From positions 1 to 64,000 of the forward strand of contig JAQZBN010000031.1 of NCBI GenBank assembly GCA_029238935.1: 64,000 nucleotides of DNA, given 5' to 3'. This stretch comes from Herbinix sp. (lineage in GTDB: Bacteria > Bacillota > Clostridia > Lachnospirales > Lachnospiraceae). Below the pieces are notes generated by a model. The model searched no databases. It worked only from the letters and a program-made list of their open reading frames with translations, and had not been told where the DNA came from. The stretch's first letter is position 1. The number at the start of each line of letters is the position of its first letter. A program made the position numbers and the translations under genes. Positions 1 to 64,000 of this stretch are shown in pieces.

Positions 1-345
1 GATGGAAAAACAAATACAAAATGGTGTGCAACTGGTCCCGCTCCTCATAATATTATAGTTGATCTTGGTGAAATTAAAGTGGTCAGTGAAGTTTATATGG
101 CCCATGCAGAAAAAGGAAATGAAAGCCCTGACATGAACACGTTATGGTATACCATTGAAACTAGTGTGGATGGAAAGATCTTTGAACCTGCCATTGAAGC
201 TAAGACAAATACTGCAGCTGAAACGTTAGACACTTTCAGGCCAAGAGAAGCACGTTATGTTAAAGTCACAGCGATAAAGCCGACACAGGGTTCGGATTCA
301 GCCGTTCGTATTTATGAAGTTCAAGTTCATGGGTTAAATAAATAA
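1..345 (+). CDS. C-terminal part of an F5/8 type C (discoidin/CBM32) domain protein
   Basis: The reading frame is open from the first base of the window and stops at 343-345, so only the last 114 residues are visible. They read as the second half of a discoidin-like carbohydrate-binding domain: a Trp-Cys pair near the start, an 'IIVDLGE' strand, 'YTIETSVDGKIF' and 'REARYVKVTA', and a closing 'RIYEVQVHG' strand. These are the usual landmarks of CBM32 modules, which bind sugars at the C-terminus of secreted glycoside hydrolases. The parent protein is therefore probably a secreted or wall-bound glycosidase (inference). No anchor motif follows the domain. Confidence 0.8.
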   Translation, partial: DGKTNTKWCATGPAPHNIIVDLGEIKVVSEVYMAHAEKGNESPDMNTLWYTIETSVDGKIFEPAIEAKTNTAAETLDTFRPREARYVKVTAIKPTQGSDSAVRIYEVQVHGLNK

Positions 346-551
346 ACGCTGTTGCTTATGGTATGTTCATCATTATTCATTCGATTGATTTAATTTATAT
401 CATACAAAGCAAAATCAATAATACAGAAAATCAGCTTCTGATTTATCCATATAGGATCAGAGTACTACTATTTGAGATTGACAGAGTATTTGTTGAACCG
501 TAGTATAGTTCTGTTGAAAAACTGTATAACAATTGGATATTTATATACTTT

Positions 552-590
552 TAAAAGGGCATGAAAACATAAATTTTCACGCCCTTTTTT
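552..590 (+). terminator. Rho-independent terminator
   Basis: A 15-bp stem (AAAAGGGCATGAAAA against TTTTCACGCCCTTTT, one mismatch) with a short loop runs into a T tract at 585-590. It probably ends the transcript of the partial gene at the left edge. Confidence 0.75.
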
Positions 591-817
591 ACTTGGGTTA
601 TTATCTTGTGGAGATATTGAAGAATTGCTTTTGAAAGATTTTATTATTACCGATTACACCATCTGTACCTAAAAGCTGAAACCGCAACCTGAATAATTAA
701 AAAACTTTTATACCACAGCAGTAACAAGAATATTGCTGAGAAATGCAAGGATGAAAAAAGGATTTTATATGATCAATTGTTTTAAGTAAGAAAAATGATA
801 TACTTTCGACCATTTAA

Positions 818-826
818 TGCTATAAT
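818..826 (+). promoter_or_regulatory. Extended -10 promoter of the diguanylate cyclase gene
   Basis: TG-C-TATAAT is a perfect extended -10 element; the -35 region is weak, which such promoters tolerate. Transcription would start near 833. The TTG codon at 826 that could open the downstream frame lies inside this element, so it is unlikely to be used for translation. Confidence 0.55.
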
Positions 827-867
827 TGGTTAATGAAGTAGACTTTATGTTATGGGGAATGGAAGAT

Positions 868-1986
868 ATGGAGAATTTTAAGACCTTAGATTCTAGTATA
901 ATAGCAATCATAATATTAATATTTATTTATTATAATGCCAGGAACCGGCTAGAAAAGGTATTCATTAGTAATAAAGTCTTTCTCGGTTTGGTAAGAGCAA
1001 ATATATTTTTAATACTGAGTGATATAGGAGCATGGGTATTTGATGGACTGCCTGGGATTCATTTTCTACTGCTGAATAAGATATTTAATCTTTTACTCTT
1101 TGTTGTAGAACCTGTCACAGGAACCTTGTGGATTTTATATGTATGTTATCAGATGAAACAGAATGAAAAGCGGATAGAAAGAATGAAGTACTATTTAGCA
1201 GCATTACTCCTGATAAATGGGGTAATGTCTGTAGTAAGTTTGCACACTGGCTGGTTTTTCTATGTGAATAGTAGCAATTTATACTCCCGGGGATCCTTAT
1301 ATTTGATACATATTCTTTATTGCTATATCCTATTAATCTACTCTATGTATTACGTATACAAGAATAGGAGAAGGATAGAAAAAAGGTATTATTATTCAAT
1401 GCTGGTATTCATATTGCCGATCACAATTGGAGCAACGATTCAAATTATATTTTATGGGTGGGCACTCGCTTGGACCGGTATGATGGTATCACTTTTAATC
1501 ATTTATTTTAATATTCAAGATTCCAGTTTGATTACGGATTATCTAACAGGAGTATATAATAGAAGGCAATTAGATAAGTATCTTGTGATAAGAGTTAAAA
1601 ATAGCACAGAAACTAAAACTTTTTCTGCAATTCTAATAGATCTGGATGGATTTAAAAAGATTAATGATACATTTGGTCATGATATTGGAGATGAAGCAAT
1701 AAAGGATGCTGCTCAAATAATTAAGAGATCGTTAAGTAGAGAAGATTTTGTAGCAAGATATGGTGGAGATGAATTTTTTGCAATATTAAATACCAGTGAT
1801 AAAGATATTCTTGAAGCTGAAGTTTCAATATTAAGAGATAATGTAGAGAAATTTAATCAGGAGTCTGAAAAAGGGTACAAGCTAAGTTTTGCGATAGGAT
1901 ATGCTGTATATGATTATAAGATGAGGATGAAGCCAGATGATTTTTTCAGGTATATTGATACTCTTATGTATAGCAATAAAGGATAA
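868..1986 (+). CDS. Membrane diguanylate cyclase (GGDEF domain)
   Basis: Makes c-di-GMP from two GTP at the membrane. About the first 210 residues carry six or seven hydrophobic segments, a membrane sensor module I cannot name. A GGDEF domain follows, opening with 'DYLTGVYNRRQ' near residue 224 and carrying an intact GGDEF signature at 299-303. The inhibitory I-site is not canonical: the residue three before the key Asp is Ser instead of Arg, so product inhibition may be weak. I chose ATG 868 because GGGGA lies 9 nt upstream. The longer frames starting at 826 (TTG) or 847 overlap or crowd the promoter. No EAL or HD-GYP domain is attached. Confidence 0.85.
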   Translation: MENFKTLDSSIIAIIILIFIYYNARNRLEKVFISNKVFLGLVRANIFLILSDIGAWVFDGLPGIHFLLLNKIFNLLLFVVEPVTGTLWILYVCYQMKQNEKRIERMKYYLAALLLINGVMSVVSLHTGWFFYVNSSNLYSRGSLYLIHILYCYILLIYSMYYVYKNRRRIEKRYYYSMLVFILPITIGATIQIIFYGWALAWTGMMVSLLIIYFNIQDSSLITDYLTGVYNRRQLDKYLVIRVKNSTETKTFSAILIDLDGFKKINDTFGHDIGDEAIKDAAQIIKRSLSREDFVARYGGDEFFAILNTSDKDILEAEVSILRDNVEKFNQESEKGYKLSFAIGYAVYDYKMRMKPDDFFRYIDTLMYSNKG

Positions 1987-2049
1987 ATAAGATTATATTT
2001 GAAGTTCTTTAGGGTTATACTAACAAAAAATATCAGGAGATAATGGATA

Positions 2050-2919
2050 ATGAAAGATAATGAGATGTATACCCCACAAGAAATTCATGGTCAGACTCAA
2101 CCTACCCCGGGAAAGGAAAGCCGAATGGAGCCGGAACCAATCTATGATAATCCAGATTATAAAGGAACCGGTAGGTTAAAGGGAAAAACAGCTATTATAA
2201 CAGGAGGAGACAGTGGAATTGGCAGAGCTATCTCGGTAGCTTATGCAAAGGAAGGTTGCAATGTTGTCATTGTATATAATATTGCAGATGATGATGCAAA
2301 TACTACGAAGCAAATAGTAGAGGGCTATCAGAGCAAAGCGTTATTAATGAAAGGGGATATTGGCGATAGCAATTTCTGCAACCAAATTGTTGAGAAGACC
2401 ATGCAAGAATTCAATACCTTGGATATTATTATTAATAATGCAGCCGAACAGCATCTCCAAAAGAGATTGGAGGATATCACAGATGAACAGTTACAGAGGA
2501 CTTTTCAGACTAACATCTTTGGTATGTTTTATTTAACGAGAGCAGCACTTCCACATCTTAAGGAAAATAGTATTATATTAAATACGAGCTCTGTTACAGC
2601 TTTTAAAGGAAATGCAGACTTACTAGATTATTCCGCTACAAAAGGTGCAATCACTGCCTTTACCAGATCCTTGTCTGCGAATCTGGCGGATCGAAAGATT
2701 AGGGTAAATCAAGTTGCACCTGGTCCTATCTGGACTCCATTAATAGTTTCTACTCTAGATGAGAATACTGTAGGAACATTCGGAAAGGACACACCGTTAA
2801 AGCGGCCTGGGCAGCCTGTAGAGGTGGCTGAGGCGTATGTATTTTTGGCTTCGGATGCATCTACTTATATTACAGGCCAGACCATCCATATCAATGGTGG
2901 TACAATCGTTAACGGATAA
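2050..2919 (+). CDS. SDR family oxidoreductase (YhdF/YhxC-like)
   Basis: A 289-residue NAD(P)-dependent short-chain dehydrogenase. A polar N-terminal extension of about 45 residues rich in Pro and Glu precedes the Rossmann fold, as in the B. subtilis YhdF/YhxC and general-stress-protein-39 group. The cofactor motif TGGDSGIG is at residues 51-58, an 'NNAA' segment follows, and the catalytic Tyr194-x3-Lys198 (YSATK) is intact; '[11 protein letters not shown]' closes the fold. The substrate cannot be read from sequence. An AGGAGA site lies about 10 nt upstream of the ATG. It stands alone and is ended by the hairpin at 3027-3063. Confidence 0.9.
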
Positions 2920-3026
2920 TTGAAGACCCTTAAATTAAATAACACAGAGATTAAGAAGATCGTAATTGTTAATAAAAAATGCTCCTACTTAGTATTTGTA
3001 AAGTTACTTTATTCCCGTTGACAAAC

Positions 3027-3063
3027 AACCCTCTATGCTAGATTGCATTTGGCATAGAGGGTT
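3027..3063. terminator. Terminator between convergent genes
   Basis: A perfect 12-bp stem (AACCCTCTATGC / GCATAGAGGGTT) with a 13-nt loop and a T-rich tail. It sits between the SDR gene and the convergent amidase gene and could serve both. Confidence 0.75.
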
Positions 3064-3154
3064 ATTTTAATCTTTACGCCCCGGTTTACATATTATTGGA
3101 AGAAACATACTATTATCATAAAAATGCTAAGATACTTATGCTTATATACTCATA

Positions 3155-4084
3155 CTATACCGTATACCAAAGACTTGCTTTATTTATATTTAGTTCGTCA
3201 TATGTTTTATAGAAGTATTCACAGGTACTTGTATTGATAAAGGCAGTATATTTTGTATAATCATATTCCTCTCGATTAGTAATAACAGCTCCCTTCGGAA
3301 TAGAGACATTTCCCATAATATGGAAGCATGCGTTAAGAGCTTCTTTGCTATCTTTCGGTTTCGGTATATGTGATTTTAGATAAGCAACTCGAATGAAACG
3401 CTCCGGTGAGGTGAAACCACCGGGTAGAGTGGTAGTACCTCCACCTTGCCCAAACGGAGTTAATAAAACATTGTTCCAGACCACATCCTCTGATTGCGTC
3501 GGAGATGTATTACTATAATTTCTCAAATTTGTTAGATGCCAATGAATATCTGGACTATTCGCCATTATACCGATGGGATTATCGATTAATTCCAATCCTC
3601 TGCTGGTAGGCTCAATGATTACACAAGCACCACTTCGATCGGTGGCGATCCAGTGTAACGGTGCTATCGTATGTGTAACAGGATCCGGAATACCTATTAT
3701 TGATACATTTTTAAGTAGATCAGGTAATTCATTTACTGAAGTACAACTACCCAGAATATAATGAAGAAAATCTATGGATGCAATCGAGTCGGAGGAGGTA
3801 TCCGTTAATGATGTACCATACTGGGCATATCCGGCAAAATATAACGCGGCAGCAGCAAAGCCTTTTTCATTAACACCATCAAAAAGTCCAAACATGCCAT
3901 CCAGCTCTTGTCCAAGACCTATCATTCTGTAGGAGTCTATCATTTGACAATTGTTTAAACTGTTATACCATACATAGGATTTAGGAATGATATAGAGCTG
4001 AGGTATTATAGCATGTGAAAAGTCCATGGTTCTTCCGAAAAAAACTTCATTCGATCGAGTTTGTAAGGTCATAGCTGTACACAT
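3155..4084 (-). CDS. Linear amide C-N hydrolase, choloylglycine hydrolase family
   Basis: A 309-residue Ntn-type hydrolase of the penicillin V acylase/bile salt hydrolase family. Met1 is followed by Cys2, which becomes the catalytic N-terminal nucleophile after Met removal. The partner residues Arg18 and Asp21 are in 'FGRTMDF'. The downstream 'MANSPDIHWH' Asn and the 'SPERFIRVAYL' Arg fit the remaining active-site positions. AGAGGA lies 8 nt before the ATG. Whether it cleaves bile salts, acyl-homoserine lactones or penicillin V cannot be decided by eye; the family is mixed in substrate. No signal peptide is present, so it acts in the cytoplasm. Confidence 0.9.
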   Translation of the reverse strand: MCTAMTLQTRSNEVFFGRTMDFSHAIIPQLYIIPKSYVWYNSLNNCQMIDSYRMIGLGQELDGMFGLFDGVNEKGFAAAALYFAGYAQYGTSLTDTSSDSIASIDFLHYILGSCTSVNELPDLLKNVSIIGIPDPVTHTIAPLHWIATDRSGACVIIEPTSRGLELIDNPIGIMANSPDIHWHLTNLRNYSNTSPTQSEDVVWNNVLLTPFGQGGGTTTLPGGFTSPERFIRVAYLKSHIPKPKDSKEALNACFHIMGNVSIPKGAVITNREEYDYTKYTAFINTSTCEYFYKTYDELNINKASLWYTV

Positions 4085-4150
4085 ATAAAATCCTCTGGAA
4101 CATTGTTTCTATAATATATGAAAATGAACAATCAATGTGAACTGACTGAT

Positions 4151-4855
4151 TTATAAGTCTGTTTCCACTAACTGACATAACTTATATAACGAAGAAATGC
4201 TTTTAATTTGTGAACGGTTCATTTGATTTAATTGGACATGTATATTATCTAAAAATCGTTCAATATCTTCACGATTTGAATAATCAAAAGCTTCGTAGGT
4301 TTCCTTCATTGTACGAAAAAAATGCTTCAGCCTGTGAGTTTGAACGGACAGTTTAATGGCATTTAGCGTTAAAACTTGTCGTACGTGTTCATTGGTATAG
4401 ATACGATATTTATTCTCTTTATTTCTTTCCGGAAATAAAAGTCCAGCTTTTTCCCAATAGCGAATAGTAGTAACAGGTATACCTGTTTCTTTACTTATTT
4501 CTCCTATGTTCAATTCTTTTGTATTGGATGTATCAAACTTCGTATGGAGCAGCATTTCAACGGTTTTTTTATACGTTAGTTTTTCATTCCATAAATCAGC
4601 TTGCGCTTTGTTAGCAATCCATAAGGCCTCATCAATATGTCCTTCTTTTACTTTTGCCATAACCTTTGCAATAAAAGTTAAATCAAATGCAGGTAACATT
4701 TCCCTAACACAAATAAAATATGCCAAATGTGTCTCAGTATAATTCCTATACCCGGTGGTAGAGCGGGATGCTGGGGGTACTAAACCTCTATCTTCATACC
4801 TTCTTAAAGTTGTTGTACTTATATTAAGTAGTTTCGCTATATCTATGGGTCGCAT
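4151..4855 (-). CDS. MerR-family regulator with two tandem DNA-binding domains
   Basis: This 234-residue protein contains two winged-helix MerR headpieces in one chain. The first (about residues 2-70) has 'IAKLLNISTTTLRRYEDRGLV' character; the second (about 117-185) reads 'IGEISKETGIPVTTIRYWEKAG'. A predicted helical segment follows. Ordinary MerR proteins have one headpiece and dimerise through a C-terminal coiled coil, so this one may bind as a pseudo-dimer (inference). No cysteine cluster for metals and no drug-binding domain is visible. AGAGGTG precedes the ATG by 9 nt. The gene has its own promoter with a palindrome over the -10 box, suggesting autoregulation. Its target is unknown. Confidence 0.85.
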   Translation of the reverse strand: MRPIDIAKLLNISTTTLRRYEDRGLVPPASRSTTGYRNYTETHLAYFICVREMLPAFDLTFIAKVMAKVKEGHIDEALWIANKAQADLWNEKLTYKKTVEMLLHTKFDTSNTKELNIGEISKETGIPVTTIRYWEKAGLLFPERNKENKYRIYTNEHVRQVLTLNAIKLSVQTHRLKHFFRTMKETYEAFDYSNREDIERFLDNIHVQLNQMNRSQIKSISSLYKLCQLVETDL

Positions 4856-4875
4856 TGATATACACCTCTTTTTTG

Positions 4876-4916
4876 TAATGTAGTAACATTATACTAATTG
4901 CATAAGGTTTTAACAA
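4876..4916 (-). promoter_or_regulatory. Promoter and likely operator of the tandem MerR gene
   Basis: On the minus strand, TTGTTA (4911-4916) and TATAAT (4888-4893) are 17 nt apart. The palindrome TAATGT-N4-ACATTA (4876-4891) overlaps the -10 box and start site, where an autorepressor would bind. Assigning it to the MerR protein is inference. Confidence 0.5.
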
Positions 4917-5120
4917 GGATATTACTTATAAGTAGGAATTTATTTTAAAAAAGCTTACTCGTTGCGATAGAGTTGTATAATAATTATTAGATGAATAAAA
5001 CTGTTTCTTTACGCTCCTATAAGAAGGAGTGTTGATAATTCATATGAAAAAACAAATAAGCATATCGTAGAGTTTTTAAGTCATGATAAATGTTTATAGA
5101 ATTTTAAGAGGAGATTATTT

Positions 5121-5498
5121 ATGGATAACTATACATATGAAGATTTTGAAAAAGCTCTTAAAACAATGGCCTCAATGATAAGCAGGTCCGAGAAAGTACA
5201 AACAAAGTTGAAAGAGGGTTCACCTCAAGCATCGCTTACTAGGAATAGGTTGAAAGCACTCTATCTATCATCATCACTGATATTAAAGGAATTAAATGGA
5301 AATGTAACAATGGATAATTTCTCTAAAGAAGATTTAGAAAAAGCACTTCCACCAATTATCTCAACCATGAATAAGTGCATAAAAGTCAGAGAAAAGTTAA
5401 AAGAAGGGAATCCTCAATTATCGCTTACTATGAATATGATAACATCGCTCGAGATAGCATCATCATTAATTAAAAAGGAGCTAAACAAAAGAGGTTGA
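5121..5498 (+). CDS. Hypothetical protein made of two repeated ~62-residue units
   Basis: I do not recognise the family. The 125 residues split into two similar halves: each opens with 'MDN(Y/F)..ED(F/L)EKAL', continues with a helical stretch and 'KLKEG(S/N)PQ.SLT.N', and ends with 'SSL(I)..KELN'. The second copy even starts with its own Met at about residue 65. Both halves look purely helical, soluble and charged. AAGAGGAGA precedes the ATG. A 15-bp perfect hairpin lies about 110 bp after the stop. A small helical-bundle or partner-binding protein is the most that can be said. Confidence 0.65.
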   Translation: MDNYTYEDFEKALKTMASMISRSEKVQTKLKEGSPQASLTRNRLKALYLSSSLILKELNGNVTMDNFSKEDLEKALPPIISTMNKCIKVREKLKEGNPQLSLTMNMITSLEIASSLIKKELNKRG

Positions 5499-5607
5499 AA
5501 TATCGTGGCTGTGTGCAATGATCATTATGGAGTAGTTGAGATTTGCTTATGTCATTTAAAAGCAATTGTAAGGATAAATACTAAGAGGTACAAATTAAGA
5601 TTATAAA

Positions 5608-5642
5608 GAAACAGCTTCTTCGGTTTTCGAAGAAGCTGTTTC
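5608..5642. terminator. Perfect 15-bp hairpin, terminator-like
   Basis: GAAACAGCTTCTTCG pairs perfectly with CGAAGAAGCTGTTTC around a 5-nt loop. The T tract after the stem is short (TTTC), so it may be a weak terminator or an mRNA-end stabiliser for the preceding gene. Confidence 0.5.
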
Positions 5643-5649
5643 AAGCATA

Positions 5650-5667
5650 GTATAGTATACACTATAC
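5650..5667. promoter_or_regulatory. Palindromic operator candidate
   Basis: GTATAGT-ATAC-ACTATAC is a 7+7 inverted repeat about 90 bp before the double methyltransferase gene. It resembles the GTATAC-type half-sites of some GntR regulators and the palindrome at 49445-49463. No regulator is assigned. Confidence 0.3.
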
Positions 5668-5757
5668 CATAAGTTAAAATAAAAGTCTAGTAATATTTTT
5701 GTTACGCGTTACAATGAAGATACCGGTAAAAAAAGGATCCTTTACAAGGAGGTTATG

Positions 5758-7164
5758 ATGAATTCAAAAGTTATTGATTGGTATGAACAAAAAGAACATA
5801 TTGATGAAATGAAGAGTTGGGATAAAGGAAAGTTAAAGATTTGGGAACAACAGGTAGCAGATAGGTTTCCTCGTGGAGCAAAAATTCTTGATATTGGAAG
5901 TGGAATGGGAAGGGAGGCATTTTCTCTTTACAAGCAGGGATTTGAGGTAATCGGACTTGATATTTCTAATTATGCAGTAGAGAAAGCAAGGGAAGAATCA
6001 TGGAAGGCAAATAATAAGGTGGAATTCTATCACTATGATGGAAATTTATTTCCTTTTGACGACGAGGCCTTTGATATCGTAATTCTATGGAATCAGACCT
6101 TTGGATTGCTATACGGAGATGATTACAAGAAAAGCTTTCTACTAGAATGTAAGCGTGTTTTAAAACCCGGAGGGCTGTTTAGTTATTCGGGGCATGATCT
6201 GAAATACATAAGGGAACATTATGATTACTGTCTTGACGATGATAAATTTTACCCCTATCAGGAACGAGATATTTATTGGGAAACGTTCTCTCTTGAGGAA
6301 CTAGTAAATTACACGAAGCAGAATGATTTTAATATTCTGATGAGTGGTCAAGGCGAAATCTATGTACCGGAAGATGGTGTAGTACTATATTGTTTGTGCC
6401 AAAAAGGAAGCGGTTTCCAAATGAAAAAGGATAGTTCAACAGAATGCTGGAGTAAGGTTGGAGCAGAGGAATGGATTAAAGCTGCACAAAATAATGATTT
6501 CCGTAATTACTTTATTATGCCTTTTACTTTGCAAGCGATGGGAGAGGTTAAAGAAAAGCATATATTAGATATGGGTTGTGGAGAAGGAGGATATGCTAGA
6601 GCTCTGGCTGAGAAAGGTGCAGTTGTTACTGCGGTGGATTGTTCTGATACGATGTTAGCTTATGTTGATGACCAGGCAATCAAAACAGGGCTGGACATAA
6701 AGACTTTATTACAAAATTCGAATGATCTTAATAAAGTCATGGATAATGAGTATGATATTGTTTTATGTTCTATGATGCTAATGGATGTGGAAGATCTTGA
6801 AGGTACTTTAAAAGAAATCCATCGAGTACTAAAACCTACAGGCAAGGTATTTATTTCTATTCTTCATCCCTGCTATAAACCTAAGGAAAGCAAGTGGATA
6901 ATAGAAGAGGATGGTATTAGGGTGGTAGTTACAGATTATTTTTATCCTACGGAATGGATCGGTGAAATAAAAGGGATAAGTGCTCCGGTAGTTTATCGTC
7001 ATAGAACACTTTCAGACTATGTGAAAGCATTTACTAGATTTGGATTCCTATTAACCGATATGAACGAACCAATTCCTACCAAAGAACAGATGGAGCATTC
7101 AAAAAGAATAGAGTGGCTTAGTAAAATACCGATGTATCTGTTTATGGAACTGGAAAATAAATAA
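5758..7164 (+). CDS. Fusion of two class I SAM-dependent methyltransferases
   Basis: Two complete Rossmann-type methyltransferase domains in one chain of 468 residues. The first (about 1-215) has the SAM motif 'ILDIGSGMGREA' and acidic 'VIGLDIS'; the second (about 225-468) has 'ILDMGCGEGGYA' and 'VTAVDCS'. Substrates are unknown; both look like small-molecule enzymes. I chose ATG 5758 because AAGGAGG (5746-5752) is 5 nt upstream, against 2 nt for ATG 5755. The second domain begins at Met 6421, itself preceded by AAAAAGGAAG at 6401-6410, a remnant or active internal start site. Two formerly separate genes probably fused. The acetyltransferase gene follows 16 bp later, so they are likely co-transcribed. 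Confidence 0.85.
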   Translation: MNSKVIDWYEQKEHIDEMKSWDKGKLKIWEQQVADRFPRGAKILDIGSGMGREAFSLYKQGFEVIGLDISNYAVEKAREESWKANNKVEFYHYDGNLFPFDDEAFDIVILWNQTFGLLYGDDYKKSFLLECKRVLKPGGLFSYSGHDLKYIREHYDYCLDDDKFYPYQERDIYWETFSLEELVNYTKQNDFNILMSGQGEIYVPEDGVVLYCLCQKGSGFQMKKDSSTECWSKVGAEEWIKAAQNNDFRNYFIMPFTLQAMGEVKEKHILDMGCGEGGYARALAEKGAVVTAVDCSDTMLAYVDDQAIKTGLDIKTLLQNSNDLNKVMDNEYDIVLCSMMLMDVEDLEGTLKEIHRVLKPTGKVFISILHPCYKPKESKWIIEEDGIRVVVTDYFYPTEWIGEIKGISAPVVYRHRTLSDYVKAFTRFGFLLTDMNEPIPTKEQMEHSKRIEWLSKIPMYLFMELENK

Positions 7165-7180
7165 TGGAGGTGGAAGTTAT

Positions 7181-7657
7181 ATGATAACTCTTAGAAAAAT
7201 AACCTTAGAAAACCGACGGGAGTTATTTCGGTTAGAGGTATCGAAAGAACAACAAAAATATGTTGCATCAAATCTATCGAGCGTTGCATCCTGTTATGTA
7301 TTAGCTACGAATGGAGGCAGTCCTTTACCGTTTGCTATTTATGCTAAGGAGCAGATGGTAGGTTTTGTTATGATCGTGTATGGAAATACGGGTTATGATC
7401 AACCGGAAATGGCAGATAATAATTATTGCATTTTACGCCTAATGATTGGAGAGCAATATCAAAAACAAGGGTACGGACGAGAAGCTATGGCGAAAATATT
7501 AGACTACATACGTACATTTCCAGCAGGACCTGCCAAGTATTGTTGGATAGCCTATGAAGCAGATAACATCGTTGCGAAAAGACTTTATGAAAGTTTTGGC
7601 TTTTGTGAGAACGGTGAGATATATAATAATGAGCCTATCGCAGTGTTAGAATTATAG
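7181..7657 (+). CDS. GNAT N-acetyltransferase (BltD/PaiA-like)
   Basis: A 158-residue GCN5-type acetyltransferase. The acetyl-CoA loop motif is 'QYQKQGYGREAM' and the C-terminal 'AKRLYESFGF' helix-strand is typical of the fold. The arrangement is closest in feel to the spermidine/diamine acetyltransferases BltD and PaiA of Bacillus, but the substrate is not proven by sequence. GGAGGTGGAAG precedes the ATG. It follows the double methyltransferase gene by 16 bp and probably shares its transcript, suggesting a joint small-molecule modification role (inference). Confidence 0.85.
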   Translation: MITLRKITLENRRELFRLEVSKEQQKYVASNLSSVASCYVLATNGGSPLPFAIYAKEQMVGFVMIVYGNTGYDQPEMADNNYCILRLMIGEQYQKQGYGREAMAKILDYIRTFPAGPAKYCWIAYEADNIVAKRLYESFGFCENGEIYNNEPIAVLEL

Positions 7658-7700
7658 AATTAATCTTTATTATTTAGTATGGAATTGGAGGAAATAATGT

Positions 7701-8099
7701 ATGAAATCTTTAATATTATATTGTTCCACTTATAAAAGTCATACAGAGAAAATAGCTGAATTATTTTCAAAGAAAATCAATGCTGATTTATTAAATTTGA
7801 AGAATTCAAAGAATATTATGATTGATGAATATGATTTCATTGGGTTTGGGTCTGGTGTGTATAAGGAAAGCATGGCTCCTCAAATATTTAAATGTGTTGA
7901 TAAATTAAACTTAATGAATAAAGATGTTTTCGTCTTTTCAACAAGCGGCGTTGGTATGAGGTATTACAATATGAAATTAATAAAGCTATTAGAAGCAAAG
8001 GGAGCAAGATGTAAGGGGAGTTTTGCTTGTAAAGGAAGCTTTGTTAGCAGGGATTTTAGTGATAATAAAATATTTGAATTCAGTACGTTAAGTAATTGA
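7701..8099 (+). CDS. Short flavodoxin-domain protein
   Basis: A 132-residue flavodoxin-like protein. The FMN phosphate loop is 'YCSTYKSHTEKIAE' at the N-terminus, the 'FIGFGSGVYKESMAP' loop fits the first isoalloxazine loop, and 'FSTSGVGMRYY' the second. The family usually continues with a Gly/His-rich segment and a last helix after 'CKGSF', to about 150-170 residues. Here the reading stops after an unusual tail, 'DNKIFEFSTLSN', so the C-terminus may be truncated or frameshifted. GGAGGAAATAATGT lies before the ATG. It may be the last gene of the 5758-7657 transcript. Confidence 0.7.
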   Translation: MKSLILYCSTYKSHTEKIAELFSKKINADLLNLKNSKNIMIDEYDFIGFGSGVYKESMAPQIFKCVDKLNLMNKDVFVFSTSGVGMRYYNMKLIKLLEAKGARCKGSFACKGSFVSRDFSDNKIFEFSTLSN

Positions 8100-8179
8100 A
8101 GAAATACACACCAGTATCAAAATGCCTTTGTAGAAATAAAAGTGTATTTCATAGGAGTTAATGATAATTTTTTTTATAT

Positions 8180-8226
8180 AAAAGTCTGATTTCACATCCT
8201 GTCATAAGTTTTGAAATCAGACTTTT
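8180..8226. terminator. Hairpin terminator, first copy
   Basis: AAAAGTCTGATTTCA pairs perfectly with TGAAATCAGACTTTT (15 bp) and runs into TTTTT. It ends the flavodoxin transcript and is the first half of a duplicated element. Confidence 0.7.
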
Positions 8227-8322
8227 TACATATACCATAACTAGGGTAATCTGTTCTCGTTCACAATTTTTCACAATTTGTTCATGGGGTCAGGCACTGT
8301 TTCATACTGTTTCATATTTATC

Positions 8323-8369
8323 AAAAGTCTGATTTCAAATCCTGTCATAAGTTTTGAAATCAGACTTTT
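8323..8369. terminator. Hairpin terminator, second copy
   Basis: The same 15-bp stem as at 8180-8226, with arms at 8323-8337 and 8355-8369 and a T tract. It would work after the flavodoxin gene or as a bidirectional stop before the convergent transporter gene. Confidence 0.65.
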
Positions 8370-8484
8370 TACATATACCCATAACTAGGGTAATCTGTTC
8401 TCGTTCACAGTTTGTTCACGGGGTCAGGCACTGGTTCAAGGCACTGTTTCATTAGGGTAATATTTATTCTTTATTATTATAAGA

Positions 8485-9516
8485 TTACCAAATACTAAGA
8501 AGATGTTGCAGCAATAAACTTACGATTGTAATTCCTGACCAACATCCAAAACCCATCAGAAGTGGTTTACCACCACCTTTGACCAGCTTAACCAGATCAG
8601 TATTTAATCCGATCGCTGCCATAGCCAGAATGATAAAAAATTTACTTAACTCTTTCAACGGAGTAAATAATGAAGAAGAAACACCGAAATTTGTAGCGAT
8701 GGTGGTTATCAGGGATGCTAAAATAAAATATAGAATAAAAAAGGGAAAGATGTTCTTCAAATTAATCTTTTCTCCTCCGACCTTACTTGTCTTTTTGGTC
8801 CGTACCAAAGCAAGAACAAGCGTAATTGGGATGATTGCTAAGGTTCTTGTTAATTTAACAGTTACAGCTTTATCGAGGGTGGCAGAAGCTAGATGATACA
8901 TATTATCCCAGGTAGAAGCAGCAGCGGTTACAGAAGATGTGTCATTGATTGCTGTTCCTGCAAAGATACCGAAAGCCTCTCCGGAAGTCTCAGAAAAACC
9001 TAGCCACACGCCAAGAGAAGGGAACAGAATGGCAGCCAGTATGTTAAAAAAGAAGATAACGGAAATAGCTTGAGCAACTTCCTCATCTTTAGCATCGATC
9101 ACAGGAGCAGTCGCTGCAATCGCAGAGCCGCCACATATGGAGGAACCAACCCCTATTAAGGTAGAAATATTAGCAGGGATATGGATTGTTTTATGAAGAG
9201 CAAATGCGATAACGAGAGAGGTTGTAATCGTGCTGATTATTATGGGAAGAGATTGTTTACCTGTATTAAAAACTACGGTGAGATTTAACCCAAAACCTAA
9301 GAGAATTACTGCATATTGCAGTATTTTTTTTGAAGTAAATTTGATGCCTGGTGCAAAAACAGTTTTATTTTTAACGAAAAAGGCAATCAACATTCCAGTG
9401 ATAATAGCAATAATCGGCCCACCGATGATAGGATAATTCTTTCCCAATAACCAGGATGGAATGGCTATCGTAGTACTTAGTAATATGCCAGGTAGATTTT
9501 TTTTAATGATATTCAT
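8485..9516 (-). CDS. YeiH/YadS-family putative sulfate exporter (UPF0324)
   Basis: A 343-residue integral membrane protein with about ten hydrophobic segments. It carries the family landmarks '[14 protein letters not shown]', '[12 protein letters not shown]', '[20 protein letters not shown]' and '[18 protein letters not shown]'. UPF0324 proteins are predicted sulfate or sulfite-related exporters, but transport has rarely been shown directly. AAAGGAG precedes the ATG by 8 nt. It is divergent from a LysR gene, as E. coli yeiH is from yeiE, a regulator tied to sulfite and cysteine metabolism. That parallel makes control by the neighbouring LysR protein likely. Confidence 0.88.
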
Positions 9517-9706
9517 TTTTTATGCTCCTTTATGTATTATGAATTCTGCAAAGATAGTGAAAAGCTTAATAACGAAATAAAGAATATCATAAATTATATA
9601 TAAAATGAACTTATCATTATTTATATTACGATAAAAAAATGTTATAGTTAATGGAGTGATTTATAATTAAGGATAAGTTATTTTTATTGAAAGGAATATT
9701 ATCATT

Positions 9707-10594
9707 ATGTTAGATTTTAGAATGGATACTTTTTTAGCGGTTTGCAGATGTATGAATTTAACAAAAGCTGCAGTTCAATTAAATATAACGCAACCGGCGG
9801 TAACACAGCACATACACTACTTAGAAGATTATTATGGTAGTAAACTATTTGCATATGAAGGCAAGAAAATGTATTTAACGCATGTAGGAACGCTTTTATA
9901 TGAGGCAGCGGTTACAATGAAGCATGATGATATTTATTTGAAAGAGAGTATTAAGGATATTGATAAATGGAAAAAGAGGTTGATTTTCGGGGCGACATTA
10001 ACAATCGGTGAGTTTGTAATGGCAGAACATATAAAGGAATATCTGGATTTATACCCGAATGTTGAGATAAGAATGATGGTAGGGAATACCAGCGAGTTAT
10101 TGGACAAGCTTACGATCGGTGAAATTGATTTTGCCATGGTGGAAGGTAATTTTCCCAAGAGTAAATTTGATTATATGGTGTACTCCCAGGAGCAGTATAT
10201 TCCTGTTTGTAAACAGGATTACTCTTTTAAAAGAGAACCTGAGCAATTGATTGATTTATTGGAGGAACGAATTATTATTCGGGAAGATGGATCTGGAACC
10301 AGAGAAATACTTGAAAAAAACCTTGCTGCAAGAAATATTGATTTTGAGGATTTTAGCCATGTAATTGAATTAGGTGGGATGAATGCGATTAAATCATTGG
10401 TGCAATCAGGATATGGAATAACGTTTTTATATGAAGCAGCAGTGAAAAAGGAATTGGCAGATGGTAGCTTAAAAAAAATAAAACTAAAAGATTTTCAGGT
10501 TGCTCATGATTTTAACTTTGTCTGGAATAAAGGAAGTGTTTTTTCGGAGAATTATCAAGAAGTATGTAAATTATTAAAAGGGGATTCTAAATAA
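9707..10594 (+). CDS. LysR-family regulator (YeiE/CysL-like)
   Basis: A 295-residue LysR regulator. The N-terminal winged helix-turn-helix covers residues 1-60 ('FLAVCRCMNLTKAAVQLNITQPAVTQHIHYLE'-type, here shown only as a family pattern), followed by a linker helix and a periplasmic-binding-like effector domain from about residue 88. The effector domain contains 'REDGSGTRE' and 'GGMNAIKSLVQSGYGITFL', typical of the CysL/YeiE branch. AAAGGA lies about 11 nt before the ATG. It is divergently arranged with the YeiH-type transporter across 190 bp, so it probably controls that gene and itself. The effector may be a sulfur compound (inference). Confidence 0.88.
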   Translation: MLDFRMDTFLAVCRCMNLTKAAVQLNITQPAVTQHIHYLEDYYGSKLFAYEGKKMYLTHVGTLLYEAAVTMKHDDIYLKESIKDIDKWKKRLIFGATLTIGEFVMAEHIKEYLDLYPNVEIRMMVGNTSELLDKLTIGEIDFAMVEGNFPKSKFDYMVYSQEQYIPVCKQDYSFKREPEQLIDLLEERIIIREDGSGTREILEKNLAARNIDFEDFSHVIELGGMNAIKSLVQSGYGITFLYEAAVKKELADGSLKKIKLKDFQVAHDFNFVWNKGSVFSENYQEVCKLLKGDSK

Positions 10595-10924
10595 TAGCAT
10601 GTTAATGGATTTAAAAGGAAATATTGATAAATACCCTAATCAAAATTTAATTTATTGATTGAAGACTCTATGATCTTACCCCATACTGAACTGTATGAGA
10701 GTGAGGTAAGAATATGTTGGCTTCTTATATTAAAAAATCATGTGAGAACATAATGTTATTGCATCAAGTCAAGTTATTTTGGAGTGCACAATTTCGGAAG
10801 AATTTTATCTAAATAATTATTATTAAACTTACATTTTTATTAACCAAATCATTATTACTGCAACTATATAAGCAGAACGTAGAAACGTTCAATCAAGTGC
10901 TTCAAAAAACAGAAAAGAGGTGAG
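10595..10924. other. Intergenic region, 330 bp
   Basis: No gene is supported. There is an imperfect nested hairpin (TCTTACC at 10674-10680 with GGTAAGA at 10705-10711, enclosing CATAC-N6-GTATG) without a T tract. The rest is AT-rich, and the SD of the downstream sigma gene is at the end. Confidence 0.4.
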
Positions 10925-12499
10925 ATGTTGGAGATAGATAATCTAGATGATAAAATGGCAAGCATATCAAGGTCTGTACTATCCTATTGTATTGCACGAA
11001 CATCAAACCAACATGATGCCGAGGACTTAGCGCAGGATATTATTGTAGAGCTTATAAAATCTGTAACAAATATTCGTGATGAAAAGGCTTTTTATGGTTT
11101 TATGTGGGCTGTTGCCGGAAATGTTTATGCAGCTTGGTACAGAAAAAGGTCGAAGAGAAGAAATTGTGAGTTAACAGAGGACATATTTGACGAAGTGGAT
11201 TGTTTTGAAAATATTAATAATCGAAACGATGAACTTTACGTTTTAAGGCGTGAATTATCTTTGTTAACTGAAAAATATCGCAAAGCAGTAATCCTTTATT
11301 ATCTAGAAAATAAATCTTGTATCGAAATCTCATCTCTTTTAGGTATTAGTGAAAGCATGGTAAAATACTTGCTTTTTAAAGCAAGAAAAATATTGAAAGA
11401 GGGTATGGATATGGAACGAAGTTATGGAGAGCAAAGCTATAATCCCAAGACCTTAGAGCTTATGTATATGGGAGAGGGTCCAAATCAATTTTGGAAGATA
11501 ACAAACGATAAGAAAATCCCGCAAAATATCCTGTTTGCTTGTTATAATGACAGTTTAACAGAAGAGGAAATCAGTCTGCAAATAGGAGTTGCATTGCCTT
11601 ATTTGGAAAAGGAAATCAGTACACTGTTAAAAGCTGGTTTAATAATAAAAAACGGTTATAAGTACAGTACAAATATTATCATATTTACAAAGGAATTTAA
11701 GAATGAGCTTGATTCAAAAATTATGAAAAGGCAGGAAGACATTGCTGATAAGCTGTATCGTTATATATCCGACAACGAGGAAAAGATCAGAAGCATAGGC
11801 TTTCATCTTAGTGATATGTCTAGGAATTCGTTCTATTGGCATATTACTTGCGTTACAATGAATTATTTATTCGGTAAAATTACAGAAAAGTTTACTCCTT
11901 GGGAATCACCTGTTACTGCATTTGGAGAGAAGGCATATGTATGGGGTGATGAATCACCAAGAGGAGTATTAAATACTTGCAATATGAGCAAATATGACGA
12001 ATGTCTTATAGAGGGTGAATTACATTTCTTAGATTATCTTCCCCATATCAAAAGTGATAGTAATGTATTCTACCGCAATTTAAAATTAGCAAACTTTCTT
12101 GTAAAACTTGCATCAAACAAGGTACATAACTTTAACGAGTATGAAAAAGAGTTTATGGCAGAGCTAATCGAAAAGGGATATGCAATCAATGAGAATGGCT
12201 CAGTATCTTTAAGTCTACCGGTTTATTCTCAAAGCCAGATTAAAGATTTATTCAGTATATTAGACCCAATCATATATGTGTTCTTGGATATTGCTTCAGA
12301 AATTATGAAGATCATAGAAAAAGTACTTAAAAATCACACACCAACACATTTAAAGCAGCAGATTACAAGCATTGCTTGTATGAGGATGTTTGATGATATT
12401 ATATGTGCAACAATAGAGAATATGAGGGACAAAGATTATTTGAAGGTCAATTGGAATGCGAACGAAATGCCCACTGTTTATTTGGTTTTAGAAGAATAA
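10925..12499 (+). CDS. Sigma-70 (ECF-type) factor with a long C-terminal extension
   Basis: Residues 1-165 are a normal ECF sigma factor: a sigma2 region with 'DAEDLAQDIIVELIK' and 'FMWAVAGNVYAAWYRK', and a sigma4 region with 'LENKSCIEISSLLGISESMVKYLLFKARK'. ECF factors usually stop there; this one continues for about 360 residues. Near residues 200-250 is a winged-helix-like stretch ('SLTEEEISLQIGVALPYLEKEI'). The rest is mixed helix and strand of a family I do not recognise, perhaps a ligand-sensing part. No anti-sigma gene is adjacent, so control may be built into the extension (inference). GAGGTGAG precedes the ATG closely. The next gene, UvrA-like, is 383 bp away. Confidence 0.8.
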   Translation: MLEIDNLDDKMASISRSVLSYCIARTSNQHDAEDLAQDIIVELIKSVTNIRDEKAFYGFMWAVAGNVYAAWYRKRSKRRNCELTEDIFDEVDCFENINNRNDELYVLRRELSLLTEKYRKAVILYYLENKSCIEISSLLGISESMVKYLLFKARKILKEGMDMERSYGEQSYNPKTLELMYMGEGPNQFWKITNDKKIPQNILFACYNDSLTEEEISLQIGVALPYLEKEISTLLKAGLIIKNGYKYSTNIIIFTKEFKNELDSKIMKRQEDIADKLYRYISDNEEKIRSIGFHLSDMSRNSFYWHITCVTMNYLFGKITEKFTPWESPVTAFGEKAYVWGDESPRGVLNTCNMSKYDECLIEGELHFLDYLPHIKSDSNVFYRNLKLANFLVKLASNKVHNFNEYEKEFMAELIEKGYAINENGSVSLSLPVYSQSQIKDLFSILDPIIYVFLDIASEIMKIIEKVLKNHTPTHLKQQITSIACMRMFDDIICATIENMRDKDYLKVNWNANEMPTVYLVLEE

Positions 12500-12882
12500 A
12501 GATGGGAATTATGTACTTATTAATGGTTAAAATGTAATAAGAGTAATTCAATAGAAATGACAAGGTCGGTATCTATAATAGTACCGGCTTTTTCAATAAA
12601 TTATATAAATACATGAATGATATGATGGAAATAATTTCCACAAATAAAGATCATAGACGATAACGGTAACGATGAAAGGAAAAACTGCTTCTTTAAACGT
12701 ACTAAATTACGACTTTCTATTAAAATACTGGATAATTCAATGCTATGATAGTATACTAAAGGATATAGGAATTTTGTAGAAACATAGGAAAGAGCAACCA
12801 GGTATGAAAATAAAATAGTAACCCAATCGATACATATTGATTAAGCTAATTTCATTATAAACTACTATGAAGGAGATTCAAA
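12500..12882. other. Intergenic region, 383 bp
   Basis: It holds a terminator (12562-12592) after the sigma gene. The remainder is AT-rich with no open frame of note. The UvrA-like gene must be transcribed from a promoter in this gap, which makes the sigma factor a candidate regulator, but I see no confident -35/-10 pair. Confidence 0.4.
12562..12592 (+). terminator. Terminator of the extended sigma gene
   Basis: GTCGGTA pairs with TACCGGC (one G-T wobble) around a 10-nt loop, followed by TTTTT. Confidence 0.6.
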
Positions 12883-15120
12883 ATGGAACATGAGTATATC
12901 GAAATCGTAGGTGCCCGTGCCAATAACCTAAAGAATATCAGTTTACGAATTCCCAAAAAGAAGATAACAATCTTTACCGGAGTATCAGGATCGGGAAAAT
13001 CATCCATTGTATTTGAAACAATTGCCCAGGAAGCAGGTCGACAGTTAAATGAAACCTTTAGCAAATTTGTTCAAATTTATTTACCTAAGTATAGTCATCC
13101 GGAGGTTGATTCAATTGAAAACCTATCCCTAGCAATTATTGTAGACCAAAAAAGAATTGGAGGTAATTCTAGGTCAACTCTTGGTACAATTACGGATATC
13201 AATCCGTTGCTCCGGTTGCTTTTTTCAAGAATTGGGCAACCGCATCTAGGACCCTCATCTTATTTTTCGTTTAATGATCCAAATGGAATGTGCAAGACCT
13301 GTGAAGGCATCGGCAGGATTGTAGCGTTGGATCTGGATAAAGCGCTGGATAAAGAGAAATCGTTAAATGAAGGGGCAATTTTATTACCGGGATATAAGCC
13401 TGGTACATGGCAATGGAAAATGTATGCGGCTACCGGATTTTTTGATTGCGATAAAAAGATTAAGGATTATTCAGAAGAAGAGTATGACAAACTGGTTTAT
13501 TGTAAACCTGTAAAAATTAATTCAACTTTCATAGAAGGAATGAATACTACTTACGCAGGTCTTGCTGAGAGATTCATCATGCAGAACATTAAAACCGAGT
13601 TTGAAAAATCAGAAGCTTCTCAGAAGAAGATTGCTCCTTTTACAACAGACGAGCAATGCCCTGATTGCGGAGGGAAACGATACAATGAAAGTGTATTGTT
13701 TACTAAAATTATGGGATATTCAATCGCTGATCTTACCGGGTTGCAGGTAGATGAGCTTCTAAAAATAATACAAAACATCAAGGATATTAACATAAAACCG
13801 ATTGTTAAAAATCTTTCTGATCGATTAAACGATTTAATCCAAATAGGGCTTGATTATGTAAGCTTAGACAGAGAAACTTCCACATTATCCGGAGGCGAAT
13901 CACAACGGGTTAAGATGGTGAAACACCTTACCAGCAGCTTGACGGATGTTATGTATATTTTTGATGAACCAAGTATTGGACTGCACCCTAGAGATGTACA
14001 CCGTCTGAACGAGTTATTGGTTAAATTACGAGATAAAGGGAATACGGTGATTGTGGTAGAGCATGACCCTGATGTCATAAAGGTTGCCGATTATATTGTT
14101 GATGTCGGGCCGAAAGCCGGTAAAAACGGTGGTAGAATCATGTTTGAAGGTAGCTATAGCGGTCTTTTGAAAGCAAATACTCTGACAGGCGAGTATATTG
14201 GTAGGAGTTTACCGATTAAGAGCAATCCAAGAACAAGTAATGATTTCTTTGAGACGAAAAAGAGTAGTTTACACAATTTAAAAAATGTCTGCTTACGAAT
14301 ACCGAAAGGTATTTTCACTGTTGTTACAGGAGTTGCAGGGTCCGGTAAATCTACACTTGTTAACGGTGTCTTTGCGAAGGAATTTAAGGATGCAATCATT
14401 ATTGATCAATCCGCAGTCAGTGCAAATTTAAGATCGAATCCCGCAACCTTTACCGGAATCATGGATGAAATCCGTAAGTTATTTGCTGAAGAAAATAAGG
14501 TAAGTGCTGGTTTATTTAGTTATAATTCAGAGGGTGCCTGTGAGGCTTGTAAAGGTAGGGGATTCATCGAAACAGATCTATCCTTTATGGATTCTGTTGA
14601 AACTATTTGTGAGGAATGCGGTGGTAAACGGTTCAAGCAGGAAGTTTTAGCGTATAAGTATAATGGAAAATCGATTGTGGATGTGCTTGATATGACAATA
14701 GTTGAAGCTGTTGACTTTTTTACTCAGAAGGAAATCAAAAACAAGTTAAGGCTCATCATCGATGTCGGTCTTCATTATATGACACTAGGACAACCCTTAG
14801 ACACCCTTTCAGGTGGAGAGTGTCAGAGATTAAAGCTTGCCAAGGAATTAAGTAAAAAGGGCAACATCTATATCATGGACGAACCAACCACTGGTTTGCA
14901 TATGTCCGATATTACCAGTATTTTGACCATAATTGAACGTCTTGTTGAGAAGGGAAATACGGTAGTTGTGATTGAACATAATCTAGATGTAATTCGAAAT
15001 GCCGATTGGATTATTGACGTTGGTCCTGAGGGTGGCAGCAAAGGAGGTCAGATTCTGTTTGAAGGATCGCCTGTTAACTTGAAGACCTGTAAGGAGTCAA
15101 TTACAGCACAATTCTTATAA
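12883..15120 (+). CDS. UvrA-like ABC-ATPase lacking the UvrB-binding domain (DrrC/UvrA2 type)
   Basis: A 745-residue class II UvrA paralogue. It has two ABC ATPase halves: Walker A 'GVSGSGKS' at residues 33-40 and 'GVAGSGKST' in the second half, with signatures 'LSGGESQRV' and 'LSGGECQRL'. Zinc-binding Cys pairs are present ('CKTCEGIG', 'CPDCGGKRY', 'CEACKGRGF', 'CEECGGKRF'). UvrA proper is about 940 residues; the loss lies between the first Walker A and signature, matching the UvrB-binding domain. Such proteins do not support normal excision repair and often give resistance to DNA-binding drugs, as DrrC does for daunorubicin. AAGGAGA precedes the ATG. It ends at the hairpin 15247-15282. Confidence 0.9.
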   Translation: MEHEYIEIVGARANNLKNISLRIPKKKITIFTGVSGSGKSSIVFETIAQEAGRQLNETFSKFVQIYLPKYSHPEVDSIENLSLAIIVDQKRIGGNSRSTLGTITDINPLLRLLFSRIGQPHLGPSSYFSFNDPNGMCKTCEGIGRIVALDLDKALDKEKSLNEGAILLPGYKPGTWQWKMYAATGFFDCDKKIKDYSEEEYDKLVYCKPVKINSTFIEGMNTTYAGLAERFIMQNIKTEFEKSEASQKKIAPFTTDEQCPDCGGKRYNESVLFTKIMGYSIADLTGLQVDELLKIIQNIKDINIKPIVKNLSDRLNDLIQIGLDYVSLDRETSTLSGGESQRVKMVKHLTSSLTDVMYIFDEPSIGLHPRDVHRLNELLVKLRDKGNTVIVVEHDPDVIKVADYIVDVGPKAGKNGGRIMFEGSYSGLLKANTLTGEYIGRSLPIKSNPRTSNDFFETKKSSLHNLKNVCLRIPKGIFTVVTGVAGSGKSTLVNGVFAKEFKDAIIIDQSAVSANLRSNPATFTGIMDEIRKLFAEENKVSAGLFSYNSEGACEACKGRGFIETDLSFMDSVETICEECGGKRFKQEVLAYKYNGKSIVDVLDMTIVEAVDFFTQKEIKNKLRLIIDVGLHYMTLGQPLDTLSGGECQRLKLAKELSKKGNIYIMDEPTTGLHMSDITSILTIIERLVEKGNTVVVIEHNLDVIRNADWIIDVGPEGGSKGGQILFEGSPVNLKTCKESITAQFL

Positions 15121-15246
15121 ACGGTGGTAGATTTATCTATCTAAGATTGTTAAACTCCTTCAGGCTTTGAACTATACGATTCCGATTTTCCCTTCTTAGA
15201 TAATACGATAGGGATGTAATACTTTTGTATAACAAGAGAGAAATGT

Positions 15247-15282
15247 AAAAACCGAACCATGTCTGCAAGGTTCGGTTTTTTT
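15247..15282 (+). terminator. Terminator of the UvrA-like gene
   Basis: AAAAACCGAACC pairs with GGTTCGGTTTTT around a 10-nt loop, with a run of seven T. Confidence 0.85.
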
Positions 15283-15420
15283 ATGAAAGAATATGGGAAA
15301 CATCCTATTTATTATATAAGTACGGGTTCGTAAACATCCTATCATAATTATATAAGTACGATTTCGTAAACATTTTAACATTTTTATATAATATGAGTTC
15401 ACAAATATATTCTCATTTTT
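15277..15420. repeat. 36-bp tandem repeat, about four degenerate units
   Basis: The word TATATAA begins at 15313, 15349 and 15385, exactly 36 bp apart; a degenerate unit precedes at 15277. Units share TATATAAGTACG, then TTCGTAAACAT. Each of the two best units contains the small palindrome TACG-N4-CGTA. The units are contiguous with no spacers, so this is not a CRISPR. The array lies about 300 bp before the flotillin operon. Confidence 0.7.
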
Positions 15421-15725
15421 TTGTAAGATTGTAGGATAGTATTGTAGTTGAATAGGTCAAACGACAAAGATGATGATTTATTAAGAAGCGTTAAGAAGAA
15501 AATTAAAAATAACAAAAATTACATATTATTGTAAAAATGTGTGATATAATGATCAAGAACTATGCAGATACGTTCGATCCATGAAGAAGGATTTTGTAAT
15601 ACTTAATGTATTATTAGCTTTTGAAGGAATTCAATAGATATCATTCATGAATGGACGTCCAAATAGTGGTATAAAAGAGATCCTTAAGGATTAATAACTG
15701 TTGAGAGGGGGGAAAGAAAGTTATT

Positions 15726-16346
15726 ATGCCGGAGTTATTAAAATTTGCTTTTACAGGTGGTAATATCATACCTACTGTACTGCTGATATTAGTAGTTTTA
15801 TACTGGATTATTGTAATTATTGGTGCATTAGACTTGGATTTCTTAGACTTTGATTTAGACTTGGATGGCGGTGATGCGACCGGTCCGTTTTATTCTCTAT
15901 TAGCCTTTCTTAAAGTAGGGGAATTACCAGTTATGTTTGTTTTAAGTATATTAATTCTGAACTTTTGGATTATCGCTATGTTTATGTATTACTTGCCAAT
16001 AGCACCGGGAGGTGGGTTAAATACATTGTTATTATTTCCAGCTATGCTACTTAGTATATTCTTTACGAAATTCGAGTTTTTACCATTCAAAGGTATTATA
16101 AAGAAGAGCAATAGAAAAGAGAACTCAGAAGATGAAATAATTCGGCGGTTGTGCAAGCTTAAGTCAGAAACGAATCATGAACGACTAGGTCAAGCAGAAA
16201 TAGAAAGAGATGGAGCTTCTGTGATAATTAATGTAAAACCGGAATTCGAGGAAGAGTCCTTTCGTAAAGATGAGATTGCATGTGTTTTTCGAAAAGATAG
16301 TAGTAAAGATATATATTATATTGTAAAAGTTGAAGGAGTGATATAA
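15726..16346 (+). CDS. NfeD/YqiJ-like membrane protein with C-terminal OB-fold
   Basis: A 206-residue membrane protein. Hydrophobic segments lie at about 13-36, 70-92 and 96-118. An acidic loop rich in Asp and Leu follows the first segment, and a cytoplasmic domain of about 80 residues ends the chain with strand-rich 'GQAEIERDGASVIINVK' and 'IYYIVKVEGV', which fits the OB-fold of NfeD-type proteins. E. coli YqiJ beside flotillin YqiK, and YuaF beside FloT in Bacillus, are the known parallels. Its stop overlaps the start of the flotillin gene (TAATG), so the two are translationally coupled. It probably assists flotillin assembly in membrane domains. Confidence 0.75.
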   Translation: MPELLKFAFTGGNIIPTVLLILVVLYWIIVIIGALDLDFLDFDLDLDGGDATGPFYSLLAFLKVGELPVMFVLSILILNFWIIAMFMYYLPIAPGGGLNTLLLFPAMLLSIFFTKFEFLPFKGIIKKSNRKENSEDEIIRRLCKLKSETNHERLGQAEIERDGASVIINVKPEFEEESFRKDEIACVFRKDSSKDIYYIVKVEGVI

Positions 16347-18352
16347 TGGATTATTCAGTTCAGATTTTATTAGTTACCATTGTAGTGGTTGTAGTGGTCT
16401 TCTTTGGTTTATTGGCATTGTTTTCCAGCTTTTATCATAAGGTCGAACAAGGTAAGGTGTTAATACGTAATGGTGTTGGTGGCAATCGAGTGTGCTTTGG
16501 AGGTATTTTTGTAGTACCGATCTTACATAGATACGAGGTCATGGATATATCAGTTAAAAGGGTGGAGATCGCCAGAGAAGGAAAAGACGGTCTTATATGC
16601 AAAGACAATCTACGTGCTGATATTAGGGTTGCATTTTTTGTTAGAGTAAATCAAACGAGAGAAGATGTACTTAAAGTGGCACAGCTATTAGGCTGTCAGA
16701 AGGCATCTGATCCAAGAACTTTAATGGAATTTTTTGATGCAAAATTCTCAGAAGCTTTAAAAACAGTGGGTAAGAAGTTTGACTTTGTTCAGTTGTATAC
16801 AGAAAGAGTGACCTTCAAAAGTGAAATTCTGCAAATCATTGGAACGGATTTAAATGGATATGTTTTGGATGATGCTGCAATTGATTTTTTGGAGCAAACA
16901 GACGTTAGTCTCTTAAATAGCAATAATATCTTAGATGCTGAGGGTATTAAGAAAATTACTGAGCTTACTGCAAAACAACTGGTACTTGCCAATGAGATAC
17001 AGAGAGAAAAAGAGAAAACAATAAAGCAGCAGGATGTAGCTGCAAGAGAGGCTATCCTCGAACTGGAAAAGCAAAATGCTGAAGCAGAGGCAAAACAAAA
17101 GAGAGAAATCGCCATCATTAATTCAAGGGAGATCGCAGAAGCTGAAAAGATAGCTCAAGAAGAGAGATTAAAGTCAGAGTTGGCAAGAGTAAAAACGGAT
17201 GAAGAAATCGAAATTGCAGAGCAAAATAAGGAACGACAAGTAATCGTTGCTTTAAAATCGAAAGAAAGCACGGATGCAGTTGAGACAGAGCGAGTGGATC
17301 GGAAGAGATTACTGGAAAGAACAGAGAAGGAAAAGTTAATTGAACTTGCTGTTATTGATAAAGAAAAATCATTGGAGATCGAAAGGAAAAATATTCAAGC
17401 AGTTATAAGAGAAAGAGTAGCAGTTGAGAAAGATACGGTTGTAGAAGAAGAGAGAATTAAGGATACCCGTGCAGTTGCAGAAGCAGAACGTTCTAAGACA
17501 GTAGCTCTGAAAAAGGCAGAGGAAGAGGCAGAAAAAGAGCGTATTATTAAGGTGAAAACAGCAGAGGCTTCCAAAGAAGCTGCTGAATGCATGGCTGAGA
17601 AAACCATTATTGATGCAGATGCAAAATTAAAAGCTTCTCAAAAAGAAGCGGAGTCGATTAAGATTATCGTAGATGCTAAGGTTCTGGAGGAATCAACCAG
17701 TGGTATAGCGGAATCAAAGGTTATTGAAGCAAAAGCTCTTGCTCAGGCAAAAGGTGATAAAGCAAAGATTGAAGTAAAAGAGAAAGAGGGTACCGTTGAA
17801 GCGGATATCTTAAAGAAAAAGTACATAGCAGAAGCAGAGGGTATTAAAGAAAAAGCGAATAGTATGAAGGCATTAGATGAAGTTGGTAGGGGTCATGAGG
17901 AGTTCAAACTAAAACTTGAGAAAGAAAAAGAAATTGAACTTGCTTCGATCAATATTCAGAAAGATATAGCACAGTCACAAGCATCGGTGATTCAAGAGGC
18001 ATTAAAATCAGCCAAAATTGATATTGTTGGTGGTGAAACCATGTTCTTTGATAAGATTATTGGTTCCATTACACAAGGTAAATCTTATGACCGTCTGGTA
18101 AACAATAGCGATGTACTTACTGATATTAAAGAAACATTTATTACCGGTGATCCAGAGTATTTTAAAAAGCAGTTACAAGAGTTAACGGGTAGATTTAACC
18201 TAACCTCCGAAGATTTGAAGAACCTTTCCATAGCAGGTGCGGTTAATAAGATGATGAAGAGTGCGGATGGAGCAGATAAAACAATGTTGGGTAAATTATT
18301 GGATACAGTGAATAAAGCAGGAGTTGGTAATTTACCGGCAAGTATTATATAA
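16346..18352 (+). CDS. Flotillin-family protein (YqiK-like)
   Basis: A 668-residue flotillin. An N-terminal membrane segment ('ILLVTIVVVVVVFFGLLALF', about residues 7-27) is followed by a band 7/SPFH domain to about residue 210. A very long, charged Ala/Glu/Lys-rich coiled coil spans about 215-540, and a C-terminal tail ends in 'GVGNLPASII'. Flotillins oligomerise at the membrane and organise microdomains. At this size it belongs with YqiK and eukaryotic-like flotillins rather than the ~330-residue FloA. AAGGAG lies before its ATG. It is the middle gene of a tight operon: overlapping the NfeD-like gene and 26 bp from the giant ATPase. Confidence 0.92.
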   Translation: MDYSVQILLVTIVVVVVVFFGLLALFSSFYHKVEQGKVLIRNGVGGNRVCFGGIFVVPILHRYEVMDISVKRVEIAREGKDGLICKDNLRADIRVAFFVRVNQTREDVLKVAQLLGCQKASDPRTLMEFFDAKFSEALKTVGKKFDFVQLYTERVTFKSEILQIIGTDLNGYVLDDAAIDFLEQTDVSLLNSNNILDAEGIKKITELTAKQLVLANEIQREKEKTIKQQDVAAREAILELEKQNAEAEAKQKREIAIINSREIAEAEKIAQEERLKSELARVKTDEEIEIAEQNKERQVIVALKSKESTDAVETERVDRKRLLERTEKEKLIELAVIDKEKSLEIERKNIQAVIRERVAVEKDTVVEEERIKDTRAVAEAERSKTVALKKAEEEAEKERIIKVKTAEASKEAAECMAEKTIIDADAKLKASQKEAESIKIIVDAKVLEESTSGIAESKVIEAKALAQAKGDKAKIEVKEKEGTVEADILKKKYIAEAEGIKEKANSMKALDEVGRGHEEFKLKLEKEKEIELASINIQKDIAQSQASVIQEALKSAKIDIVGGETMFFDKIIGSITQGKSYDRLVNNSDVLTDIKETFITGDPEYFKKQLQELTGRFNLTSEDLKNLSIAGAVNKMMKSADGADKTMLGKLLDTVNKAGVGNLPASII

Positions 18353-18378
18353 ACTTCACGTGAATGAGGTAGATAAAG

Positions 18379-21300
18379 TTGGAGGATAGAGATAATAAAG
18401 AATTAGTAAATAAGGATTTGAGCAGTAAAGAGACAACGAATACAGATAAGAATAAAGATATGGAAAACAGTACCTATGAGATCATTAAAAGTCGTCTTTC
18501 AAAACAAGGGGACGAACTAAAGGAACGGATTGATAAGCTGAATGCAGCTAGAAAAGAAGTTTTTGGTTCAATTGAAACAAAACTCATGAGCAGTGAGAGG
18601 ATTATCACGGAGCATAATTGCATCCCCAGAGATATGGCACCAATCGAAGATTGTTTTATTTTTGGATACAATGTTAACATTGGACTCAAATCAAAGGTTG
18701 AGTTAGGGGATGTATTCTCAATTTATAAGTATAAAGAAAGAACCTTCCAAAAGGATACGCTTGATTTCATTCATGATGAGCAGTTTCTGAAAGATTTTGA
18801 TGATCTATACCGTTATTACAAGAATACATTTTTTGCAAAGTTTACAATAAGTGAACCATATCTATATATGATTTTCCAGACAGGGAAAAGTGCCACTGAT
18901 ATCAAAGCATTCAAATGGCTAATGAAAGGGAAGAAGTTAATCTATGTAGATTGCCGAAGCGAGCATGAAGTAAAGTTTACTAATAAGAATGAGTTCAATT
19001 TTGTGAAGGCGACAAGGGATGATCAGCGTAGTGGTGCTCATCCCCATGTATCCATTCTGGATAAAGTTTTTGTGGAAACAGTGGATGGAGATCTAACCAT
19101 CAAAATTGAAGACAACACAGATACCGGTAAAGGGATTTATTCAGAAGCCGTGGAGGACAAAGACCAGAATCTGGATGATGCTGAAATATTCTACTCTGAT
19201 TTAGGCGAGCTGGTAATACTTAAGATCAAGCCATATCAGGAAAATGAATATAGGTACTTTGTATTTAACAACAAGTTAAAGAATGTTGTTAGAATTGATT
19301 GGATGAAAGATAACTGTATCCTTTTACCTGGAAATCATGGGCTCATTTTTCCGAAAGGCTATTATCTGCAAAATGGGGAACATAAAATATATGATGTACC
19401 TGCTCAAAACTGCGTATTTGATCAGAGGATTGTTTCATCCAATGGGGAAGACTATCAGTATATCTTTTATAATATCGAAAGTGGACTATATTTGATCTAT
19501 TCCTATAACATCATTGGGCAGACAATAGAAACACCGATTGTTTGCAGTGGATATTCACATTTCAATAATGGTGAAATGTTAGTATTCAAGCATGAAAATG
19601 AACCTAGAAAAAATCATATGTTGCAGATATGGCAAACTCCGTATGTAGGCAAAAATCATGTAAGTGAAGGGCTAAAAGACTCGATTTTATTTAATATTGG
19701 AAATAAAGATATTGTTAAGTGCATGGCTGATTGTATGATTGCATACAAGCTCATTCAAAAGGGTGAGAGCTATCAGAGTATATACATCGATATTGTCAAA
19801 GAATCAGAACTGATTATTGATACCTATTTTTGGCTGGACAAAGAGGAAGCATTTAATTTAAAAGAAGTACTTTTGCGGATTAAAGAAACCTCATCCTTTG
19901 CGATTGGCGAATTTGAAAAAGTAGTTAGAATAAAAAATTCTACTAAACAGCAAATAAATGATGTAAAAAATGAATCAGAAGAACTCCTTAAAAAATTGGA
20001 TTATGGAACCTTTGATACAGTGAACGATTATGTCAAGGTGTTAGCGGAGATACGAAATCTCAGAGGTAAGATCGTATCCCTAAGAGATTTACGATATACC
20101 GAACTTACAATCGTTGACTCCCTAGACACAAGAGTGAAAGAGAAAAATGAGGTATTCTCAAATAAGTGTGTTCATTTCTTAATACAGCCTGATGGTCTTA
20201 AGATTTATGCTGACAAAGTTAAGGAGTTACAAAAAAGCATAGATTTAGTGAAAAAATCAAAAGACGGTAAAGAACTAACGGAACGGATGGATGAAACCTC
20301 AAGAGAATTAGAACTTCTTATCGATATTGTAGGTAATTTTAATATTGAAGATCCTACGATGACTACGGAGATCATAGAGAAGATTTCATCCTTGTTCTCG
20401 CAGATCAATAATGCAAAGGCAAGGGTTAAGTCTAGAGTAGAGGAATTTTCTAAGCTTGAAATGACATCACAGTTCCAATCTCAAATGAAACTTCTTAGTC
20501 AAGCGGTAGTCAATTATTTAGATATTTCGGATACCGTAGATAAATGTGACTTGTATCTGAATAAGGTTATGATACAGATACAAGAATTGGAAGGAAAGTT
20601 TGCTGAGTTTAATGATTATGTAGTAAGCTTAAGTGAAAAAAGAGAAGAACTATATAATGCATTTGCTAGTAAGAAACAAGTACTTGTAGACCAATTAAAT
20701 AAACGAATCCTTGGTTTGTATCAATCATCGGAACGGATCATTAAGGGAATTGAGAATAGATGTATAGGCTTTCAAACAGTGGAAGAAATTAATGGTTATC
20801 TTGCTACGGATATCATGGCTGAGAAAGTTAGAGATATCATTTCCAAGTTAAGAGACCTTGGAGATAGTGTGAAAGCAGATGAAATCGGTTCTAAATTAAA
20901 GAGCCTGAAAGAAGATACCATTCGCCAGTTAAAGGATAAACAAGAACTTTATATCAGTGGTGAAAACGTCATAAAATTAGGTAAGCATCACTTCTCGGTA
21001 AATACGAAAGCGATTGAACTTTCCATGATTCAAAAAGAGGATGAACTCTATTATCACATAACAGGAACCGATTTCTGGGATAAGGTTATTCATGAGGAAA
21101 TCCATAAGTACCGTCATGTTTTTGACCAGAATATCCTATCAGAGAACAGGGAGGTATACAGGGCAGAATACCTTGCCTATTCACTCTTTGAGGCAGCAAG
21201 TAAGAAGCAATTTGAAAGTCTGGATCAATTATATGGAAAGACTGAGCCTGGGTTAGTTCAGATCGTTCAGAAGTTTATGGAGCCAAGATATCAAGAGGGA

Positions 21301-23340
21301 TATACGAAGGGTGTACATGATATTGATGGTGCAAAGCTTTTAAAAGCGCTTCTGGAATTACATTATAATATTGACTTGCTGATCTATAAAAGTGAAGTTA
21401 GAGCCTTAGCCCGATTGTTTTGGAATAAATTAGCGGATATTGACACGAAAGATTTATTAAAGGTTCGTTTAAAAGAACTAGCTAAGGTTCATTTATATTT
21501 TAACTCCAAACCTAATTTAGGTAACTATATTCCCTATATAACCGCAAAACTATATGATGCCTATAAGGATATTACTTTCTTTGACAACCAACATATCCCT
21601 GCAGCAGCAGAATATCTCTGTAAGGAGATTATGAAAGGGGAAACTTTTGTTGTTAGTAAAGAAGCAGAAATAATATACAATGGGTTTATTGGTTATTTAC
21701 GAGAGAAAAAGGCTTTGGATGAATTCTCCTTATCCTTAAAAAATAGCATGAAAGATATGGAAGGAGCATTCTATCTAATTAAGGAATGGGTTATTGCTTA
21801 TCGATCTGAGATTTTGGACAGTTCCGATATCGAAGCTTCTGTAGAGGTAGAAGAATTATCCGGTGTTCTGAATGAAGTTACTGTTATGCTACTCGAGAAT
21901 AATGGGAATTTAGGCAGAGTTGTCAAGGTTGAAACCAAGTCTACACTAAGTGGAATGATTGGTACTCACGGAGAAATAAGTGGAGGCACCTATACATTAA
22001 TATATACAAAGTTTATGGAGAAGTTAAAATACTTTAGTGAGGTTGTAGTTCAAGAATATCTCAAGTTCCAGACTATGAAAAAGGAACTGGTTGGACGGTA
22101 TAAAGATGCGCTTCATCTGGACGATTTTCAACCCAAGATACTCTCATCCTTTGTTAGAAATAAGTTGATCGATCAAGTATATTTACCGCTAATCGGTGAT
22201 AATCTGGCAAAGCAAATTGGAGTTGTAGGGGATAATAAACGAACTGACCTCATGGGAATGCTACTTCTTGTTTCACCACCGGGTTATGGAAAAACTACAT
22301 TGATGGAATATGTAGCTAGCAGGCTAGGTATCATTCTTATTAAAATAAATGGTCCTGCCCTAGGGAATGAAGTAACATCCTTAGATCCGGAGAAGGCAAA
22401 CAATTCCGGTGCCAGAGAGGAACTACGAAAACTCAATCTAGCTTTAAAGATGGGTAACAACGTAATGATATATCTAGATGATATTCAGCACTGTAATCCG
22501 GAATTTTTACAGAAGTTCATATCGTTATGTGATGGACAGAGAAAGATGGAAGGGGTATACAACGGTACTTCTCAGACCTATGATTTAAGAGGGAAGAAGG
22601 TAGCTGTAGTTATGGCTGGCAATCCTTACACAGAAAGTGGTGAGAAGTTCAAGATACCGGATATGCTAGCAAATCGAGCAGATGTATATAATCTTGGCGA
22701 TATGCTTAGGGAGAATGAAGAAGCCTTTAAGCTAAGCTATATTGAGAATTGTTTAACCTCCAATCCTGTACTTGGAAAACTATCAACCAGAAGTCAAAAG
22801 GATATATATGGTATCGTTGATATGGCCAATGGAGCAGAAAGAGAAAATGTTAATTTTGAGGGGAACTATTCGATTGATGAGCTGAATGAATATATTAGTG
22901 TCATGACAAAGCTGTTTCGGGTAAGGGATGTTGTGTTAAAGATTAACATGGAATATATCTATTCTGCAGCCCAAGCAGATGAATATCGGAAGGAACCACC
23001 CTTCAAGCTTCAAGGATCTTACCGAAATATGAATAAAATCGCAGAGAAAGTTGTTCCTATTATGAATGAGGAAGAATTGTTCCGGCAAATACTTGCAAGC
23101 TATGAAAACGACTGTCAAACACTCACCACAGGAGCTGAGGCCAATATGTTAAAATGGAAAGAGCTTGTTGGCTGCCTAAATAGTAAAGAGCAAAGACGTT
23201 TCGACGAAATCAAAAAGATATTTGTCAAAAATAAGTTTGTAAAAGGGGAAGACAAGATAGGTCAGGCCGTATTGGCTCTCAGTAGTCTTACAGAAAATTT
23301 AGAGAAGATTAAAGACATTATGGCGAAAGAGTTAAGTTGA
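18379..23340 (+). CDS. Giant AAA+ ATPase ('DNA repair ATPase', DUF3686-like), 1653 residues
   Basis: A very large cytoplasmic protein. Residues 1-90 are coiled coil; about 90-500 are strand-rich; 520-870 are long helices and coiled coil; 890-1270 are helical. An AAA+ module follows, with Walker A 'PPGYGKTT' at 1300-1307, Walker B 'MIYLDD' ending at Asp1367-Asp1368, and sensor-1 Asn1415 in 'MAGNP'. The AAA part resembles the MoxR/midasin branch. From memory, proteins named 'DNA repair ATPase' with DUF3686 have this build and occur beside flotillin genes; I could not verify this. Start is TTG 18379, with GAGGT 6 nt upstream; it lies 26 bp after flotillin. A direct repair role is not shown by the sequence. 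Confidence 0.82.
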   Translation: MEDRDNKELVNKDLSSKETTNTDKNKDMENSTYEIIKSRLSKQGDELKERIDKLNAARKEVFGSIETKLMSSERIITEHNCIPRDMAPIEDCFIFGYNVNIGLKSKVELGDVFSIYKYKERTFQKDTLDFIHDEQFLKDFDDLYRYYKNTFFAKFTISEPYLYMIFQTGKSATDIKAFKWLMKGKKLIYVDCRSEHEVKFTNKNEFNFVKATRDDQRSGAHPHVSILDKVFVETVDGDLTIKIEDNTDTGKGIYSEAVEDKDQNLDDAEIFYSDLGELVILKIKPYQENEYRYFVFNNKLKNVVRIDWMKDNCILLPGNHGLIFPKGYYLQNGEHKIYDVPAQNCVFDQRIVSSNGEDYQYIFYNIESGLYLIYSYNIIGQTIETPIVCSGYSHFNNGEMLVFKHENEPRKNHMLQIWQTPYVGKNHVSEGLKDSILFNIGNKDIVKCMADCMIAYKLIQKGESYQSIYIDIVKESELIIDTYFWLDKEEAFNLKEVLLRIKETSSFAIGEFEKVVRIKNSTKQQINDVKNESEELLKKLDYGTFDTVNDYVKVLAEIRNLRGKIVSLRDLRYTELTIVDSLDTRVKEKNEVFSNKCVHFLIQPDGLKIYADKVKELQKSIDLVKKSKDGKELTERMDETSRELELLIDIVGNFNIEDPTMTTEIIEKISSLFSQINNAKARVKSRVEEFSKLEMTSQFQSQMKLLSQAVVNYLDISDTVDKCDLYLNKVMIQIQELEGKFAEFNDYVVSLSEKREELYNAFASKKQVLVDQLNKRILGLYQSSERIIKGIENRCIGFQTVEEINGYLATDIMAEKVRDIISKLRDLGDSVKADEIGSKLKSLKEDTIRQLKDKQELYISGENVIKLGKHHFSVNTKAIELSMIQKEDELYYHITGTDFWDKVIHEEIHKYRHVFDQNILSENREVYRAEYLAYSLFEAASKKQFESLDQLYGKTEPGLVQIVQKFMEPRYQEGYTKGVHDIDGAKLLKALLELHYNIDLLIYKSEVRALARLFWNKLADIDTKDLLKVRLKELAKVHLYFNSKPNLGNYIPYITAKLYDAYKDITFFDNQHIPAAAEYLCKEIMKGETFVVSKEAEIIYNGFIGYLREKKALDEFSLSLKNSMKDMEGAFYLIKEWVIAYRSEILDSSDIEASVEVEELSGVLNEVTVMLLENNGNLGRVVKVETKSTLSGMIGTHGEISGGTYTLIYTKFMEKLKYFSEVVVQEYLKFQTMKKELVGRYKDALHLDDFQPKILSSFVRNKLIDQVYLPLIGDNLAKQIGVVGDNKRTDLMGMLLLVSPPGYGKTTLMEYVASRLGIILIKINGPALGNEVTSLDPEKANNSGAREELRKLNLALKMGNNVMIYLDDIQHCNPEFLQKFISLCDGQRKMEGVYNGTSQTYDLRGKKVAVVMAGNPYTESGEKFKIPDMLANRADVYNLGDMLRENEEAFKLSYIENCLTSNPVLGKLSTRSQKDIYGIVDMANGAERENVNFEGNYSIDELNEYISVMTKLFRVRDVVLKINMEYIYSAAQADEYRKEPPFKLQGSYRNMNKIAEKVVPIMNEEELFRQILASYENDCQTLTTGAEANMLKWKELVGCLNSKEQRRFDEIKKIFVKNKFVKGEDKIGQAVLALSSLTENLEKIKDIMAKELS

Positions 23341-23401
23341 TGGGAATAGTATCTGTGCAACATTGTAATCGTTAACCTAAGTGAATTAATCATCTTACCA
23401 A

Positions 23402-23432
23402 AATGCGGCGGGTATTCAATACCACGCCGTAT
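23402..23432 (+). terminator. Hairpin after the flotillin operon
   Basis: ATGCGGCGGGTATT pairs with AATACCACGCCGTAT with one bulge, in the gap between the giant ATPase and the phosphodiesterase. Only a short T tract follows, so some read-through into the next gene is possible. Confidence 0.5.
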
Positions 23433-23451
23433 TTCATCAGAAAGGAACAAA

Positions 23452-24204
23452 ATGAATAAAACATTAATCTGGGCACATCGAGGAGCTTCTGGATATGCGC
23501 CTGAAAATACGTTAGAAGCATTCCAGAAAGCGATCGAATTAAAAGCAGATGGTATAGAGTTGGATGTACAGATGACGAAAGATGGACAGCTCGTCATTAT
23601 TCATGATGAAACTGTCAATCGTGTAAGTGATGCAAAGGGGTGGGTAAAAGATTACACTTACGAACAGATAAAACTACTTAATGTGAATAAAAAATTTCCC
23701 GAGTATGGTAAAGTTAAGCTTCCTTCCTTAGAGGAAGCTTATCTACTTATGAAAGATACGGACTTAATCATTAATGTGGAACTAAAAAACGGAATTGTTT
23801 TTTATGAAAACATGGAGGAAAAAGTACTGGAGTTAACAAAGAAGATGGGCCTACAGGATCGCATTATTTATTCCTCCTTCAATCATTATTCTATGATGAA
23901 GTTAAAAAGTCTGGATTCATCGGTTAAAACAGGTTTTTTATATGAGGATGGATATCTAGATATGCCGGAATATGCGGTAAAACATAAAGTTGAAGCCTTA
24001 CATCCGGCTTTGTATAACCTTCAATATCCAAATTTTATAAAGGATTGTAAAGATAGGAACATTAAGATACGTCCATGGACGGTGAATAAAAAAGAAGAAA
24101 TGATCATGTTATGTGAGAATGAGATAGATGCTTTGATAACGAATTATCCTGATATTGGGCGTCTTGTTGTGGAGGAATATGCAAAGGAGACCAGTAGTAG
24201 ATAA
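23452..24204 (+). CDS. Glycerophosphodiester phosphodiesterase (GDPD)
   Basis: A 250-residue cytoplasmic GDPD, releasing glycerol-3-phosphate from deacylated phospholipids. The active-site elements are intact: 'HRGASGYAPENT' at the N-terminus, the metal-binding 'IELDVQ' Glu-Asp pair, and 'VIIHDETVNR'. The last third has 'RPWTVNKKEE', also typical. No signal peptide is present, as in UgpQ. It begins 111 bp after the flotillin operon, behind an imperfect hairpin. A link to membrane-lipid turnover with flotillin is possible but not shown. Confidence 0.92.
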   Translation: MNKTLIWAHRGASGYAPENTLEAFQKAIELKADGIELDVQMTKDGQLVIIHDETVNRVSDAKGWVKDYTYEQIKLLNVNKKFPEYGKVKLPSLEEAYLLMKDTDLIINVELKNGIVFYENMEEKVLELTKKMGLQDRIIYSSFNHYSMMKLKSLDSSVKTGFLYEDGYLDMPEYAVKHKVEALHPALYNLQYPNFIKDCKDRNIKIRPWTVNKKEEMIMLCENEIDALITNYPDIGRLVVEEYAKETSSR

Positions 24205-24222
24205 ATTACTACCGGTCTCCCA
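24186..24222 (+). terminator. Hairpin overlapping the GDPD stop codon
   Basis: GGAGACCAGTAGTA pairs with TACTACCGGTCTCC (one mismatch) around the stop codon. There is no strong T tract, so termination efficiency is doubtful. Confidence 0.4.
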
Positions 24223-24352
24223 TTTGAGTATTGGTGTAGGGATTAATACTTATTATTTATATAGTGTATTAAATAAACAGGACTCTACTAATATTGTATC
24301 TACAGCTTTTGTATGTTGTTTGGAAAGAAGCTACTTTTCCAATAAAACTATA

Positions 24353-25366
24353 TTATTTTATTAATGAGAAATCAAACGTATTTGCGAAAGCCTCCAGATC
24401 AGTTGATGTAATCTTACCACTATCATCTAGAAAGCCATGTTCTGTACCTGCCAATACATTCACAGTGATAAAGGAATTCCCTAAATCAGTGATGATTAAG
24501 GATTTCGATGGACTAATAGCTAAAAGAACAGTTGTACCGGAAGTAGTGGTATAAGTCCATTCCTCATAGTCATTAATACTACCGACATTAAGGATTACAT
24601 CAGTAAAAGAACCTTTCTTGCAATTCATAAACTGATAATCTATGGCAACACCATTTGCTAAATGAGCAGCCCCATCAAAATGGAAGGTGCCATCCTCATA
24701 CATGTAGGTGCTGTAAGCGGTATTTGCTGTTCCTAAGAAATTACCTGTACCAGCTTGTTGAATTAGTTCATCGGTACTTAAAAAGTTTATCGTACTATGA
24801 AGAGAAAGATTGAATTTGTCTATAATCTCATCTAGTTTATCAGCCATTTCCTGAGTATAAACTAAATAAAGATTATATTTGGCATCCAATCCGGTAGGTC
24901 CATTGCCAACCTCAGCTAAAAGGGATACATCCTGATCGTAGCCGTCACAAAAATTGGTCCATTCAGCTACAGCCTTTGATTCATTACTATCTGCAAATCC
25001 TTGAAGCGATATAAATTCAACCGGCGGTGTTGGAACTGCAGTTATAGTATCTACTGGATAAACGTTATCTTCTACGGTTTCTGCATTATCATTCTCATCG
25101 GCAGGAATGGGATCAGAATTGTTATTCTGCTTCACAGTGCTATTGGTAGAAGGGGAATTGGTATTGCCTATTAACATATCTTTCAGGCCAAACATATTCG
25201 TTGCATATACGGTTGATGAAGCAGCTAAAATAATGCAGACAGAGGCTGCAACAGCTAAAATTTTTAAACTTTGTTTGTGTTTATTTTTCATTTTTTTATT
25301 ATCCTCCATATTTAAGTTTACTGTAGTATGTATCTGTGAAAATGTAGCTTTATATTTGTTATTCAT
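24353..25366 (-). CDS. Membrane-anchored protein of an ECF sigma operon (putative anti-sigma factor)
   Basis: 337 residues: a short basic cytoplasmic tail of about 33, one membrane segment ('ILAVAASVCIILAASSTVYA'), an Asn/Ser/Pro linker at about 70-115, and an extracellular domain of about 220 residues. The gene overlaps the upstream sigma gene by 8 bp, the normal layout of sigma/anti-sigma pairs. No zinc anti-sigma HxxxCxxC motif is visible in the short N-terminal part, so the mode of sigma binding would be different from RsrA/RseA types. The outer domain is unfamiliar to me and may sense an external signal. The anti-sigma role is inferred from position and topology. Confidence 0.65.
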   Translation of the reverse strand: MNNKYKATFSQIHTTVNLNMEDNKKMKNKHKQSLKILAVAASVCIILAASSTVYATNMFGLKDMLIGNTNSPSTNSTVKQNNNSDPIPADENDNAETVEDNVYPVDTITAVPTPPVEFISLQGFADSNESKAVAEWTNFCDGYDQDVSLLAEVGNGPTGLDAKYNLYLVYTQEMADKLDEIIDKFNLSLHSTINFLSTDELIQQAGTGNFLGTANTAYSTYMYEDGTFHFDGAAHLANGVAIDYQFMNCKKGSFTDVILNVGSINDYEEWTYTTTSGTTVLLAISPSKSLIITDLGNSFITVNVLAGTEHGFLDDSGKITSTDLEAFANTFDFSLIK

Positions 25367-25829
25367 CCTTCCAAACCTCCTTTAGTTGGTCTCTGGCACG
25401 AGAAAGCCTGGTCGTAACAGCGGACACCTTTATTTTTAGCATTTTGGCAATTACTTTCACGGGCAAATCTTCATAATAGTATAGATATAAGACAGTACGA
25501 TATTTTTCAGGTAATCCCATGACTGCCTGATACAGATCCGCTTGGTCTTTTTGCTCAAAGGACGTCGGCAATACGATATCATCTTGTATTATATTTTTAC
25601 TTTTCCATGAACTCCTTAATAAATTTTTGCATGTGTTAATTGTTACCCGAATCAACCAGTATCTAGCATGATCATCACTAATGAAATCTTTGTTACTGAT
25701 ATATAATTTCATAAAGACATCTTGCACGATATCATCTGCATCATAGGTATTGCCTAAATAACTTAATGCTATTCGAAACACGGTATCTTTATATTTTTCT
25801 GCAAGAGCAAGAAAAATAGCGTGCTCCAA
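25359..25829 (-). CDS. ECF RNA polymerase sigma factor
   Basis: A compact ECF sigma factor of about 156 residues. Sigma2 has 'SYLGNTYDADDIVQDVFMKLY'-type sequence, cut here to its key 'DADDIVQDVFMKL', and 'YWLIRVTINTCKNLLR'; sigma4 has 'YLYYYEDLPVKVIAKMLKIK'. I chose TTG 25829: GGGGGGTGAT lies 5-7 nt upstream and the protein then starts 'MEHAIFLALAEKY', like its relatives. The ATG at 25886 would sit between the -35 and -10 boxes of the promoter I see, so it cannot be on the transcript. It is co-transcribed with the overlapping membrane protein gene. Confidence 0.88.
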   Translation of the reverse strand: MEHAIFLALAEKYKDTVFRIALSYLGNTYDADDIVQDVFMKLYISNKDFISDDHARYWLIRVTINTCKNLLRSSWKSKNIIQDDIVLPTSFEQKDQADLYQAVMGLPEKYRTVLYLYYYEDLPVKVIAKMLKIKVSAVTTRLSRARDQLKEVWKDE

Positions 25830-25866
25830 AAAATCACCCCCCCTGGTATTTTGAAAGCTTTCACTT

Positions 25867-25896
25867 ATAATACAATTATCTTCCATGATTTGTCAC
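25867..25896 (-). promoter_or_regulatory. Promoter of the ECF sigma operon
   Basis: On the minus strand GTGACA (25891-25896) and TATTAT (25867-25872) stand 18 nt apart, close to the housekeeping sigma-A consensus. Transcription would begin near 25860, downstream of the ATG at 25886. Confidence 0.5.
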
Positions 25897-25955
25897 ATGA
25901 AATGTTTTATTTTTATTTAATTCTATGTTTTTATTTATATAAGCCTAATGAATAT

Positions 25956-25984
25956 ATAAAAAAAGTCGCCTATTCAGACGACTT
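25956..25984 (-). terminator. Terminator of the NERD gene
   Basis: On the minus strand AAGTCGTC pairs with GGCGACTT around TGAATA, then a run of seven or eight T. It ends transcription of the 26031-26756 gene. Confidence 0.8.
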
Positions 25985-26030
25985 GTACATTTCATTCAGA
26001 ATAATTTTATCTATATGTTACTGAATGATA

Positions 26031-26756
26031 TTAAATTCCTAACTTGGTAAGGAGTTTTTTCTTTTTTACATATCGGATATGTTTTTTCCTATCCCTTGAA
26101 TCGGTTATCCTGTATTTATCTAAAACTTCTAATACTTTCTCAACATCAGTCGTGACAGGAGCTCTCTTTTTGGATTTGAACCAACGTTTTAATCTTTTAT
26201 ATGGAATAACAGGTAGGTAAAATTCATCTTCCAATTGCAAATATACCCTTTTTGACGTAAATACAATAAGATTCTGAATGCTAAACTCATAAATCCCCTC
26301 CTTATGCAGCAAATATTTAATTGTATTTGCATGGGTATGATTTTGTCGTAGAGGATTATAGAAACGATGGTGTTCTGTACCAATAGTTTGGACCCAGTAT
26401 TTATTCTGAGAAGAACCGGAGATTCTCCCTTTGTAGTTTTTTGTTTCAATAACCGTAATACCTGTCGGAGCAATTACGACATGATCTATTTGTGTTATTC
26501 TGTCATACAAAGGTAGTGATAGGTCATTTAAAACAGCATAACCTTTTCGCTCAAGTTTTCGTAAGTATTTCCTGACTTCTTTTTCACCTAAGTAGCCAAT
26601 GCGTTTTATTTTTAATCTCTTAATAAGGCTTTTTATATATAAAGTAATGAGTACAATTATGATAAAAAGTAAAAAAAGCTTTTTTAAAGAGTTGATAGAA
26701 ACATTCAAATCTGTGAATATCATTGTTAAGTCATGTAAAGTCACACAGTAAGTCAT
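26031..26756 (-). CDS. NERD-domain (nuclease-related) membrane-anchored protein
   Basis: 241 residues with one N-terminal membrane segment ('LFLLFIIIVLITLYI', about 28-42) and then a NERD domain at about 55-165. Landmarks are 'GEKEVRKYL', 'YAVLNDLSLP', 'TQIDHVVIAPTGITVIETKNYKG' (shown in the protein as consecutive conserved strands with Asp, Glu and Lys of the nuclease-like core) and 'NPLRQNHTHA'. NERD proteins share the restriction-endonuclease-like core but their biochemical role is mostly unknown. GGGAGG lies 5 nt before the ATG. It is monocistronic with its own terminator. Confidence 0.85.
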   Translation of the reverse strand: MTYCVTLHDLTMIFTDLNVSINSLKKLFLLFIIIVLITLYIKSLIKRLKIKRIGYLGEKEVRKYLRKLERKGYAVLNDLSLPLYDRITQIDHVVIAPTGITVIETKNYKGRISGSSQNKYWVQTIGTEHHRFYNPLRQNHTHANTIKYLLHKEGIYEFSIQNLIVFTSKRVYLQLEDEFYLPVIPYKRLKRWFKSKKRAPVTTDVEKVLEVLDKYRITDSRDRKKHIRYVKKKKLLTKLGI

Positions 26757-27056
26757 AAAGCCTCCCTGAAATATTATGTCTTGTTATCATGTTGTCTGTG
26801 TCATCCAAGGATAAGGAAAAAAGAAAAACAGCTTCTATCATACCATAAAATTAACAAACTTAAAAGAGTAAAGAGTTAAATATAAGAAGTTATATACGTT
26901 ATAATTGATTTTAAACTGATAAACTGTGAATAAAATTGTTCAAGAATAAATTGCATCAGTTTTCATAATTATTTGTTGGATGTACATCATTGTTATTGAA
27001 ATGTTATGAAAAAATCATATAATTAGTATATTATGTTAATGAGAGGGGATCTATAG
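26757..27056. other. Intergenic region between divergent genes, 300 bp
   Basis: AT-rich, holding promoters for the divergent NERD and UPF0303 genes. I see no strong consensus pair, repeat or small gene. Confidence 0.35.
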
Positions 27057-27527
27057 ATGAATACTAATTTAAAAACATTATTAATGCAAGAAGAGGAGCT
27101 TCAATTTGATACCTTTAATAATGATGATGCGCTTCAACTGGGATTAATCATTATTAAAACGGCAAATGATGTAATAAAGAAGGGGGTAGCAGTACATATT
27201 GAAACTGATGAATGTCCTTTGTTCACACATTATATGGAGGGTACCTCCGGCAATAATCTTTATTGGGTCAATACTAAGAAAAATGTAGTGAAGAGATATG
27301 GAAACAGCTCTTTATATGTGGGTGAGATGTATAAGGAACAAGGAACAACATTTCATAAAGCAACGGAATTATCAGATCAGGAATACCAAGCAGAAGGAGG
27401 TTCTTTTCCATTGATTTTACGCGGAAGAGGTCGAATAGGTTCTGTTACTGTTTCTGGTTTAACTGGGGAAGAGGACCATGCATTGGCAGTAGAAGGAATA
27501 AAAAAATTACTTTTAAATAAAAAGTAG
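27057..27527 (+). CDS. UPF0303/heme-degrading-domain family protein (HbpS/GlcG fold)
   Basis: A 156-residue cytoplasmic protein of the UPF0303 family, related to the GlcG/HbpS fold. The order 'FNNDDALQLGLIIIKTA', 'VAVHIETDECPLF', 'NLYWVNTKKNVV' and 'GRGRIGSVTVSGLTGEEDHALAV' is characteristic. Members have been linked to heme or cobalamin binding, but function is not settled. GAGAGGGG lies about 7 nt before the ATG. It is followed by a strong terminator at 27603-27645. Confidence 0.85.
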   Translation: MNTNLKTLLMQEEELQFDTFNNDDALQLGLIIIKTANDVIKKGVAVHIETDECPLFTHYMEGTSGNNLYWVNTKKNVVKRYGNSSLYVGEMYKEQGTTFHKATELSDQEYQAEGGSFPLILRGRGRIGSVTVSGLTGEEDHALAVEGIKKLLLNKK

Positions 27528-27897
27528 GACAACCATAGTTTTTAGGATCGTTTCGCGGTAACATTAACATGGAAAAATAAATTGAGTAATAAAAAAGTAT
27601 ATGGTTAAAAAGCAATGACAACAGCATTGTTTTTTAACCTTTTTTCAATGCAATATTACTAGATTAGAGACATTGTAAAATGGATGATATGAATTCAAAT
27701 GAGAGGGGAAAAGAAGAGGAATTAGCAGATAACAACTCATTGATTAAAATAAATTATCAAGATTTGGATTATCGTAAAAAATATTAGTAATTTACGAATA
27801 ATATTATTATATTTTGTGTTATTGTCTTGAATAATATTGTTATTTATGTTATATTTTGACAGTGAGTATATAATTTAAAAAATTAAGAGGTAGATGA
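27528..27897. other. Intergenic region before the Agr-like operon, 370 bp
   Basis: It holds the terminator 27603-27645. A 35-codon frame (27680-27787) lacks an SD and is not called. The last 100 bp are very AT-rich (a TTGACA word at 27856 and TATAAT at 27869 are too close to form one promoter). AGAGGTAG precedes 27898. Confidence 0.4.
27603..27645 (+). terminator. Terminator of the UPF0303 gene
   Basis: GGTTAAAAAGCAATG pairs with CATTGTTTTTTAACC (15 bp, one G-T wobble) around a 7-nt loop, then six T. Confidence 0.8.
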
Positions 27898-28488
27898 ATG
27901 TTTATTTATATACTATTAGCTGTTCTATGCGCAAAATTAAAAGGTTATAAACTAATACCGGTTACAAGAGCCTATTCATTATACCCTTACGCTGTTGTTG
28001 AGGTTATGTATTTGTTTTTGCAGTTTAACATTTTTATACGAAATTATAGTTTTCTAAAATTTACAACCGTAATAAATATGATTTATCTATATACTCTGAT
28101 CATTCCAATTATTGTATACAAATTATATAAGCCAGGAATCTATGGCTCGATATTAATCGTGGTCGGAACTTTGCTGAATAAATTTGTGATCAGCCAAAAT
28201 GATGGAAAAATGCCTGTATTTGCTTCACTTTCAAAGCTTACAGGATATTATGATGAAACAGCAATATTAACCGTTGATAAGATACATAGTATAGGGAATG
28301 AAGCAACCAGATTTAAATTTCTTACGGATTTCATAGATATTGGATGCAGTATATTAAGTATTGGCGACCTACTGATTCATTCTTTTGTATTCATCGTAAT
28401 ATATAACGTAATTAAAGAAATCAATAAAGGAAATGAACTTGTAGAGGAAAGCAGGAAGGGAAGTTTCTTATGGAAACAATCAAGGTAA
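27898..28488 (+). CDS. DUF5317-like membrane protein
   Basis: A 196-residue membrane protein with about five hydrophobic segments. It shows the pattern I associate with DUF5317: an N-terminal 'LLAVLCAKLKGYKL' segment, a central 'NDGKMPV' where most members have NGGxMP, and a late 'SIGDLLIHSFVF'. Function of the family is unknown. AGAGGTAG precedes the ATG. Its end overlaps the next gene by 19 bp, and the next overlaps AgrB by 38 bp, so this is the first gene of the Agr-type signalling operon. The family call is from memory. Confidence 0.65.
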   Translation: MFIYILLAVLCAKLKGYKLIPVTRAYSLYPYAVVEVMYLFLQFNIFIRNYSFLKFTTVINMIYLYTLIIPIIVYKLYKPGIYGSILIVVGTLLNKFVISQNDGKMPVFASLSKLTGYYDETAILTVDKIHSIGNEATRFKFLTDFIDIGCSILSIGDLLIHSFVFIVIYNVIKEINKGNELVEESRKGSFLWKQSR

Positions 28489-28964
28489 TCATCTTTGAAT
28501 ATATATTAGGATACTGTTTACAGGGATCTGCAATTGTATTTGGAATTTATGCTTTTAATCGGCAGAAGATTATAGTTAAGAATTACATTTTAGCTAGTAT
28601 CCTTATTATGATTATTTCGTATCTTGTAAGATTACTGCCAATCAGCTTTGGTGTACATACAATTATAAACATGTTGTTTTTATATTTAATATGTGTAATA
28701 CCGCTTAAAATGCCAGCCTATACTACTATTCGATCCACCTCAATCGTTACGGTTCTTTTGCTTATATGTGAGATGGTAGATGTGGCGATCATAATTGCCA
28801 TCATAGGAAAAACACATTTTGAAAGCTTAATGTATCATTCATTACAAAGATCTTATATAGCGTTACCCGGAAACGTATTATTTGCTCTGGTGGTTATTGT
28901 AGTATATCATTTTTTAACGAAGAAAGGTGATAATCATAGAAACATTAGCTCACAAGTTGGCTGA
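28470..28964 (+). CDS. Membrane protein resembling an AgrC-type sensor domain without a kinase
   Basis: 164 residues with five or six hydrophobic segments and almost no soluble part. It resembles in size and topology the N-terminal receptor half of AgrC-type histidine kinases ('FEYILGYCLQGSAIVFGIYAF' region, split here, and 'LFLYLICVIPLK'), but no HisKA or ATPase domain follows and none is encoded nearby. It could be a free peptide receptor, an immunity-like partner or an export helper; the receptor idea is inference. It overlaps the genes on both sides, which supports joint translation with AgrB. Confidence 0.55.
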   Translation: METIKVIIFEYILGYCLQGSAIVFGIYAFNRQKIIVKNYILASILIMIISYLVRLLPISFGVHTIINMLFLYLICVIPLKMPAYTTIRSTSIVTVLLLICEMVDVAIIIAIIGKTHFESLMYHSLQRSYIALPGNVLFALVVIVVYHFLTKKGDNHRNISSQVG

Positions 28965-29601
28965 AAAAATTGCTTTACAATTGGAGTATGATGAAGATAA
29001 AAAAGCTGTTATTGCATATGGTTTAATTGCTATTTTGCAGATGATAACCATTTTTATCATCATAACAGCCATTGGATTAATATTTGATTTTTGGTTTGAG
29101 AGTATGATCATATTCATGGGTGTGGGACTCATCAGGAAGTCAACCGGTGGAGCACATGCAAAAACAATGAACGGATGTATTATAATAAGTGTTTTATCTG
29201 TTACTATGCTGTCAGCTCTTTCCCGTTATTTATTCGGTTTACCAGTAAATATTTATATCAATTTAGCAGTTACAATCTTTATTTTTATGATAAGTTTTAT
29301 CATATTTTATCTTCGTGTTCCAGTGGATTCACCGAACAAACCTATTGTGAAACCTGAAAAGATTAAGAGGTTAAGAAAGCAAAGTTTTATCTTATTAACA
29401 TTATTTTTCATGATGACAGTCGCTGCTATCGTATTGACGACATCTTCATATCAAAGATTTTATAGTATTGCAGTTAGTTTAAGATTTACAATTCTTTGGC
29501 AGTTATTGACTTTAACAAAATCAGGCGCTTTGCTTTTGGGAAAAATTGATTCACAGATTACACGAATCCTAGAAAAGGAGAAAAGCCTTAGCAAAGTTTA
29601 G
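28927..29601 (+). CDS. agrB: AgrB-family accessory gene regulator (peptide processing and export)
   Basis: A 224-residue polytopic membrane protease that cleaves the AgrD precursor and forms its thiolactone. Counted from GTG 28927 the catalytic residues fall at His77 and Cys84 ('GGAHAKTMNGC'), the same numbers and spacing as in S. aureus AgrB. A basic 'RKSTGG' segment precedes them, as usual. The start is uncertain: AAAGGTGAT spans the GTG and would suit a start a few codons later, where only ATA/ATC codons occur. It overlaps the upstream gene by 38 bp and is followed 69 bp later by agrD. Confidence 0.9.
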   Translation: MIIIETLAHKLAEKIALQLEYDEDKKAVIAYGLIAILQMITIFIIITAIGLIFDFWFESMIIFMGVGLIRKSTGGAHAKTMNGCIIISVLSVTMLSALSRYLFGLPVNIYINLAVTIFIFMISFIIFYLRVPVDSPNKPIVKPEKIKRLRKQSFILLTLFFMMTVAAIVLTTSSYQRFYSIAVSLRFTILWQLLTLTKSGALLLGKIDSQITRILEKEKSLSKV

Positions 29602-29670
29602 GACATCCATATTTTTTATAGCATAGTATTTTTACATACTATAGAACATTAGCGAAAGGAGGTTATCAAA

Positions 29671-29799
29671 ATGAAAAAGAAAAATCTTTTAACTCTTGTT
29701 GCAGCTTTAGCTACCGTAATTGCTTCTACAATAGCTACTTCAGCTTGCTTCTTTTACTTTTATCAACCTGAGGAACCTAAATGCTTGAATGAAAAGTAG
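29671..29799 (+). CDS. agrD: AgrD-like cyclic lactone autoinducer peptide precursor, 42 residues
   Basis: A small gene with AAAGGAGG 9 nt before its ATG. The N-terminus 'MKKKNLLTLVAALATVIAS' is an amphipathic leader, 'TSACFFYF' holds the core, and 'YQPEEPKCLNEK' is the acidic recognition tail. The layout closely follows clostridial AgrD such as that of C. perfringens, where the ring is the five residues starting at Cys. By analogy the signal would be a thiolactone ring of CFFYF (inference). A second Cys in the tail is unusual. A strong terminator follows at 29811-29846. Confidence 0.92.
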   Translation: MKKKNLLTLVAALATVIASTIATSACFFYFYQPEEPKCLNEK

Positions 29800-29810
29800 A
29801 TTGAAGTGTA

Positions 29811-29846
29811 AAGACTTGTGGAAAATTTTCACAAGTCTTTTTTCGA
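29811..29846 (+). terminator. Terminator of the Agr-like operon
   Basis: AAGACTTGTG(G)AAAA pairs with TTTTCACAAGTCTT and runs into seven T. It separates agrD from the c-di-GMP gene, though partial read-through is possible over the 30-bp gap. Confidence 0.85.
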
Positions 29847-29876
29847 CATACAAATAATAGGAAGAAGGTAACATAA

Positions 29877-31553
29877 TTGTCAAGAAGTCTCCCAAGTTTA
29901 AATAATAAGAAAAAAGAGCAGATTAGAACAATGTTTTTTACTTTAAAAATTCTTGCTCTTTTCTTTTCCGCAATCCCATTATTTCATTACTTTTCTAAAA
30001 AGCTTAATATAAATTTTACTAATAATAATTACAGTGTGTATGCAATCGGTATAACATTAATATTTATTTGTTTATTAATGTTTTTTTTGATGTTCATTTT
30101 TAATCGAAATGAGTATAACAAAGTATTGCAGATATTGGAAATGGTTGTTTTTATCATAGTATTTATTGTCGTGATATATGTTAGTGGTGCAAATGAAAGT
30201 TATAACAAATTTATATTCTTGTTCATAATCATTTCTTACACAATTGAATATGATATGAAAACTGGTCTTACCATTGCTTCTATTTCGGCAGCGGTAATCA
30301 TGCTAATGGATTTTGTATTTGGGTTAAAGAATGGTGTTAATGTACAATTTGAAAATGATCTAGCACTTATCGCGATGTTTTACCTTGTTACTTGGACCTT
30401 AGGCTTTTATGTGAAGCTGGAGAAATCACATATACAGGATTTAATGAATTACGCAAATATCGATGGATTGACAGGAGCATATAATCATAGATATTTTTAT
30501 GAAAATATAGAATTGTTGTGTGAAGATAGTAAAAAAAATAATACACAGCTTTCGTTATTAATGATAGACCTGGATTATTTTAAAAAATATAACGATATGT
30601 ATGGGCATTCAAAGGGTGATGAATTATTAAAGGAAATTACCAGCATTATACGAGATAATCTTAGAGAGAAGGACATACTTTGTCGCTATGGTGGGGATGA
30701 GTTTTGCATTATTTTACCGGATACAGACAAGGAAAAAGCCTGTTTTGTTGCCAATAAGATAAGAGAAGCTGTCTATAATTATGATTGTTTTGGACAGGAG
30801 TATTTAAAAAATGGAAAAATGACACTTTCTATCGGTGTTTCAACTTATAATAATGAAATGGATCATTGTAAAGATTTGATAGAAAATGCTGATATGGCTT
30901 TATATAGAGCAAAATTTTTACGAAGAAATAAAGTTGAGGTATATTCCTCTATATTTGAACAAGTGAAAGAAATCAATAATATAAATACAAATTTATTAGA
31001 AGATATCAAGCCTTTAAAAACACTGATAACCGTAATAAATTCCAGAGATACGTATACATATAAGCATGTTGAAAGAGTTTTTAACTACTGCAGTATTATA
31101 GCAGACCATCTTAAGTTATCTTCTGAGGATAAACGATTACTAATGTATGCAGCATATCTTCATGATTTGGGTAAAATAAACGTTTCAAAGGAAATTTTAA
31201 TTTCAAGCAGTAAGCTTACACAGGAGCAATGGGAAGAACTAAAGAAACATCCTCAGGATAGTGCTGATATTATAAAACAAATAAAAGGATTTGAGAATGT
31301 GGTCCCAATCGTTTTAGAGCATCATGAGAAGTTTGATGGTACCGGATATCCGAATGGTCTGAAAGGCGAAAAAATAAGTTACCTAGCTCGTATCTTGACT
31401 GTTGTTGACTCTTTTGATGCGATGACAAATCAGAGACCATATCAGAAAACGAAAACATTCGATGAGGCGTTTGAAGAAATTGAACGGTGCAAGGGTACTC
31501 ATTTTGATCCAAAGATAGCGGATAAATTTATTGAAGCTTTAAAATTAATATAG
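29877..31553 (+). CDS. Membrane GGDEF and HD-GYP c-di-GMP enzyme
   Basis: 558 residues: about six hydrophobic segments to residue 185, a GGDEF domain with intact GGDEF at 272-276, and an HD-GYP domain with His429-Asp430 and GYP at 490-492. A canonical I-site (REKD, Arg and Asp present) lies just before the cyclase signature. The protein can thus in principle make c-di-GMP and break it to pGpG or GMP, the net direction depending on the membrane sensor. TTG 29877 follows a GGAAGAAGG site by about 8 nt. It starts 78 bp after agrD with a terminator between, so a functional tie to Agr signalling is suggestive only. Confidence 0.9.
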   Translation: MSRSLPSLNNKKKEQIRTMFFTLKILALFFSAIPLFHYFSKKLNINFTNNNYSVYAIGITLIFICLLMFFLMFIFNRNEYNKVLQILEMVVFIIVFIVVIYVSGANESYNKFIFLFIIISYTIEYDMKTGLTIASISAAVIMLMDFVFGLKNGVNVQFENDLALIAMFYLVTWTLGFYVKLEKSHIQDLMNYANIDGLTGAYNHRYFYENIELLCEDSKKNNTQLSLLMIDLDYFKKYNDMYGHSKGDELLKEITSIIRDNLREKDILCRYGGDEFCIILPDTDKEKACFVANKIREAVYNYDCFGQEYLKNGKMTLSIGVSTYNNEMDHCKDLIENADMALYRAKFLRRNKVEVYSSIFEQVKEINNINTNLLEDIKPLKTLITVINSRDTYTYKHVERVFNYCSIIADHLKLSSEDKRLLMYAAYLHDLGKINVSKEILISSSKLTQEQWEELKKHPQDSADIIKQIKGFENVVPIVLEHHEKFDGTGYPNGLKGEKISYLARILTVVDSFDAMTNQRPYQKTKTFDEAFEEIERCKGTHFDPKIADKFIEALKLI

Positions 31554-31637
31554 ATTCTTAGGAGAAGAATAATGTTCCGTGATGTGATGTAAAGGATACA
31601 TTAATAAGCTTCATACATAATAAGATCTGTAAAGATG

Positions 31638-31665
31638 AAAAGAGATTTCGAAAGGAATCTCTTTT
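31638..31665 (+). terminator. Terminator of the GGDEF/HD-GYP gene
   Basis: AAAAGAGATT pairs perfectly with AATCTCTTTT around an 8-nt loop, ending in TTTTT. Confidence 0.75.
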
Positions 31666-31731
31666 TGCAGGTTTACTAAACCAGTAATCCAAGGAATGCC
31701 GCTGTAATCTCAAAGAAAAGGAGAAGTTAAA

Positions 31732-32235
31732 ATGAAGAAAGTGATAATAATAAATGGACCAATGGGAGTCGGTAAAACAACAGTTAGTAAGATCTTATGC
31801 AATAAATTAAGTAAATCAGCGTTTCTTGACGGTGACTGGTGTTTTGATTTACATCCGTTTATAGCAAATAAAGAAACAAAAGAGATGGCAATCAGAAATA
31901 TTACTTATCTTATAAAAAATTATCTTAACTGTAGTGAATGTGAGTATGTAGTATTCAACTGGGTTATGGATAATGAGTTCGTATATGAAAATATCTTAAA
32001 TAATCTTTCTGATATGAACTACCAGCTCATTAAAATAACGTTAACCTGTAAGGAAGAAGCGCTGGAAGACAGATGGTATAAGGATAAAGTGAATGATTGG
32101 AGAATCCAGGAGTGGCTGGATGTCAGCAAAAGATCTCTCCAATATTTTGAACAGCGGGATACGATTAAAATAGATACGAGCAATATTTCACCTGAAAATG
32201 TTGTTGATGTCATTTATGATATAATTCGAGGATAG
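31732..32235 (+). CDS. P-loop nucleotide-binding protein (small kinase-like)
   Basis: A 167-residue protein with Walker A 'GPMGVGKTT' near residue 9 and an acid-containing second motif ('FLDGDWCFD') like that of small-molecule kinases (shikimate, chloramphenicol and cytidylate kinase types). A lid-like segment 'EEALEDRWYKD' carries Arg residues. The substrate is unknown. AAAAGGAGAAG precedes the ATG. It is a single gene between its neighbours' terminators. A nucleoside or antibiotic phosphotransferase is possible; nothing decides it. Confidence 0.75.
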   Translation: MKKVIIINGPMGVGKTTVSKILCNKLSKSAFLDGDWCFDLHPFIANKETKEMAIRNITYLIKNYLNCSECEYVVFNWVMDNEFVYENILNNLSDMNYQLIKITLTCKEEALEDRWYKDKVNDWRIQEWLDVSKRSLQYFEQRDTIKIDTSNISPENVVDVIYDIIRG

Positions 32236-32304
32236 TTCTAATTTACTTGCTTTTTTCTGCATATTATGATATTTTCAAAAGCATAAAACTTTGTGGAGGT
32301 AATG

Positions 32305-33108
32305 ATGTACAAGTTGATTGCAGTTGATATGGATGGAACTCTTTTAAATGAAAAGAAAGAAATCTCAAATAGATCTCGGAAAGCAATTTCTAAATTGAAA
32401 GAAGAGGGAAAGAAATTAGTGTTAGCAACAGGAAGACCGTTGAATGGTGTAATGCGTTACATAGAAAAATTGAATTTATTTGATGAAAATGATTATGTAA
32501 TTGCGTTCAATGGTGCGCTTGTCCAAAGTACAAAAACAAAACAGATCATTTTTAATAAACCATTATCAGTAAAAGCTTATAAAGAGTTATATGAAATAAG
32601 CCAGCAATTAGGTGTTAATATTCATGCACTTACTGATCAAAGTGTACTTACACCAAAAAACAATCCTTTTACGGAAATTGAATCAAATATTAATCAAATA
32701 CCAATCATTGAAGGTGCTGTGGAAGAGATCAAAGATACAACTATTATCGTAAAGGTCATGTTTATTGACGAACCGGAAAAGCTAGATACTATCATTCCAC
32801 AAATTCCAAATTGGATAAGGGAAAAATATACGATTCTTCGTAGTGCACCCTATTTTTTAGAGTTCTTAGATAAAAGTGTTAATAAAGGAACCGGTGTCTC
32901 TGCTGTAGCGAAGCAGCTTGGTCTAAAGCGGGAAGAAGTAATATGCGTAGGTGATGCCGGTAATGATTTGGATATGATACGCTATGCAGGATTAGGGGTA
33001 GCCATGGGGAATGCTTTTGATGAGATTAAATCAGAGGCAGACTATATTACTCATACAAACGAAGAAGATGGCGTTGCCCACGTTATAGAAAAATTTATGC
33101 TAGACTAA
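32305..33108 (+). CDS. Cof-type HAD-IIB phosphatase (YidA-like)
   Basis: A 267-residue sugar-phosphate phosphatase of the HAD superfamily. Motif I 'VDMDGTLLN', motif II in 'LVLATGRP', a C2-type cap, motif III Lys near 'DKSVNKGTG' and motif IV 'GDAGNDLDMI' are all present. ATG 32305 was chosen: GGAGGT at 32295-32300 is 4 nt upstream, and relatives begin 'MYKLIA'. GTG 32293 overlaps this SD and is unlikely. The natural substrate is not predictable for this family. Confidence 0.9.
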   Translation: MYKLIAVDMDGTLLNEKKEISNRSRKAISKLKEEGKKLVLATGRPLNGVMRYIEKLNLFDENDYVIAFNGALVQSTKTKQIIFNKPLSVKAYKELYEISQQLGVNIHALTDQSVLTPKNNPFTEIESNINQIPIIEGAVEEIKDTTIIVKVMFIDEPEKLDTIIPQIPNWIREKYTILRSAPYFLEFLDKSVNKGTGVSAVAKQLGLKREEVICVGDAGNDLDMIRYAGLGVAMGNAFDEIKSEADYITHTNEEDGVAHVIEKFMLD

Positions 33109-33196
33109 CACCATAATATAATTAGTATCAGACAATAATATTGACGGTAATAACTTTACATTAGGGGAATGATTCTTAAGAAATGAGGTAGCATAT

Positions 33197-33925
33197 ATGA
33201 AATTAATCATAATACGTCATGGGGATCCCGATTATTCCATTGATTCACTTACAGAGAAGGGTTGGAGAGAAGCAAAATTGCTTTCGGATAGAATTTCAGT
33301 TATGGAGGTGAAGAAATTTTATGTATCACCCTTAGGTAGGGCAAGAGATACTGCATCCATTACCTTGAAGAAAATGAACCGAGAGGCTGAGATGCTTCCA
33401 TGGTTGAGAGAGTTTCATGCACCGATTGTAGATGAAATGACAGGAGATAAGCGTTTGCCCTGGGATTTCCTTCCTGCGGATTGGACTGGAGTGAAGGAGT
33501 ATTATGATCGTAATCTTTGGCATACCGTACCTGTGATGCAGTCAGGGGATGTTATTAGCGAAGCAATGCGTGTATATACCGGACTGGATGAAATCTTAAA
33601 AAACCACGGATATGAGCGTGATGGGAACCTATACCGTGTAATGAGCCCAAATAATGATACGATAGTTTTATTCTGTCATTTTGGTGTTGAATGTATCATG
33701 TTAGGACATTTGCTTGGTATCTCTCCTTTGGTATTATGGCACGGTTTTTGTGCAGCACCTACCTCAGTGACAACATTGGTTACCGAGGAGCGTAGAAAAG
33801 GTATTGCATATTTCAGAATGAGTTCTTTCGGTGACATTTCGCATTTGTATGCTGCTGGGGAAGAGCCAGCTTTTGCAGCTAGATTTTGTGAAACTTATGA
33901 TAATGCAGCTGAACGACATGATTAA
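33197..33925 (+). CDS. Histidine phosphatase family protein (phosphoglycerate mutase-like)
   Basis: 242 residues. The catalytic 'RHG' is at residues 7-9, 'VSPLGRARDTA' provides the second Arg, and the second catalytic His is in 'LFCHFGVECIM'. The family removes phosphate from small molecules or proteins through a phospho-histidine. A 40-residue insert in the middle, containing several Trp, is longer than in minimal members. GAGGTAG precedes the ATG. A terminator follows at 33959-34005. Confidence 0.88.
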   Translation: MKLIIIRHGDPDYSIDSLTEKGWREAKLLSDRISVMEVKKFYVSPLGRARDTASITLKKMNREAEMLPWLREFHAPIVDEMTGDKRLPWDFLPADWTGVKEYYDRNLWHTVPVMQSGDVISEAMRVYTGLDEILKNHGYERDGNLYRVMSPNNDTIVLFCHFGVECIMLGHLLGISPLVLWHGFCAAPTSVTTLVTEERRKGIAYFRMSSFGDISHLYAAGEEPAFAARFCETYDNAAERHD

Positions 33926-33958
33926 AAATTAATAAGAGATTGGGAGTACAAAAGAAAT

Positions 33959-34005
33959 GCCCTGTCTGTCAAGGAAAATCATAATCTTGACGGACGGGGC
34001 ACTTT
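33959..34005. terminator. Bidirectional terminator between convergent genes
   Basis: GCCCTGTCTGTCAAG pairs with CTTGACGGACGGGGC (15 bp with G-T wobbles), followed by TTTTT. It serves the phosphatase gene and possibly the convergent gene ending at 34008. Confidence 0.75.
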
Positions 34006-34007
34006 TT

Positions 34008-34604
34008 CTAATAAAGTATCTGAACGCGGTAGGCAGGAGATTGAGGTGGTATGCTCATTGTCTGAAAGATAGCGTGCTCCACTTTTACTAACTGCCCAGG
34101 AGAGATGGCTAATAAAGGAATCTGATTACCGATTTGATCTAAAATGATAGTAGCATCAGAAATAGTAAATATCATCTGATCGTACATATCATAAGGATTT
34201 CCTGTAGTGAGAAAGCCATTCGTCACATCTACACTCACAACACGATCCGTAGTAATACTTACATTAATTTCATCTTCGAGTGAAATGATAAGGAAGGCTC
34301 TCGCCTGTGGAGGAATGCTTCTTGTCATGGCGGAGGAGAACTCAGCAGCAATCCGTGTCCCCTTCGTTAATTCACACAAGCAAATTTCGTTGCCATTTTG
34401 ATTTACAATTATAGTATCCATTCCTACATTCAATCTGAGAAGATCATTATAAATCATATTATCCTGATCCTCTACTCCGTAGGAGATAAGGATATAACCG
34501 GTAAGCTGATTGTCCGTATAAACTTCTTCTATTAATGCGTTATTTACTCGCAAGGTATTACCATTTGTTGTCATTCCCTGAGAAGGCATGCCAGAATAGT
34601 CCAT
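34008..34604 (-). CDS. Hypothetical protein with two repeated beta-rich domains
   Basis: I do not recognise the family. The 198 residues contain two related halves of about 85 residues. Each ends with the same element: 'MTRSIPPQARAFLIIS' in the first, 'FQTMSIPPQSPAYRVQIL' in the second, each preceded by a strand pattern with 'G..I.L.....G'. There is no signal peptide or membrane segment. The pattern of short strands and conserved SIPPQ suggests a duplicated beta-barrel. Similar small proteins with Pro-Pro-Gln strands exist in spore-forming clostridia, but I cannot assign a coat role. It has its own promoter region and no operon partner. Confidence 0.65.
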   Translation of the reverse strand: MDYSGMPSQGMTTNGNTLRVNNALIEEVYTDNQLTGYILISYGVEDQDNMIYNDLLRLNVGMDTIIVNQNGNEICLCELTKGTRIAAEFSSAMTRSIPPQARAFLIISLEDEINVSITTDRVVSVDVTNGFLTTGNPYDMYDQMIFTISDATIILDQIGNQIPLLAISPGQLVKVEHAIFQTMSIPPQSPAYRVQILY

Positions 34605-34787
34605 ATTATCCTCGATATATCATATCATTTTAATAATATTATATGCATGCAACTCTAGAAGTTCTGATTTATTACATCTTTTCTAGCTCCTTTTGAAAAA
34701 TCATATTTAACTTGATATAGGCAATACTATGTGATTGGAAAGAGTAATGTTTTTAGAATCATCTTATAATACAGGAAGGGGTTTCCA

Positions 34788-35606
34788 ATGGATAAACTAT
34801 TATTTGGAATATCAGGATTACCTATCAGCAGTGGATTGAAAACTATAAATTATGCATCAGGAATTCAATATATCAAATCAATAGGACTAGATGCAATGGA
34901 GCTTCTCTTTGTAAGAAATGTAAATGTTACAGATAAGAATAGAGATAAAATATTAGAAGCTAAAGTCGAGAATAATATTTATCTGTCAGCCCATGGATCT
35001 CATTATATAAATCTAAATGCGGATGAGCAAAAAAAACAAGATCTTTCAATAGAAAGAATTATAAAAGCGATGGAGGGTTTATTAGCTGTAAAGGGAAGGA
35101 GTTTGGTATTCCATCCCGGGTTCTATTTGAAAGATTCGAAGGAAGAAACATACAATACAATAAAAGAAAACTTAATGAAACTTCCGTATAAAGGTGTAGA
35201 TTATAGACTTGAGACCACTGGGAAACGAACACAATTCGGAACACTGGAGGAAATTGTTTCTTTATGTAAGGAAATAAAATACTGCAAGCTGTGTATTGAT
35301 TTTTCACATATTCATGCAAGAGGAAATGGTACCTTAAAAGGCTATCGAGATTTTGTGAAAATATTGGAATATGTTTGTAAAGAGTTAGGAAGACCCGTAT
35401 TAGATGATTTACACATACATATGGGCGGAATAAGCTATAATGAAACAGGTGAGAGAAATCATCTTCCCTTATTAGAAAGCGATTTCAATTATGTTGAATG
35501 CTTAAAAGCAATCAAAGATTTTGATGTGAAAGGTTGTATCATTTTAGAAGGACCTCTTGTTGAGAAAGATGCAATATTACTAAAAAACACCTACAGCAAA
35601 TTATAG
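34788..35606 (+). CDS. Endonuclease IV-like TIM-barrel protein (archaeal type)
   Basis: A 272-residue TIM-barrel protein of the AP endonuclease family 2. Metal ligands fit in order: His in 'SAHGSHY', His in 'FHPGFYL', Glu in 'YRLETTGK', Asp and His in 'CIDFSHIHARG', His in 'LHIHMGGI', His in 'GERNHLPL' and Glu in 'IILEGPL'. That is the set used for three zinc ions in endonuclease IV; the 'GERNHLPL' stretch matches the archaeal branch. It may cut DNA at abasic sites, though sugar isomerases share the fold. AGGAAGGGG precedes the ATG. Confidence 0.8.
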   Translation: MDKLLFGISGLPISSGLKTINYASGIQYIKSIGLDAMELLFVRNVNVTDKNRDKILEAKVENNIYLSAHGSHYINLNADEQKKQDLSIERIIKAMEGLLAVKGRSLVFHPGFYLKDSKEETYNTIKENLMKLPYKGVDYRLETTGKRTQFGTLEEIVSLCKEIKYCKLCIDFSHIHARGNGTLKGYRDFVKILEYVCKELGRPVLDDLHIHMGGISYNETGERNHLPLLESDFNYVECLKAIKDFDVKGCIILEGPLVEKDAILLKNTYSKL

Positions 35607-35710
35607 CTCAATCGAAACCATATAGTATAAACAAATTTATTATGTTAGAATAATAAGTGTTTTGATAGATACAAAGAAATAATTGGAATAATTCACCAAG
35701 GAGATATAAA

Positions 35711-36367
35711 ATGACAAAAACATATTTTAATCCAGGCTGTGCATTAAGCATATATAAACCAGAAATGGAAAATAAGATTTTAACTTTTTTAAATGAAAAT
35801 TATGGTGAAGTTATTCTACATAAAATATGCTGTCACCATGATCCTCAGCTGGAAGCAGGTTCTGAAATTATTAATGTTTGTGCAGGTTGTGACAGGCGTT
35901 TCAGAAGTTTGTACGAGGGTATATCTACCATCTCTATTTGGGAAGTGATAGATGGATTGAATACATTTCACTACCCTAATTATAAAGGATTAGAATTATC
36001 TGTTCACGATGCTTGTCCGATACGTGGAAAGTCGCAAGTCCATCATGCAGTACGTAATCTTCTTAGAAAGATGAACATAAATATCGTGGAGACAAAGTAT
36101 CACAGCTCTAATTCAATCTGTTGCGGTGATGATTATTATCCAAAACTTCCGATCGATCAAATTCATCAAAAGATGAAGGAACGTGCAGACATGATGCCCT
36201 GTAATGAGGTTTGCGTTTATTGTGTTTCCTGTATCAAATCGATGCATATTGGGGGTAAAACACCAAGGCACTTGATGGATCTACTGATGGGTGAGACTAC
36301 GGAGCCACAGATATATGATACTGTACTATGGCATGAACAATTACAAGTGTATATTAATAAGCATTAA
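35711..36367 (+). CDS. CCG-motif (HdrB-like) Fe-S cluster protein
   Basis: A 218-residue protein with two cysteine-rich CCG motifs. The first is Cys10, Cys40-Cys41, Cys57, Cys60; the second is in 'HDACPIRG', 'SICCGDDYY' and 'CVYCVSC'. The pattern is that of HdrB, GlpC and LutA, which hold unusual Fe-S clusters for thiol or electron transfer. HdrB is about 290 residues, so this is shorter, and it has no HdrA or HdrC neighbour here. AAGGAGATATAAA precedes the ATG. A stand-alone redox partner is likely, but its reaction is unknown. Confidence 0.8.
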   Translation: MTKTYFNPGCALSIYKPEMENKILTFLNENYGEVILHKICCHHDPQLEAGSEIINVCAGCDRRFRSLYEGISTISIWEVIDGLNTFHYPNYKGLELSVHDACPIRGKSQVHHAVRNLLRKMNINIVETKYHSSNSICCGDDYYPKLPIDQIHQKMKERADMMPCNEVCVYCVSCIKSMHIGGKTPRHLMDLLMGETTEPQIYDTVLWHEQLQVYINKH

Positions 36368-36422
36368 ATAAAGCTTACATAATAAAATCTCTAAATAGTA
36401 GAGTGTTAATGAAACATGAATG

Positions 36423-36461
36423 AAATCCTTACTTTCCTTTCTGGGAGGTAAGGATTTTTTT
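36423..36461 (+). terminator. Terminator before the two-component system
   Basis: AAATCCTTAC pairs with GTAAGGATTT, reinforced by an inner TTCC/GGAG match, followed by eight T. Confidence 0.85.
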
Positions 36462-36557
36462 TCCTTTTTATGCTATAGTATAATAAAATTAAAATTTATG
36501 TAAACAGGATACAGAAAAGATAGATTGCTGTGCTAACATAAATTTGGAGGTGGGATA

Positions 36558-37235
36558 ATGGCATACAAATTATTATTGGTGGAAGATGATGCTCAGATAC
36601 GAGAAATTATAACGGATTATTTTACGCAGAAAAGTGGCGAAACCTTTGATATAGACTCTGCCAGCACTGGAATGGAAGGTCAGGAAAAAAGTATGGAGAA
36701 GGAATATGATGTTGTGCTTTTAGATATCATGTTGCCGGAAGTAAATGGTCTTACAATCTGTAGAGAACTTCGTAAAAATAGTGATGTTCCTATTGTTTTT
36801 ATCACAGCAAAAAACAGTGAGAGTGATAAATTGCTTGGATATCAACTAGGTTGTGATGATTATATATCGAAGCCGTTTTCATTGGCAGAGCTATACGCAA
36901 AGATTACCGCTCTAATCAGACGAACCAAAGGAACAGTAAGAAATGATATGATGATTGCAGGAAGAATAAAATTAAATCCTCATCTTTATACGGTATTGAT
37001 CAATGAGGAAGAAGTTATTCTGGCACCAAAGGAATTTACTATTTTAAAAATACTGATGGAGAATTGCGGTAGAATCGTAAGCCGCGAGAGCCTATTAATC
37101 CGAATTTGGGGATATGATTATGAAGGGAATGACAGAGTAGTTGATAATCATATCAAAAAATTGCGGAAATCCTTGGGAAAGGCTTCCGGTCAATTAAAAA
37201 CGGTAATCAAAAGAGGTTATAAATTGGAGGGGTAG
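36558..37235 (+). CDS. OmpR-family response regulator
   Basis: 225 residues: receiver domain with acidic pair 'VEDDA', phospho-acceptor Asp56 in 'VVLLDIMLP', Thr in 'FITAKN' and Lys in 'YISKPFSL'; then a winged-helix DNA-binding domain with 'LAPKEFTILKILMENCGR' and 'VVDNHIKKLRKSL'. GGAGGTGGG precedes the ATG. The histidine kinase gene begins 1 bp after its stop, so both are made from one transcript. The target genes are not visible; the oligopeptide transporter operon 500 bp downstream is a candidate by position. Confidence 0.95.
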   Translation: MAYKLLLVEDDAQIREIITDYFTQKSGETFDIDSASTGMEGQEKSMEKEYDVVLLDIMLPEVNGLTICRELRKNSDVPIVFITAKNSESDKLLGYQLGCDDYISKPFSLAELYAKITALIRRTKGTVRNDMMIAGRIKLNPHLYTVLINEEEVILAPKEFTILKILMENCGRIVSRESLLIRIWGYDYEGNDRVVDNHIKKLRKSLGKASGQLKTVIKRGYKLEG

Positions 37236-37236
37236 G

Positions 37237-38913
37237 ATGAAAAGGAATAGAGCGAAGCATAGGATATTTTTACGAACTTGTATTTCTTTATTGTCAGCAT
37301 ATCTAGTGCTGATGATTGGATTTAGTATATTTATGCTGTTTCAGGAAAAGAAAGTGGCAAGTATGCAATACGGTACTTATGCCAGTTATATCAGTTCCAC
37401 GGTTGATGAAATTCTAAAAGATAATGTCGATGACGATTATAAAATCATTGATACTGGACAGATAAAATGGGAATTTGTAAATAGTATAGCTAATTACACT
37501 GCTTCTAAGACTGAAATAGCGATATTTACGAAGAATTATGAATTAGTCTTTCATACCAGAGACGACTTATTATGCAGCTATACCAAGGATACCGATGGAA
37601 GAAAGTATTATACAGGATACGCGTATCTAAACCTGGATGATTGGTTTGAGGAAACGGTTGTTACAGAGTTAAAAAGCTATTATTATGCTGATACGAAAGC
37701 GAAGAAAGAAGGGGATCTGGCTGGGTATTCTATTAGTCTGGAAAGCTTTTTTGTGGAAGATGAAATGATTATTCCGGAGAAAATCAGCGTTATTCCTATG
37801 TATGCTAAGGATTTTGATAAAGATGGTCGTGTAACATCAAGTTCCGGATCACAGCAAATGTTTTATGAATCCAATTATGAGAATACGAAGGGATTAAAAA
37901 CCTTTTACCATGGTGCAATTATACCGGGCTTTGGTGAGAATGAGATAAATTCACAACTCCGAACCATGGTCACGGATGAGGAAAAGTTACGGTTGGCAGC
38001 GAATAAGTCAGAGTTGGGATCAACCGAATTCGTAAATCCGGTGACATATCGCTTTTATTTTGCAATACCTTACCAGCGTCATCTAAATCTAGATGAAACT
38101 GATCATTATTATAGTGATTTTTGGACTGTTACAGGGGTACAGGTTAACTTGTTAGAACAATGTTTGAGTACCTTAGTATTTGTATGGATCATTAGTTTTA
38201 TCGTATTTGGGATAGCAGCCCTTCTTCTCTCGACACAAACTTATAAAGTTTATAGAGAAAGAGAGGAATTTGATCAATATCGCAGGGAAACAACCAATGC
38301 CCTGGCACACGATCTGAAAACACCTTTAAGCATTATCTCAGGGTATGCACAGAATTTAATTGAAAATATTCATACGGAAAAAAGAGAATACTATGCCACG
38401 AATATCAATGGGAATGTAAATCGAATGGATAAGATCATTCGGGAGATGCTTGAGTTATCCAGATACGAATCAGACGTGATACCTTTAAAATATGATGATG
38501 TTTCACTTAGAGAAGTAGGTATTAAGCTACTTGAGCGCTATACTCAGATTTGCAATGAAAAACACATTACGACAAGCTTGGATGGAGATTCCATTGTTAA
38601 AGCCGATTTTTCCTTACTGGAAAGAGTGATGGATAACTTTTATGTCAATGCTTTGGAACAAACCCCGGAGGGTGGAGTAATTGACATTAGCATAACAGAT
38701 CATACTCTTGAATTTTTCAACAGCGGAAGTCATATACCGGATGCTGTTTTAAGTGAGATTTGGAAACCGTATAAGAAAGCAGATACATCCCGTAGTAATA
38801 CAAAAGGTTCAGGTCTCGGTTTATCAATATCAAGTAAAATACTTGATCTATATCATTTCTCCTATGGTGTAAAAAACATGGCAAATGGAGTGGTATTTTG
38901 GTTTAAATGGTAA
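37237..38913 (+). CDS. Sensor histidine kinase with large extracellular domain
   Basis: 558 residues. A membrane segment at about 11-33 and another at about 303-328 enclose about 270 extracellular residues of an unfamiliar sensor. The cytoplasmic part has the phospho-acceptor His358 in 'ALAHDLKTPL', the N box 'NFYVNALEQTP' and the G box 'GSGLGLSIS'. The G1 box is weak ('FFNSGSHI'), but the other motifs are intact. It is the cognate kinase of the preceding regulator. The hairpin at 38934-38973 ends the operon. Confidence 0.92.
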   Translation: MKRNRAKHRIFLRTCISLLSAYLVLMIGFSIFMLFQEKKVASMQYGTYASYISSTVDEILKDNVDDDYKIIDTGQIKWEFVNSIANYTASKTEIAIFTKNYELVFHTRDDLLCSYTKDTDGRKYYTGYAYLNLDDWFEETVVTELKSYYYADTKAKKEGDLAGYSISLESFFVEDEMIIPEKISVIPMYAKDFDKDGRVTSSSGSQQMFYESNYENTKGLKTFYHGAIIPGFGENEINSQLRTMVTDEEKLRLAANKSELGSTEFVNPVTYRFYFAIPYQRHLNLDETDHYYSDFWTVTGVQVNLLEQCLSTLVFVWIISFIVFGIAALLLSTQTYKVYREREEFDQYRRETTNALAHDLKTPLSIISGYAQNLIENIHTEKREYYATNINGNVNRMDKIIREMLELSRYESDVIPLKYDDVSLREVGIKLLERYTQICNEKHITTSLDGDSIVKADFSLLERVMDNFYVNALEQTPEGGVIDISITDHTLEFFNSGSHIPDAVLSEIWKPYKKADTSRSNTKGSGLGLSISSKILDLYHFSYGVKNMANGVVFWFKW

Positions 38914-38933
38914 AGTGCCATTACTTAGAAAAG

Positions 38934-38973
38934 GCTGTATTGAATGAGTTGATCATTTGATGCAGCTTTTTTT
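38934..38973 (+). terminator. Terminator of the two-component operon
   Basis: GCTGTAT pairs with ATGCAGC (one wobble), loop of 19 nt, then seven T. Confidence 0.6.
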
Positions 38974-39019
38974 ATGTTAATTATTCTAATATTGCAATTC
39001 TTTTTAGTATCTTTTGATA

Positions 39020-39051
39020 AAACTCAGAACATAAAGTTTCCTGAGTTTTTT
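39020..39051 (+). terminator. Second terminator after the two-component operon
   Basis: AAACTCAG pairs with CTGAGTTT around a 13-nt loop, followed by a T tract. Confidence 0.65.
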
Positions 39052-39294
39052 ATTAATAATTTAATAACAAATCAAAATTAAATCGGTTACATCAAAGGAA
39101 GGTATGTAATCACTGAAAAGGGGAGGTACATAAGTAATGAGATAGGAAATATGAGTATAAATTTCCATAAAATGCTATATAATTCTAAGTATTGTATAGT
39201 GAATTAGAAAATAATTCCTTAATATTACTAAATTGAGGATACATTTCCAACAATTTCCTGCGGTAATTCGTTAATAATTTACAGTAATAAACTG

Positions 39295-39323
39295 TTGACA
39301 TGAGTTGAAATTAGTTTTAATAT
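39295..39323 (+). promoter_or_regulatory. Promoter of the opp operon
   Basis: TTGACA (39295-39300) and TAATAT (39318-39323) with a 17-nt spacer, a near-consensus sigma-A promoter. Transcription would begin near 39330, about 80 nt before oppB. Confidence 0.7.
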
Positions 39324-39355
39324 ATAGGAATAAAAGTAACTATTTTATAGAGACT

Positions 39356-39388
39356 GGCAAATAAGTGAGTCACCGTTTGCCTTTTTTT
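39356..39388 (+). terminator. Terminator-like hairpin in the opp leader (possible attenuator)
   Basis: GGCAAA (39356-39361) pairs with TTTGCC (39376-39381), followed immediately by seven T. It lies inside the leader, after the promoter and just before the oppB ribosome binding site (39394-39402). It could stop part of the transcripts before the operon. Confidence 0.5.
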
Positions 39389-39409
39389 ATTGTAAAAAGG
39401 AGTATGACA

Positions 39410-40327
39410 ATGATTAAGTATGTGACAAAACGATTATTACTTGCAGCAATCACGATTTTTGCTGTAGGCACAATTACTTTCTTTCTGATGAACATGGTTC
39501 CAGGGGGACCCTTTCTTTCAGAAAAAGCAATAAGTCCAGCAGCGAAAGCAGCATTAGAAGAAAAATATGGATTAGATAAGCCACTGATAAAACAATATGT
39601 TACATATATTACGGATGCAGCTCATGGTGACTTTGGAGAAAGTTTAAAACAGAGAGGTCGTACGGTTTCTTCAATTATAGCAATGAAATTTCCAGTGTCT
39701 GCAAAAGTAGGTGGCTTTGCTATCTTAGTTTCTTTATTAATCGGTGTTCCTTTGGGATGTATCGCTGCTTTACACAGAGGGAAGTTACTTGATAATTTTA
39801 TCAATATCATATCAACTTGTGGAATTGCTGTACCCAGTTTTGTTATATGTACTATGCTGATGTATTTCCTTGGGGTAAACTTAAAACTTTTACCAACGTT
39901 TGGACTTACCTCATGGAAACATTATATTATGCCTGTAATATCCCTTTCCTTTTACCCTACCGCTTATATCATGCGACTGATGAGAACCTCCTTGCTCGAT
40001 GTATTAGGTCATGATTATATGCGTACAGCAAAAGCGAAAGGCGTACCACAGTTTGTTTCCCTTTTTAAACATGCGCTTCGTAATGCATTGCTTTCGGTTA
40101 TAACTTATATTGGACCGATGACAGCTTATACATTAACAGGTAGCTTTATCGTTGAAAAAATATTCACAATTCCAGGTTTGGGTGGAGAATTTATTGGATC
40201 CATAAGTAATCGTGACTACACAATCATTATGGGAACTACCATTTTCCTTGCTGCACTGATGGTCATTATGAATGTAATAGTTGATATTTTGTACAAGATT
40301 GTAGATCCGAGAATTAAATTAAAATAA
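39410..40327 (+). CDS. oppB: Oligopeptide ABC transporter permease OppB
   Basis: A 305-residue inner-membrane permease with six membrane segments. It has the family N-terminus 'YVTKRLLLAAITIFAVGTITF'-like helix, shortened here to 'RLLLAAITIFAVGTI', the 'GLDKP' loop, and the EAA-type cytoplasmic loop 'YMRTAKAKGVPQF'. ATG 39410 is preceded by AAAAAGGAG at 7 nt; the longer frame starting at GTG 39365 would run through the leader hairpin and is unlikely. It is the first gene of the oppBCDFA operon, which imports peptides. Confidence 0.92.
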   Translation: MIKYVTKRLLLAAITIFAVGTITFFLMNMVPGGPFLSEKAISPAAKAALEEKYGLDKPLIKQYVTYITDAAHGDFGESLKQRGRTVSSIIAMKFPVSAKVGGFAILVSLLIGVPLGCIAALHRGKLLDNFINIISTCGIAVPSFVICTMLMYFLGVNLKLLPTFGLTSWKHYIMPVISLSFYPTAYIMRLMRTSLLDVLGHDYMRTAKAKGVPQFVSLFKHALRNALLSVITYIGPMTAYTLTGSFIVEKIFTIPGLGGEFIGSISNRDYTIIMGTTIFLAALMVIMNVIVDILYKIVDPRIKLK

Positions 40328-40431
40328 GTCTTACGATTTGACGATTTTGAATTGAACATTGATGCGATAAATTGAATTTAGAAAGGATAAATGCAGATTG
40401 CTTTTATACGCAATGAGCATTAGATAAAAAA

Positions 40432-41478
40432 ATGAAAAATAATCCAATTACATTACAAAAGAAATGGAATCCTGAAGATTTCCAACCTGCTACGGAACAG
40501 GAAAAAGAAAATCTCATAGCTATGCGTGAAAGCGTTGGTTTCTGGAAAGATGGTATCAGGCGGTTAAAAAAGAATAATGTTGCTATGGTAAGTTTGGTTG
40601 TAATTACTCTTATCATGATTATATCTTTTATTGTACCTATTTTTTACCCCTACTCCTATGAAACCCAGATTAAAGGTTCTGAAAACTTAAAACCAATGAC
40701 ATATTCGGAAAAAGAAATTGAACGTATTGATGCAGGAGAAAAAGTATTTCCTCATATTCTGGGAACGGACAAACTGGGTCGTGATTATGCAATACGAACC
40801 ATGATGGGAAGCAGAATTTCTCTAATTGTTGGTATCATTGCAACTGCAATTATTTTATTAATCGGTTCAATCTATGGCGCGATTGCTGCATTCTTTGGAG
40901 GAATGGTAGACCTTATCATGATGAGAATCGTAGATATCATCTATACGGTTCCGGATATTTTATTAATTGTGCTATTATCCTTTGCATTAAAAGGTCCTTT
41001 GAATGCTTTATCAGAGGTACCAGGCTTTGGATGGATTCATACGGTTGGTGTTAACTTAATCAGCATATTTATAGTGTTTGCTTTATTATACTGGGTCGGA
41101 ATGGCTCGTATGGTACGTAGCCAGGTCCTTATGTTAAAAGAGAGTGATTATGTTACAGCTGCAAAGGCATTAGGAGCATCAAATGCAAGAATTATTAAGA
41201 AGCATTTATTAACAAACTGTATTGGAACATTGATTGTAACAACTACACTGCAAATTCCTTCCTCAATTTTTACAGAAAGTTTTCTAAGCTTTCTTGGCTT
41301 AGGAGTAGCAGTACCTTTGCCATCTTTGGGAAGCTTAGCAAGTGAAGCAATCAACGGACTAAATACCTATCCTTATCTTTTGTTTGTACCTTCTATATTG
41401 ATAAGTTTAATTATTCTAAGTTTTAACCTTTTAGGCGATGGATTACGAGATGCATTCGATCCGAAATTGAAGAACTAG
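40432..41478 (+). CDS. oppC: Oligopeptide ABC transporter permease OppC
   Basis: A 348-residue permease. A polar N-terminal arm of about 45 residues precedes the first membrane helix, as usual for OppC. 'HILGTDKLGRDYAIRTMMG' and the EAA loop 'YVTAAKALGASNARII' are conserved family stretches. It pairs with OppB to form the channel. 104 bp separate it from oppB, and the start codon of oppD lies at its very end. No strong SD is visible before ATG 40432 (only a weak GATAAA), which is odd beside its well-equipped neighbours. Confidence 0.92.
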   Translation: MKNNPITLQKKWNPEDFQPATEQEKENLIAMRESVGFWKDGIRRLKKNNVAMVSLVVITLIMIISFIVPIFYPYSYETQIKGSENLKPMTYSEKEIERIDAGEKVFPHILGTDKLGRDYAIRTMMGSRISLIVGIIATAIILLIGSIYGAIAAFFGGMVDLIMMRIVDIIYTVPDILLIVLLSFALKGPLNALSEVPGFGWIHTVGVNLISIFIVFALLYWVGMARMVRSQVLMLKESDYVTAAKALGASNARIIKKHLLTNCIGTLIVTTTLQIPSSIFTESFLSFLGLGVAVPLPSLGSLASEAINGLNTYPYLLFVPSILISLIILSFNLLGDGLRDAFDPKLKN

Positions 41479-41495
41479 TGAAAGAAGGTAGAAGA

Positions 41496-42527
41496 ATGAA
41501 AAAATATTTAGTTGAAATAAAAAATGAAAAGCTATCTTTCTTTACACCAGCAGGTGAAGTAAAAGCCCTCAATGATGTGTCCTTTCATTTGGACGAAGGT
41601 GAAGTACTTGGTATTGTAGGAGAGAGTGGATCAGGAAAATCAGTTACTGCATACAGTCTTATGGGATTAACAGCGCATCCCGGAAAGCTGATTGGCGGAA
41701 GGCTTGAGTTTAACGGACATGTCATCAATGAAATGTCGGAAAAGGAAATCAGTAAAATACGAGGGAATGAGATATCTATTATATTCCAGGATCCTATGAC
41801 AAGCTTAAATCCAGTATTTACAATTGGTAATCAGATCATGGAAGTAATATTATTACACACGAACTTAAATAGAAAACAAGCCCATGCAAGAGCGGTGGAG
41901 TTGTTAACTCTGGTAGGAATTAATGAACCGGAGAGAAGATTAAAACAATATCCTCATGAATTATCAGGTGGTATGCGTCAGCGTGTAATGATTGCAATTG
42001 CTTTAGCCTGTGAACCAAAGTTATTGATTGCTGATGAACCAACAACTGCTCTAGATGTGACCATTCAAGCTCAGATATTAGATTTAATGCTGGAGTTAAA
42101 AAATAAACTGGGCATGGCAATTATCATGATTACCCATGACTTGGGAATTGTAGCTAGTATGTGCGAAAAAATTGCAGTTATGTATGCCGGAAAGATTGTA
42201 GAATACGGAACAACCGATGATATCTTCTATCATCCGAAACATGAATATACCAAAGGGTTATTGCTTAGTATCCCACGTCTTGATGCTAGAGAGCACGAAA
42301 GACTCGTACCGATTGAGGGAACACCGATTGATATGTTAAACCCTCCTAAGGGATGTCCTTTTGCTCCAAGATGTAATAATTGTATGAAAATATGCTTACG
42401 GGAAATGCCACCGGTAACAAATATAAGTGAAACCCATTATACACAGTGCTGGATGAACCAGAAGGACGAGATGGAACAAAATCACAATACTGTTCGTAAG
42501 GAAACAGAAGGAGGTACTGTGAAATGA
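41496..42527 (+). CDS. oppD: Oligopeptide ABC transporter ATPase OppD
   Basis: A 343-residue ATPase. Walker A 'GESGSGKS', Q-loop 'IIFQDPMTSLNP', signature 'LSGGMRQRV', Walker B 'LLIADEPTTALD' and the C-terminal 'NPPKGCPFAPRCNNC' oligopeptide-binding tail with Fe-S-type cysteines are present. ATG 41496 is chosen because GAAGGTAGAAG lies just before it; GTG 41478 overlaps the oppC stop. Its end overlaps oppF by 4 bp (ATGA). Confidence 0.93.
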   Translation: MKKYLVEIKNEKLSFFTPAGEVKALNDVSFHLDEGEVLGIVGESGSGKSVTAYSLMGLTAHPGKLIGGRLEFNGHVINEMSEKEISKIRGNEISIIFQDPMTSLNPVFTIGNQIMEVILLHTNLNRKQAHARAVELLTLVGINEPERRLKQYPHELSGGMRQRVMIAIALACEPKLLIADEPTTALDVTIQAQILDLMLELKNKLGMAIIMITHDLGIVASMCEKIAVMYAGKIVEYGTTDDIFYHPKHEYTKGLLLSIPRLDAREHERLVPIEGTPIDMLNPPKGCPFAPRCNNCMKICLREMPPVTNISETHYTQCWMNQKDEMEQNHNTVRKETEGGTVK

Positions 42528-43513
42528 ATGAAAAATTAATTCAAATCGAGCATTTAAAGCAATATTTCCCTGTTGGAGGTATTGGTAAAAATAAAAAATA
42601 TGTAAAAGCAGTAGATGATGTTTCTTTTTACATTAACAAAGGTGAAACATTAGGACTCGTTGGAGAAAGTGGTTGTGGTAAAACAACGACTGGAAGAACA
42701 TTATTAAGACTTTATGAGCCTACAGCAGGACGTATCCTTTACAAAGATGAAGTGATTTTTGACAGTGAGACGAAAACTGCAGTGAATATGCTTCCATATC
42801 GTAAAAAAATGCAAATTGTTTTCCAGGATCCCTATGCAAGTCTTGATCCTCGAATGACAGTTGGAGATATTGTTGGTGAAGCAATTGATATTCATAAGTT
42901 AGCCTCCAGCAAACAAGATAGACAGGATCAAATCATATCCTTACTCCAAAAAGTTGGATTGAACTCAGAACATGCAAATCGATATGCCCATGAATTCTCA
43001 GGAGGACAACGTCAAAGAGTAGGTATAGCAAGAGCTCTTGCAGTAAATCCTGAATTTATAGTATGTGATGAACCGATTTCAGCCCTTGATGTTTCCATTC
43101 AAGCGCAGGTAGTAAATATGTTTGAAGATTTACAGGCAGAACTTGGACTTACCTACTTATTTATCGCTCATGATATCTCTGTGGTAAAGCATATATCGAA
43201 CCGTATCGGTGTAATGTACCTTGGAAAATTAGTGGAATTAGCAGATAGTTATGAATTAACATTTCATAATATGCATCCTTATACCAGATCTCTCATTTCA
43301 GCAATTCCAGTGGCTGATCCTAAAACAGCTAGAGAGAATCAACGAATTGCTCTAAAAGGTGATGTTCCTAGTCCGTTAAATCCCCCATCTGGATGCAGAT
43401 TCCGTACAAGATGTCCTTATGCAAGTGAACTTTGTGCACAGAAAGAACCGGAGTGGAAAGAAGTGACTCCAGGTCATTTTACTGCTTGTCATCATTTGGA
43501 TAAATTAAATTAA
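42524..43513 (+). CDS. oppF: Oligopeptide ABC transporter ATPase OppF
   Basis: A 329-residue ATPase, partner of OppD. Walker A 'GESGCGKTT', Q-loop 'IVFQDPYASLDP', signature 'FSGGQRQRVGIA', Walker B 'FIVCDEPISALD' and the tail 'NPPSGCRFRTRCPYA' are all intact. It overlaps oppD by 4 bp and is followed 77 bp later by the substrate-binding protein gene. Confidence 0.93.
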   Translation: MNEKLIQIEHLKQYFPVGGIGKNKKYVKAVDDVSFYINKGETLGLVGESGCGKTTTGRTLLRLYEPTAGRILYKDEVIFDSETKTAVNMLPYRKKMQIVFQDPYASLDPRMTVGDIVGEAIDIHKLASSKQDRQDQIISLLQKVGLNSEHANRYAHEFSGGQRQRVGIARALAVNPEFIVCDEPISALDVSIQAQVVNMFEDLQAELGLTYLFIAHDISVVKHISNRIGVMYLGKLVELADSYELTFHNMHPYTRSLISAIPVADPKTARENQRIALKGDVPSPLNPPSGCRFRTRCPYASELCAQKEPEWKEVTPGHFTACHHLDKLN

Positions 43514-43590
43514 TGCGATAAAAACAGTTTGTATAGGTTATTATGCGGATTGTTTCTATAAATATTAACAATACATTAAGGAGGAATTTT

Positions 43591-45258
43591 ATGAAGAGAA
43601 AAGTGGCACTTATATTGACTGCTGTTTTATTGCTAAGCATGCTGGCATTCACCGGATGCGGTAAAAAAGACACAGGAAATACTCAAACAAATGATGATGG
43701 CAATACTGCAGGTGATGACACTTCCACAGGGAAACAATTAGCAGTACAGATAGGACCGGATCCGGAGACTATCGATCCTGCTTTAAATAGCGCGGTTGAT
43801 GCTGGTAATATGCTTCTCTATACCCATGAATGCTTATTAATCTTAGATCAGAATAATCAATTAGCTCCTGGTCAGGCTGAGTCTTATGAGGTATCTCCTG
43901 ATGGTTTGACTTGGACTTTCCATTTACGTGATGGTTTAAAATGGTCCGATGGTACACCTTTAACAGCAAATGACTTTGTTTATAGCTGGAAACGTGTATG
44001 CGATCCTTTAGTAGCAGCTCCTTATGCTCAAACTGTACTTGGTATGGTAAAAGGATTTGATGAAGCAATTGGTGGTAATTTAGATGCTTTAGGAGTTTCT
44101 GCTCCTGATGATAAGACTTTTGTAGTCGAATTATCAGCTAACACCTCCTTCTTCGGAAGTCTTGCAGCATTTGCTACTTTAAGTCCTGTACAGCAGGCAA
44201 CTGTTGAAGCAAACGGCGATGCATGGGCTACCGCAGCTGAAACTTATATTGGAAATGGTTCTTTCTATGTTTCTGAATGGGTACCTGGTTCTCATATTTT
44301 AATGAAAAAGAACCCGAATTACTGGAACGCAGATGCAATCAAACTTGACAGCATTAAGTTTGTATTAATGGAAGATGCAAATGCATCTTACAGTGCTTAT
44401 AATTCCGGTGAAGTATTAATGATTAAGGATGTACCAACAGAGGAAATTCCTAGCCTTGAGGGAAATAGTGAATTCCATGTTGAACCAATCATTGGTACCT
44501 ACTATCTTTCATTAAATGATTCCATTGAACCATTTAACAATCCTTTAGTTAGAAAAGCACTAAGCCTTGCAATTGATCGTGAATATGTGGCTGGAACCTT
44601 AATGCAGGGAACCTATACACCTGCTTCCAATCTGGTAGGACCAGGATGGGTTGACACTGATGGCAGTGTATTCATGGATAAAGCAAATGGTGGAAAACCT
44701 TATATTGATACAACAAACTTCGAAGCAAATCTTGAAGAAGCGAAAGCAATCTTAGCAGAAGCAGGATATCCGAATGGAGAAGGCTTCCCGAACATTACCT
44801 ATAGCACCAATGATTCCGGTTATCATAAGGTTGTTGCTGAGTATTTACAACAGGCTTGGGCTGAACTTGGTATTACATTAGACGTTGAAGTTGTTGAATG
44901 GTCAAGCTTTACCCCTATGCGTCGTGCTGGTGATTATCAATCATCCAGAAATGGCTGGGTTGGAGATTACAGTGATCCATCCAATATCTTAGATCTTTTT
45001 GAAAGCACCAACGGAAATAACGATGGTAAATATAACAATCCTGAATTTGATGCAGCAATGGAACTGTCCCGTACCACTACAGATCCTGCAGAACGTTCTG
45101 CTGCATTACACAAAGCTGAGGACATTATGATGGAAGATGCAGCTGCTATTCCGGTTGCATACTACAATGACTTCTACTTACAGAGTGAGAAGATTACAGG
45201 ATCCTGGCATTCACCTTATGGCTACTGGTTCTTCATGTATGCTGATATTGCTGAATAA
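43591..45258 (+). CDS. oppA: Oligopeptide-binding lipoprotein OppA
   Basis: A 555-residue extracellular solute-binding lipoprotein. The signal peptide ends at a lipobox 'AFTGC', so Cys23 is the lipid anchor. An Asn/Asp/Thr-rich spacer follows. 'GPDPETIDPALNSA', 'LTWTFHLRDGLKWSDGTPL' and 'VRKALSLAIDREYVA' are hallmarks of the OppA/DppA family. ATG 43591 follows AAGGAGG by 6 nt; an in-frame start at 43543 would put 16 polar residues before the signal peptide and lacks an SD. It captures peptides for OppBCDF. Terminated at 45287-45316. Confidence 0.94.
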   Translation: MKRKVALILTAVLLLSMLAFTGCGKKDTGNTQTNDDGNTAGDDTSTGKQLAVQIGPDPETIDPALNSAVDAGNMLLYTHECLLILDQNNQLAPGQAESYEVSPDGLTWTFHLRDGLKWSDGTPLTANDFVYSWKRVCDPLVAAPYAQTVLGMVKGFDEAIGGNLDALGVSAPDDKTFVVELSANTSFFGSLAAFATLSPVQQATVEANGDAWATAAETYIGNGSFYVSEWVPGSHILMKKNPNYWNADAIKLDSIKFVLMEDANASYSAYNSGEVLMIKDVPTEEIPSLEGNSEFHVEPIIGTYYLSLNDSIEPFNNPLVRKALSLAIDREYVAGTLMQGTYTPASNLVGPGWVDTDGSVFMDKANGGKPYIDTTNFEANLEEAKAILAEAGYPNGEGFPNITYSTNDSGYHKVVAEYLQQAWAELGITLDVEVVEWSSFTPMRRAGDYQSSRNGWVGDYSDPSNILDLFESTNGNNDGKYNNPEFDAAMELSRTTTDPAERSAALHKAEDIMMEDAAAIPVAYYNDFYLQSEKITGSWHSPYGYWFFMYADIAE

Positions 45259-45680
45259 TACAATAATGAAATAACGAAGTAATAGAGCGTCGCTTCCATT
45301 GGAAGCGGCGTTTTTTATGCTGGGGTGTCCAGTCGAAGCTGGATCACACTTGCCTTGTATAAAAACATTTTTAGTGATGAAATCCGAAACATGTATCGTA
45401 ATAGGAATTGTAGTGAATGAAGCAATACTATATTTGAATATAAATAAAATGTTTAATGGTTGCGGTAATATCTGTGAATGTAATAGATGTTGATGTATTC
45501 TGTAATATCCTTAAGATCATAATTATCTGGTAAATCTATAAACATTTATTGTTGTGGTAAAAATATGAAGTATGATGTAAAATTAAATATGAAACAAAGC
45601 GAGATTGGTTTATTATTACGATCTCCTTTATCAGTCATGAGTTGTAACTAGCCTTAAAATAATGTAAAGGAAGGTGGACT
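45259..45680. other. Intergenic region, 422 bp
   Basis: It holds the oppA terminator (45287-45316). The remaining 360 bp are AT-rich; a 64-codon frame at 45299-45493 begins inside the terminator stem and has no SD, so I do not call it. A weak GAGAT/ATCTC hairpin lies near 45600-45625. Confidence 0.5.
45287..45316 (+). terminator. Terminator of the opp operon
   Basis: GCGTCGCTTCC pairs with GGAAGCGGCG (one bulge) around a 3-nt loop, followed by six T. Confidence 0.85.
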
Positions 45681-46562
45681 ATGGAAGGTTATTTTTTTAA
45701 GCAGGTCGACAATAAAATGTTTTCTATCTATCACGCAATTTATTCTGATAATAATATTTTCTTAAGTTATGATTGGGAAGAATATATTGAGAGTTTTATA
45801 CCTCAGGATACAGGTTATATTATTTATGATAAAGGTAATCCAGTTGGAGGAGTTGATATTCATGATAATTGCATTCGCTCACCATTCTTGATACCACCAT
45901 ATAATAATCGTCTTGAATTTTGGAAACAGGTTTTGTCCTACTTGAGATCAGAAATCGGAGCGAAGGAAATTAATTTTAACTATATAAATAATCAAGATTC
46001 GGATATATTAATTTCACTTGGGGCGACGGTTAGGCATGCTCAGCGCAGAATGTTACGACCTACGTGTAAGTACAGCATTAATCCGGATCGTAACTATAAA
46101 TTCACAATACCGGATAATGCGGATAAACAAGAAATAGTTCAGTTAGTATATACTGCACATCGGTATGGTTATACATCAGCAATAAAGGGAGCACCGTCAA
46201 TAGAGTCGATTCAGGAAGCGATTGATCGAAGGTATGACCTGTTTTCCAAAACCAATACATTGCATTTTGGAACAGTTGTAAAAGAGGCTGAAACGGATAA
46301 AATTGTTGCAGTTTGTATTGCAGGTATTTATCCGGACTCACCGAACAATTTTGCAACGATACACCAAGTTTCTGTCTTGCCGGAATATCGTAAAAAGGGT
46401 ATAGCGAAAGCAATGATACGAAATACAATTAACACAGCGCATGCAGTATCACCGGCAATCGGGTTAGGAGTTTTAATAGGAAATCCTGCAGAACTTCTGT
46501 ATGAACAGCTTGGCTTTACAAAAGGTCCAAATTATGCAGATATGACCTTACAATTATGGTGA
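45681..46562 (+). CDS. GNAT N-acetyltransferase, two-part
   Basis: 293 residues. The C-terminal half (about 150-293) has a clear GNAT core: 'IHQVSVLPEYRKKGIAKAMI' with the acetyl-CoA loop R-K-K-G-I-A, and 'ELLYEQLGF' at the end. The N-terminal half (about 1-140) has weaker similarity to a second GNAT-like fold, as in other clostridial tandem acetyltransferases. The substrate is unknown. AAGGAAGGTGG precedes the ATG. A short terminator follows at 46571-46590. Confidence 0.8.
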   Translation: MEGYFFKQVDNKMFSIYHAIYSDNNIFLSYDWEEYIESFIPQDTGYIIYDKGNPVGGVDIHDNCIRSPFLIPPYNNRLEFWKQVLSYLRSEIGAKEINFNYINNQDSDILISLGATVRHAQRRMLRPTCKYSINPDRNYKFTIPDNADKQEIVQLVYTAHRYGYTSAIKGAPSIESIQEAIDRRYDLFSKTNTLHFGTVVKEAETDKIVAVCIAGIYPDSPNNFATIHQVSVLPEYRKKGIAKAMIRNTINTAHAVSPAIGLGVLIGNPAELLYEQLGFTKGPNYADMTLQLW

Positions 46563-46570
46563 TAATATGT

Positions 46571-46590
46571 AGGGCTATAGAGCCCTTTTT
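46571..46590 (+). terminator. Terminator of the acetyltransferase gene
   Basis: AGGGCT pairs perfectly with AGCCCT around ATAG, followed by five T. Confidence 0.75.
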
Positions 46591-46654
46591 ACGTGTTCTT
46601 ATACATGCTCAATAACATTATATATAACTGATCAATGCGATAGAAATATAATGC

Positions 46655-46837
46655 TTATTTAGCTTCAACTAACTGTGTCACATTCACTTCACGAGTATTT
46701 TGTGGTTGTTTCAGTGAATGAATACTGGCGGTATCTTTCGTTGGGTTAACTTTTTCAATATAAACAAGATCACCATTATAGGTTACGTCGATCATTTCTG
46801 GGGAAGATGCAATTTGTTCAGCTCTTTCTTTGTTCAT
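46655..46837 (-). CDS. sspH: H-type small acid-soluble spore protein
   Basis: A 60-residue protein of the SspH family: 'MNKERAEQIASSPEMIDVTYNG' is the typical start (Arg-Ala, 'SPEMI', 'VTYNG'), followed by 'VYIEKV' and a final 'VNVTQLVEAK'. It is made in the forespore and shows the organism forms endospores. AAAGGAG lies 8 nt before the ATG. About 50 bp upstream on the minus strand is CATATAA, similar to the sigma-G -10 element CATnnTA, with a weaker -35; this fits forespore expression but is not proven. Confidence 0.9.
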   Translation of the reverse strand: MNKERAEQIASSPEMIDVTYNGDLVYIEKVNPTKDTASIHSLKQPQNTREVNVTQLVEAK

Positions 46838-47089
46838 GTTATACTCCTTTCATCGTTAATTCGATATTATAGTAACCGAATTTTATATGAAATATTAGTT
46901 TATATGTTATCGTATATTGGTAAAGAATTTGAATTGTTTGATTTCATTGATGTGATAAGGCCGTAAGATAGGTATGTCTATTATTTCGCATTTTTACGGT
47001 TGGTTTTATGTTAATTCATGGAAATATCAAATCTATTATTTAATTTCTTTATCAATGGTGATAAAATACAGGAAGGAGGATATGAAGTT

Positions 47090-49339
47090 ATGGTAAATAA
47101 AAATTATATTAGGCAGGAAAAATCTAGTCAAACCAATCATTACAGGAAAAACATCATTACCTTTTACATATGTTTAATAACCGTGATATCCTGTATCATG
47201 ATACCGGTAAAATCGAATGCTGTAGAGAACGGTTCGGAGCAAGGAAATTCGTCTGAAGAAATGAATCAAAACGAAACGTCCTTGAAATCGGAAGAAGAAC
47301 TTCATGGATTCTATCCATCGAATACAGTATTTTCTGAGCAAATTCAAAAATACATAGATAATTTAGACTCCGTAAGCTTTGCTTGGAGTAGAATAGATTC
47401 AGAAGACCCCACCACATTGAATACAATGAAAGGTAGGAATGGAAACAATAGTTTCTATTATCCGACGAATTACCTTCCTCCGGTGGAATATGCGCATAGT
47501 AAAGGAAAATCCATTCAATTAAATATTTATATGGATCGAAGTGATTGCACCCAGTTGTTACCCTATGACGATAAACGAGCATCCATGATTCAAGCAATTA
47601 TGGATACGATGCAAACAGACTTATCCCAGGGGAAGGGAATTTTTTATGATGGTGTGGTAATTGATTTTGAAGGATTACGCAATACTGACACCCAAAATAC
47701 CCCGTTATTTTATGAAGGTAAGGAGATCAGTATTTATTTTACTCAATTTCTAGCAGAGCTAAAAACAGAATTAAGGTCGATAGAGAAAAAACTGTACGTA
47801 GCTGTCAACCCAGGATTATATTACGATGGGTATGATTATGCTGATATTTTAGATGTTGCAGATCGTGTGATATTAATGGCTCACGATTACGAACCAACGG
47901 AACAACTACAAAAAAATGAAGTGCAACAATATACAGGCTATGATGCTCTAGAGCCAATTAATAGTATGGCTCCAGTGCCGTTGGTTCGAAAGGCTCTTAA
48001 CGAAATGGCAAGTGCTGCTTCGGATCAATCAGAAATGGAAAAAGTTTGGCTTCAGATTACATTTGATAGTGCTCAGTGGCAATACGATGTAAAAAATGCA
48101 GATGCATGGGTGACATTAAAAGATACGACCCTAAGCAGAGAAGGAAGAGTTACTCCGCTGTATAAGTCGATTAAGGCACGGGTTGATAATACAGATGGTA
48201 AGGGACAGAATATCTCATATGGCTATAATAATGAACTACAAAGTCCATACATTCAATACTTTAATTCATCGGATAAGTCCTGGAATATCATATTGTATGA
48301 AGATAGCAATAGTATCCGAGCAAAAATTGATCTTGCCAAATCATATGGCTTAGGGGGCATTTCACTTTGGAGCTTGGCAAATGTGCCGGATTATACAGAT
48401 ACCAAGGGATTGAAATACCATCTGGATGGGTGGAGTACTATTGTAGATGAGATGAAAACCTATCATGAAAAAGTGGATGGTAGTAGTGTATATGTTTCAT
48501 TCAAGGACGTTACAGTTGAGAAAGCGGTTAGAGATAAGCTTGGTAAAGTAGTTGGGAAAATCACGGTATTTGACTTACAAGGGATATATCGATTAAAGTT
48601 GCCGCAGGGAGTAAAGAGTTTGGTTGATCTTAAGTATCTTAGTAACCTTGAATATCTGGATGCTGGTCAGCTGGGGATTAAGGATATTACTGTAATTGAA
48701 CAACTAAAGAATTTACGTGTTCTTTATCTTCAACGGAACAAAATATCAAATTTAGATCCTTTAAAAAAGTTAACCAAACTGGAGCTTTTATCATTAAATG
48801 GCAACCAGATAGTATCCATCAAAGCGTTATCCTCACTGACAAATCTAAAAGAGCTATATCTACGGGAAAATAAGATAGAAAGTATAACATCCTTATCTAA
48901 GTTAACCAAATTAGAGATCTTAGAAATTGGTGTAAATAGCATTATAAAGATTGATGCATTAAAGAATCTTAAAAAGCTGCAACTATTAGGTTTAGATAAT
49001 AATAAAATAACGGATATCCAAGCATTAAAAGGCCTGGTTGCTCTTGATACGTTATACTTGCAGAGGAATTCTATTAGCGATATAGGGGCACTGGCAGGTT
49101 TAAGTAAAATAAGGCTATTATCTCTGAATGGAAATAAGCTATATGATTTAAAACCGTTAACCAAACTAACATCTCTTGAAAAGCTTTACTTAAAAGATAA
49201 TAAAATCAAAACGATTACTGCTTTAAAAGGACTGATAAATCTTAAAGAGTTATACCTAAGTGGAAACCAAATAACTGATTATAGCTCCCTTAAGATATTA
49301 TATTTAAAGTCTAATTTTGACTGTGATTTCAAGATATAA
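47090..49339 (+). CDS. Secreted GH18-like protein with C-terminal leucine-rich repeats
   Basis: 749 residues. A membrane or signal segment lies at about 20-40 ('ITFYICLITVISCIMI'). A glycoside hydrolase 18-like domain covers about 80-440, with 'DGVVIDFEG' giving Asp192 and the would-be acid Glu194; the middle Asp of the DGxDxDxE motif is Val here. From about 495 on there are ten 22-residue leucine-rich repeats of internalin type ('L..L.NL..LYL..NKI..'). No LPXTG or other anchor follows. ATG 47090 has AGGAAGGAGG 10 nt upstream. It may act on surface or spore polysaccharide, with the repeats binding a protein partner (inference). Confidence 0.82.
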   Translation: MVNKNYIRQEKSSQTNHYRKNIITFYICLITVISCIMIPVKSNAVENGSEQGNSSEEMNQNETSLKSEEELHGFYPSNTVFSEQIQKYIDNLDSVSFAWSRIDSEDPTTLNTMKGRNGNNSFYYPTNYLPPVEYAHSKGKSIQLNIYMDRSDCTQLLPYDDKRASMIQAIMDTMQTDLSQGKGIFYDGVVIDFEGLRNTDTQNTPLFYEGKEISIYFTQFLAELKTELRSIEKKLYVAVNPGLYYDGYDYADILDVADRVILMAHDYEPTEQLQKNEVQQYTGYDALEPINSMAPVPLVRKALNEMASAASDQSEMEKVWLQITFDSAQWQYDVKNADAWVTLKDTTLSREGRVTPLYKSIKARVDNTDGKGQNISYGYNNELQSPYIQYFNSSDKSWNIILYEDSNSIRAKIDLAKSYGLGGISLWSLANVPDYTDTKGLKYHLDGWSTIVDEMKTYHEKVDGSSVYVSFKDVTVEKAVRDKLGKVVGKITVFDLQGIYRLKLPQGVKSLVDLKYLSNLEYLDAGQLGIKDITVIEQLKNLRVLYLQRNKISNLDPLKKLTKLELLSLNGNQIVSIKALSSLTNLKELYLRENKIESITSLSKLTKLEILEIGVNSIIKIDALKNLKKLQLLGLDNNKITDIQALKGLVALDTLYLQRNSISDIGALAGLSKIRLLSLNGNKLYDLKPLTKLTSLEKLYLKDNKIKTITALKGLINLKELYLSGNQITDYSSLKILYLKSNFDCDFKI

Positions 49340-49360
49340 AATCACACATATAAACACAGT

Positions 49361-49404
49361 AAAAGGATACCGTATGAAAGGCTAAATACGATATCCTTTT
49401 ATTA
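49361..49404 (+). terminator. Terminator of the GH18-LRR gene
   Basis: AAAAGGATACCGTAT pairs with ATACGATATCCTTTT (15 bp, one mismatch) around a 10-nt loop. Confidence 0.75.
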
Positions 49405-49444
49405 AAATAACATAAGTAGACTGTTTGTAATGGAATTTACTATA

Positions 49445-49501
49445 GGTATACCAATGGTATACCATTATCCATTGACCAGAAAAAGATATACTTATTAAAT
49501 A
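49445..49501 (+). promoter_or_regulatory. Palindromic operator and promoter before the Cys-rich small protein gene
   Basis: GGTATACCAATGGTATACC (49445-49463) is a perfect 8-3-8 inverted repeat made of two GGTATACC palindromes. Nine bases later begin TTGACC (49472-49477) and TAAATA (49496-49501), 18 nt apart. The palindrome is well placed for a regulator acting on this promoter. Confidence 0.5.
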
Positions 49502-49533
49502 TAGGCTGTTATAATAAGCGTGGAGGTGATTTA

Positions 49534-49764
49534 ATGGGAAATCAAGAGCATTTTTGTACTTGTTCTGCTAGAGATTGCAAGTTTCATCCGGTAAATCATG
49601 AATCCGGATGTGATCTATGCATTCAGAAGAATTTAAAAGCAGGAGAAATACCGGGTTGTTTCTTTCGTTTAGTCAGTGAAGATTTATCGGAACTCAATGA
49701 ATTTACAATTGAAAGCTTTGCAGATTTTGTTCATATAAAAAAAGGTAGTAAAAGCAATATATAG
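49534..49764 (+). CDS. Small cysteine-rich protein (DUF6485-like)
   Basis: 76 residues with cysteines in 'FCTCSARDCKFHP', 'GCDLCIQKNL' and 'IPGCFF', a zinc-ribbon or metal-binding arrangement that I associate with DUF6485. The C-terminal half is a short charged helix. The function is unknown. GGAGGTGATTT, a near-perfect SD, precedes the ATG. It has its own promoter next to a strong palindrome, so its expression is probably regulated. The YgjP-like gene starts 36 bp after it. Confidence 0.75.
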   Translation: MGNQEHFCTCSARDCKFHPVNHESGCDLCIQKNLKAGEIPGCFFRLVSEDLSELNEFTIESFADFVHIKKGSKSNI

Positions 49765-49800
49765 AATTCGTTTACTCGTAATAACCAAAAAGAGGATAAG

Positions 49801-50451
49801 ATGATACATACATTTTTAGATACAACGATTGAATTTAATATCATATTTAAGAAAAGAAAAAGTGTCGGTATTTACGTAGACATCTATGGTCAAATCGAGG
49901 TACATGCACCGAAAGGAACACCAATAGATACAATTCATCAGGTATTGGAGAATCATTGGGACTCGATCATCCAAAAATCAAAGGAGATGAAGGATCGGAC
50001 AGCTGCACCTATGGAGAAGGTCTATGACCATGGTGAGGTTTTCCTGTATTTGGGAACATCCTATCCTATCGTAATATCGACTAACTTGGATCAAAATCAA
50101 GATTATGTTATGCTTGAAAAGGATAAGCTTCATGTTTATGTAAAGCAACACAACGATGAAACCGTTAGGCAAGCACTGAAACGTTTCTATTATCGGCAAT
50201 GTAAAACCCTCGTAGAAGCCCGGATTCGTATTTATCAACCTGAATTTAAGATGAAACCACGATCTATTCGTATAATGGATGACAGTAGTAATTGGGGAAC
50301 CTGTAATTCAAGACTGGAGTTAACTTTTAATTGGAAGCTTGCCATGGCTCCGATTGAAGCAATTGATTATGTGGTGGTCCATGAGATGTGTCACATGGTA
50401 CATTTAAATCATGATCGATCCTTTTGGCGGCTGGTAGGTAAATTAAGATAG
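49801..50451 (+). CDS. YgjP/SprT-type metallopeptidase, C-terminally shortened
   Basis: 216 residues of the YgjP (DUF45) zinc peptidase family. The metal site 'HEMCHMVHLNH' is intact, with the preceding 'SSNWGTCNSRLELTFNWKL' typical of the group. Relatives go on for about 20-25 residues after 'SFW.LV', ending in a Lys/Arg-rich helix; here the chain stops after 'RSFWRLVGKLR'. The stop lies inside the 3' end of the convergent tspO gene (43-bp overlap), so the end was probably lost in a small deletion. AAGAGGATAAG precedes the ATG. It may still bind zinc; whether it is active is uncertain. Confidence 0.82.
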   Translation: MIHTFLDTTIEFNIIFKKRKSVGIYVDIYGQIEVHAPKGTPIDTIHQVLENHWDSIIQKSKEMKDRTAAPMEKVYDHGEVFLYLGTSYPIVISTNLDQNQDYVMLEKDKLHVYVKQHNDETVRQALKRFYYRQCKTLVEARIRIYQPEFKMKPRSIRIMDDSSNWGTCNSRLELTFNWKLAMAPIEAIDYVVVHEMCHMVHLNHDRSFWRLVGKLR

Positions 50452-50891
50452 TAAGCGAATAACAGCCATAGAAAATAAGGGATTAATAACAAGCCTGCAA
50501 ATTTATTAATATCATAAAAGAACATTATGGTCAAAGCAACAAGAAACAGTAAGATAGCTAATATAACAACTGCAAATCCATATGCTTGGAAACGGAAGAA
50601 GATAATACTCCAGGAGAAATTAACGAGAAGTTGAGCAAAATAGGAAATGAAAGCATTTCGTTTATCTTTTGGATCAGCAGGTGATATGTATACAAGATAC
50701 GCAGAAATCCCCATTACAATGTAAAGTATGGGCCATACAACTCCAAATAGCCAGGCAGGAGGAGAAAATGGCGGAAGATGAATTGACTTGTAGACTTCCC
50801 CTTGACTTCCTGATAAAAGACCTGAGAGTAAACCTGTTAATAATGCGATACCAGCGCTTATAATAGCACCTTGAATATTAAATTTTTTCAT
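50409..50891 (-). CDS. tspO: TspO/MBR family protein with altered C-terminus
   Basis: A 160-residue tryptophan-rich sensory protein with five membrane helices. 'SLHLPPFSPPAWLFGVVWPILY'-type motif is present (key 'PPFSPPAWLFG' and 'VVWPILYI'). It binds porphyrins and related hydrophobic ligands. After 'FAYYLNL' other members continue with a few hydrophobic residues and 'LN'; here a polar tail 'PTSRQKDRS' replaces them. That tail is read through the opposite strand of the YgjP-like gene. Fold and function are probably preserved because the helices are complete. Confidence 0.88.
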   Translation of the reverse strand: MKKFNIQGAIISAGIALLTGLLSGLLSGSQGEVYKSIHLPPFSPPAWLFGVVWPILYIVMGISAYLVYISPADPKDKRNAFISYFAQLLVNFSWSIIFFRFQAYGFAVVILAILLFLVALTIMFFYDINKFAGLLLIPYFLWLLFAYYLNLPTSRQKDRS

Positions 50892-50955
50892 ATTTTATAT
50901 ACTCCGTATGATTTAGTATAATTTATGCAGGTAATATAAATGTATTCATGTATAA

Positions 50956-51025
50956 AAAAGGTGCCTGACCCCCTTACAAAATTCTTACGAATGTAAGAAA
51001 ACTGTAAGGGGGTCAGGCACCTTTT
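50956..51025 (-). terminator. Long nested hairpin with GGGGTCAGGCAC element
   Basis: A perfect 23-bp stem: arms 50956-50978 and 51003-51025. A second hairpin (TTCTTAC / GTAAGAA) lies in the loop. On the minus strand it ends in a TTTT tract and terminates the AEC transporter gene, whose stop codon it covers. The core GGGGTCAGGCAC is the same 12-base word found twice at 8286-8431. Confidence 0.8.
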
Positions 51026-51947
51026 ATAAAATAAGTCGAAGTAATACAGTTACGGTAATCAAGGATAATAGCGTCGTTACGGATACTACAACAGCAGCAT
51101 AATCTTTTTCTCGATTAAAACTTTCAGCGAGGATAGATGTCATAGCGGAGGCTGGCATCGCCGACATAATGATAACTGTATTGATTGCTTTCGAAGGTTC
51201 TCCTAACAATAAAGAAATTAGATAAATAATAATTGGAATAAAAATTAATTTCGTAGTTACTCCATAATATAAGGTCCAATCAATTAAGTAATCCTTTATT
51301 TTAACCTCGGAGAGGATGGCTCCAATAATAATCATGGACAAGGGACCTGTAATGTTTCCGATACTTCGTATGCTAAAAAGAAGTGCATTGGGTAATTGAA
51401 TTCCGAAAATCATAATGATTAGACCTAAAAAAACCGCAATGATGGAAGGATTTAAGAGGATTTTTTTTACTTCCGATAAGAATTCATCCTTGTCAAATTT
51501 CCCTTTAAATAATATAATACCGTAAGTCCAAACAAATATAACGAAGAACATGTTAAAGATGGAACCATATACAACCCCTTCAGCCCCATAGATCGAATTT
51601 AAGATTGGAAACCCAACATAACCGGTATTCGTAAATACATTGGCAAAATGTAAGACGATTTTTTTATCTTTCTTTACTGGAAGAAGAAGCAAGTAGGATA
51701 CCAGCATGATTATTATGTAAGCTGCAATACTGTAATAGAATGTTTTTATCACATTAGATTTAATAGAATCATCGTAGGTAAAGATAAAAGAAGACAAAAT
51801 CATAAAAGGTAATGCGATTTGTATAAGTAAATCGATAAATGCTTTATTCGCTTGTGGAGTTATAATTTTTTTCTTCGTGCCGTATACGCCTACCAGCATT
51901 ATAATAAATAATGAAATTACACTATCCGTAATAACAGAAAAATCCAT
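51024..51947 (-). CDS. AEC-family transporter (auxin efflux carrier-like permease)
   Basis: 307 residues with about ten membrane segments in two halves of five. Landmarks are 'LIIMLVGVYGTKKKI' near the start, 'HFANVFTNTGYVGFPI', and late 'VIIMSAMPASAMTSILA'. Family members move small organic acids such as malate. ATG 51947 has AAGGGG 8 nt upstream; the in-frame ATG at 51980 has no SD. The gene is alone and ended by the hairpin at 50956-51025. Confidence 0.88.
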   Translation of the reverse strand: MDFSVITDSVISLFIIMLVGVYGTKKKIITPQANKAFIDLLIQIALPFMILSSFIFTYDDSIKSNVIKTFYYSIAAYIIIMLVSYLLLLPVKKDKKIVLHFANVFTNTGYVGFPILNSIYGAEGVVYGSIFNMFFVIFVWTYGIILFKGKFDKDEFLSEVKKILLNPSIIAVFLGLIIMIFGIQLPNALLFSIRSIGNITGPLSMIIIGAILSEVKIKDYLIDWTLYYGVTTKLIFIPIIIYLISLLLGEPSKAINTVIIMSAMPASAMTSILAESFNREKDYAAVVVSVTTLLSLITVTVLLRLIL

Positions 51948-52111
51948 AAGATAACCCCTTATAATTAAGGTATGAACCATTTTATGCTAGGATAGTTTTG
52001 ATGGTTAATCATTATTAAGGATTGGTGAAGTAAGGTAGATTATGATATGACTATTTGTTATAATGAGGAAATAAATGATATAGATTTACAAAAGTCGGAA
52101 AGGAGAGTTAT

Positions 52112-52282
52112 ATGAATCATTTTGAATATATTGTAGAACGAATTGATGGGGACTATGCCTATCTTAGGAGAACAGATGAGCCGGAAAATGATTTAAAATT
52201 GGTAGCACGTGCTATATTACCTCCGGAAATTATGGAAGGTGTAAGACTAATCTATGAGATGTTTGAATATTCCATCCAATAA
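52112..52282 (+). CDS. Small protein of 56 residues, DUF3006-like
   Basis: Open from ATG 52112 to TAA 52282 with GGAAAGGAGAG 5 nt upstream, a strong SD. The sequence 'FEYIVERIDGDYAYLRR' and 'LPPEIMEGVRLIYE' fits the pattern of DUF3006: an Arg-x-Glu/Asp-Gly-Asp-x-Ala strand followed by 'LPxxxxEG'. It is soluble and acidic. The function of the family is unknown. It lies 74 bp before msrB and may be co-transcribed with it. Confidence 0.7.
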   Translation: MNHFEYIVERIDGDYAYLRRTDEPENDLKLVARAILPPEIMEGVRLIYEMFEYSIQ

Positions 52283-52355
52283 AGAAGGAAAATAGAAGAA
52301 GGAAAGAAATTTTAAGTTCCTATCAAATAGATTAGTAGAGAGAAGTGTGTACCCT

Positions 52356-52808
52356 ATGAGTGAGAGTAAGTATTCAAAAAAATCACAAGAAGAATTAAAA
52401 ACTATGTTGACCAAAGCCCAATACGATGTAACGCAAAACAATAGTACTGAGAGACCTTTTCAGAATGAATATTATAATGAATTCAGAAAGGGAATTTATG
52501 TAGATATAACGACTGGAGAACCTCTTTTTGTCTCCGGTGAAAAGTTTGAATCCGGTTGTGGATGGCCAAGTTTTGCAAGACCGATCGACGAAACATCCAT
52601 TATAAAAGTGAAGGATGTTAGTCATGGAATGATACGGACGGAAGTAAGAAGTAAGACAGGGGATGCTCATCTAGGTCATGTATTTGATGATGGGCCAGAA
52701 GATATGGGAGGAATGAGATACTGTATAAATAGTGCGTCTTTAAAATTCATTCCGAAAGATGACATGGAGAAAGAAGGATACGGTGAATATCTCCCTTTAT
52801 TTCATTAA
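52356..52808 (+). CDS. msrB: Peptide-methionine (R)-S-oxide reductase MsrB
   Basis: 150 residues; repairs oxidised methionine (R form) in proteins. 'ESGCGWPSF' holds the resolving-type Cys and the substrate Trp, and '[12 protein letters not shown]' the catalytic Cys. The two CxxC pairs that hold zinc in many MsrB proteins are absent ('[13 protein letters not shown]' instead), the usual zinc-less form of many Firmicutes. No MsrA is fused or adjacent. Start ATG 52356 is preceded by AGAGAAG. Confidence 0.93.
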
Positions 52809-52873
52809 AAGCATAAATGATTTTATATCCCATTTCAAAAAAATAAAATAATGTAAAAGAGGTAAATATCCAT

Positions 52874-53740
52874 ATGAGTGATACGATTGTACCGGACAAA
52901 GCCTTTACCCATGGAGGTAAATTTCATGCAGATGATGTTTTTTCTGCTGCTTTGTTAACATATCTAAATCCGAATATAATGATTGAAAGAGGTTTTTCCG
53001 TTCCAGATGATTATCATGGCTTAGTTTTTGATATAGGATTTGGTGAATTTGATCATCACCAAGCAGATAAAAGAGTCAGAGAAAATGAAATTCCATATGC
53101 TGCATTTGGACTGCTATGGGAAAAATATGGACAAGAAATCTTGGAAGCTCCTGAAGCTGAGAAGTTTGATCGCTCTTTCGTCCAACCATTAGATTTATGT
53201 GATAATACAGGCTGTGACAATCAAGTAGCACGAATTATTTCATTATTTAATCCGGTGTGGGATGATCCTAGAAATGTAGATGATGCATTTGAGGAAGCGA
53301 AGGAGCTTGCACTTACGATATTAACAAAACGGATTGAGTATAGTAAGTCAATCACCAGAGCGGAAGTAGTTGTTCGTAAAGCTTTGGAAAAAGCGATGAA
53401 TCGGATTCTTATATTGCCTGAATATGCACCGTGGAAAAATGTGGTGGAAGATACCGATATTTTATTTGTAATTTACCCATCCGATCGAGGAGGATATAAT
53501 GCACAAGCAGTACCCGGAGATGATAATGAGGATGAGAATGGATTAAAGATCGCTTTTCCGGTTTCATGGAGAGGCCTTTCTACGGAAGAACTACGAAAAG
53601 TATCTCAAATTGACACGATAACATTTTGTCATAGCAGTGGTTTTCTAATCGCCGCTGATACCTTAGAAGATATCATTAAAGCCTGTGAAAAAGCAGAAGA
53701 GCTTATGGTAGAAGAAACAAGGCTTAGTCAAGATGAATAA
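52874..53740 (+). CDS. MYG1 family metal-dependent hydrolase (UPF0160)
   Basis: 288 residues. 'THGGKFHADDVFSAALL' with its His-x-Asp-Asp, 'VFDIGFGEFDHHQAD' and the C-terminal 'TFCHSSGFLIAADT' are the hallmarks of MYG1, a DHH-phosphoesterase-like family. Eukaryotic MYG1 is reported as a 3'-5' RNA exonuclease; bacterial members are not well studied. AAGAGGTAAAT precedes the ATG. It follows msrB by 65 bp and could be read from the same transcript. Confidence 0.92.
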   Translation: MSDTIVPDKAFTHGGKFHADDVFSAALLTYLNPNIMIERGFSVPDDYHGLVFDIGFGEFDHHQADKRVRENEIPYAAFGLLWEKYGQEILEAPEAEKFDRSFVQPLDLCDNTGCDNQVARIISLFNPVWDDPRNVDDAFEEAKELALTILTKRIEYSKSITRAEVVVRKALEKAMNRILILPEYAPWKNVVEDTDILFVIYPSDRGGYNAQAVPGDDNEDENGLKIAFPVSWRGLSTEELRKVSQIDTITFCHSSGFLIAADTLEDIIKACEKAEELMVEETRLSQDE

Positions 53741-54021
53741 AGGAACCTATAGATCCCTCTGAAGGGTGACTTCTTATAAATTGCTTCTCAAAAAAAAAGA
53801 ATAGAGTAACATCTGTAATTACTTTGTAATCCTCTTCATCAGTCAAAAGTGAAGTATGGAAAAGGAACCTTAAAAATAATAGGTTAAGTAAATGTTTTCT
53901 ATATTTTGGATGTTTTTAATTGCTCTTGAAAGCAATGTATGTCATAATAGAAGTGAATAATCAGTTTTTTTATGAGCATAAAGGTATATTCCTTCAAAAA
54001 TATAGAAGAGGTTAGTGAATA

Positions 54022-54774
54022 ATGTCGGATTATATTAATTTAACAATCAATAATCTTGAGCACGAGCATTTATGTTGTGCTATAGCAGATAAAAAACACC
54101 AAGAAGGCGTGGAAATAAAAAAACAATGGCTTAAGGATAGAATAGAAGAAGGTCATGTCTTTAGAAAGCTTGGTATACAAGGTAAGGTATTTATTGAGTA
54201 TGCTCCTCTTGATAAAGCATGGGTTCCGGTGATAGGTGATAATTATATGTATATCTATTGCTTATGGGTATCAGGAAGCTTCAAGGACAAAGGGTATGGA
54301 AAAGAACTTCTTGAATACTGTATTAACGATTCAATCAAACAGCAAAAATCAGGTGTTTGTATCATAACATCCAAAAAGAAAAAACCATTTCTATCGGATA
54401 AGAAGTTTATGTTAAAGTATGGTTTTGAAGTTGTTGACACAATTGGTGACGACTATGAATTGCTAGCATTATCCTTTGATCACTCAACTCCAAGTTTTAC
54501 AGAAAGAGCAAAAGAACAAAAAATTGCGAATCCGGAATTAACCATTTACTATGGTAAGCAATGTCCTTATATACCGAATTGCATGGAACAGGTTAAAAGC
54601 TATTGTAACAATAATCATATTGACCTTAATATAATCGAAGTTGATTCATTGGAAATGGCAAAAAGTGTTCCATGTGTTTTTAATAATTGGGCTGTTTTTT
54701 ATAAAGGTAAATTTGAAACGCTTCATATGTTAAATGAAGGTTATTTAAAGAAGTTGCTTGCAAATTGCCAGTAA
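54022..54774 (+). CDS. YoaP-like GNAT acetyltransferase
   Basis: 250 residues. Residues 1-150 are a GNAT domain with 'CLWVSGSFKDKGYGKELLEY' as the acetyl-CoA loop. Residues about 165-250 are a thioredoxin-like YoaP domain: 'YYGKQCPYIPNCMEQ' with a Cys-x5-Cys motif and 'WAVFYKGKFETLHMLNE'. The arrangement matches B. subtilis YoaP, whose target is unknown. GAAGAGGTTAG precedes the ATG. It is separated from MYG1 by 281 bp of AT-rich sequence. Confidence 0.88.
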   Translation: MSDYINLTINNLEHEHLCCAIADKKHQEGVEIKKQWLKDRIEEGHVFRKLGIQGKVFIEYAPLDKAWVPVIGDNYMYIYCLWVSGSFKDKGYGKELLEYCINDSIKQQKSGVCIITSKKKKPFLSDKKFMLKYGFEVVDTIGDDYELLALSFDHSTPSFTERAKEQKIANPELTIYYGKQCPYIPNCMEQVKSYCNNNHIDLNIIEVDSLEMAKSVPCVFNNWAVFYKGKFETLHMLNEGYLKKLLANCQ

Positions 54775-54851
54775 TCATAGCAATGAGTGCTAACTTTTTA
54801 AAGGAATATAAAGAATGAAAGAAGCTGAATGGTTTATAGAGAGGGTATAAC

Positions 54852-55592
54852 ATGCTTGATTTAAATTTATTACAATGGATAACGGTAATTATAACAGCCT
54901 TTTTAGTTGGCTTCTCAAAGACCGGTATTGGTGGAGTCATGATGATGGCGATTCCCATTCTGGCTAATACCTTTGGAGGAAAGGATTCAACAGGAATTCT
55001 ACTGCCAATGCTTTTGGTAGGGGATATCTTCGCTATATGGTATTACCGTAAGAGTGTGGATTGGAGAAAAGTCTTCACACCTCTTCCATGGGCGTTGGTT
55101 GGACTTGCAATCGGAGCTTTTATTGGGAATTATATCAGTGATAAAGTGTTTGTAATATTAATTGGACTTATTGTCTTATTCTGTTTAGGTATACTAATCT
55201 ATACAGAAAAGAAGGGGAAAGACTTTCAAGTTCCGAATAATCCGCTATTTTACATATTGGTAGGTATATTAAGTGGCTTTGCGTCAATGATTGGTAATGC
55301 TGCGGGTCCGATTTTTAGTATTTATCTACTGGCATTGGGATTTAAGAAAAATAATTTCATGGGTACCAATGCATGGTTTTTCTTTATTATCAATTCTACG
55401 AAATTACCTCTTCAAATCTTTGTATGGCATAATATTTCTTTAAAGACATTTTTCTTAACGTTATCTATGATACCGATCATTACGATTGGTGCAATCCTTG
55501 GATTTATCGTATTAAAAAAGATTAATGAAAAATATTTTCGTTATATAGTGATTGCTATGACAGCGATAGCAGCATTACGGTTATTATTATAA
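54852..55592 (+). CDS. TauE/SafE family exporter (TSUP)
   Basis: 246 residues with seven or eight membrane segments. 'FLVGFSKTGIGGVMMMAIP' at the start and 'GILSGFASMIGNAAGPIFSIYLLALG' in the second half are the paired family signatures. Members export sulfite, sulfoacetate or related anions. GAGAGGG precedes the ATG by about 7 nt. It may share a function with the YeiH-type transporter at 8485-9516, but they are not linked here. Confidence 0.9.
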   Translation: MLDLNLLQWITVIITAFLVGFSKTGIGGVMMMAIPILANTFGGKDSTGILLPMLLVGDIFAIWYYRKSVDWRKVFTPLPWALVGLAIGAFIGNYISDKVFVILIGLIVLFCLGILIYTEKKGKDFQVPNNPLFYILVGILSGFASMIGNAAGPIFSIYLLALGFKKNNFMGTNAWFFFIINSTKLPLQIFVWHNISLKTFFLTLSMIPIITIGAILGFIVLKKINEKYFRYIVIAMTAIAALRLLL

Positions 55593-55627
55593 GCTGACAT
55601 TAATTATACGAGGAGGGGTAACATATT

Positions 55628-55681
55628 ATGTATCATTCAGATGAATTGGTTATTGATGCAAGCTCCAGGCAAAGACTGTAA
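55628..55681 (+). other. 17-codon frame with strong SD and a following hairpin (possible leader peptide)
   Basis: ATG 55628 follows GAGGAGGGG by about 8 nt and the frame stops after 17 codons at 55681. The last codons and stop form one side of a hairpin: AGCTCCAGGCAAA (55661-55673) with TTTGTTTGGAGCT (55695-55707), 13 bp with two G-T wobbles. It may be a leader peptide or the start of a broken gene. I cannot tell which. Confidence 0.3.
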
Positions 55682-55825
55682 ATACAGAACACGTTTTGTT
55701 TGGAGCTAGATTATGTATTCTATTAAGCAAAATAGCTCTGTGCAGTTTTTGCATTCACATTCAAACTTTATTATTACTGGTGTAAATGATCTATTACATC
55801 AATCCTTGTGAATTGGAGCAAAAAT

Positions 55826-56104
55826 ATGAAATATGAAAATGCACAGAATATAATACCGACTGATATATTAAATCAACTACAGCAATATGTTGATGGCATA
55901 TATTTATATATTCCTAAGAAAGAAAAGAATAAAAAGCCTTGGGGACAAATGAGTGGATTTCGGCAAGAATTAATGAAAAGAAATCACGAAATCTATACAA
56001 ATCATAAAAACGGAGTGTCAGTAAAAGAAATAGCAATGAGTTATTATCTGACTGAGAATAGTATTCGAAGAATCATTAGAAAATGCAAAGAATCAATAAG
56101 TTAA
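55826..56104 (+). CDS. CD3324/Mor-type helix-turn-helix protein
   Basis: 92 residues. The N-terminal 'NAQNIIPTDILNQLQQYVDG' and 'YIPKK' regions and the C-terminal helix-turn-helix 'GVSVKEIAMSYYLTENSIRRIIRK' match the CD3324 family, related to the phage Mor activator. It is probably a small DNA-binding regulator. ATG 55826 has TTGGAGC about 8 nt upstream; an earlier in-frame start at 55808 lacks an SD. A terminator follows at 56112-56149. Confidence 0.85.
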   Translation: MKYENAQNIIPTDILNQLQQYVDGIYLYIPKKEKNKKPWGQMSGFRQELMKRNHEIYTNHKNGVSVKEIAMSYYLTENSIRRIIRKCKESIS

Positions 56105-56111
56105 AAGATAA

Positions 56112-56149
56112 GAGGGTTATTTGTTCGAATACAAGTATCCCTCCTTTTT
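56112..56149 (+). terminator. Terminator of the CD3324-type gene
   Basis: GAGGGTTA pairs with TATCCCTC (one mismatch) around a 16-nt loop, followed by CTTTTT. Confidence 0.65.
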
Positions 56150-56268
56150 CGTATACGGTTATAAATAAGACAGAATGAAATAGGTTCTGGTTGTTAGAAT
56201 AATAGTTATGATATTATTATTTTGCGCAAATACTCAATACTTAACCGCAAAAATAAAGGAGATCAATA

Positions 56269-57003
56269 ATGAAAGAAAATAAATATGATGAGACTAATTT
56301 TTTTAATCAATATAGTAAGATGCCTCGTTCCATGGGAGGATTAAGCGCTGCAGGGGAATGGCCTGTGCTGAAACAAATGCTACCGGATATGCGAAACAAA
56401 CGCGTATTGGATTTGGGATGCGGCTATGGCTGGCATTGTGAATATGCAGTGGAGCAAGGTGCAAAATCTGTTGTTGGTGTTGATATCTCTGAAAAAATGC
56501 TTGAGGTAGCAAAAAAGAAACATCTAGTAGGTAATATAGATTATAGACAAATGGCAATGGAAGATATCGAGTTTCCCAATGAAGTCTTTGATATCGTCAT
56601 TAGTTCATTAGCGCTTCACTATATTGAAGACTTTCACGAGCTGTGTAACAAAATACATTCGTATTTAACTGATGGTGGATATTTTATATTTTCTGTGGAA
56701 CACCCGATTTTTACGGCATATGGAGAACAGGACTGGTATTATGACAAAGAGGGTAACCGCTTACATTGGCCTGTTGATCGATATTTTGAAGAAGGAGTTC
56801 GTAAAGCTAAGTTCCTGGGAGAAGATGTGATGAAATACCATAAAACATTAACAACCTATATAAATGGATTGCTTCATGCAGGTTTTGATCTATGTGAGCT
56901 GACGGAACCAAAAGCCAACGATGATTTTTTAAAAGCATATCCTGAAGCAATTGATGAGCTAAGAAGGCCTATGTTTCTTATACTCTTAGCTAGAAAGAAA
57001 TAA
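56269..57003 (+). CDS. Class I SAM-dependent methyltransferase
   Basis: 244 residues. The SAM motif 'RVLDLGCGYGWHCEYA' is near residue 45, with 'VVGVDISEKMLEVA' as motif II and 'FDIVISSLALHYIED' later. The C-terminal part has the Trp-rich substrate region common to UbiE-like small-molecule enzymes. It is unlike either half of the double methyltransferase at 5758. AAAGGAGATC precedes the ATG. The MBL gene starts 76 bp later. Confidence 0.9.
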   Translation: MKENKYDETNFFNQYSKMPRSMGGLSAAGEWPVLKQMLPDMRNKRVLDLGCGYGWHCEYAVEQGAKSVVGVDISEKMLEVAKKKHLVGNIDYRQMAMEDIEFPNEVFDIVISSLALHYIEDFHELCNKIHSYLTDGGYFIFSVEHPIFTAYGEQDWYYDKEGNRLHWPVDRYFEEGVRKAKFLGEDVMKYHKTLTTYINGLLHAGFDLCELTEPKANDDFLKAYPEAIDELRRPMFLILLARKK

Positions 57004-57079
57004 AAATCTACTAAAAGTAAGCAGTATCATAGATTTGTTATATTTGTGTAATTAATCTACGAGGAAAATGAGGAAATTT

Positions 57080-57820
57080 ATGAATGACAATATCATTATG
57101 CTAAAGATCCCTTATGATTTTGGGTATGGGGAAGAGATTATTTATCCGGTAATATTAAAGGATGATCATGAATTAATTCTGGTAGATTGCGGTTATGCAG
57201 ACTTTCTCCCTAAGCTAGAACTGGCTGTTAAGGAAAAGGGGATTGATCTCATGGCTCTCACGAAAGTGATTATTACACACCACGACCATGATCATATGGG
57301 TAGTTTGGCAGCCATCAGAAAAAAGTATCCAAATGTCCAAGTAATTGCCAGCGAGGAGGAAGCTCCTTACATCGAAGGGAAGGTAAAGTCATTGCGCTTG
57401 GAGCAGGCAGAGCAGATACAACTACAGTTATCACCGGAACAACAAGAGGAAGGCAGAGCATTTCAAGAGATACTAAGAGCGGTTGAAAATGTGGAAGTTA
57501 CCCTTACTGTAAAAGACGGTGACTGTATCGATTGTTGTGGCGGAATTGAAATCGTGGAAACACCCGGACATATGCCGGGACATATTTCTATTTATGTAAG
57601 GGAATCGAAAGTTTTCATTAGTGGAGATGCATTGGTTATTGAAAATGGGAAACTTGAAATAGCTGCTCCACAATATACTCTGGACTTGATCGAAGCAAAG
57701 AGATCTATTTCAAAACTTCGTGATTATGATATTCAAAAAATTATTTGCTATCATGGAGGCGATTATTCAGGAGATATAGCAAAGGTGTTAATGGAACATT
57801 CCCCACATTTCTCAGAATGA
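57080..57820 (+). CDS. MBL-fold metallo-hydrolase
   Basis: 246 residues. The metal-binding motif 'ITHHDHDHMGS' (HxHxDH), His in 'TPGHMPGHIS', Asp in 'FISGDAL' and a late His in 'ICYHGGD' form the two-metal site. The family covers hydroxyacylglutathione hydrolases, lactonases and many others; the substrate cannot be told. I prefer ATG 57080, with GAGG 6 nt upstream; ATG 57068 is possible (GAGG 3 nt upstream). It may be read with the preceding methyltransferase. Confidence 0.88.
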   Translation: MNDNIIMLKIPYDFGYGEEIIYPVILKDDHELILVDCGYADFLPKLELAVKEKGIDLMALTKVIITHHDHDHMGSLAAIRKKYPNVQVIASEEEAPYIEGKVKSLRLEQAEQIQLQLSPEQQEEGRAFQEILRAVENVEVTLTVKDGDCIDCCGGIEIVETPGHMPGHISIYVRESKVFISGDALVIENGKLEIAAPQYTLDLIEAKRSISKLRDYDIQKIICYHGGDYSGDIAKVLMEHSPHFSE

Positions 57821-57912
57821 ATGGAAGAGATTGTTACAAGAATGGACCGTTTACAATATAAAAAAAGTCGGAAACGAATAATATCGACCTTCATACCGTT
57901 ATATGAAGTAAG

Positions 57913-57948
57913 ACCAATTCGATTAGAAATGATCGAATTGGTTTTTTT
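57913..57948 (+). terminator. Terminator of the MBL gene
   Basis: ACCAATTCGAT pairs perfectly with ATCGAATTGGT around an 8-nt loop, followed by seven T. Confidence 0.85.
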
Positions 57949-58147
57949 GAACTTTATATTATTCACTCATCTATTAATTATGAATGTAATTAGGCATACT
58001 TTTATAGTAGAACAAACAGAATAATTGCAACTGTTGTTAATATGATACTCCTTTCTTGCTTTTCTTCAATTATTTTCTTGTATAGGTAATATGTTTTATG
58101 TTATGATCGGAACAATATCAAAATCGAAACTGTTAAGGGGAAAATGA

Positions 58148-59068
58148 ATGAATCCAATTATAAAGGTTGAGAACTTTACAAAATCATATGGAAATTTTAT
58201 AGCAGTGAATAACATTTCATTCGAGGTGGAGGAAGGTAGTGTATTTGCATTTCTGGGTCCCAATGGAGCCGGAAAGAGTACTACGATTAATACACTCTGT
58301 ACTATATTTGAAAAGACGTCCGGTACTCTATTAATTGATGGCAAAGATGTTACAACACAGAAAAGTGAAGTCAGGTCGACGATAGGTGTAGTATTTCAGG
58401 ACTCGACATTGGATGCGAAAATGACAATTGAAGAAAATCTGAAGATGCATTGTGTCTTTTATAACATACCCAAAAGAGAAGTGGAAGAGCGAATCCAATT
58501 TGTTTTAACCTTAGTGGATTTATTAGGTGAACGAAAGAAGCTAGTTGGAGCATTATCGGGAGGTATGAAGCGACGGGTGGAGATAGCTCGTGGATTAATA
58601 CATTTTCCAAAGGTTTTATTTTTGGATGAACCAACCACCGGCCTTGATCCTCAGACAAGGGCTCATATATGGGAATACATTATTAAGCTGCAAAAGGAGC
58701 GAAATATTACAATCTTTTTAACAACCCATTATATGGAAGAAGCAGAAATCTGTAATAAGATCGCAATCATTGATGGTGGAACCATTGTTGCTCATGATAC
58801 TCCCTATGCTCTTAAGAAGCAATATACTAGGGATAAAGCATATATTACAACAAAGAAAGAACCCGAACTGGAGCAGTTATTGAAACAGTATAATTTGAAT
58901 TTCGCAAAAAAAGAAGGATATTATAAGGTGGATGCAGAAAATATAGATCAGCTGTTACAGGTATTGAGCCAACAAAAAGATGATATTACCGACATTGAAA
59001 TAAAAAAGGGAACATTTAATGATGTGTTCCTGGAGATTACAGGTAAAAAGATTAGAGAGGATGCATAA
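58148..59068 (+). CDS. ABC transporter ATPase (DrrA-like)
   Basis: 306 residues. Walker A 'GPNGAGKST', Q-loop 'VFQDSTLD', signature 'LSGGMKRRVEIA', Walker B 'VLFLDEPTTGLD' and H-loop 'LTTHYMEEAE' are intact. The C-terminal extension of about 85 residues is typical of DrrA-type drug exporters. AAGGGGAAAATG precedes the ATG. The permease gene starts 1 bp after its stop, so the two are co-translated. Substrate unknown; lipids or drugs are the usual ones. Confidence 0.92.
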   Translation: MNPIIKVENFTKSYGNFIAVNNISFEVEEGSVFAFLGPNGAGKSTTINTLCTIFEKTSGTLLIDGKDVTTQKSEVRSTIGVVFQDSTLDAKMTIEENLKMHCVFYNIPKREVEERIQFVLTLVDLLGERKKLVGALSGGMKRRVEIARGLIHFPKVLFLDEPTTGLDPQTRAHIWEYIIKLQKERNITIFLTTHYMEEAEICNKIAIIDGGTIVAHDTPYALKKQYTRDKAYITTKKEPELEQLLKQYNLNFAKKEGYYKVDAENIDQLLQVLSQQKDDITDIEIKKGTFNDVFLEITGKKIREDA

Positions 59069-59069
59069 T

Positions 59070-59906
59070 ATGAATACTATTTTAGCTTTATGGAAAAGAG
59101 GTTTGAAAGCATTTGTAAGAAATCGAACCGGATTAATATTTTCACTTATTTTCCCCTTCTTCTTTGTGTATGTGTTTGGGGCTATTTTTAAAAATGATTA
59201 TATCGACAATCCGATCGCTTACATGTTATCCGGTGTTATTATCACTACGGTTTTCGAAAGTTCATTGAATTTAGCTTCCACTACAGTGGATGACATGGTA
59301 AACGGTTTTATGAAGGAAGTACTGGTATCACCTGCTAAAAGAATATCGGTTGCCATAGGACAATTGTTATCTGCTGCGACCGTTGCGACCATCCAAGGTA
59401 TTTTAATCTTGGTGATTGGTTTACTGATTGGAATTGAATTTAAGGAATGGACTACACCGTTTTATGTGCTTGTCGCTATGATATGTGTAGGACTGGTTTT
59501 TTCCGGAGTTGGTCTTTATCTTGCTACCATTGTTCGAAATGGTCAAACATTTCAAATCGTAAAAACAGCGGTTACAATGCCCTTAACATTTATATCAGGA
59601 GCATACATTCCATTGGAAATGCTACCAAGTGCTCTGAAATATGTTGCCTATATTAACCCGATGACCTATGCTACAGCATTTTTTCGAATGATTACATTGG
59701 AAAAGATGAATTTGTCCGCCGGTGAACTGGTGAATGAGGGAGTAGCCATCAGTATCAATGGTTTTATTGTAACTCCGTTCATGTCTTTTATCATTATTAT
59801 GCTGATCGGATTATTGTTTTTGATATTATCTACCAATAAATTCATTAAAACAGACTTTTCTAAACTGAATCGAAGTTCCAGTGATGCCAGTGCTCTGTGG
59901 GGTTAA
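59070..59906 (+). CDS. ABC-2 type transporter permease (DrrB-like)
   Basis: 278 residues with six membrane segments. 'NRTGLIFSLIFPFFFVYVFG' is the first helix and 'YINPMTYATAFFR' the usual ABC-2 motif before the last pair. ATG 59070 follows AGAGAGG and lies one base after the ATPase stop; longer in-frame starts would overlap that gene. It forms a half transporter with the ATPase, working as a dimer. Confidence 0.9.
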   Translation: MNTILALWKRGLKAFVRNRTGLIFSLIFPFFFVYVFGAIFKNDYIDNPIAYMLSGVIITTVFESSLNLASTTVDDMVNGFMKEVLVSPAKRISVAIGQLLSAATVATIQGILILVIGLLIGIEFKEWTTPFYVLVAMICVGLVFSGVGLYLATIVRNGQTFQIVKTAVTMPLTFISGAYIPLEMLPSALKYVAYINPMTYATAFFRMITLEKMNLSAGELVNEGVAISINGFIVTPFMSFIIIMLIGLLFLILSTNKFIKTDFSKLNRSSSDASALWG

Positions 59907-60007
59907 TAGAGTCTATAATATCAAAAGAAGTATGATCCAGCGATATGTACATTCCAGGGGGATACTTCCATTTATTATAAAATTTGGTTTATCTAACGAC
60001 TAAAATA

Positions 60008-60016
60008 TGCTATAAT
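60008..60016 (+). promoter_or_regulatory. Extended -10 promoter of the amidohydrolase gene
   Basis: TG-C-TATAAT, a perfect extended -10; the -35 region is weak. Transcription would start near 60022, inside the first arm of the hairpin at 60020-60058, leaving a leader of about 135 nt. Confidence 0.5.
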
Positions 60017-60019
60017 GTG

Positions 60020-60062
60020 AAAGAAATATTTAGTGTTTGAAATACTAGATATTTCTTTTATT
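60020..60062 (+). terminator. Hairpin at the 5' end of the amidohydrolase leader
   Basis: AAAGAAATATTTAGT pairs with ACTAGATATTTCTTT (15 bp, one wobble), followed by TTTATT. Lying at the predicted transcript start, it may stabilise the mRNA 5' end. It could instead be a terminator for the ABC exporter operon. Confidence 0.45.
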
Positions 60063-60157
60063 ATGGAGTTTTATAAAGATATCATAAAAAGTACATAGAA
60101 AAAGTATATTTGAACATTCGATTAAATTAAATACAACAATTATTAGGAGGATGTAAT

Positions 60158-61297
60158 ATGTTATTAATCAAAAATGGAACTGTTCTTACCATGGCAGGAG
60201 ATCCCATACCGGAGGGACAGGTATTAATCAATGAGGGGAAAATCATTGCGGTTAGCAAAGATATTTCAATAGGTGAAGATTGTGAAATCCTTGATGCAAA
60301 AGGTGGTTTTATTATACCTGGTATCATTGATGCTCATTGTCATATTGGTATGTGCGAGGATGGACTAGGATTTGAAGGGGATGATATCAATGAGATTACT
60401 GATCCTGCGACACCACAGTTGAGAGCGATTGATGCAATCAATCCAATGGACAGATCTTTTACGGAAGCTTATGAAAATGGTGTTACTTGCGTATGTACGG
60501 GTCCTGGTAGTGCTAATGTAGTCGGTGGTCAATTTGCAACCATTAAAACAAAAGGGAAACGAGTAGATGATATGATTGTTCAGCCGATTGCTTCGATGAA
60601 GGTAGCTTTTGGTGAAAATCCGAAAAGATGTTACAATAATAAAAAGTTATCTCCATCCACCCGTATGGCTACCGCTTCTATTCTAAGAGAATATTTGTTT
60701 AAAACTAAAAATTATCTAGCGAACAAAGAAAAGAATTCATCTTTCGATATGAAGTTAGAAAGTTTAATTCCTGTAGTGAATGGAGAGTTGAATGTAAAAG
60801 CCCATGCCCATCGTGTAGATGATATCTTTACTGCGATTCGTATAGCGAAAGAATTTGGACTTAAAATGACCATCGAGCATTGTACGGAGGGTCATCTGGT
60901 TGCAGATGAAATTGCAAAAGAGGGTTTTTCTGCTATCGTAGGACCATCTTTAGGAAGCAGAAGTAAAGTAGAGTTAAGAGAAAAATCATTTACAACCCCG
61001 GTAGCTTTACATAAGGCAGGAGTAAAAATTGCGTTGATGACGGATCACCCTGTTATTCCTGTTCACTATCTGCCACTCTGTGCTGCCTTAGCGGTTCGGT
61101 CAGGTCTTGATGAAGAAACAGCACTGAAGGCGATTACAATCAACCCGGCAGAAATACTTGGCATTTCTGATCGAGTTGGTTCCCTGGAAATATCGAAAGA
61201 TGCAGATATAGCGATATTTGACAGACATCCTTTGGATGTACAGGCAAAAACTACTTGTGTACTAATCAATGGAGAGATCGTTTACCAAAGCAAATAG
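60158..61297 (+). CDS. Amidohydrolase (imidazolonepropionase-like)
   Basis: 379 residues of the metal-dependent amidohydrolase superfamily. 'IDAHCHIG' gives the HxH metal site, 'KAHAHRVDD' and 'TIEHCTEG' the next two His ligands and 'LMTDHPVIP' the catalytic Asp. A small beta-sandwich formed by both ends frames the barrel. The subgroup resembles imidazolonepropionase-like enzymes of unknown substrate seen in many clostridia. TTAGGAGG is 8 nt before the ATG. Terminated at 61396-61444. Confidence 0.9.
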   Translation: MLLIKNGTVLTMAGDPIPEGQVLINEGKIIAVSKDISIGEDCEILDAKGGFIIPGIIDAHCHIGMCEDGLGFEGDDINEITDPATPQLRAIDAINPMDRSFTEAYENGVTCVCTGPGSANVVGGQFATIKTKGKRVDDMIVQPIASMKVAFGENPKRCYNNKKLSPSTRMATASILREYLFKTKNYLANKEKNSSFDMKLESLIPVVNGELNVKAHAHRVDDIFTAIRIAKEFGLKMTIEHCTEGHLVADEIAKEGFSAIVGPSLGSRSKVELREKSFTTPVALHKAGVKIALMTDHPVIPVHYLPLCAALAVRSGLDEETALKAITINPAEILGISDRVGSLEISKDADIAIFDRHPLDVQAKTTCVLINGEIVYQSK

Positions 61298-61395
61298 ATT
61301 GAAGGATAAGTATCAATGGTAAATAAAGAATTTTGGATTGGAAGCTTGATTACTTCAGCATTATAATTGATGTATATAATGAAAAAAATATGTTT

Positions 61396-61444
61396 ACGCC
61401 AAATGGACAACCTGATCATAGGGGTATCCATTTGGCGTTTTTTA
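61396..61444 (+). terminator. Terminator of the amidohydrolase gene
   Basis: ACGCCAAATGGA pairs perfectly with TCCATTTGGCGT around a 19-nt loop, with six T. Confidence 0.85.
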
Positions 61445-61548
61445 TATTACATTTAAAATATTGGTTATTTTAGTGAACCAAATTCATTTTCATTACAATA
61501 ATAAGTAGATGGTAAAAATATGAATATTACGGAAAGGAGATTGCAGAT

Positions 61549-62076
61549 ATGACACTAGAAGAGCTGAATCAATTAATCATAGATTATGGGACGCATATCT
61601 ATAGTTTCTGCTGCAATCTGACCGGAAGCAGGATAGAAGCGGATGATTTATATCAGGATACCATCTTAAAAGCTGTCGAGTTACGCCACAGACTCGACAG
61701 CAGTGGCAACCCAAAAAATTTTCTTATCGGAATTTCGGTTAGAATTTGGAAAAATCATAAAAAGAAATATGCCATAAGAAATAACCTCATTCAGATGGAT
61801 GAATGGAACGATGACCTTATGCAGAATGCGGAAGATGGAATGAACCAGCCGGAAGAAGAGACGATAAGGAAAGAAACAATTCAAACAGTACGTCTTGGTA
61901 TGAAACAGCTTCCGGATAAATTGAAAGCAGTTATTTCCATGTATTATACAGGTGATATGTCTGTGGAGGAAATCAGCAGAGCACTATTTATCCCAAAAGG
62001 TACAGTAAAAAGTAGATTGCATAAGGGTAGGTCTTTGATAAAAGAGTATTTGGAGGCGCGGGATTATGGATTATAA
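61549..62076 (+). CDS. ECF RNA polymerase sigma factor
   Basis: 175 residues. Sigma2 has 'GSRIEADDLYQDTILKAVE' and 'NFLIGISVRIWKNHKKK'; sigma4 has 'MYYTGDMSVEEISRALFIPKGTVKSRL'. GGAAAGGAGA lies about 9 nt before the ATG. Its end overlaps the next gene by 11 bp, the standard sigma/anti-sigma arrangement. It is the third ECF-type factor in this window. Confidence 0.93.
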   Translation: MTLEELNQLIIDYGTHIYSFCCNLTGSRIEADDLYQDTILKAVELRHRLDSSGNPKNFLIGISVRIWKNHKKKYAIRNNLIQMDEWNDDLMQNAEDGMNQPEEETIRKETIQTVRLGMKQLPDKLKAVISMYYTGDMSVEEISRALFIPKGTVKSRLHKGRSLIKEYLEARDYGL

Positions 62077-63625
62077 GGATATCGATAAACTATTAAAATA
62101 TGCCCTTTCTCCAGTAAATCATCCTTCTGATCAGCAAAATGACAAGATAATTCATCAGTTTAAGGAGAGTGGCGTAATGAAGATGAGAAATAAGAGTTTA
62201 AAGTTAGCAGTCTGTGTGTTGTTTTGCATTCTTTTTCTACCGACTTCGGTATATGCAGCATATAAGTACTTATTACCGAAGGAAGCAGCTGTTCGAATGG
62301 AAGACGAACAGTTAGGGGAACATTTTGATAAAGATGGTGAGGAAGTTTTACAGACCATAACAGATGGTCCTTACAAAGTCACCTATCTTGGGCATGTCAC
62401 AGGAGAAGACATCAGTGAAAGGACCGGAACGGCTTGGGAACTCCATCCCGATCGTATTTATGTAGCAGTGGCTATTCAGAGAAAGGATGGAATAGAGATT
62501 TCATATAATGATAATTTATTTGTATCACCCTTAATTCAAGGTTTACAACCATGGTCTTATAATATTGCTACGATGAATGGAAGCTATATGGAAAAAAATA
62601 TTGAGGGGGTTTTATATCGAATTATTGAATGTGATAATGTTGAGATATTTGCGGATAAGGAATTGTATCTTGCTGTATCGGATACAACATTTTATAGTGT
62701 AGATGCCTTCCAGTATGATGATACTACAGGGATTATTACCGAAAAAGATGATTACACTGGAACCAATATTTTATTTAAACTAGACTTGGATCCAACCAAG
62801 GCGGACCAAGAAAAAGCAAACGCATATTTAAAGCAATTGGAAGTGGAATGGAATGGTGATTCGAATTCGGATGATAATCATAATGAGGATCTAATAAATG
62901 ATTCGGATATTGATCTAGATAATAATCAAGATTATAGTACGAAGAAGGATCAAGATATTAATCAAGAGACGAATCAAGAAACGGATCAAGAGAAGGATCA
63001 AGAGAAGAATCAAGATATTAATATAGGAAATAATCAGACGAATGATCCAGTGAATACAGAATCAGCTCAAGACATTAATGAGGTCAATAAGGAATCGAAT
63101 CCTAGAGTTCAAAAGGAGATTTTTACAGATCAGGAGAACGGGTTGACGTTCCATATAACAGAGAATGAGTCTTCGAGATGGTGGGCAAAGGATACGAAGT
63201 CAGAAACGGTATTTCGCTATACCTTGAAAGTAATTGGAGAAGGTATTGAGTATCTAAGTTATACCTTAAATAAGGGAGAGTTTTGTTATTATCCTGTGAA
63301 TGCTCCGGATGAAATAGAATTCTTTGGAAATGAAATACAAATACCTTATGATGATCAGGAGACTGGCTATAACTACTCAATCATCTTTGGTGCCAAGTAT
63401 CAAGATTATGGATATGATATGGAAGAATTAAATAATCTAGGGTATACAGACATAGATGCAAGAGATAAAATTTATTATGATGTTCTAAATCAGGAGATTG
63501 AAGCTACAAAGATAAGTATGGAAATCAAGATGAAAGACGGACGTAATATAGAAAAAACACTAACGTTACAGAATGTACTGAATCAAGAAATTGGAAGTAT
63601 ATGGATAACAATAACAGTTGAATAA
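62066..63625 (+). CDS. Membrane-anchored putative anti-sigma factor with repetitive linker
   Basis: 519 residues: a cytoplasmic N-terminus of about 45, one membrane segment ('LAVCVLFCILFLPTSVYAA', about 47-65), an outer domain to about 265 of DUF4179-like appearance, a hydrophilic linker of about 90 residues (265-355) with tetrapeptide units such as NQET and DQEK, and a second outer domain to the end. The overlap with the sigma gene and the topology make it the likely anti-sigma. No zinc-binding HxxxCxxC is seen. The linker is encoded by 12-bp repeats (62948-63019) that may vary in number. Confidence 0.72.
   Translation: MDYKDIDKLLKYALSPVNHPSDQQNDKIIHQFKESGVMKMRNKSLKLAVCVLFCILFLPTSVYAAYKYLLPKEAAVRMEDEQLGEHFDKDGEEVLQTITDGPYKVTYLGHVTGEDISERTGTAWELHPDRIYVAVAIQRKDGIEISYNDNLFVSPLIQGLQPWSYNIATMNGSYMEKNIEGVLYRIIECDNVEIFADKELYLAVSDTTFYSVDAFQYDDTTGIITEKDDYTGTNILFKLDLDPTKADQEKANAYLKQLEVEWNGDSNSDDNHNEDLINDSDIDLDNNQDYSTKKDQDINQETNQETDQEKDQEKNQDINIGNNQTNDPVNTESAQDINEVNKESNPRVQKEIFTDQENGLTFHITENESSRWWAKDTKSETVFRYTLKVIGEGIEYLSYTLNKGEFCYYPVNAPDEIEFFGNEIQIPYDDQETGYNYSIIFGAKYQDYGYDMEELNNLGYTDIDARDKIYYDVLNQEIEATKISMEIKMKDGRNIEKTLTLQNVLNQEIGSIWITITVE
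62948..63019 (+). repeat. 12-bp tandem repeats in the anti-sigma linker
   Basis: Six in-frame units of the pattern (G/A)ATCAAGANANN encode (D/N)QDI, NQET, NQET, DQEK, DQEK and NQDI. Further degenerate units flank them. The length is likely variable through slippage and changes only the linker. Confidence 0.7.
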
Positions 63626-63981
63626 TCGCTTCAATAAAACTTATTAATGATTTTGATTGATGAAAAAATGTAACAGATGATGCTAATCATGACAGGCATC
63701 ATCTGTTTTATTATAATAACTTCTTGATGCATATCTGTACTTTTTATCATTTACGTTAAGTTATAATAGCATAGATTTATTTATGCTTCAACTAAGGTAT
63801 TCTTGTTACTAAATCTTGCGTTATCATTCATTGTATAATATAATTTCCATAATATGTGAGTTGAGACTTAGCAAGTTATACGGAGAAGTGCCGTTAATAC
63901 ATATTTTATAGATGCTTTGTTAACGGAAACTACAATTGGGTCATGAAAGTTTAACAATGATTATAGAGAGGATGGTGAGGT
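63626..63981. other. Intergenic region at the right edge, 356 bp
   Basis: It holds the terminator 63672-63711, then AT-rich sequence. An inverted repeat CCGTTAA / TTAACGG (about 63891-63897 and 63919-63927) lies 60 bp before the next start codon and may be an operator or leader hairpin. Confidence 0.4.
63672..63711 (+). terminator. Terminator of the sigma/anti-sigma operon
   Basis: AACAGATGATGC pairs perfectly with GCATCATCTGTT around a 12-nt loop, followed by TTTATT. Confidence 0.8.
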
Positions 63982-64000
63982 ATGAAAGATATAAAAGATT
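63982..64000 (+). CDS. Start of a gene cut by the right edge
   Basis: ATG 63982 follows AGGATGGTGAGG, a good ribosome binding site, and the six codons visible ('MKDIKD') stay open to the window edge. The product cannot be named. Confidence 0.4.

Follow-up and report, generated by a model that had tools for sequence, protein, structure and literature searches.

A clostridial agr locus with a candidate kinase-less peptide receptor linked to a c-di-GMP enzyme

How might a cyclic peptide signal be sensed at an agr locus that carries genes for the peptide precursor and its processing enzyme, and no kinase? The question is raised by a 64,000-nt stretch of Herbinix sp. DNA (contig JAQZBN010000031.1, positions 1 to 64,000; hereafter the window), in which five genes stand in the order DUF5317, ORF2 (a 164-residue polytopic protein), AgrB, AgrD and a membrane GGDEF/HD-GYP enzyme (Table 1).

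A five-gene agr locus without AgrC or AgrA

The families, motifs and linkage at this locus are read directly from its sequence. A preliminary description had placed the five genes where we find them, and DUF5317, AgrB, AgrD and the enzyme were recovered again by profile matches and motifs; the distance between agrD and the enzyme gene, given there as 78 bp, measures 77 bp. It had also remarked that no AgrC kinase or AgrA regulator lies nearby, and this extends to the whole contig, on which neither the GHKL-kinase profile (PF14501) nor the LytTR profile (PF04397) has a match at E ≤ 0.001. The window has no Rfam match. No convincing regulator site is shared across 49 upstream regions; TGTCGAA occurs in 4 of them against 0.34 expected from shuffling, too few for use.

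Table 1. Features of the five-gene set, in window coordinates
Feature	Position	Strand	Basis
DUF5317 membrane protein, 196 aa, first of set, proposed HD-GYP companion	27898..28488	+	PF17248 E 5.6e-23
ORF2, 164 aa, proposed kinase-less AIP receptor subunit, ~5 TM helices, conserved RxLPIxxGVHTI core	28470..28964	+	A1 profile, hhalign, AF2
AgrB, 224 aa, membrane cysteine endopeptidase, His77/Cys84, GTG start overlapping ORF2	28927..29601	+	PF04647 E 1.4e-36
AgrD, 42 aa, cyclic peptide precursor	29671..29799	+	TIGR04223 E 2.6e-14
Predicted thiolactone ring CFFYF of mature peptide	29746..29760	+	AgrD row comparison and staphylococcal pattern
Stem-loop directly 3′ of agrD; leaky terminator or RNA-processing element	29810..29840	+	MFE -18.2 kcal/mol, z -3.4
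Membrane c-di-GMP enzyme, 6TM domain, GGDEF, HD-GYP, 558 aa, TTG start	29877..31553	+	GGDEF E 5.9e-48, HD_5 E 7.5e-41
Enzyme membrane domain, common to PAS-HisKA kinases of other loci	29877..30407	+	Profile A5
GGDEF domain with I-site	30453..30929	+	Pfam, residues 193-351
HD-GYP domain	31020..31517	+	Pfam HD_5, residues 382-547

The peptide-making half of the locus is of a familiar type. The His77 and Cys84 first pointed out in AgrB are invariant in all four AgrBs of our alignment (A3), and AgrD carries the cysteine and the C-terminal recruitment/cleavage motif, SACFFYFYQPEEP, in a conserved pattern. Across the c-di-GMP branch (51 AgrD rows), A-C and the flanking Q-P, E-P and L are invariant and the four ring residues vary, giving 46 distinct rings: a hypervariable ring within conserved flanks. 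The boundary of the CFFYF ring is presumably that of the staphylococcal pattern, from which we took it.

The hairpin that follows agrD was matched in stability by none of 200 shuffles and was not listed by a simple terminator scan. Hairpins with a stem of at least 9 bp follow agrD in 57/63 rows, a T-run follows the hairpin in 4/63 (a crude measure), and the gap between agrD and the enzyme gene is short across loci (median 58 bp). The earlier reading of a terminator that separates two transcripts therefore stands in part: the hairpin is real and conserved, but it argues weakly for separate transcripts because T-runs are rare and the gap is short.

The enzyme retains RYGGDEF, the RxxD I-site, HDLGK and HHEKFDGTGYP, as previously claimed, and by these intact catalytic motifs it is of the bifunctional GGDEF/HD-GYP type, with both activities predicted. 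Among 52 related enzymes, GG(D/E)E is kept in 50, HDxGK in all 52, the HHEKFDGTGYP-type motif in 46 (strict pattern) and the I-site in 36. No PAS or receiver domain appears among its Pfam matches at E ≤ 1. Its membrane domain, with a helix count of six judged by eye, has strong matches at 21 loci in 391 genomes, 17 of them beside agrD; enzymes or kinases with this domain and no agr genes also exist (L159, L160 and, more weakly, L161), so the domain may have other inputs. The genome carries four c-di-GMP-I riboswitches.

The five genes stay together across families

The preliminary description proposed a comparison of gene order in relatives, and the five genes do stay together, in the window, in four of five close relatives (the remaining one lies on a contig that stops shortly past ORF2), at L045, L046 and L047 from a second family of the order and, within family f64, at 30 of the 40 loci retrieved, which came mostly from the top of an ORF2 score list, a choice that may favour the five-gene class. 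Their contiguity exceeds chance: the unbroken order is found at 42 of the 93 ORF2 loci examined, in 5 families and 23 genus labels, and ORF2-AgrB-AgrD-enzyme at 48. One further genus (g389) has the same genes rearranged (L084; L123 and L162 are one locus fetched twice). ORF2 and agrB overlap, with a median spacing of -17 bp over the 42 loci. Within one clostridial family, 110 of the 194 genomes have ORF2, so the receptor candidate, at least, is common there.

Distances of all five genes correlate in a mirror-tree test of 40 loci (r 0.82-0.94). Partial correlations with the membrane domain of the enzyme are alike for AgrB (0.49) and ORF2 (0.50), so the test gives no specific sign of contact between ORF2 and the enzyme. 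On the ORF2 tree, starred branches force at least four changes of the c-di-GMP label when loci that show no output are scored as other.

ORF2 resembles the sensors of one class of AgrC-like kinases

ORF2 has no NCBIfam match and a single sub-cut-off match in Pfam (E 0.23). A profile search against AgrC sensors had been suggested earlier as a check. Profile A1 was built from three stand-alone ORF2s only, so that its matches to kinase sensors are non-circular, and it matches the N-terminal sensor of full LytTR-linked kinases at L037 (E 1.7e-8) and L039 (E 1.4e-4). Proteins unrelated by inspection (L032, L033, L038) also appear at E ~1e-4 to 1e-3, so L039 alone is insufficient; L031 (E 3.9e-4), a GHKL kinase encoded next to a LytTR gene, was too weak to count. 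A wider stretch around L037 (L048) reads LytTR regulator, kinase, a 227-residue protein, AgrB, AgrD.

Profile-profile alignment (hhalign) of ORF2 with six fused kinase sensors gave 99.7% (E 4.8e-27, 149 columns), and control alignments with the membrane domain of the enzyme, DUF5317 and AgrB each gave under 1%. A mixed set of AgrC-like sensors gave 92.8%, which fell to 0.6%, no detectable similarity, when four kinases with prior weak ORF2 matches were removed and the genome's canonical AgrC was among those kept. We therefore dropped the notion that ORF2 represents AgrC sensors in general and claim homology for one class of AgrC-like kinase only. Within that scope, the alignments support ORF2 as a homologue of the membrane sensor of these kinases, one of which (L048) adjoins AgrB and AgrD. 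The original suggestion that the 164-residue protein looks like the receptor half of AgrC is thus supported for some AgrC-like sensors, including that of L037; no similarity was detected to the set with the canonical AgrC.

ORF2 has no cytosolic GHKL kinase domain: the protein stops past its membrane part and has no Pfam kinase match. Its AlphaFold (AF2) model (pLDDT 74) has five long helices; against the PDB, Foldseek returned nothing with E under 3 and a sequence search returned no match at E ≤ 1. This model and that of DUF5317, which was unusable (pLDDT 46), were each folded from six sequences, those of the window and related loci, a small alignment depth.

ORF2 stands beside four kinds of output

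Four outputs accompany ORF2: a fused kinase, a split kinase, a 6TM-PAS-HisKA kinase and the 6TM-GGDEF-HD-GYP enzyme of the window type. At 10 of the 93 loci ORF2 is fused to the kinase, and at another class of 10 it adjoins a separate GHKL kinase, six in the exact order ORF2-kinase-AgrB-AgrD-LytTR (at L087, Pfam confirms the kinase domains). The 6TM domain of the enzyme recurs on PAS-HisKA kinases at 13/93 loci, 10 of them ordered ORF2-AgrB-AgrD-kinase; at L109 it is fused to PAS-HisKA-HATPase_c. Half of the fused kinases (L049, L104-L107) show no AgrB or AgrD within the stretch retrieved, at L098 there is AgrB only, about 6 kb off, and L102, L103 and L126 give weak matches to the ORF2 profile (E 2e-4 to 3e-3), so that context makes the name AgrC certain for few of these kinases.

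Two loci bear on the partner of ORF2. L119 and L227 each have ORF2 directly adjoining a 6TM-PAS-HisKA gene, and in the 18.5-19.5 kb around them (L265, L266) a search relaxed to E < 1 still returned neither AgrB nor AgrD, which argues that ORF2 pairs with the transducer itself. Conversely, L157 has AgrB-AgrD-enzyme in a genome (G635) with no ORF2 at E ≤ 0.001, so ORF2 is not always needed.

DUF5317, with a Pfam match of 82.1 bits against a curated cut-off of 25, follows the output: it is present in 42/49 c-di-GMP-output loci versus 4/44 others, and in one kinase-output locus (L200) it is in two pieces. Outside agr, the gene immediately upstream of it encodes an HD-GYP protein in 23/30 loci. A phylogenetic test of DUF5317 against output had just two independent starred pairs, too few. 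The protein may be a general partner of HD-GYP phosphodiesterases; we found no mention of it in the open-licence literature searched.

A proposed mechanism and its alternatives

Gene order and sensor homology both favour the principal idea of the preliminary description, a kinase-less receptor candidate in an agr operon. On these grounds we think it probable that the locus is an Agr-type peptide quorum-sensing module in which ORF2 and the c-di-GMP enzyme would together form a kinase-free receptor and c-di-GMP output would replace the two-component pair. AgrB would cut AgrD and close the product into a thiolactone peptide of five residues, with CFFYF as the predicted ring, and this peptide would be exported. 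ORF2, as an autonomous homologue of the AgrC-like sensor half, may then bind the peptide and dock, in the membrane, on the 6TM domain of the adjoining enzyme, and docking would shift the balance between cyclase and phosphodiesterase, in a direction that, like the binding and the contact, we infer from sequence. DUF5317 would serve the c-di-GMP output as an HD-GYP companion and would take no part in peptide sensing.

We give roughly even chances to a broader reading, in which ORF2 is a small autonomous membrane receptor subunit of a widespread, unrecognised clostridial class that plugs into exchangeable transducers (GHKL kinase, PAS-HisKA kinase or c-di-GMP enzyme). The peptide would then set c-di-GMP without a kinase or response regulator, DUF5317 would be a general HD-GYP partner, and loci with ORF2 and a transducer and without AgrB/AgrD would hold eavesdropping receptors.

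The 6TM domain of the enzyme might itself be the peptide receptor, with ORF2 and DUF5317 as accessories to peptide making or export. Such a role would suit the overlap of ORF2 with agrB, as a processing partner might show, the place of the 6TM domain beside agrD in most strong loci and the retention of AgrB-AgrD-enzyme at L157. We nevertheless consider it unlikely, given that ORF2 forms the sensor end of full kinases, immediately precedes the kinase gene in split loci and accompanies a transducer at L119 and L227, where no AgrB or AgrD was found.

It is more doubtful still that an orphan AgrC/AgrA pair elsewhere senses the peptide, with the enzyme a mere neighbour or target gene. The genome does carry further GHKL-kinase/LytTR pairs (contigs C38, C44, C104 and C8) and a complete canonical agr system on C109, and VirS has been proposed as receptor for the agrC-less agrBD locus of C. 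perfringens (accessible part of PMC7492741). However, the agr system on C109 comes with an AgrB and an AgrD of its own and a different peptide, the genome has no other ORF2-type sensor at E ≤ 0.001, and an orphan pair leaves the enzyme linkage, conserved over five families, unexplained. A 275-residue kinase on C8 (L051), considered as an ORF2 partner, was rejected: it has no ORF2 beside it and, by inspection, an SPFH-like gene nearby. Mere co-regulation or co-inheritance of agrBD and the enzyme, without direct signalling, would accord with the distance correlation of the five genes and with a conserved hairpin that could separate expression; we regard it as very improbable, since the same ORF2-AgrB-AgrD set stands beside different outputs, the c-di-GMP label changes repeatedly on the ORF2 tree (with the counting given above) and the set is kept in rearranged loci.

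Relation to known systems

We found no description of such an agr/c-di-GMP module in the open-licence literature searched. The presence of the five-gene unit in many clostridia suggests that cells may convert the peptide signals of neighbours directly into c-di-GMP changes, kinase-free. If so, Gram-positive peptide quorum sensing would reach the second messenger c-di-GMP without phosphotransfer, AIP-sensing receptors and outputs would be modular, and DUF5317 would gain a role beside HD-GYP enzymes.

With canonical agrBDCA, both the staphylococcal type and the C109 copy, the locus shares the His/Cys pair of AgrB, the AgrD cysteine with its QP.EP flank and a hypervariable AIP-like ring; it differs in having no AgrC or AgrA, a stand-alone sensor half, a c-di-GMP enzyme as output and an added DUF5317. 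A link from quorum signal to c-di-GMP through a GGDEF/EAL or HD-GYP enzyme is described for RpfR (BDSF) and RpfC/RpfG (DSF) in the accessible parts of PMC13220807 and PMC5391125, but there with fatty-acid signals in Gram-negative bacteria and a PAS receptor domain or phosphorelay in place of a cyclic peptide and membrane receptor subunit. As the window enzyme has neither a PAS nor a receiver domain, its resemblance to the RpfR/RpfG type can be functional only. In C. difficile, the Agr2 system (agrACDB) likewise affects c-di-GMP genes, but indirectly: transcript levels of c-di-GMP phosphodiesterase genes change in an agrA mutant, and a canonical kinase and regulator are present (accessible part of PMC3754575).

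The closest parallel in layout is C. perfringens, where two co-transcribed hypothetical genes precede agrB-agrD (CPE1563-CPE1562-agrB-agrD) and an agrB mutant was complemented by a four-gene clone and not by agrB-agrD alone, as reported in the accessible part of PMC2706048. CPE1563 and CPE1562 occupy the positions of DUF5317 and ORF2. There, unlike here, VirS is the proposed receptor; it is one candidate, and an unassigned band of about 75 kDa was seen in the pull-down (PMC7492741, accessible part). AgrC-less clostridial agrBD loci were thus already known; to these the present module adds a named receptor candidate and a proposed direct output.

A five-gene agr locus with a c-di-GMP enzyme

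As the preliminary description had it, four agr-type genes are followed by a c-di-GMP enzyme, and all five lie head to tail (Table). ORF2, the second gene, overlaps the DUF5317 gene by 19 bp and agrB by 38 bp; the spacers are 69 bp between agrB and agrD and 77 bp between agrD and the enzyme gene. The reported absence of AgrC and AgrA nearby was borne out, with no match to PF14501 (AgrC-type kinase) or PF04397 (LytTR) on the window's contig at E ≤ 0.001. The genome (5.37 Mb in 157 contigs, 95% complete, 8% contamination) encodes one further AgrB. It belongs to a second, canonical agr system on contig C109 (L050), arranged as LytTR regulator, AgrC, AgrD with TACIYLIHQPKLP, and AgrB.

The proposed linkage of the five genes extends to relatives. 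The order is kept in four of five close relatives from named genomes, namely a Herbinix MAG (L041), Parasporobacterium paucivorans (L042), [Clostridium] fimetarium (L043) and Anaerobium acetethylicum (L044); in the fifth, an Anaerocolumna MAG (L040), the contig stops shortly past ORF2. It is also kept in L045, L046 and L047, genomes from another family within the order, and the genes flanking the set vary between relatives (by inspection). Among 93 annotated ORF2-bearing loci, a non-random set with 40 from family f64, mostly the top of a score-ranked list, the five genes are unbroken in 42, from 23 genus labels and five families (counting named Lachnospiraceae and the window's f1 as one). ORF2-AgrB-AgrD-enzyme order occurs in 48 of the 93, with the enzyme of one (L198) in two open frames. 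The f64 list has ORF2 in 110 of 194 genomes. Genus g389 carries a rearranged set, AgrD-enzyme-DUF5317-ORF2 on one contig (L123 and L162, a single locus) and enzyme-DUF5317-ORF2-AgrB on another (L084), both truncated by contig ends.

Features of the window and of comparison loci
Feature	Location	Description
Five-gene locus	Window 27898-31553	DUF5317, ORF2 (164 residues, membrane), AgrB, AgrD, membrane GGDEF/HD-GYP enzyme
Enzyme	Window 29877-31553	6TM-GGDEF-HD-GYP
6TM domain	Window 29877-30407	Membrane domain of the enzyme; helices counted by eye
Possible sigma/anti-sigma pair	Window 24353-25886	Minus strand; ECF-type sigma factor gene, then membrane protein with weak DUF4179 match
ORF2 and kinase	L119:8085-10428	ORF2 directly adjoins 6TM-PAS-HisKA gene
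ORF2 and kinase	L227:712-3038	ORF2 directly adjoins 6TM-PAS-HisKA gene
AgrB-AgrD	L113:2971-3780	Single 269-aa open frame covering both; apparent fusion
AgrD	L048:11174-11308	Next to fused AgrC; no Cys at ring position (TTSMFLMYQPEPP); ring possibly a Ser lactone

ORF2 is related to the sensor end of some AgrC-like kinases

ORF2 has no NCBIfam match and no Pfam family above its cut-off. When 392 genomes of the order were searched with a profile built from three stand-alone ORF2s, two full kinases matched at their N-terminal sensor end: L037 (E = 1.7e-8) and L039 (E = 1.4e-4; 454 aa, similar along its length by inspection). Each adjoins a LytTR-type regulator gene. One unrelated protein also matched (E = 8.5e-4). 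Pfam confirmed SPOB_a/GHKL kinase domains in the L037 kinase. In the wider stretch around it (L048) the order is LytTR, kinase, a 227-aa protein, AgrB and AgrD, and with AgrB and AgrD encoded alongside, the context makes this kinase an AgrC. When 66 stand-alone ORF2s were combined into a profile and compared with six such sensors, the match scored 99.7% (E = 4.8e-27, 149 columns). The 66 had been gathered with a profile that contained two kinase sensors; the three-ORF2 search is therefore the non-circular result. The suggested likeness to the receptor half of AgrC thus stands for sensors of the L037/L039 type, but not for a sensor set including this genome's canonical AgrC, with which no similarity was detected. 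The conserved core of ORF2 is RxLPIxxGVHTI, and its AlphaFold model has five long helices (pLDDT 74).

ORF2 accompanies alternative outputs

The output beside ORF2 is a c-di-GMP enzyme in 49 of the 93 loci, a 6TM-PAS-HisKA kinase in 13, a split kinase in 10 and a fused kinase in 10; none is seen in the other 11, some of them at contig ends. In split loci ORF2 adjoins a gene for a kinase of 279-311 aa, in the same order as within the fused protein, and 6 of the 10 read exactly ORF2-kinase-AgrB-AgrD-LytTR. Fused-kinase loci L048, L102, L103 and L126 have AgrB or AgrD next to the kinase or close by, AgrB lies about 6 kb off in L098, and neither was found within the stretch examined in L049 and L104-L107. 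The PAS-HisKA kinases have a membrane domain of the same family as the window enzyme's 6TM domain. Strong matches to that domain (E < 1e-10; 391 genomes) comprise 21 loci: 17 beside agrD, one more beside ORF2 only, and three (L159, L160, L161) beside neither. On the ORF2 tree, a quick one with several long branches and with loci lacking a visible output scored as other, the c-di-GMP label requires 10 changes, at least 4 of them forced by starred branches.

ORF2 could be a receptor partner or a helper of AgrB. L119 and L227 separate these roles: no AgrB or AgrD was found there even at E < 1 in the surrounding 18.5-19.5 kb, and ORF2 stays with the transducer. Both are candidate eavesdropping receptors. 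L157, with AgrB, AgrD and the enzyme yet no ORF2 in its genome at E ≤ 0.001, counts against ORF2 as receptor partner.

In five loci with PAS-HisKA output (L112, L118, L120, L223, L229) ORF2 is present in two or three copies, with a pairwise identity of 47-62% (pairs from loci other than L120); a heteromeric receptor or several peptides are possible. L085, L086 and L088 contain ORF2-AgrB-AgrD with no recognised output gene, and L085 adjoins a periplasmic-binding-protein gene (Pfam Peripla_BP_6).

Peptide, enzyme and transcript

Among the AgrD sequences of the c-di-GMP branch (51 rows, L123 and L162 being one locus), the Cys, the Ala before it and the flanking Q-P, E-P and L are invariant, and the four ring residues vary, giving 46 distinct rings. 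The predicted thiolactone ring of the window's peptide is CFFYF. Judged from sequence, invariant flanks with a variable ring are what a specific cyclic signal would show. Among 52 enzymes, GG(D/E)E is kept in 50, HDxGK in all, the full GYP motif in 46 (strict pattern) and the I-site in 36, so that cyclase and phosphodiesterase activity are both plausible. The messenger has readers in this genome, as it carries four c-di-GMP-I riboswitches (L231-L234). Two of these, L232 and L233, stand 5′ of chemoreceptor-like membrane protein genes (by inspection).

A terminator after agrD had been taken to indicate separate transcripts. The hairpin itself is present and conserved, with a stem of at least 9 bp 3′ of agrD in 57 of 63 rows, differing in sequence by eye, and a T-rich 3′ arm in the window. 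However, a five-T run directly at the hairpin end occurs in only 4 of 63 rows, by a crude measure that overlooks T-runs paired within the stem, and the median agrD-to-enzyme gap is 58 bp. We read the set as one operon, in which the hairpin may be a leaky terminator or processing signal giving more agrD than enzyme.

DUF5317 as a likely HD-GYP companion

DUF5317 occurs in 42 of 49 c-di-GMP-output loci versus 4 of 44 others (p = 1.7e-14 by Fisher's test, without correction for kinship). The exceptions are L040 and L084, cut at contig ends; L197, without an output gene in view; and L200, where the output is a PAS-HisKA kinase and DUF5317 is split in two pieces. When 196 genomes were searched separately with Pfam, 41 contained DUF5317, at 47 places. 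Of the 30 loci listed (L235-L264), 23 encode an HD-GYP protein directly before DUF5317 in the same orientation, and agr genes were seen in none of the 30; the membrane part of one such protein, run through Pfam, matches MASE9 just below cut-off. Tracking c-di-GMP output and following HD-GYP genes outside agr, DUF5317 is likely a general partner of HD-GYP phosphodiesterases.

Proposed mechanism and comparison with known systems

AgrB would produce a cyclic peptide, by analogy with AgrB/AgrD biochemistry in staphylococci. ORF2 would receive it, as homology and gene fusion suggest, and would then act on the enzyme's 6TM part, a step to which the alternative outputs and L119/L227 point, shifting the c-di-GMP level. 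Gene linkage suggests that DUF5317 would serve the HD-GYP output.

No account of ORF2, or of a c-di-GMP enzyme linked to agrBD, was found in the open-licence PubMed Central literature searched, including PMC4963840, PMC8748961, PMC6362236, PMC7522474, PMC5322536, PMC3754575, PMC13220807, PMC5391125, PMC2706048 and PMC7492741; subscription papers, such as a C. botulinum agrBD study, may add to this. DUF5317 appears in 0 papers of the open-licence collection. C. perfringens agrBD is the subject of PMC2706048 and, also, PMC7492741. According to PMC2706048, two co-transcribed hypothetical genes stand upstream of agrB-agrD, and an agrB mutant was complemented by a four-gene clone, not by agrB-agrD alone. 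These two preceding genes are positioned like DUF5317 and ORF2, a likeness of position.
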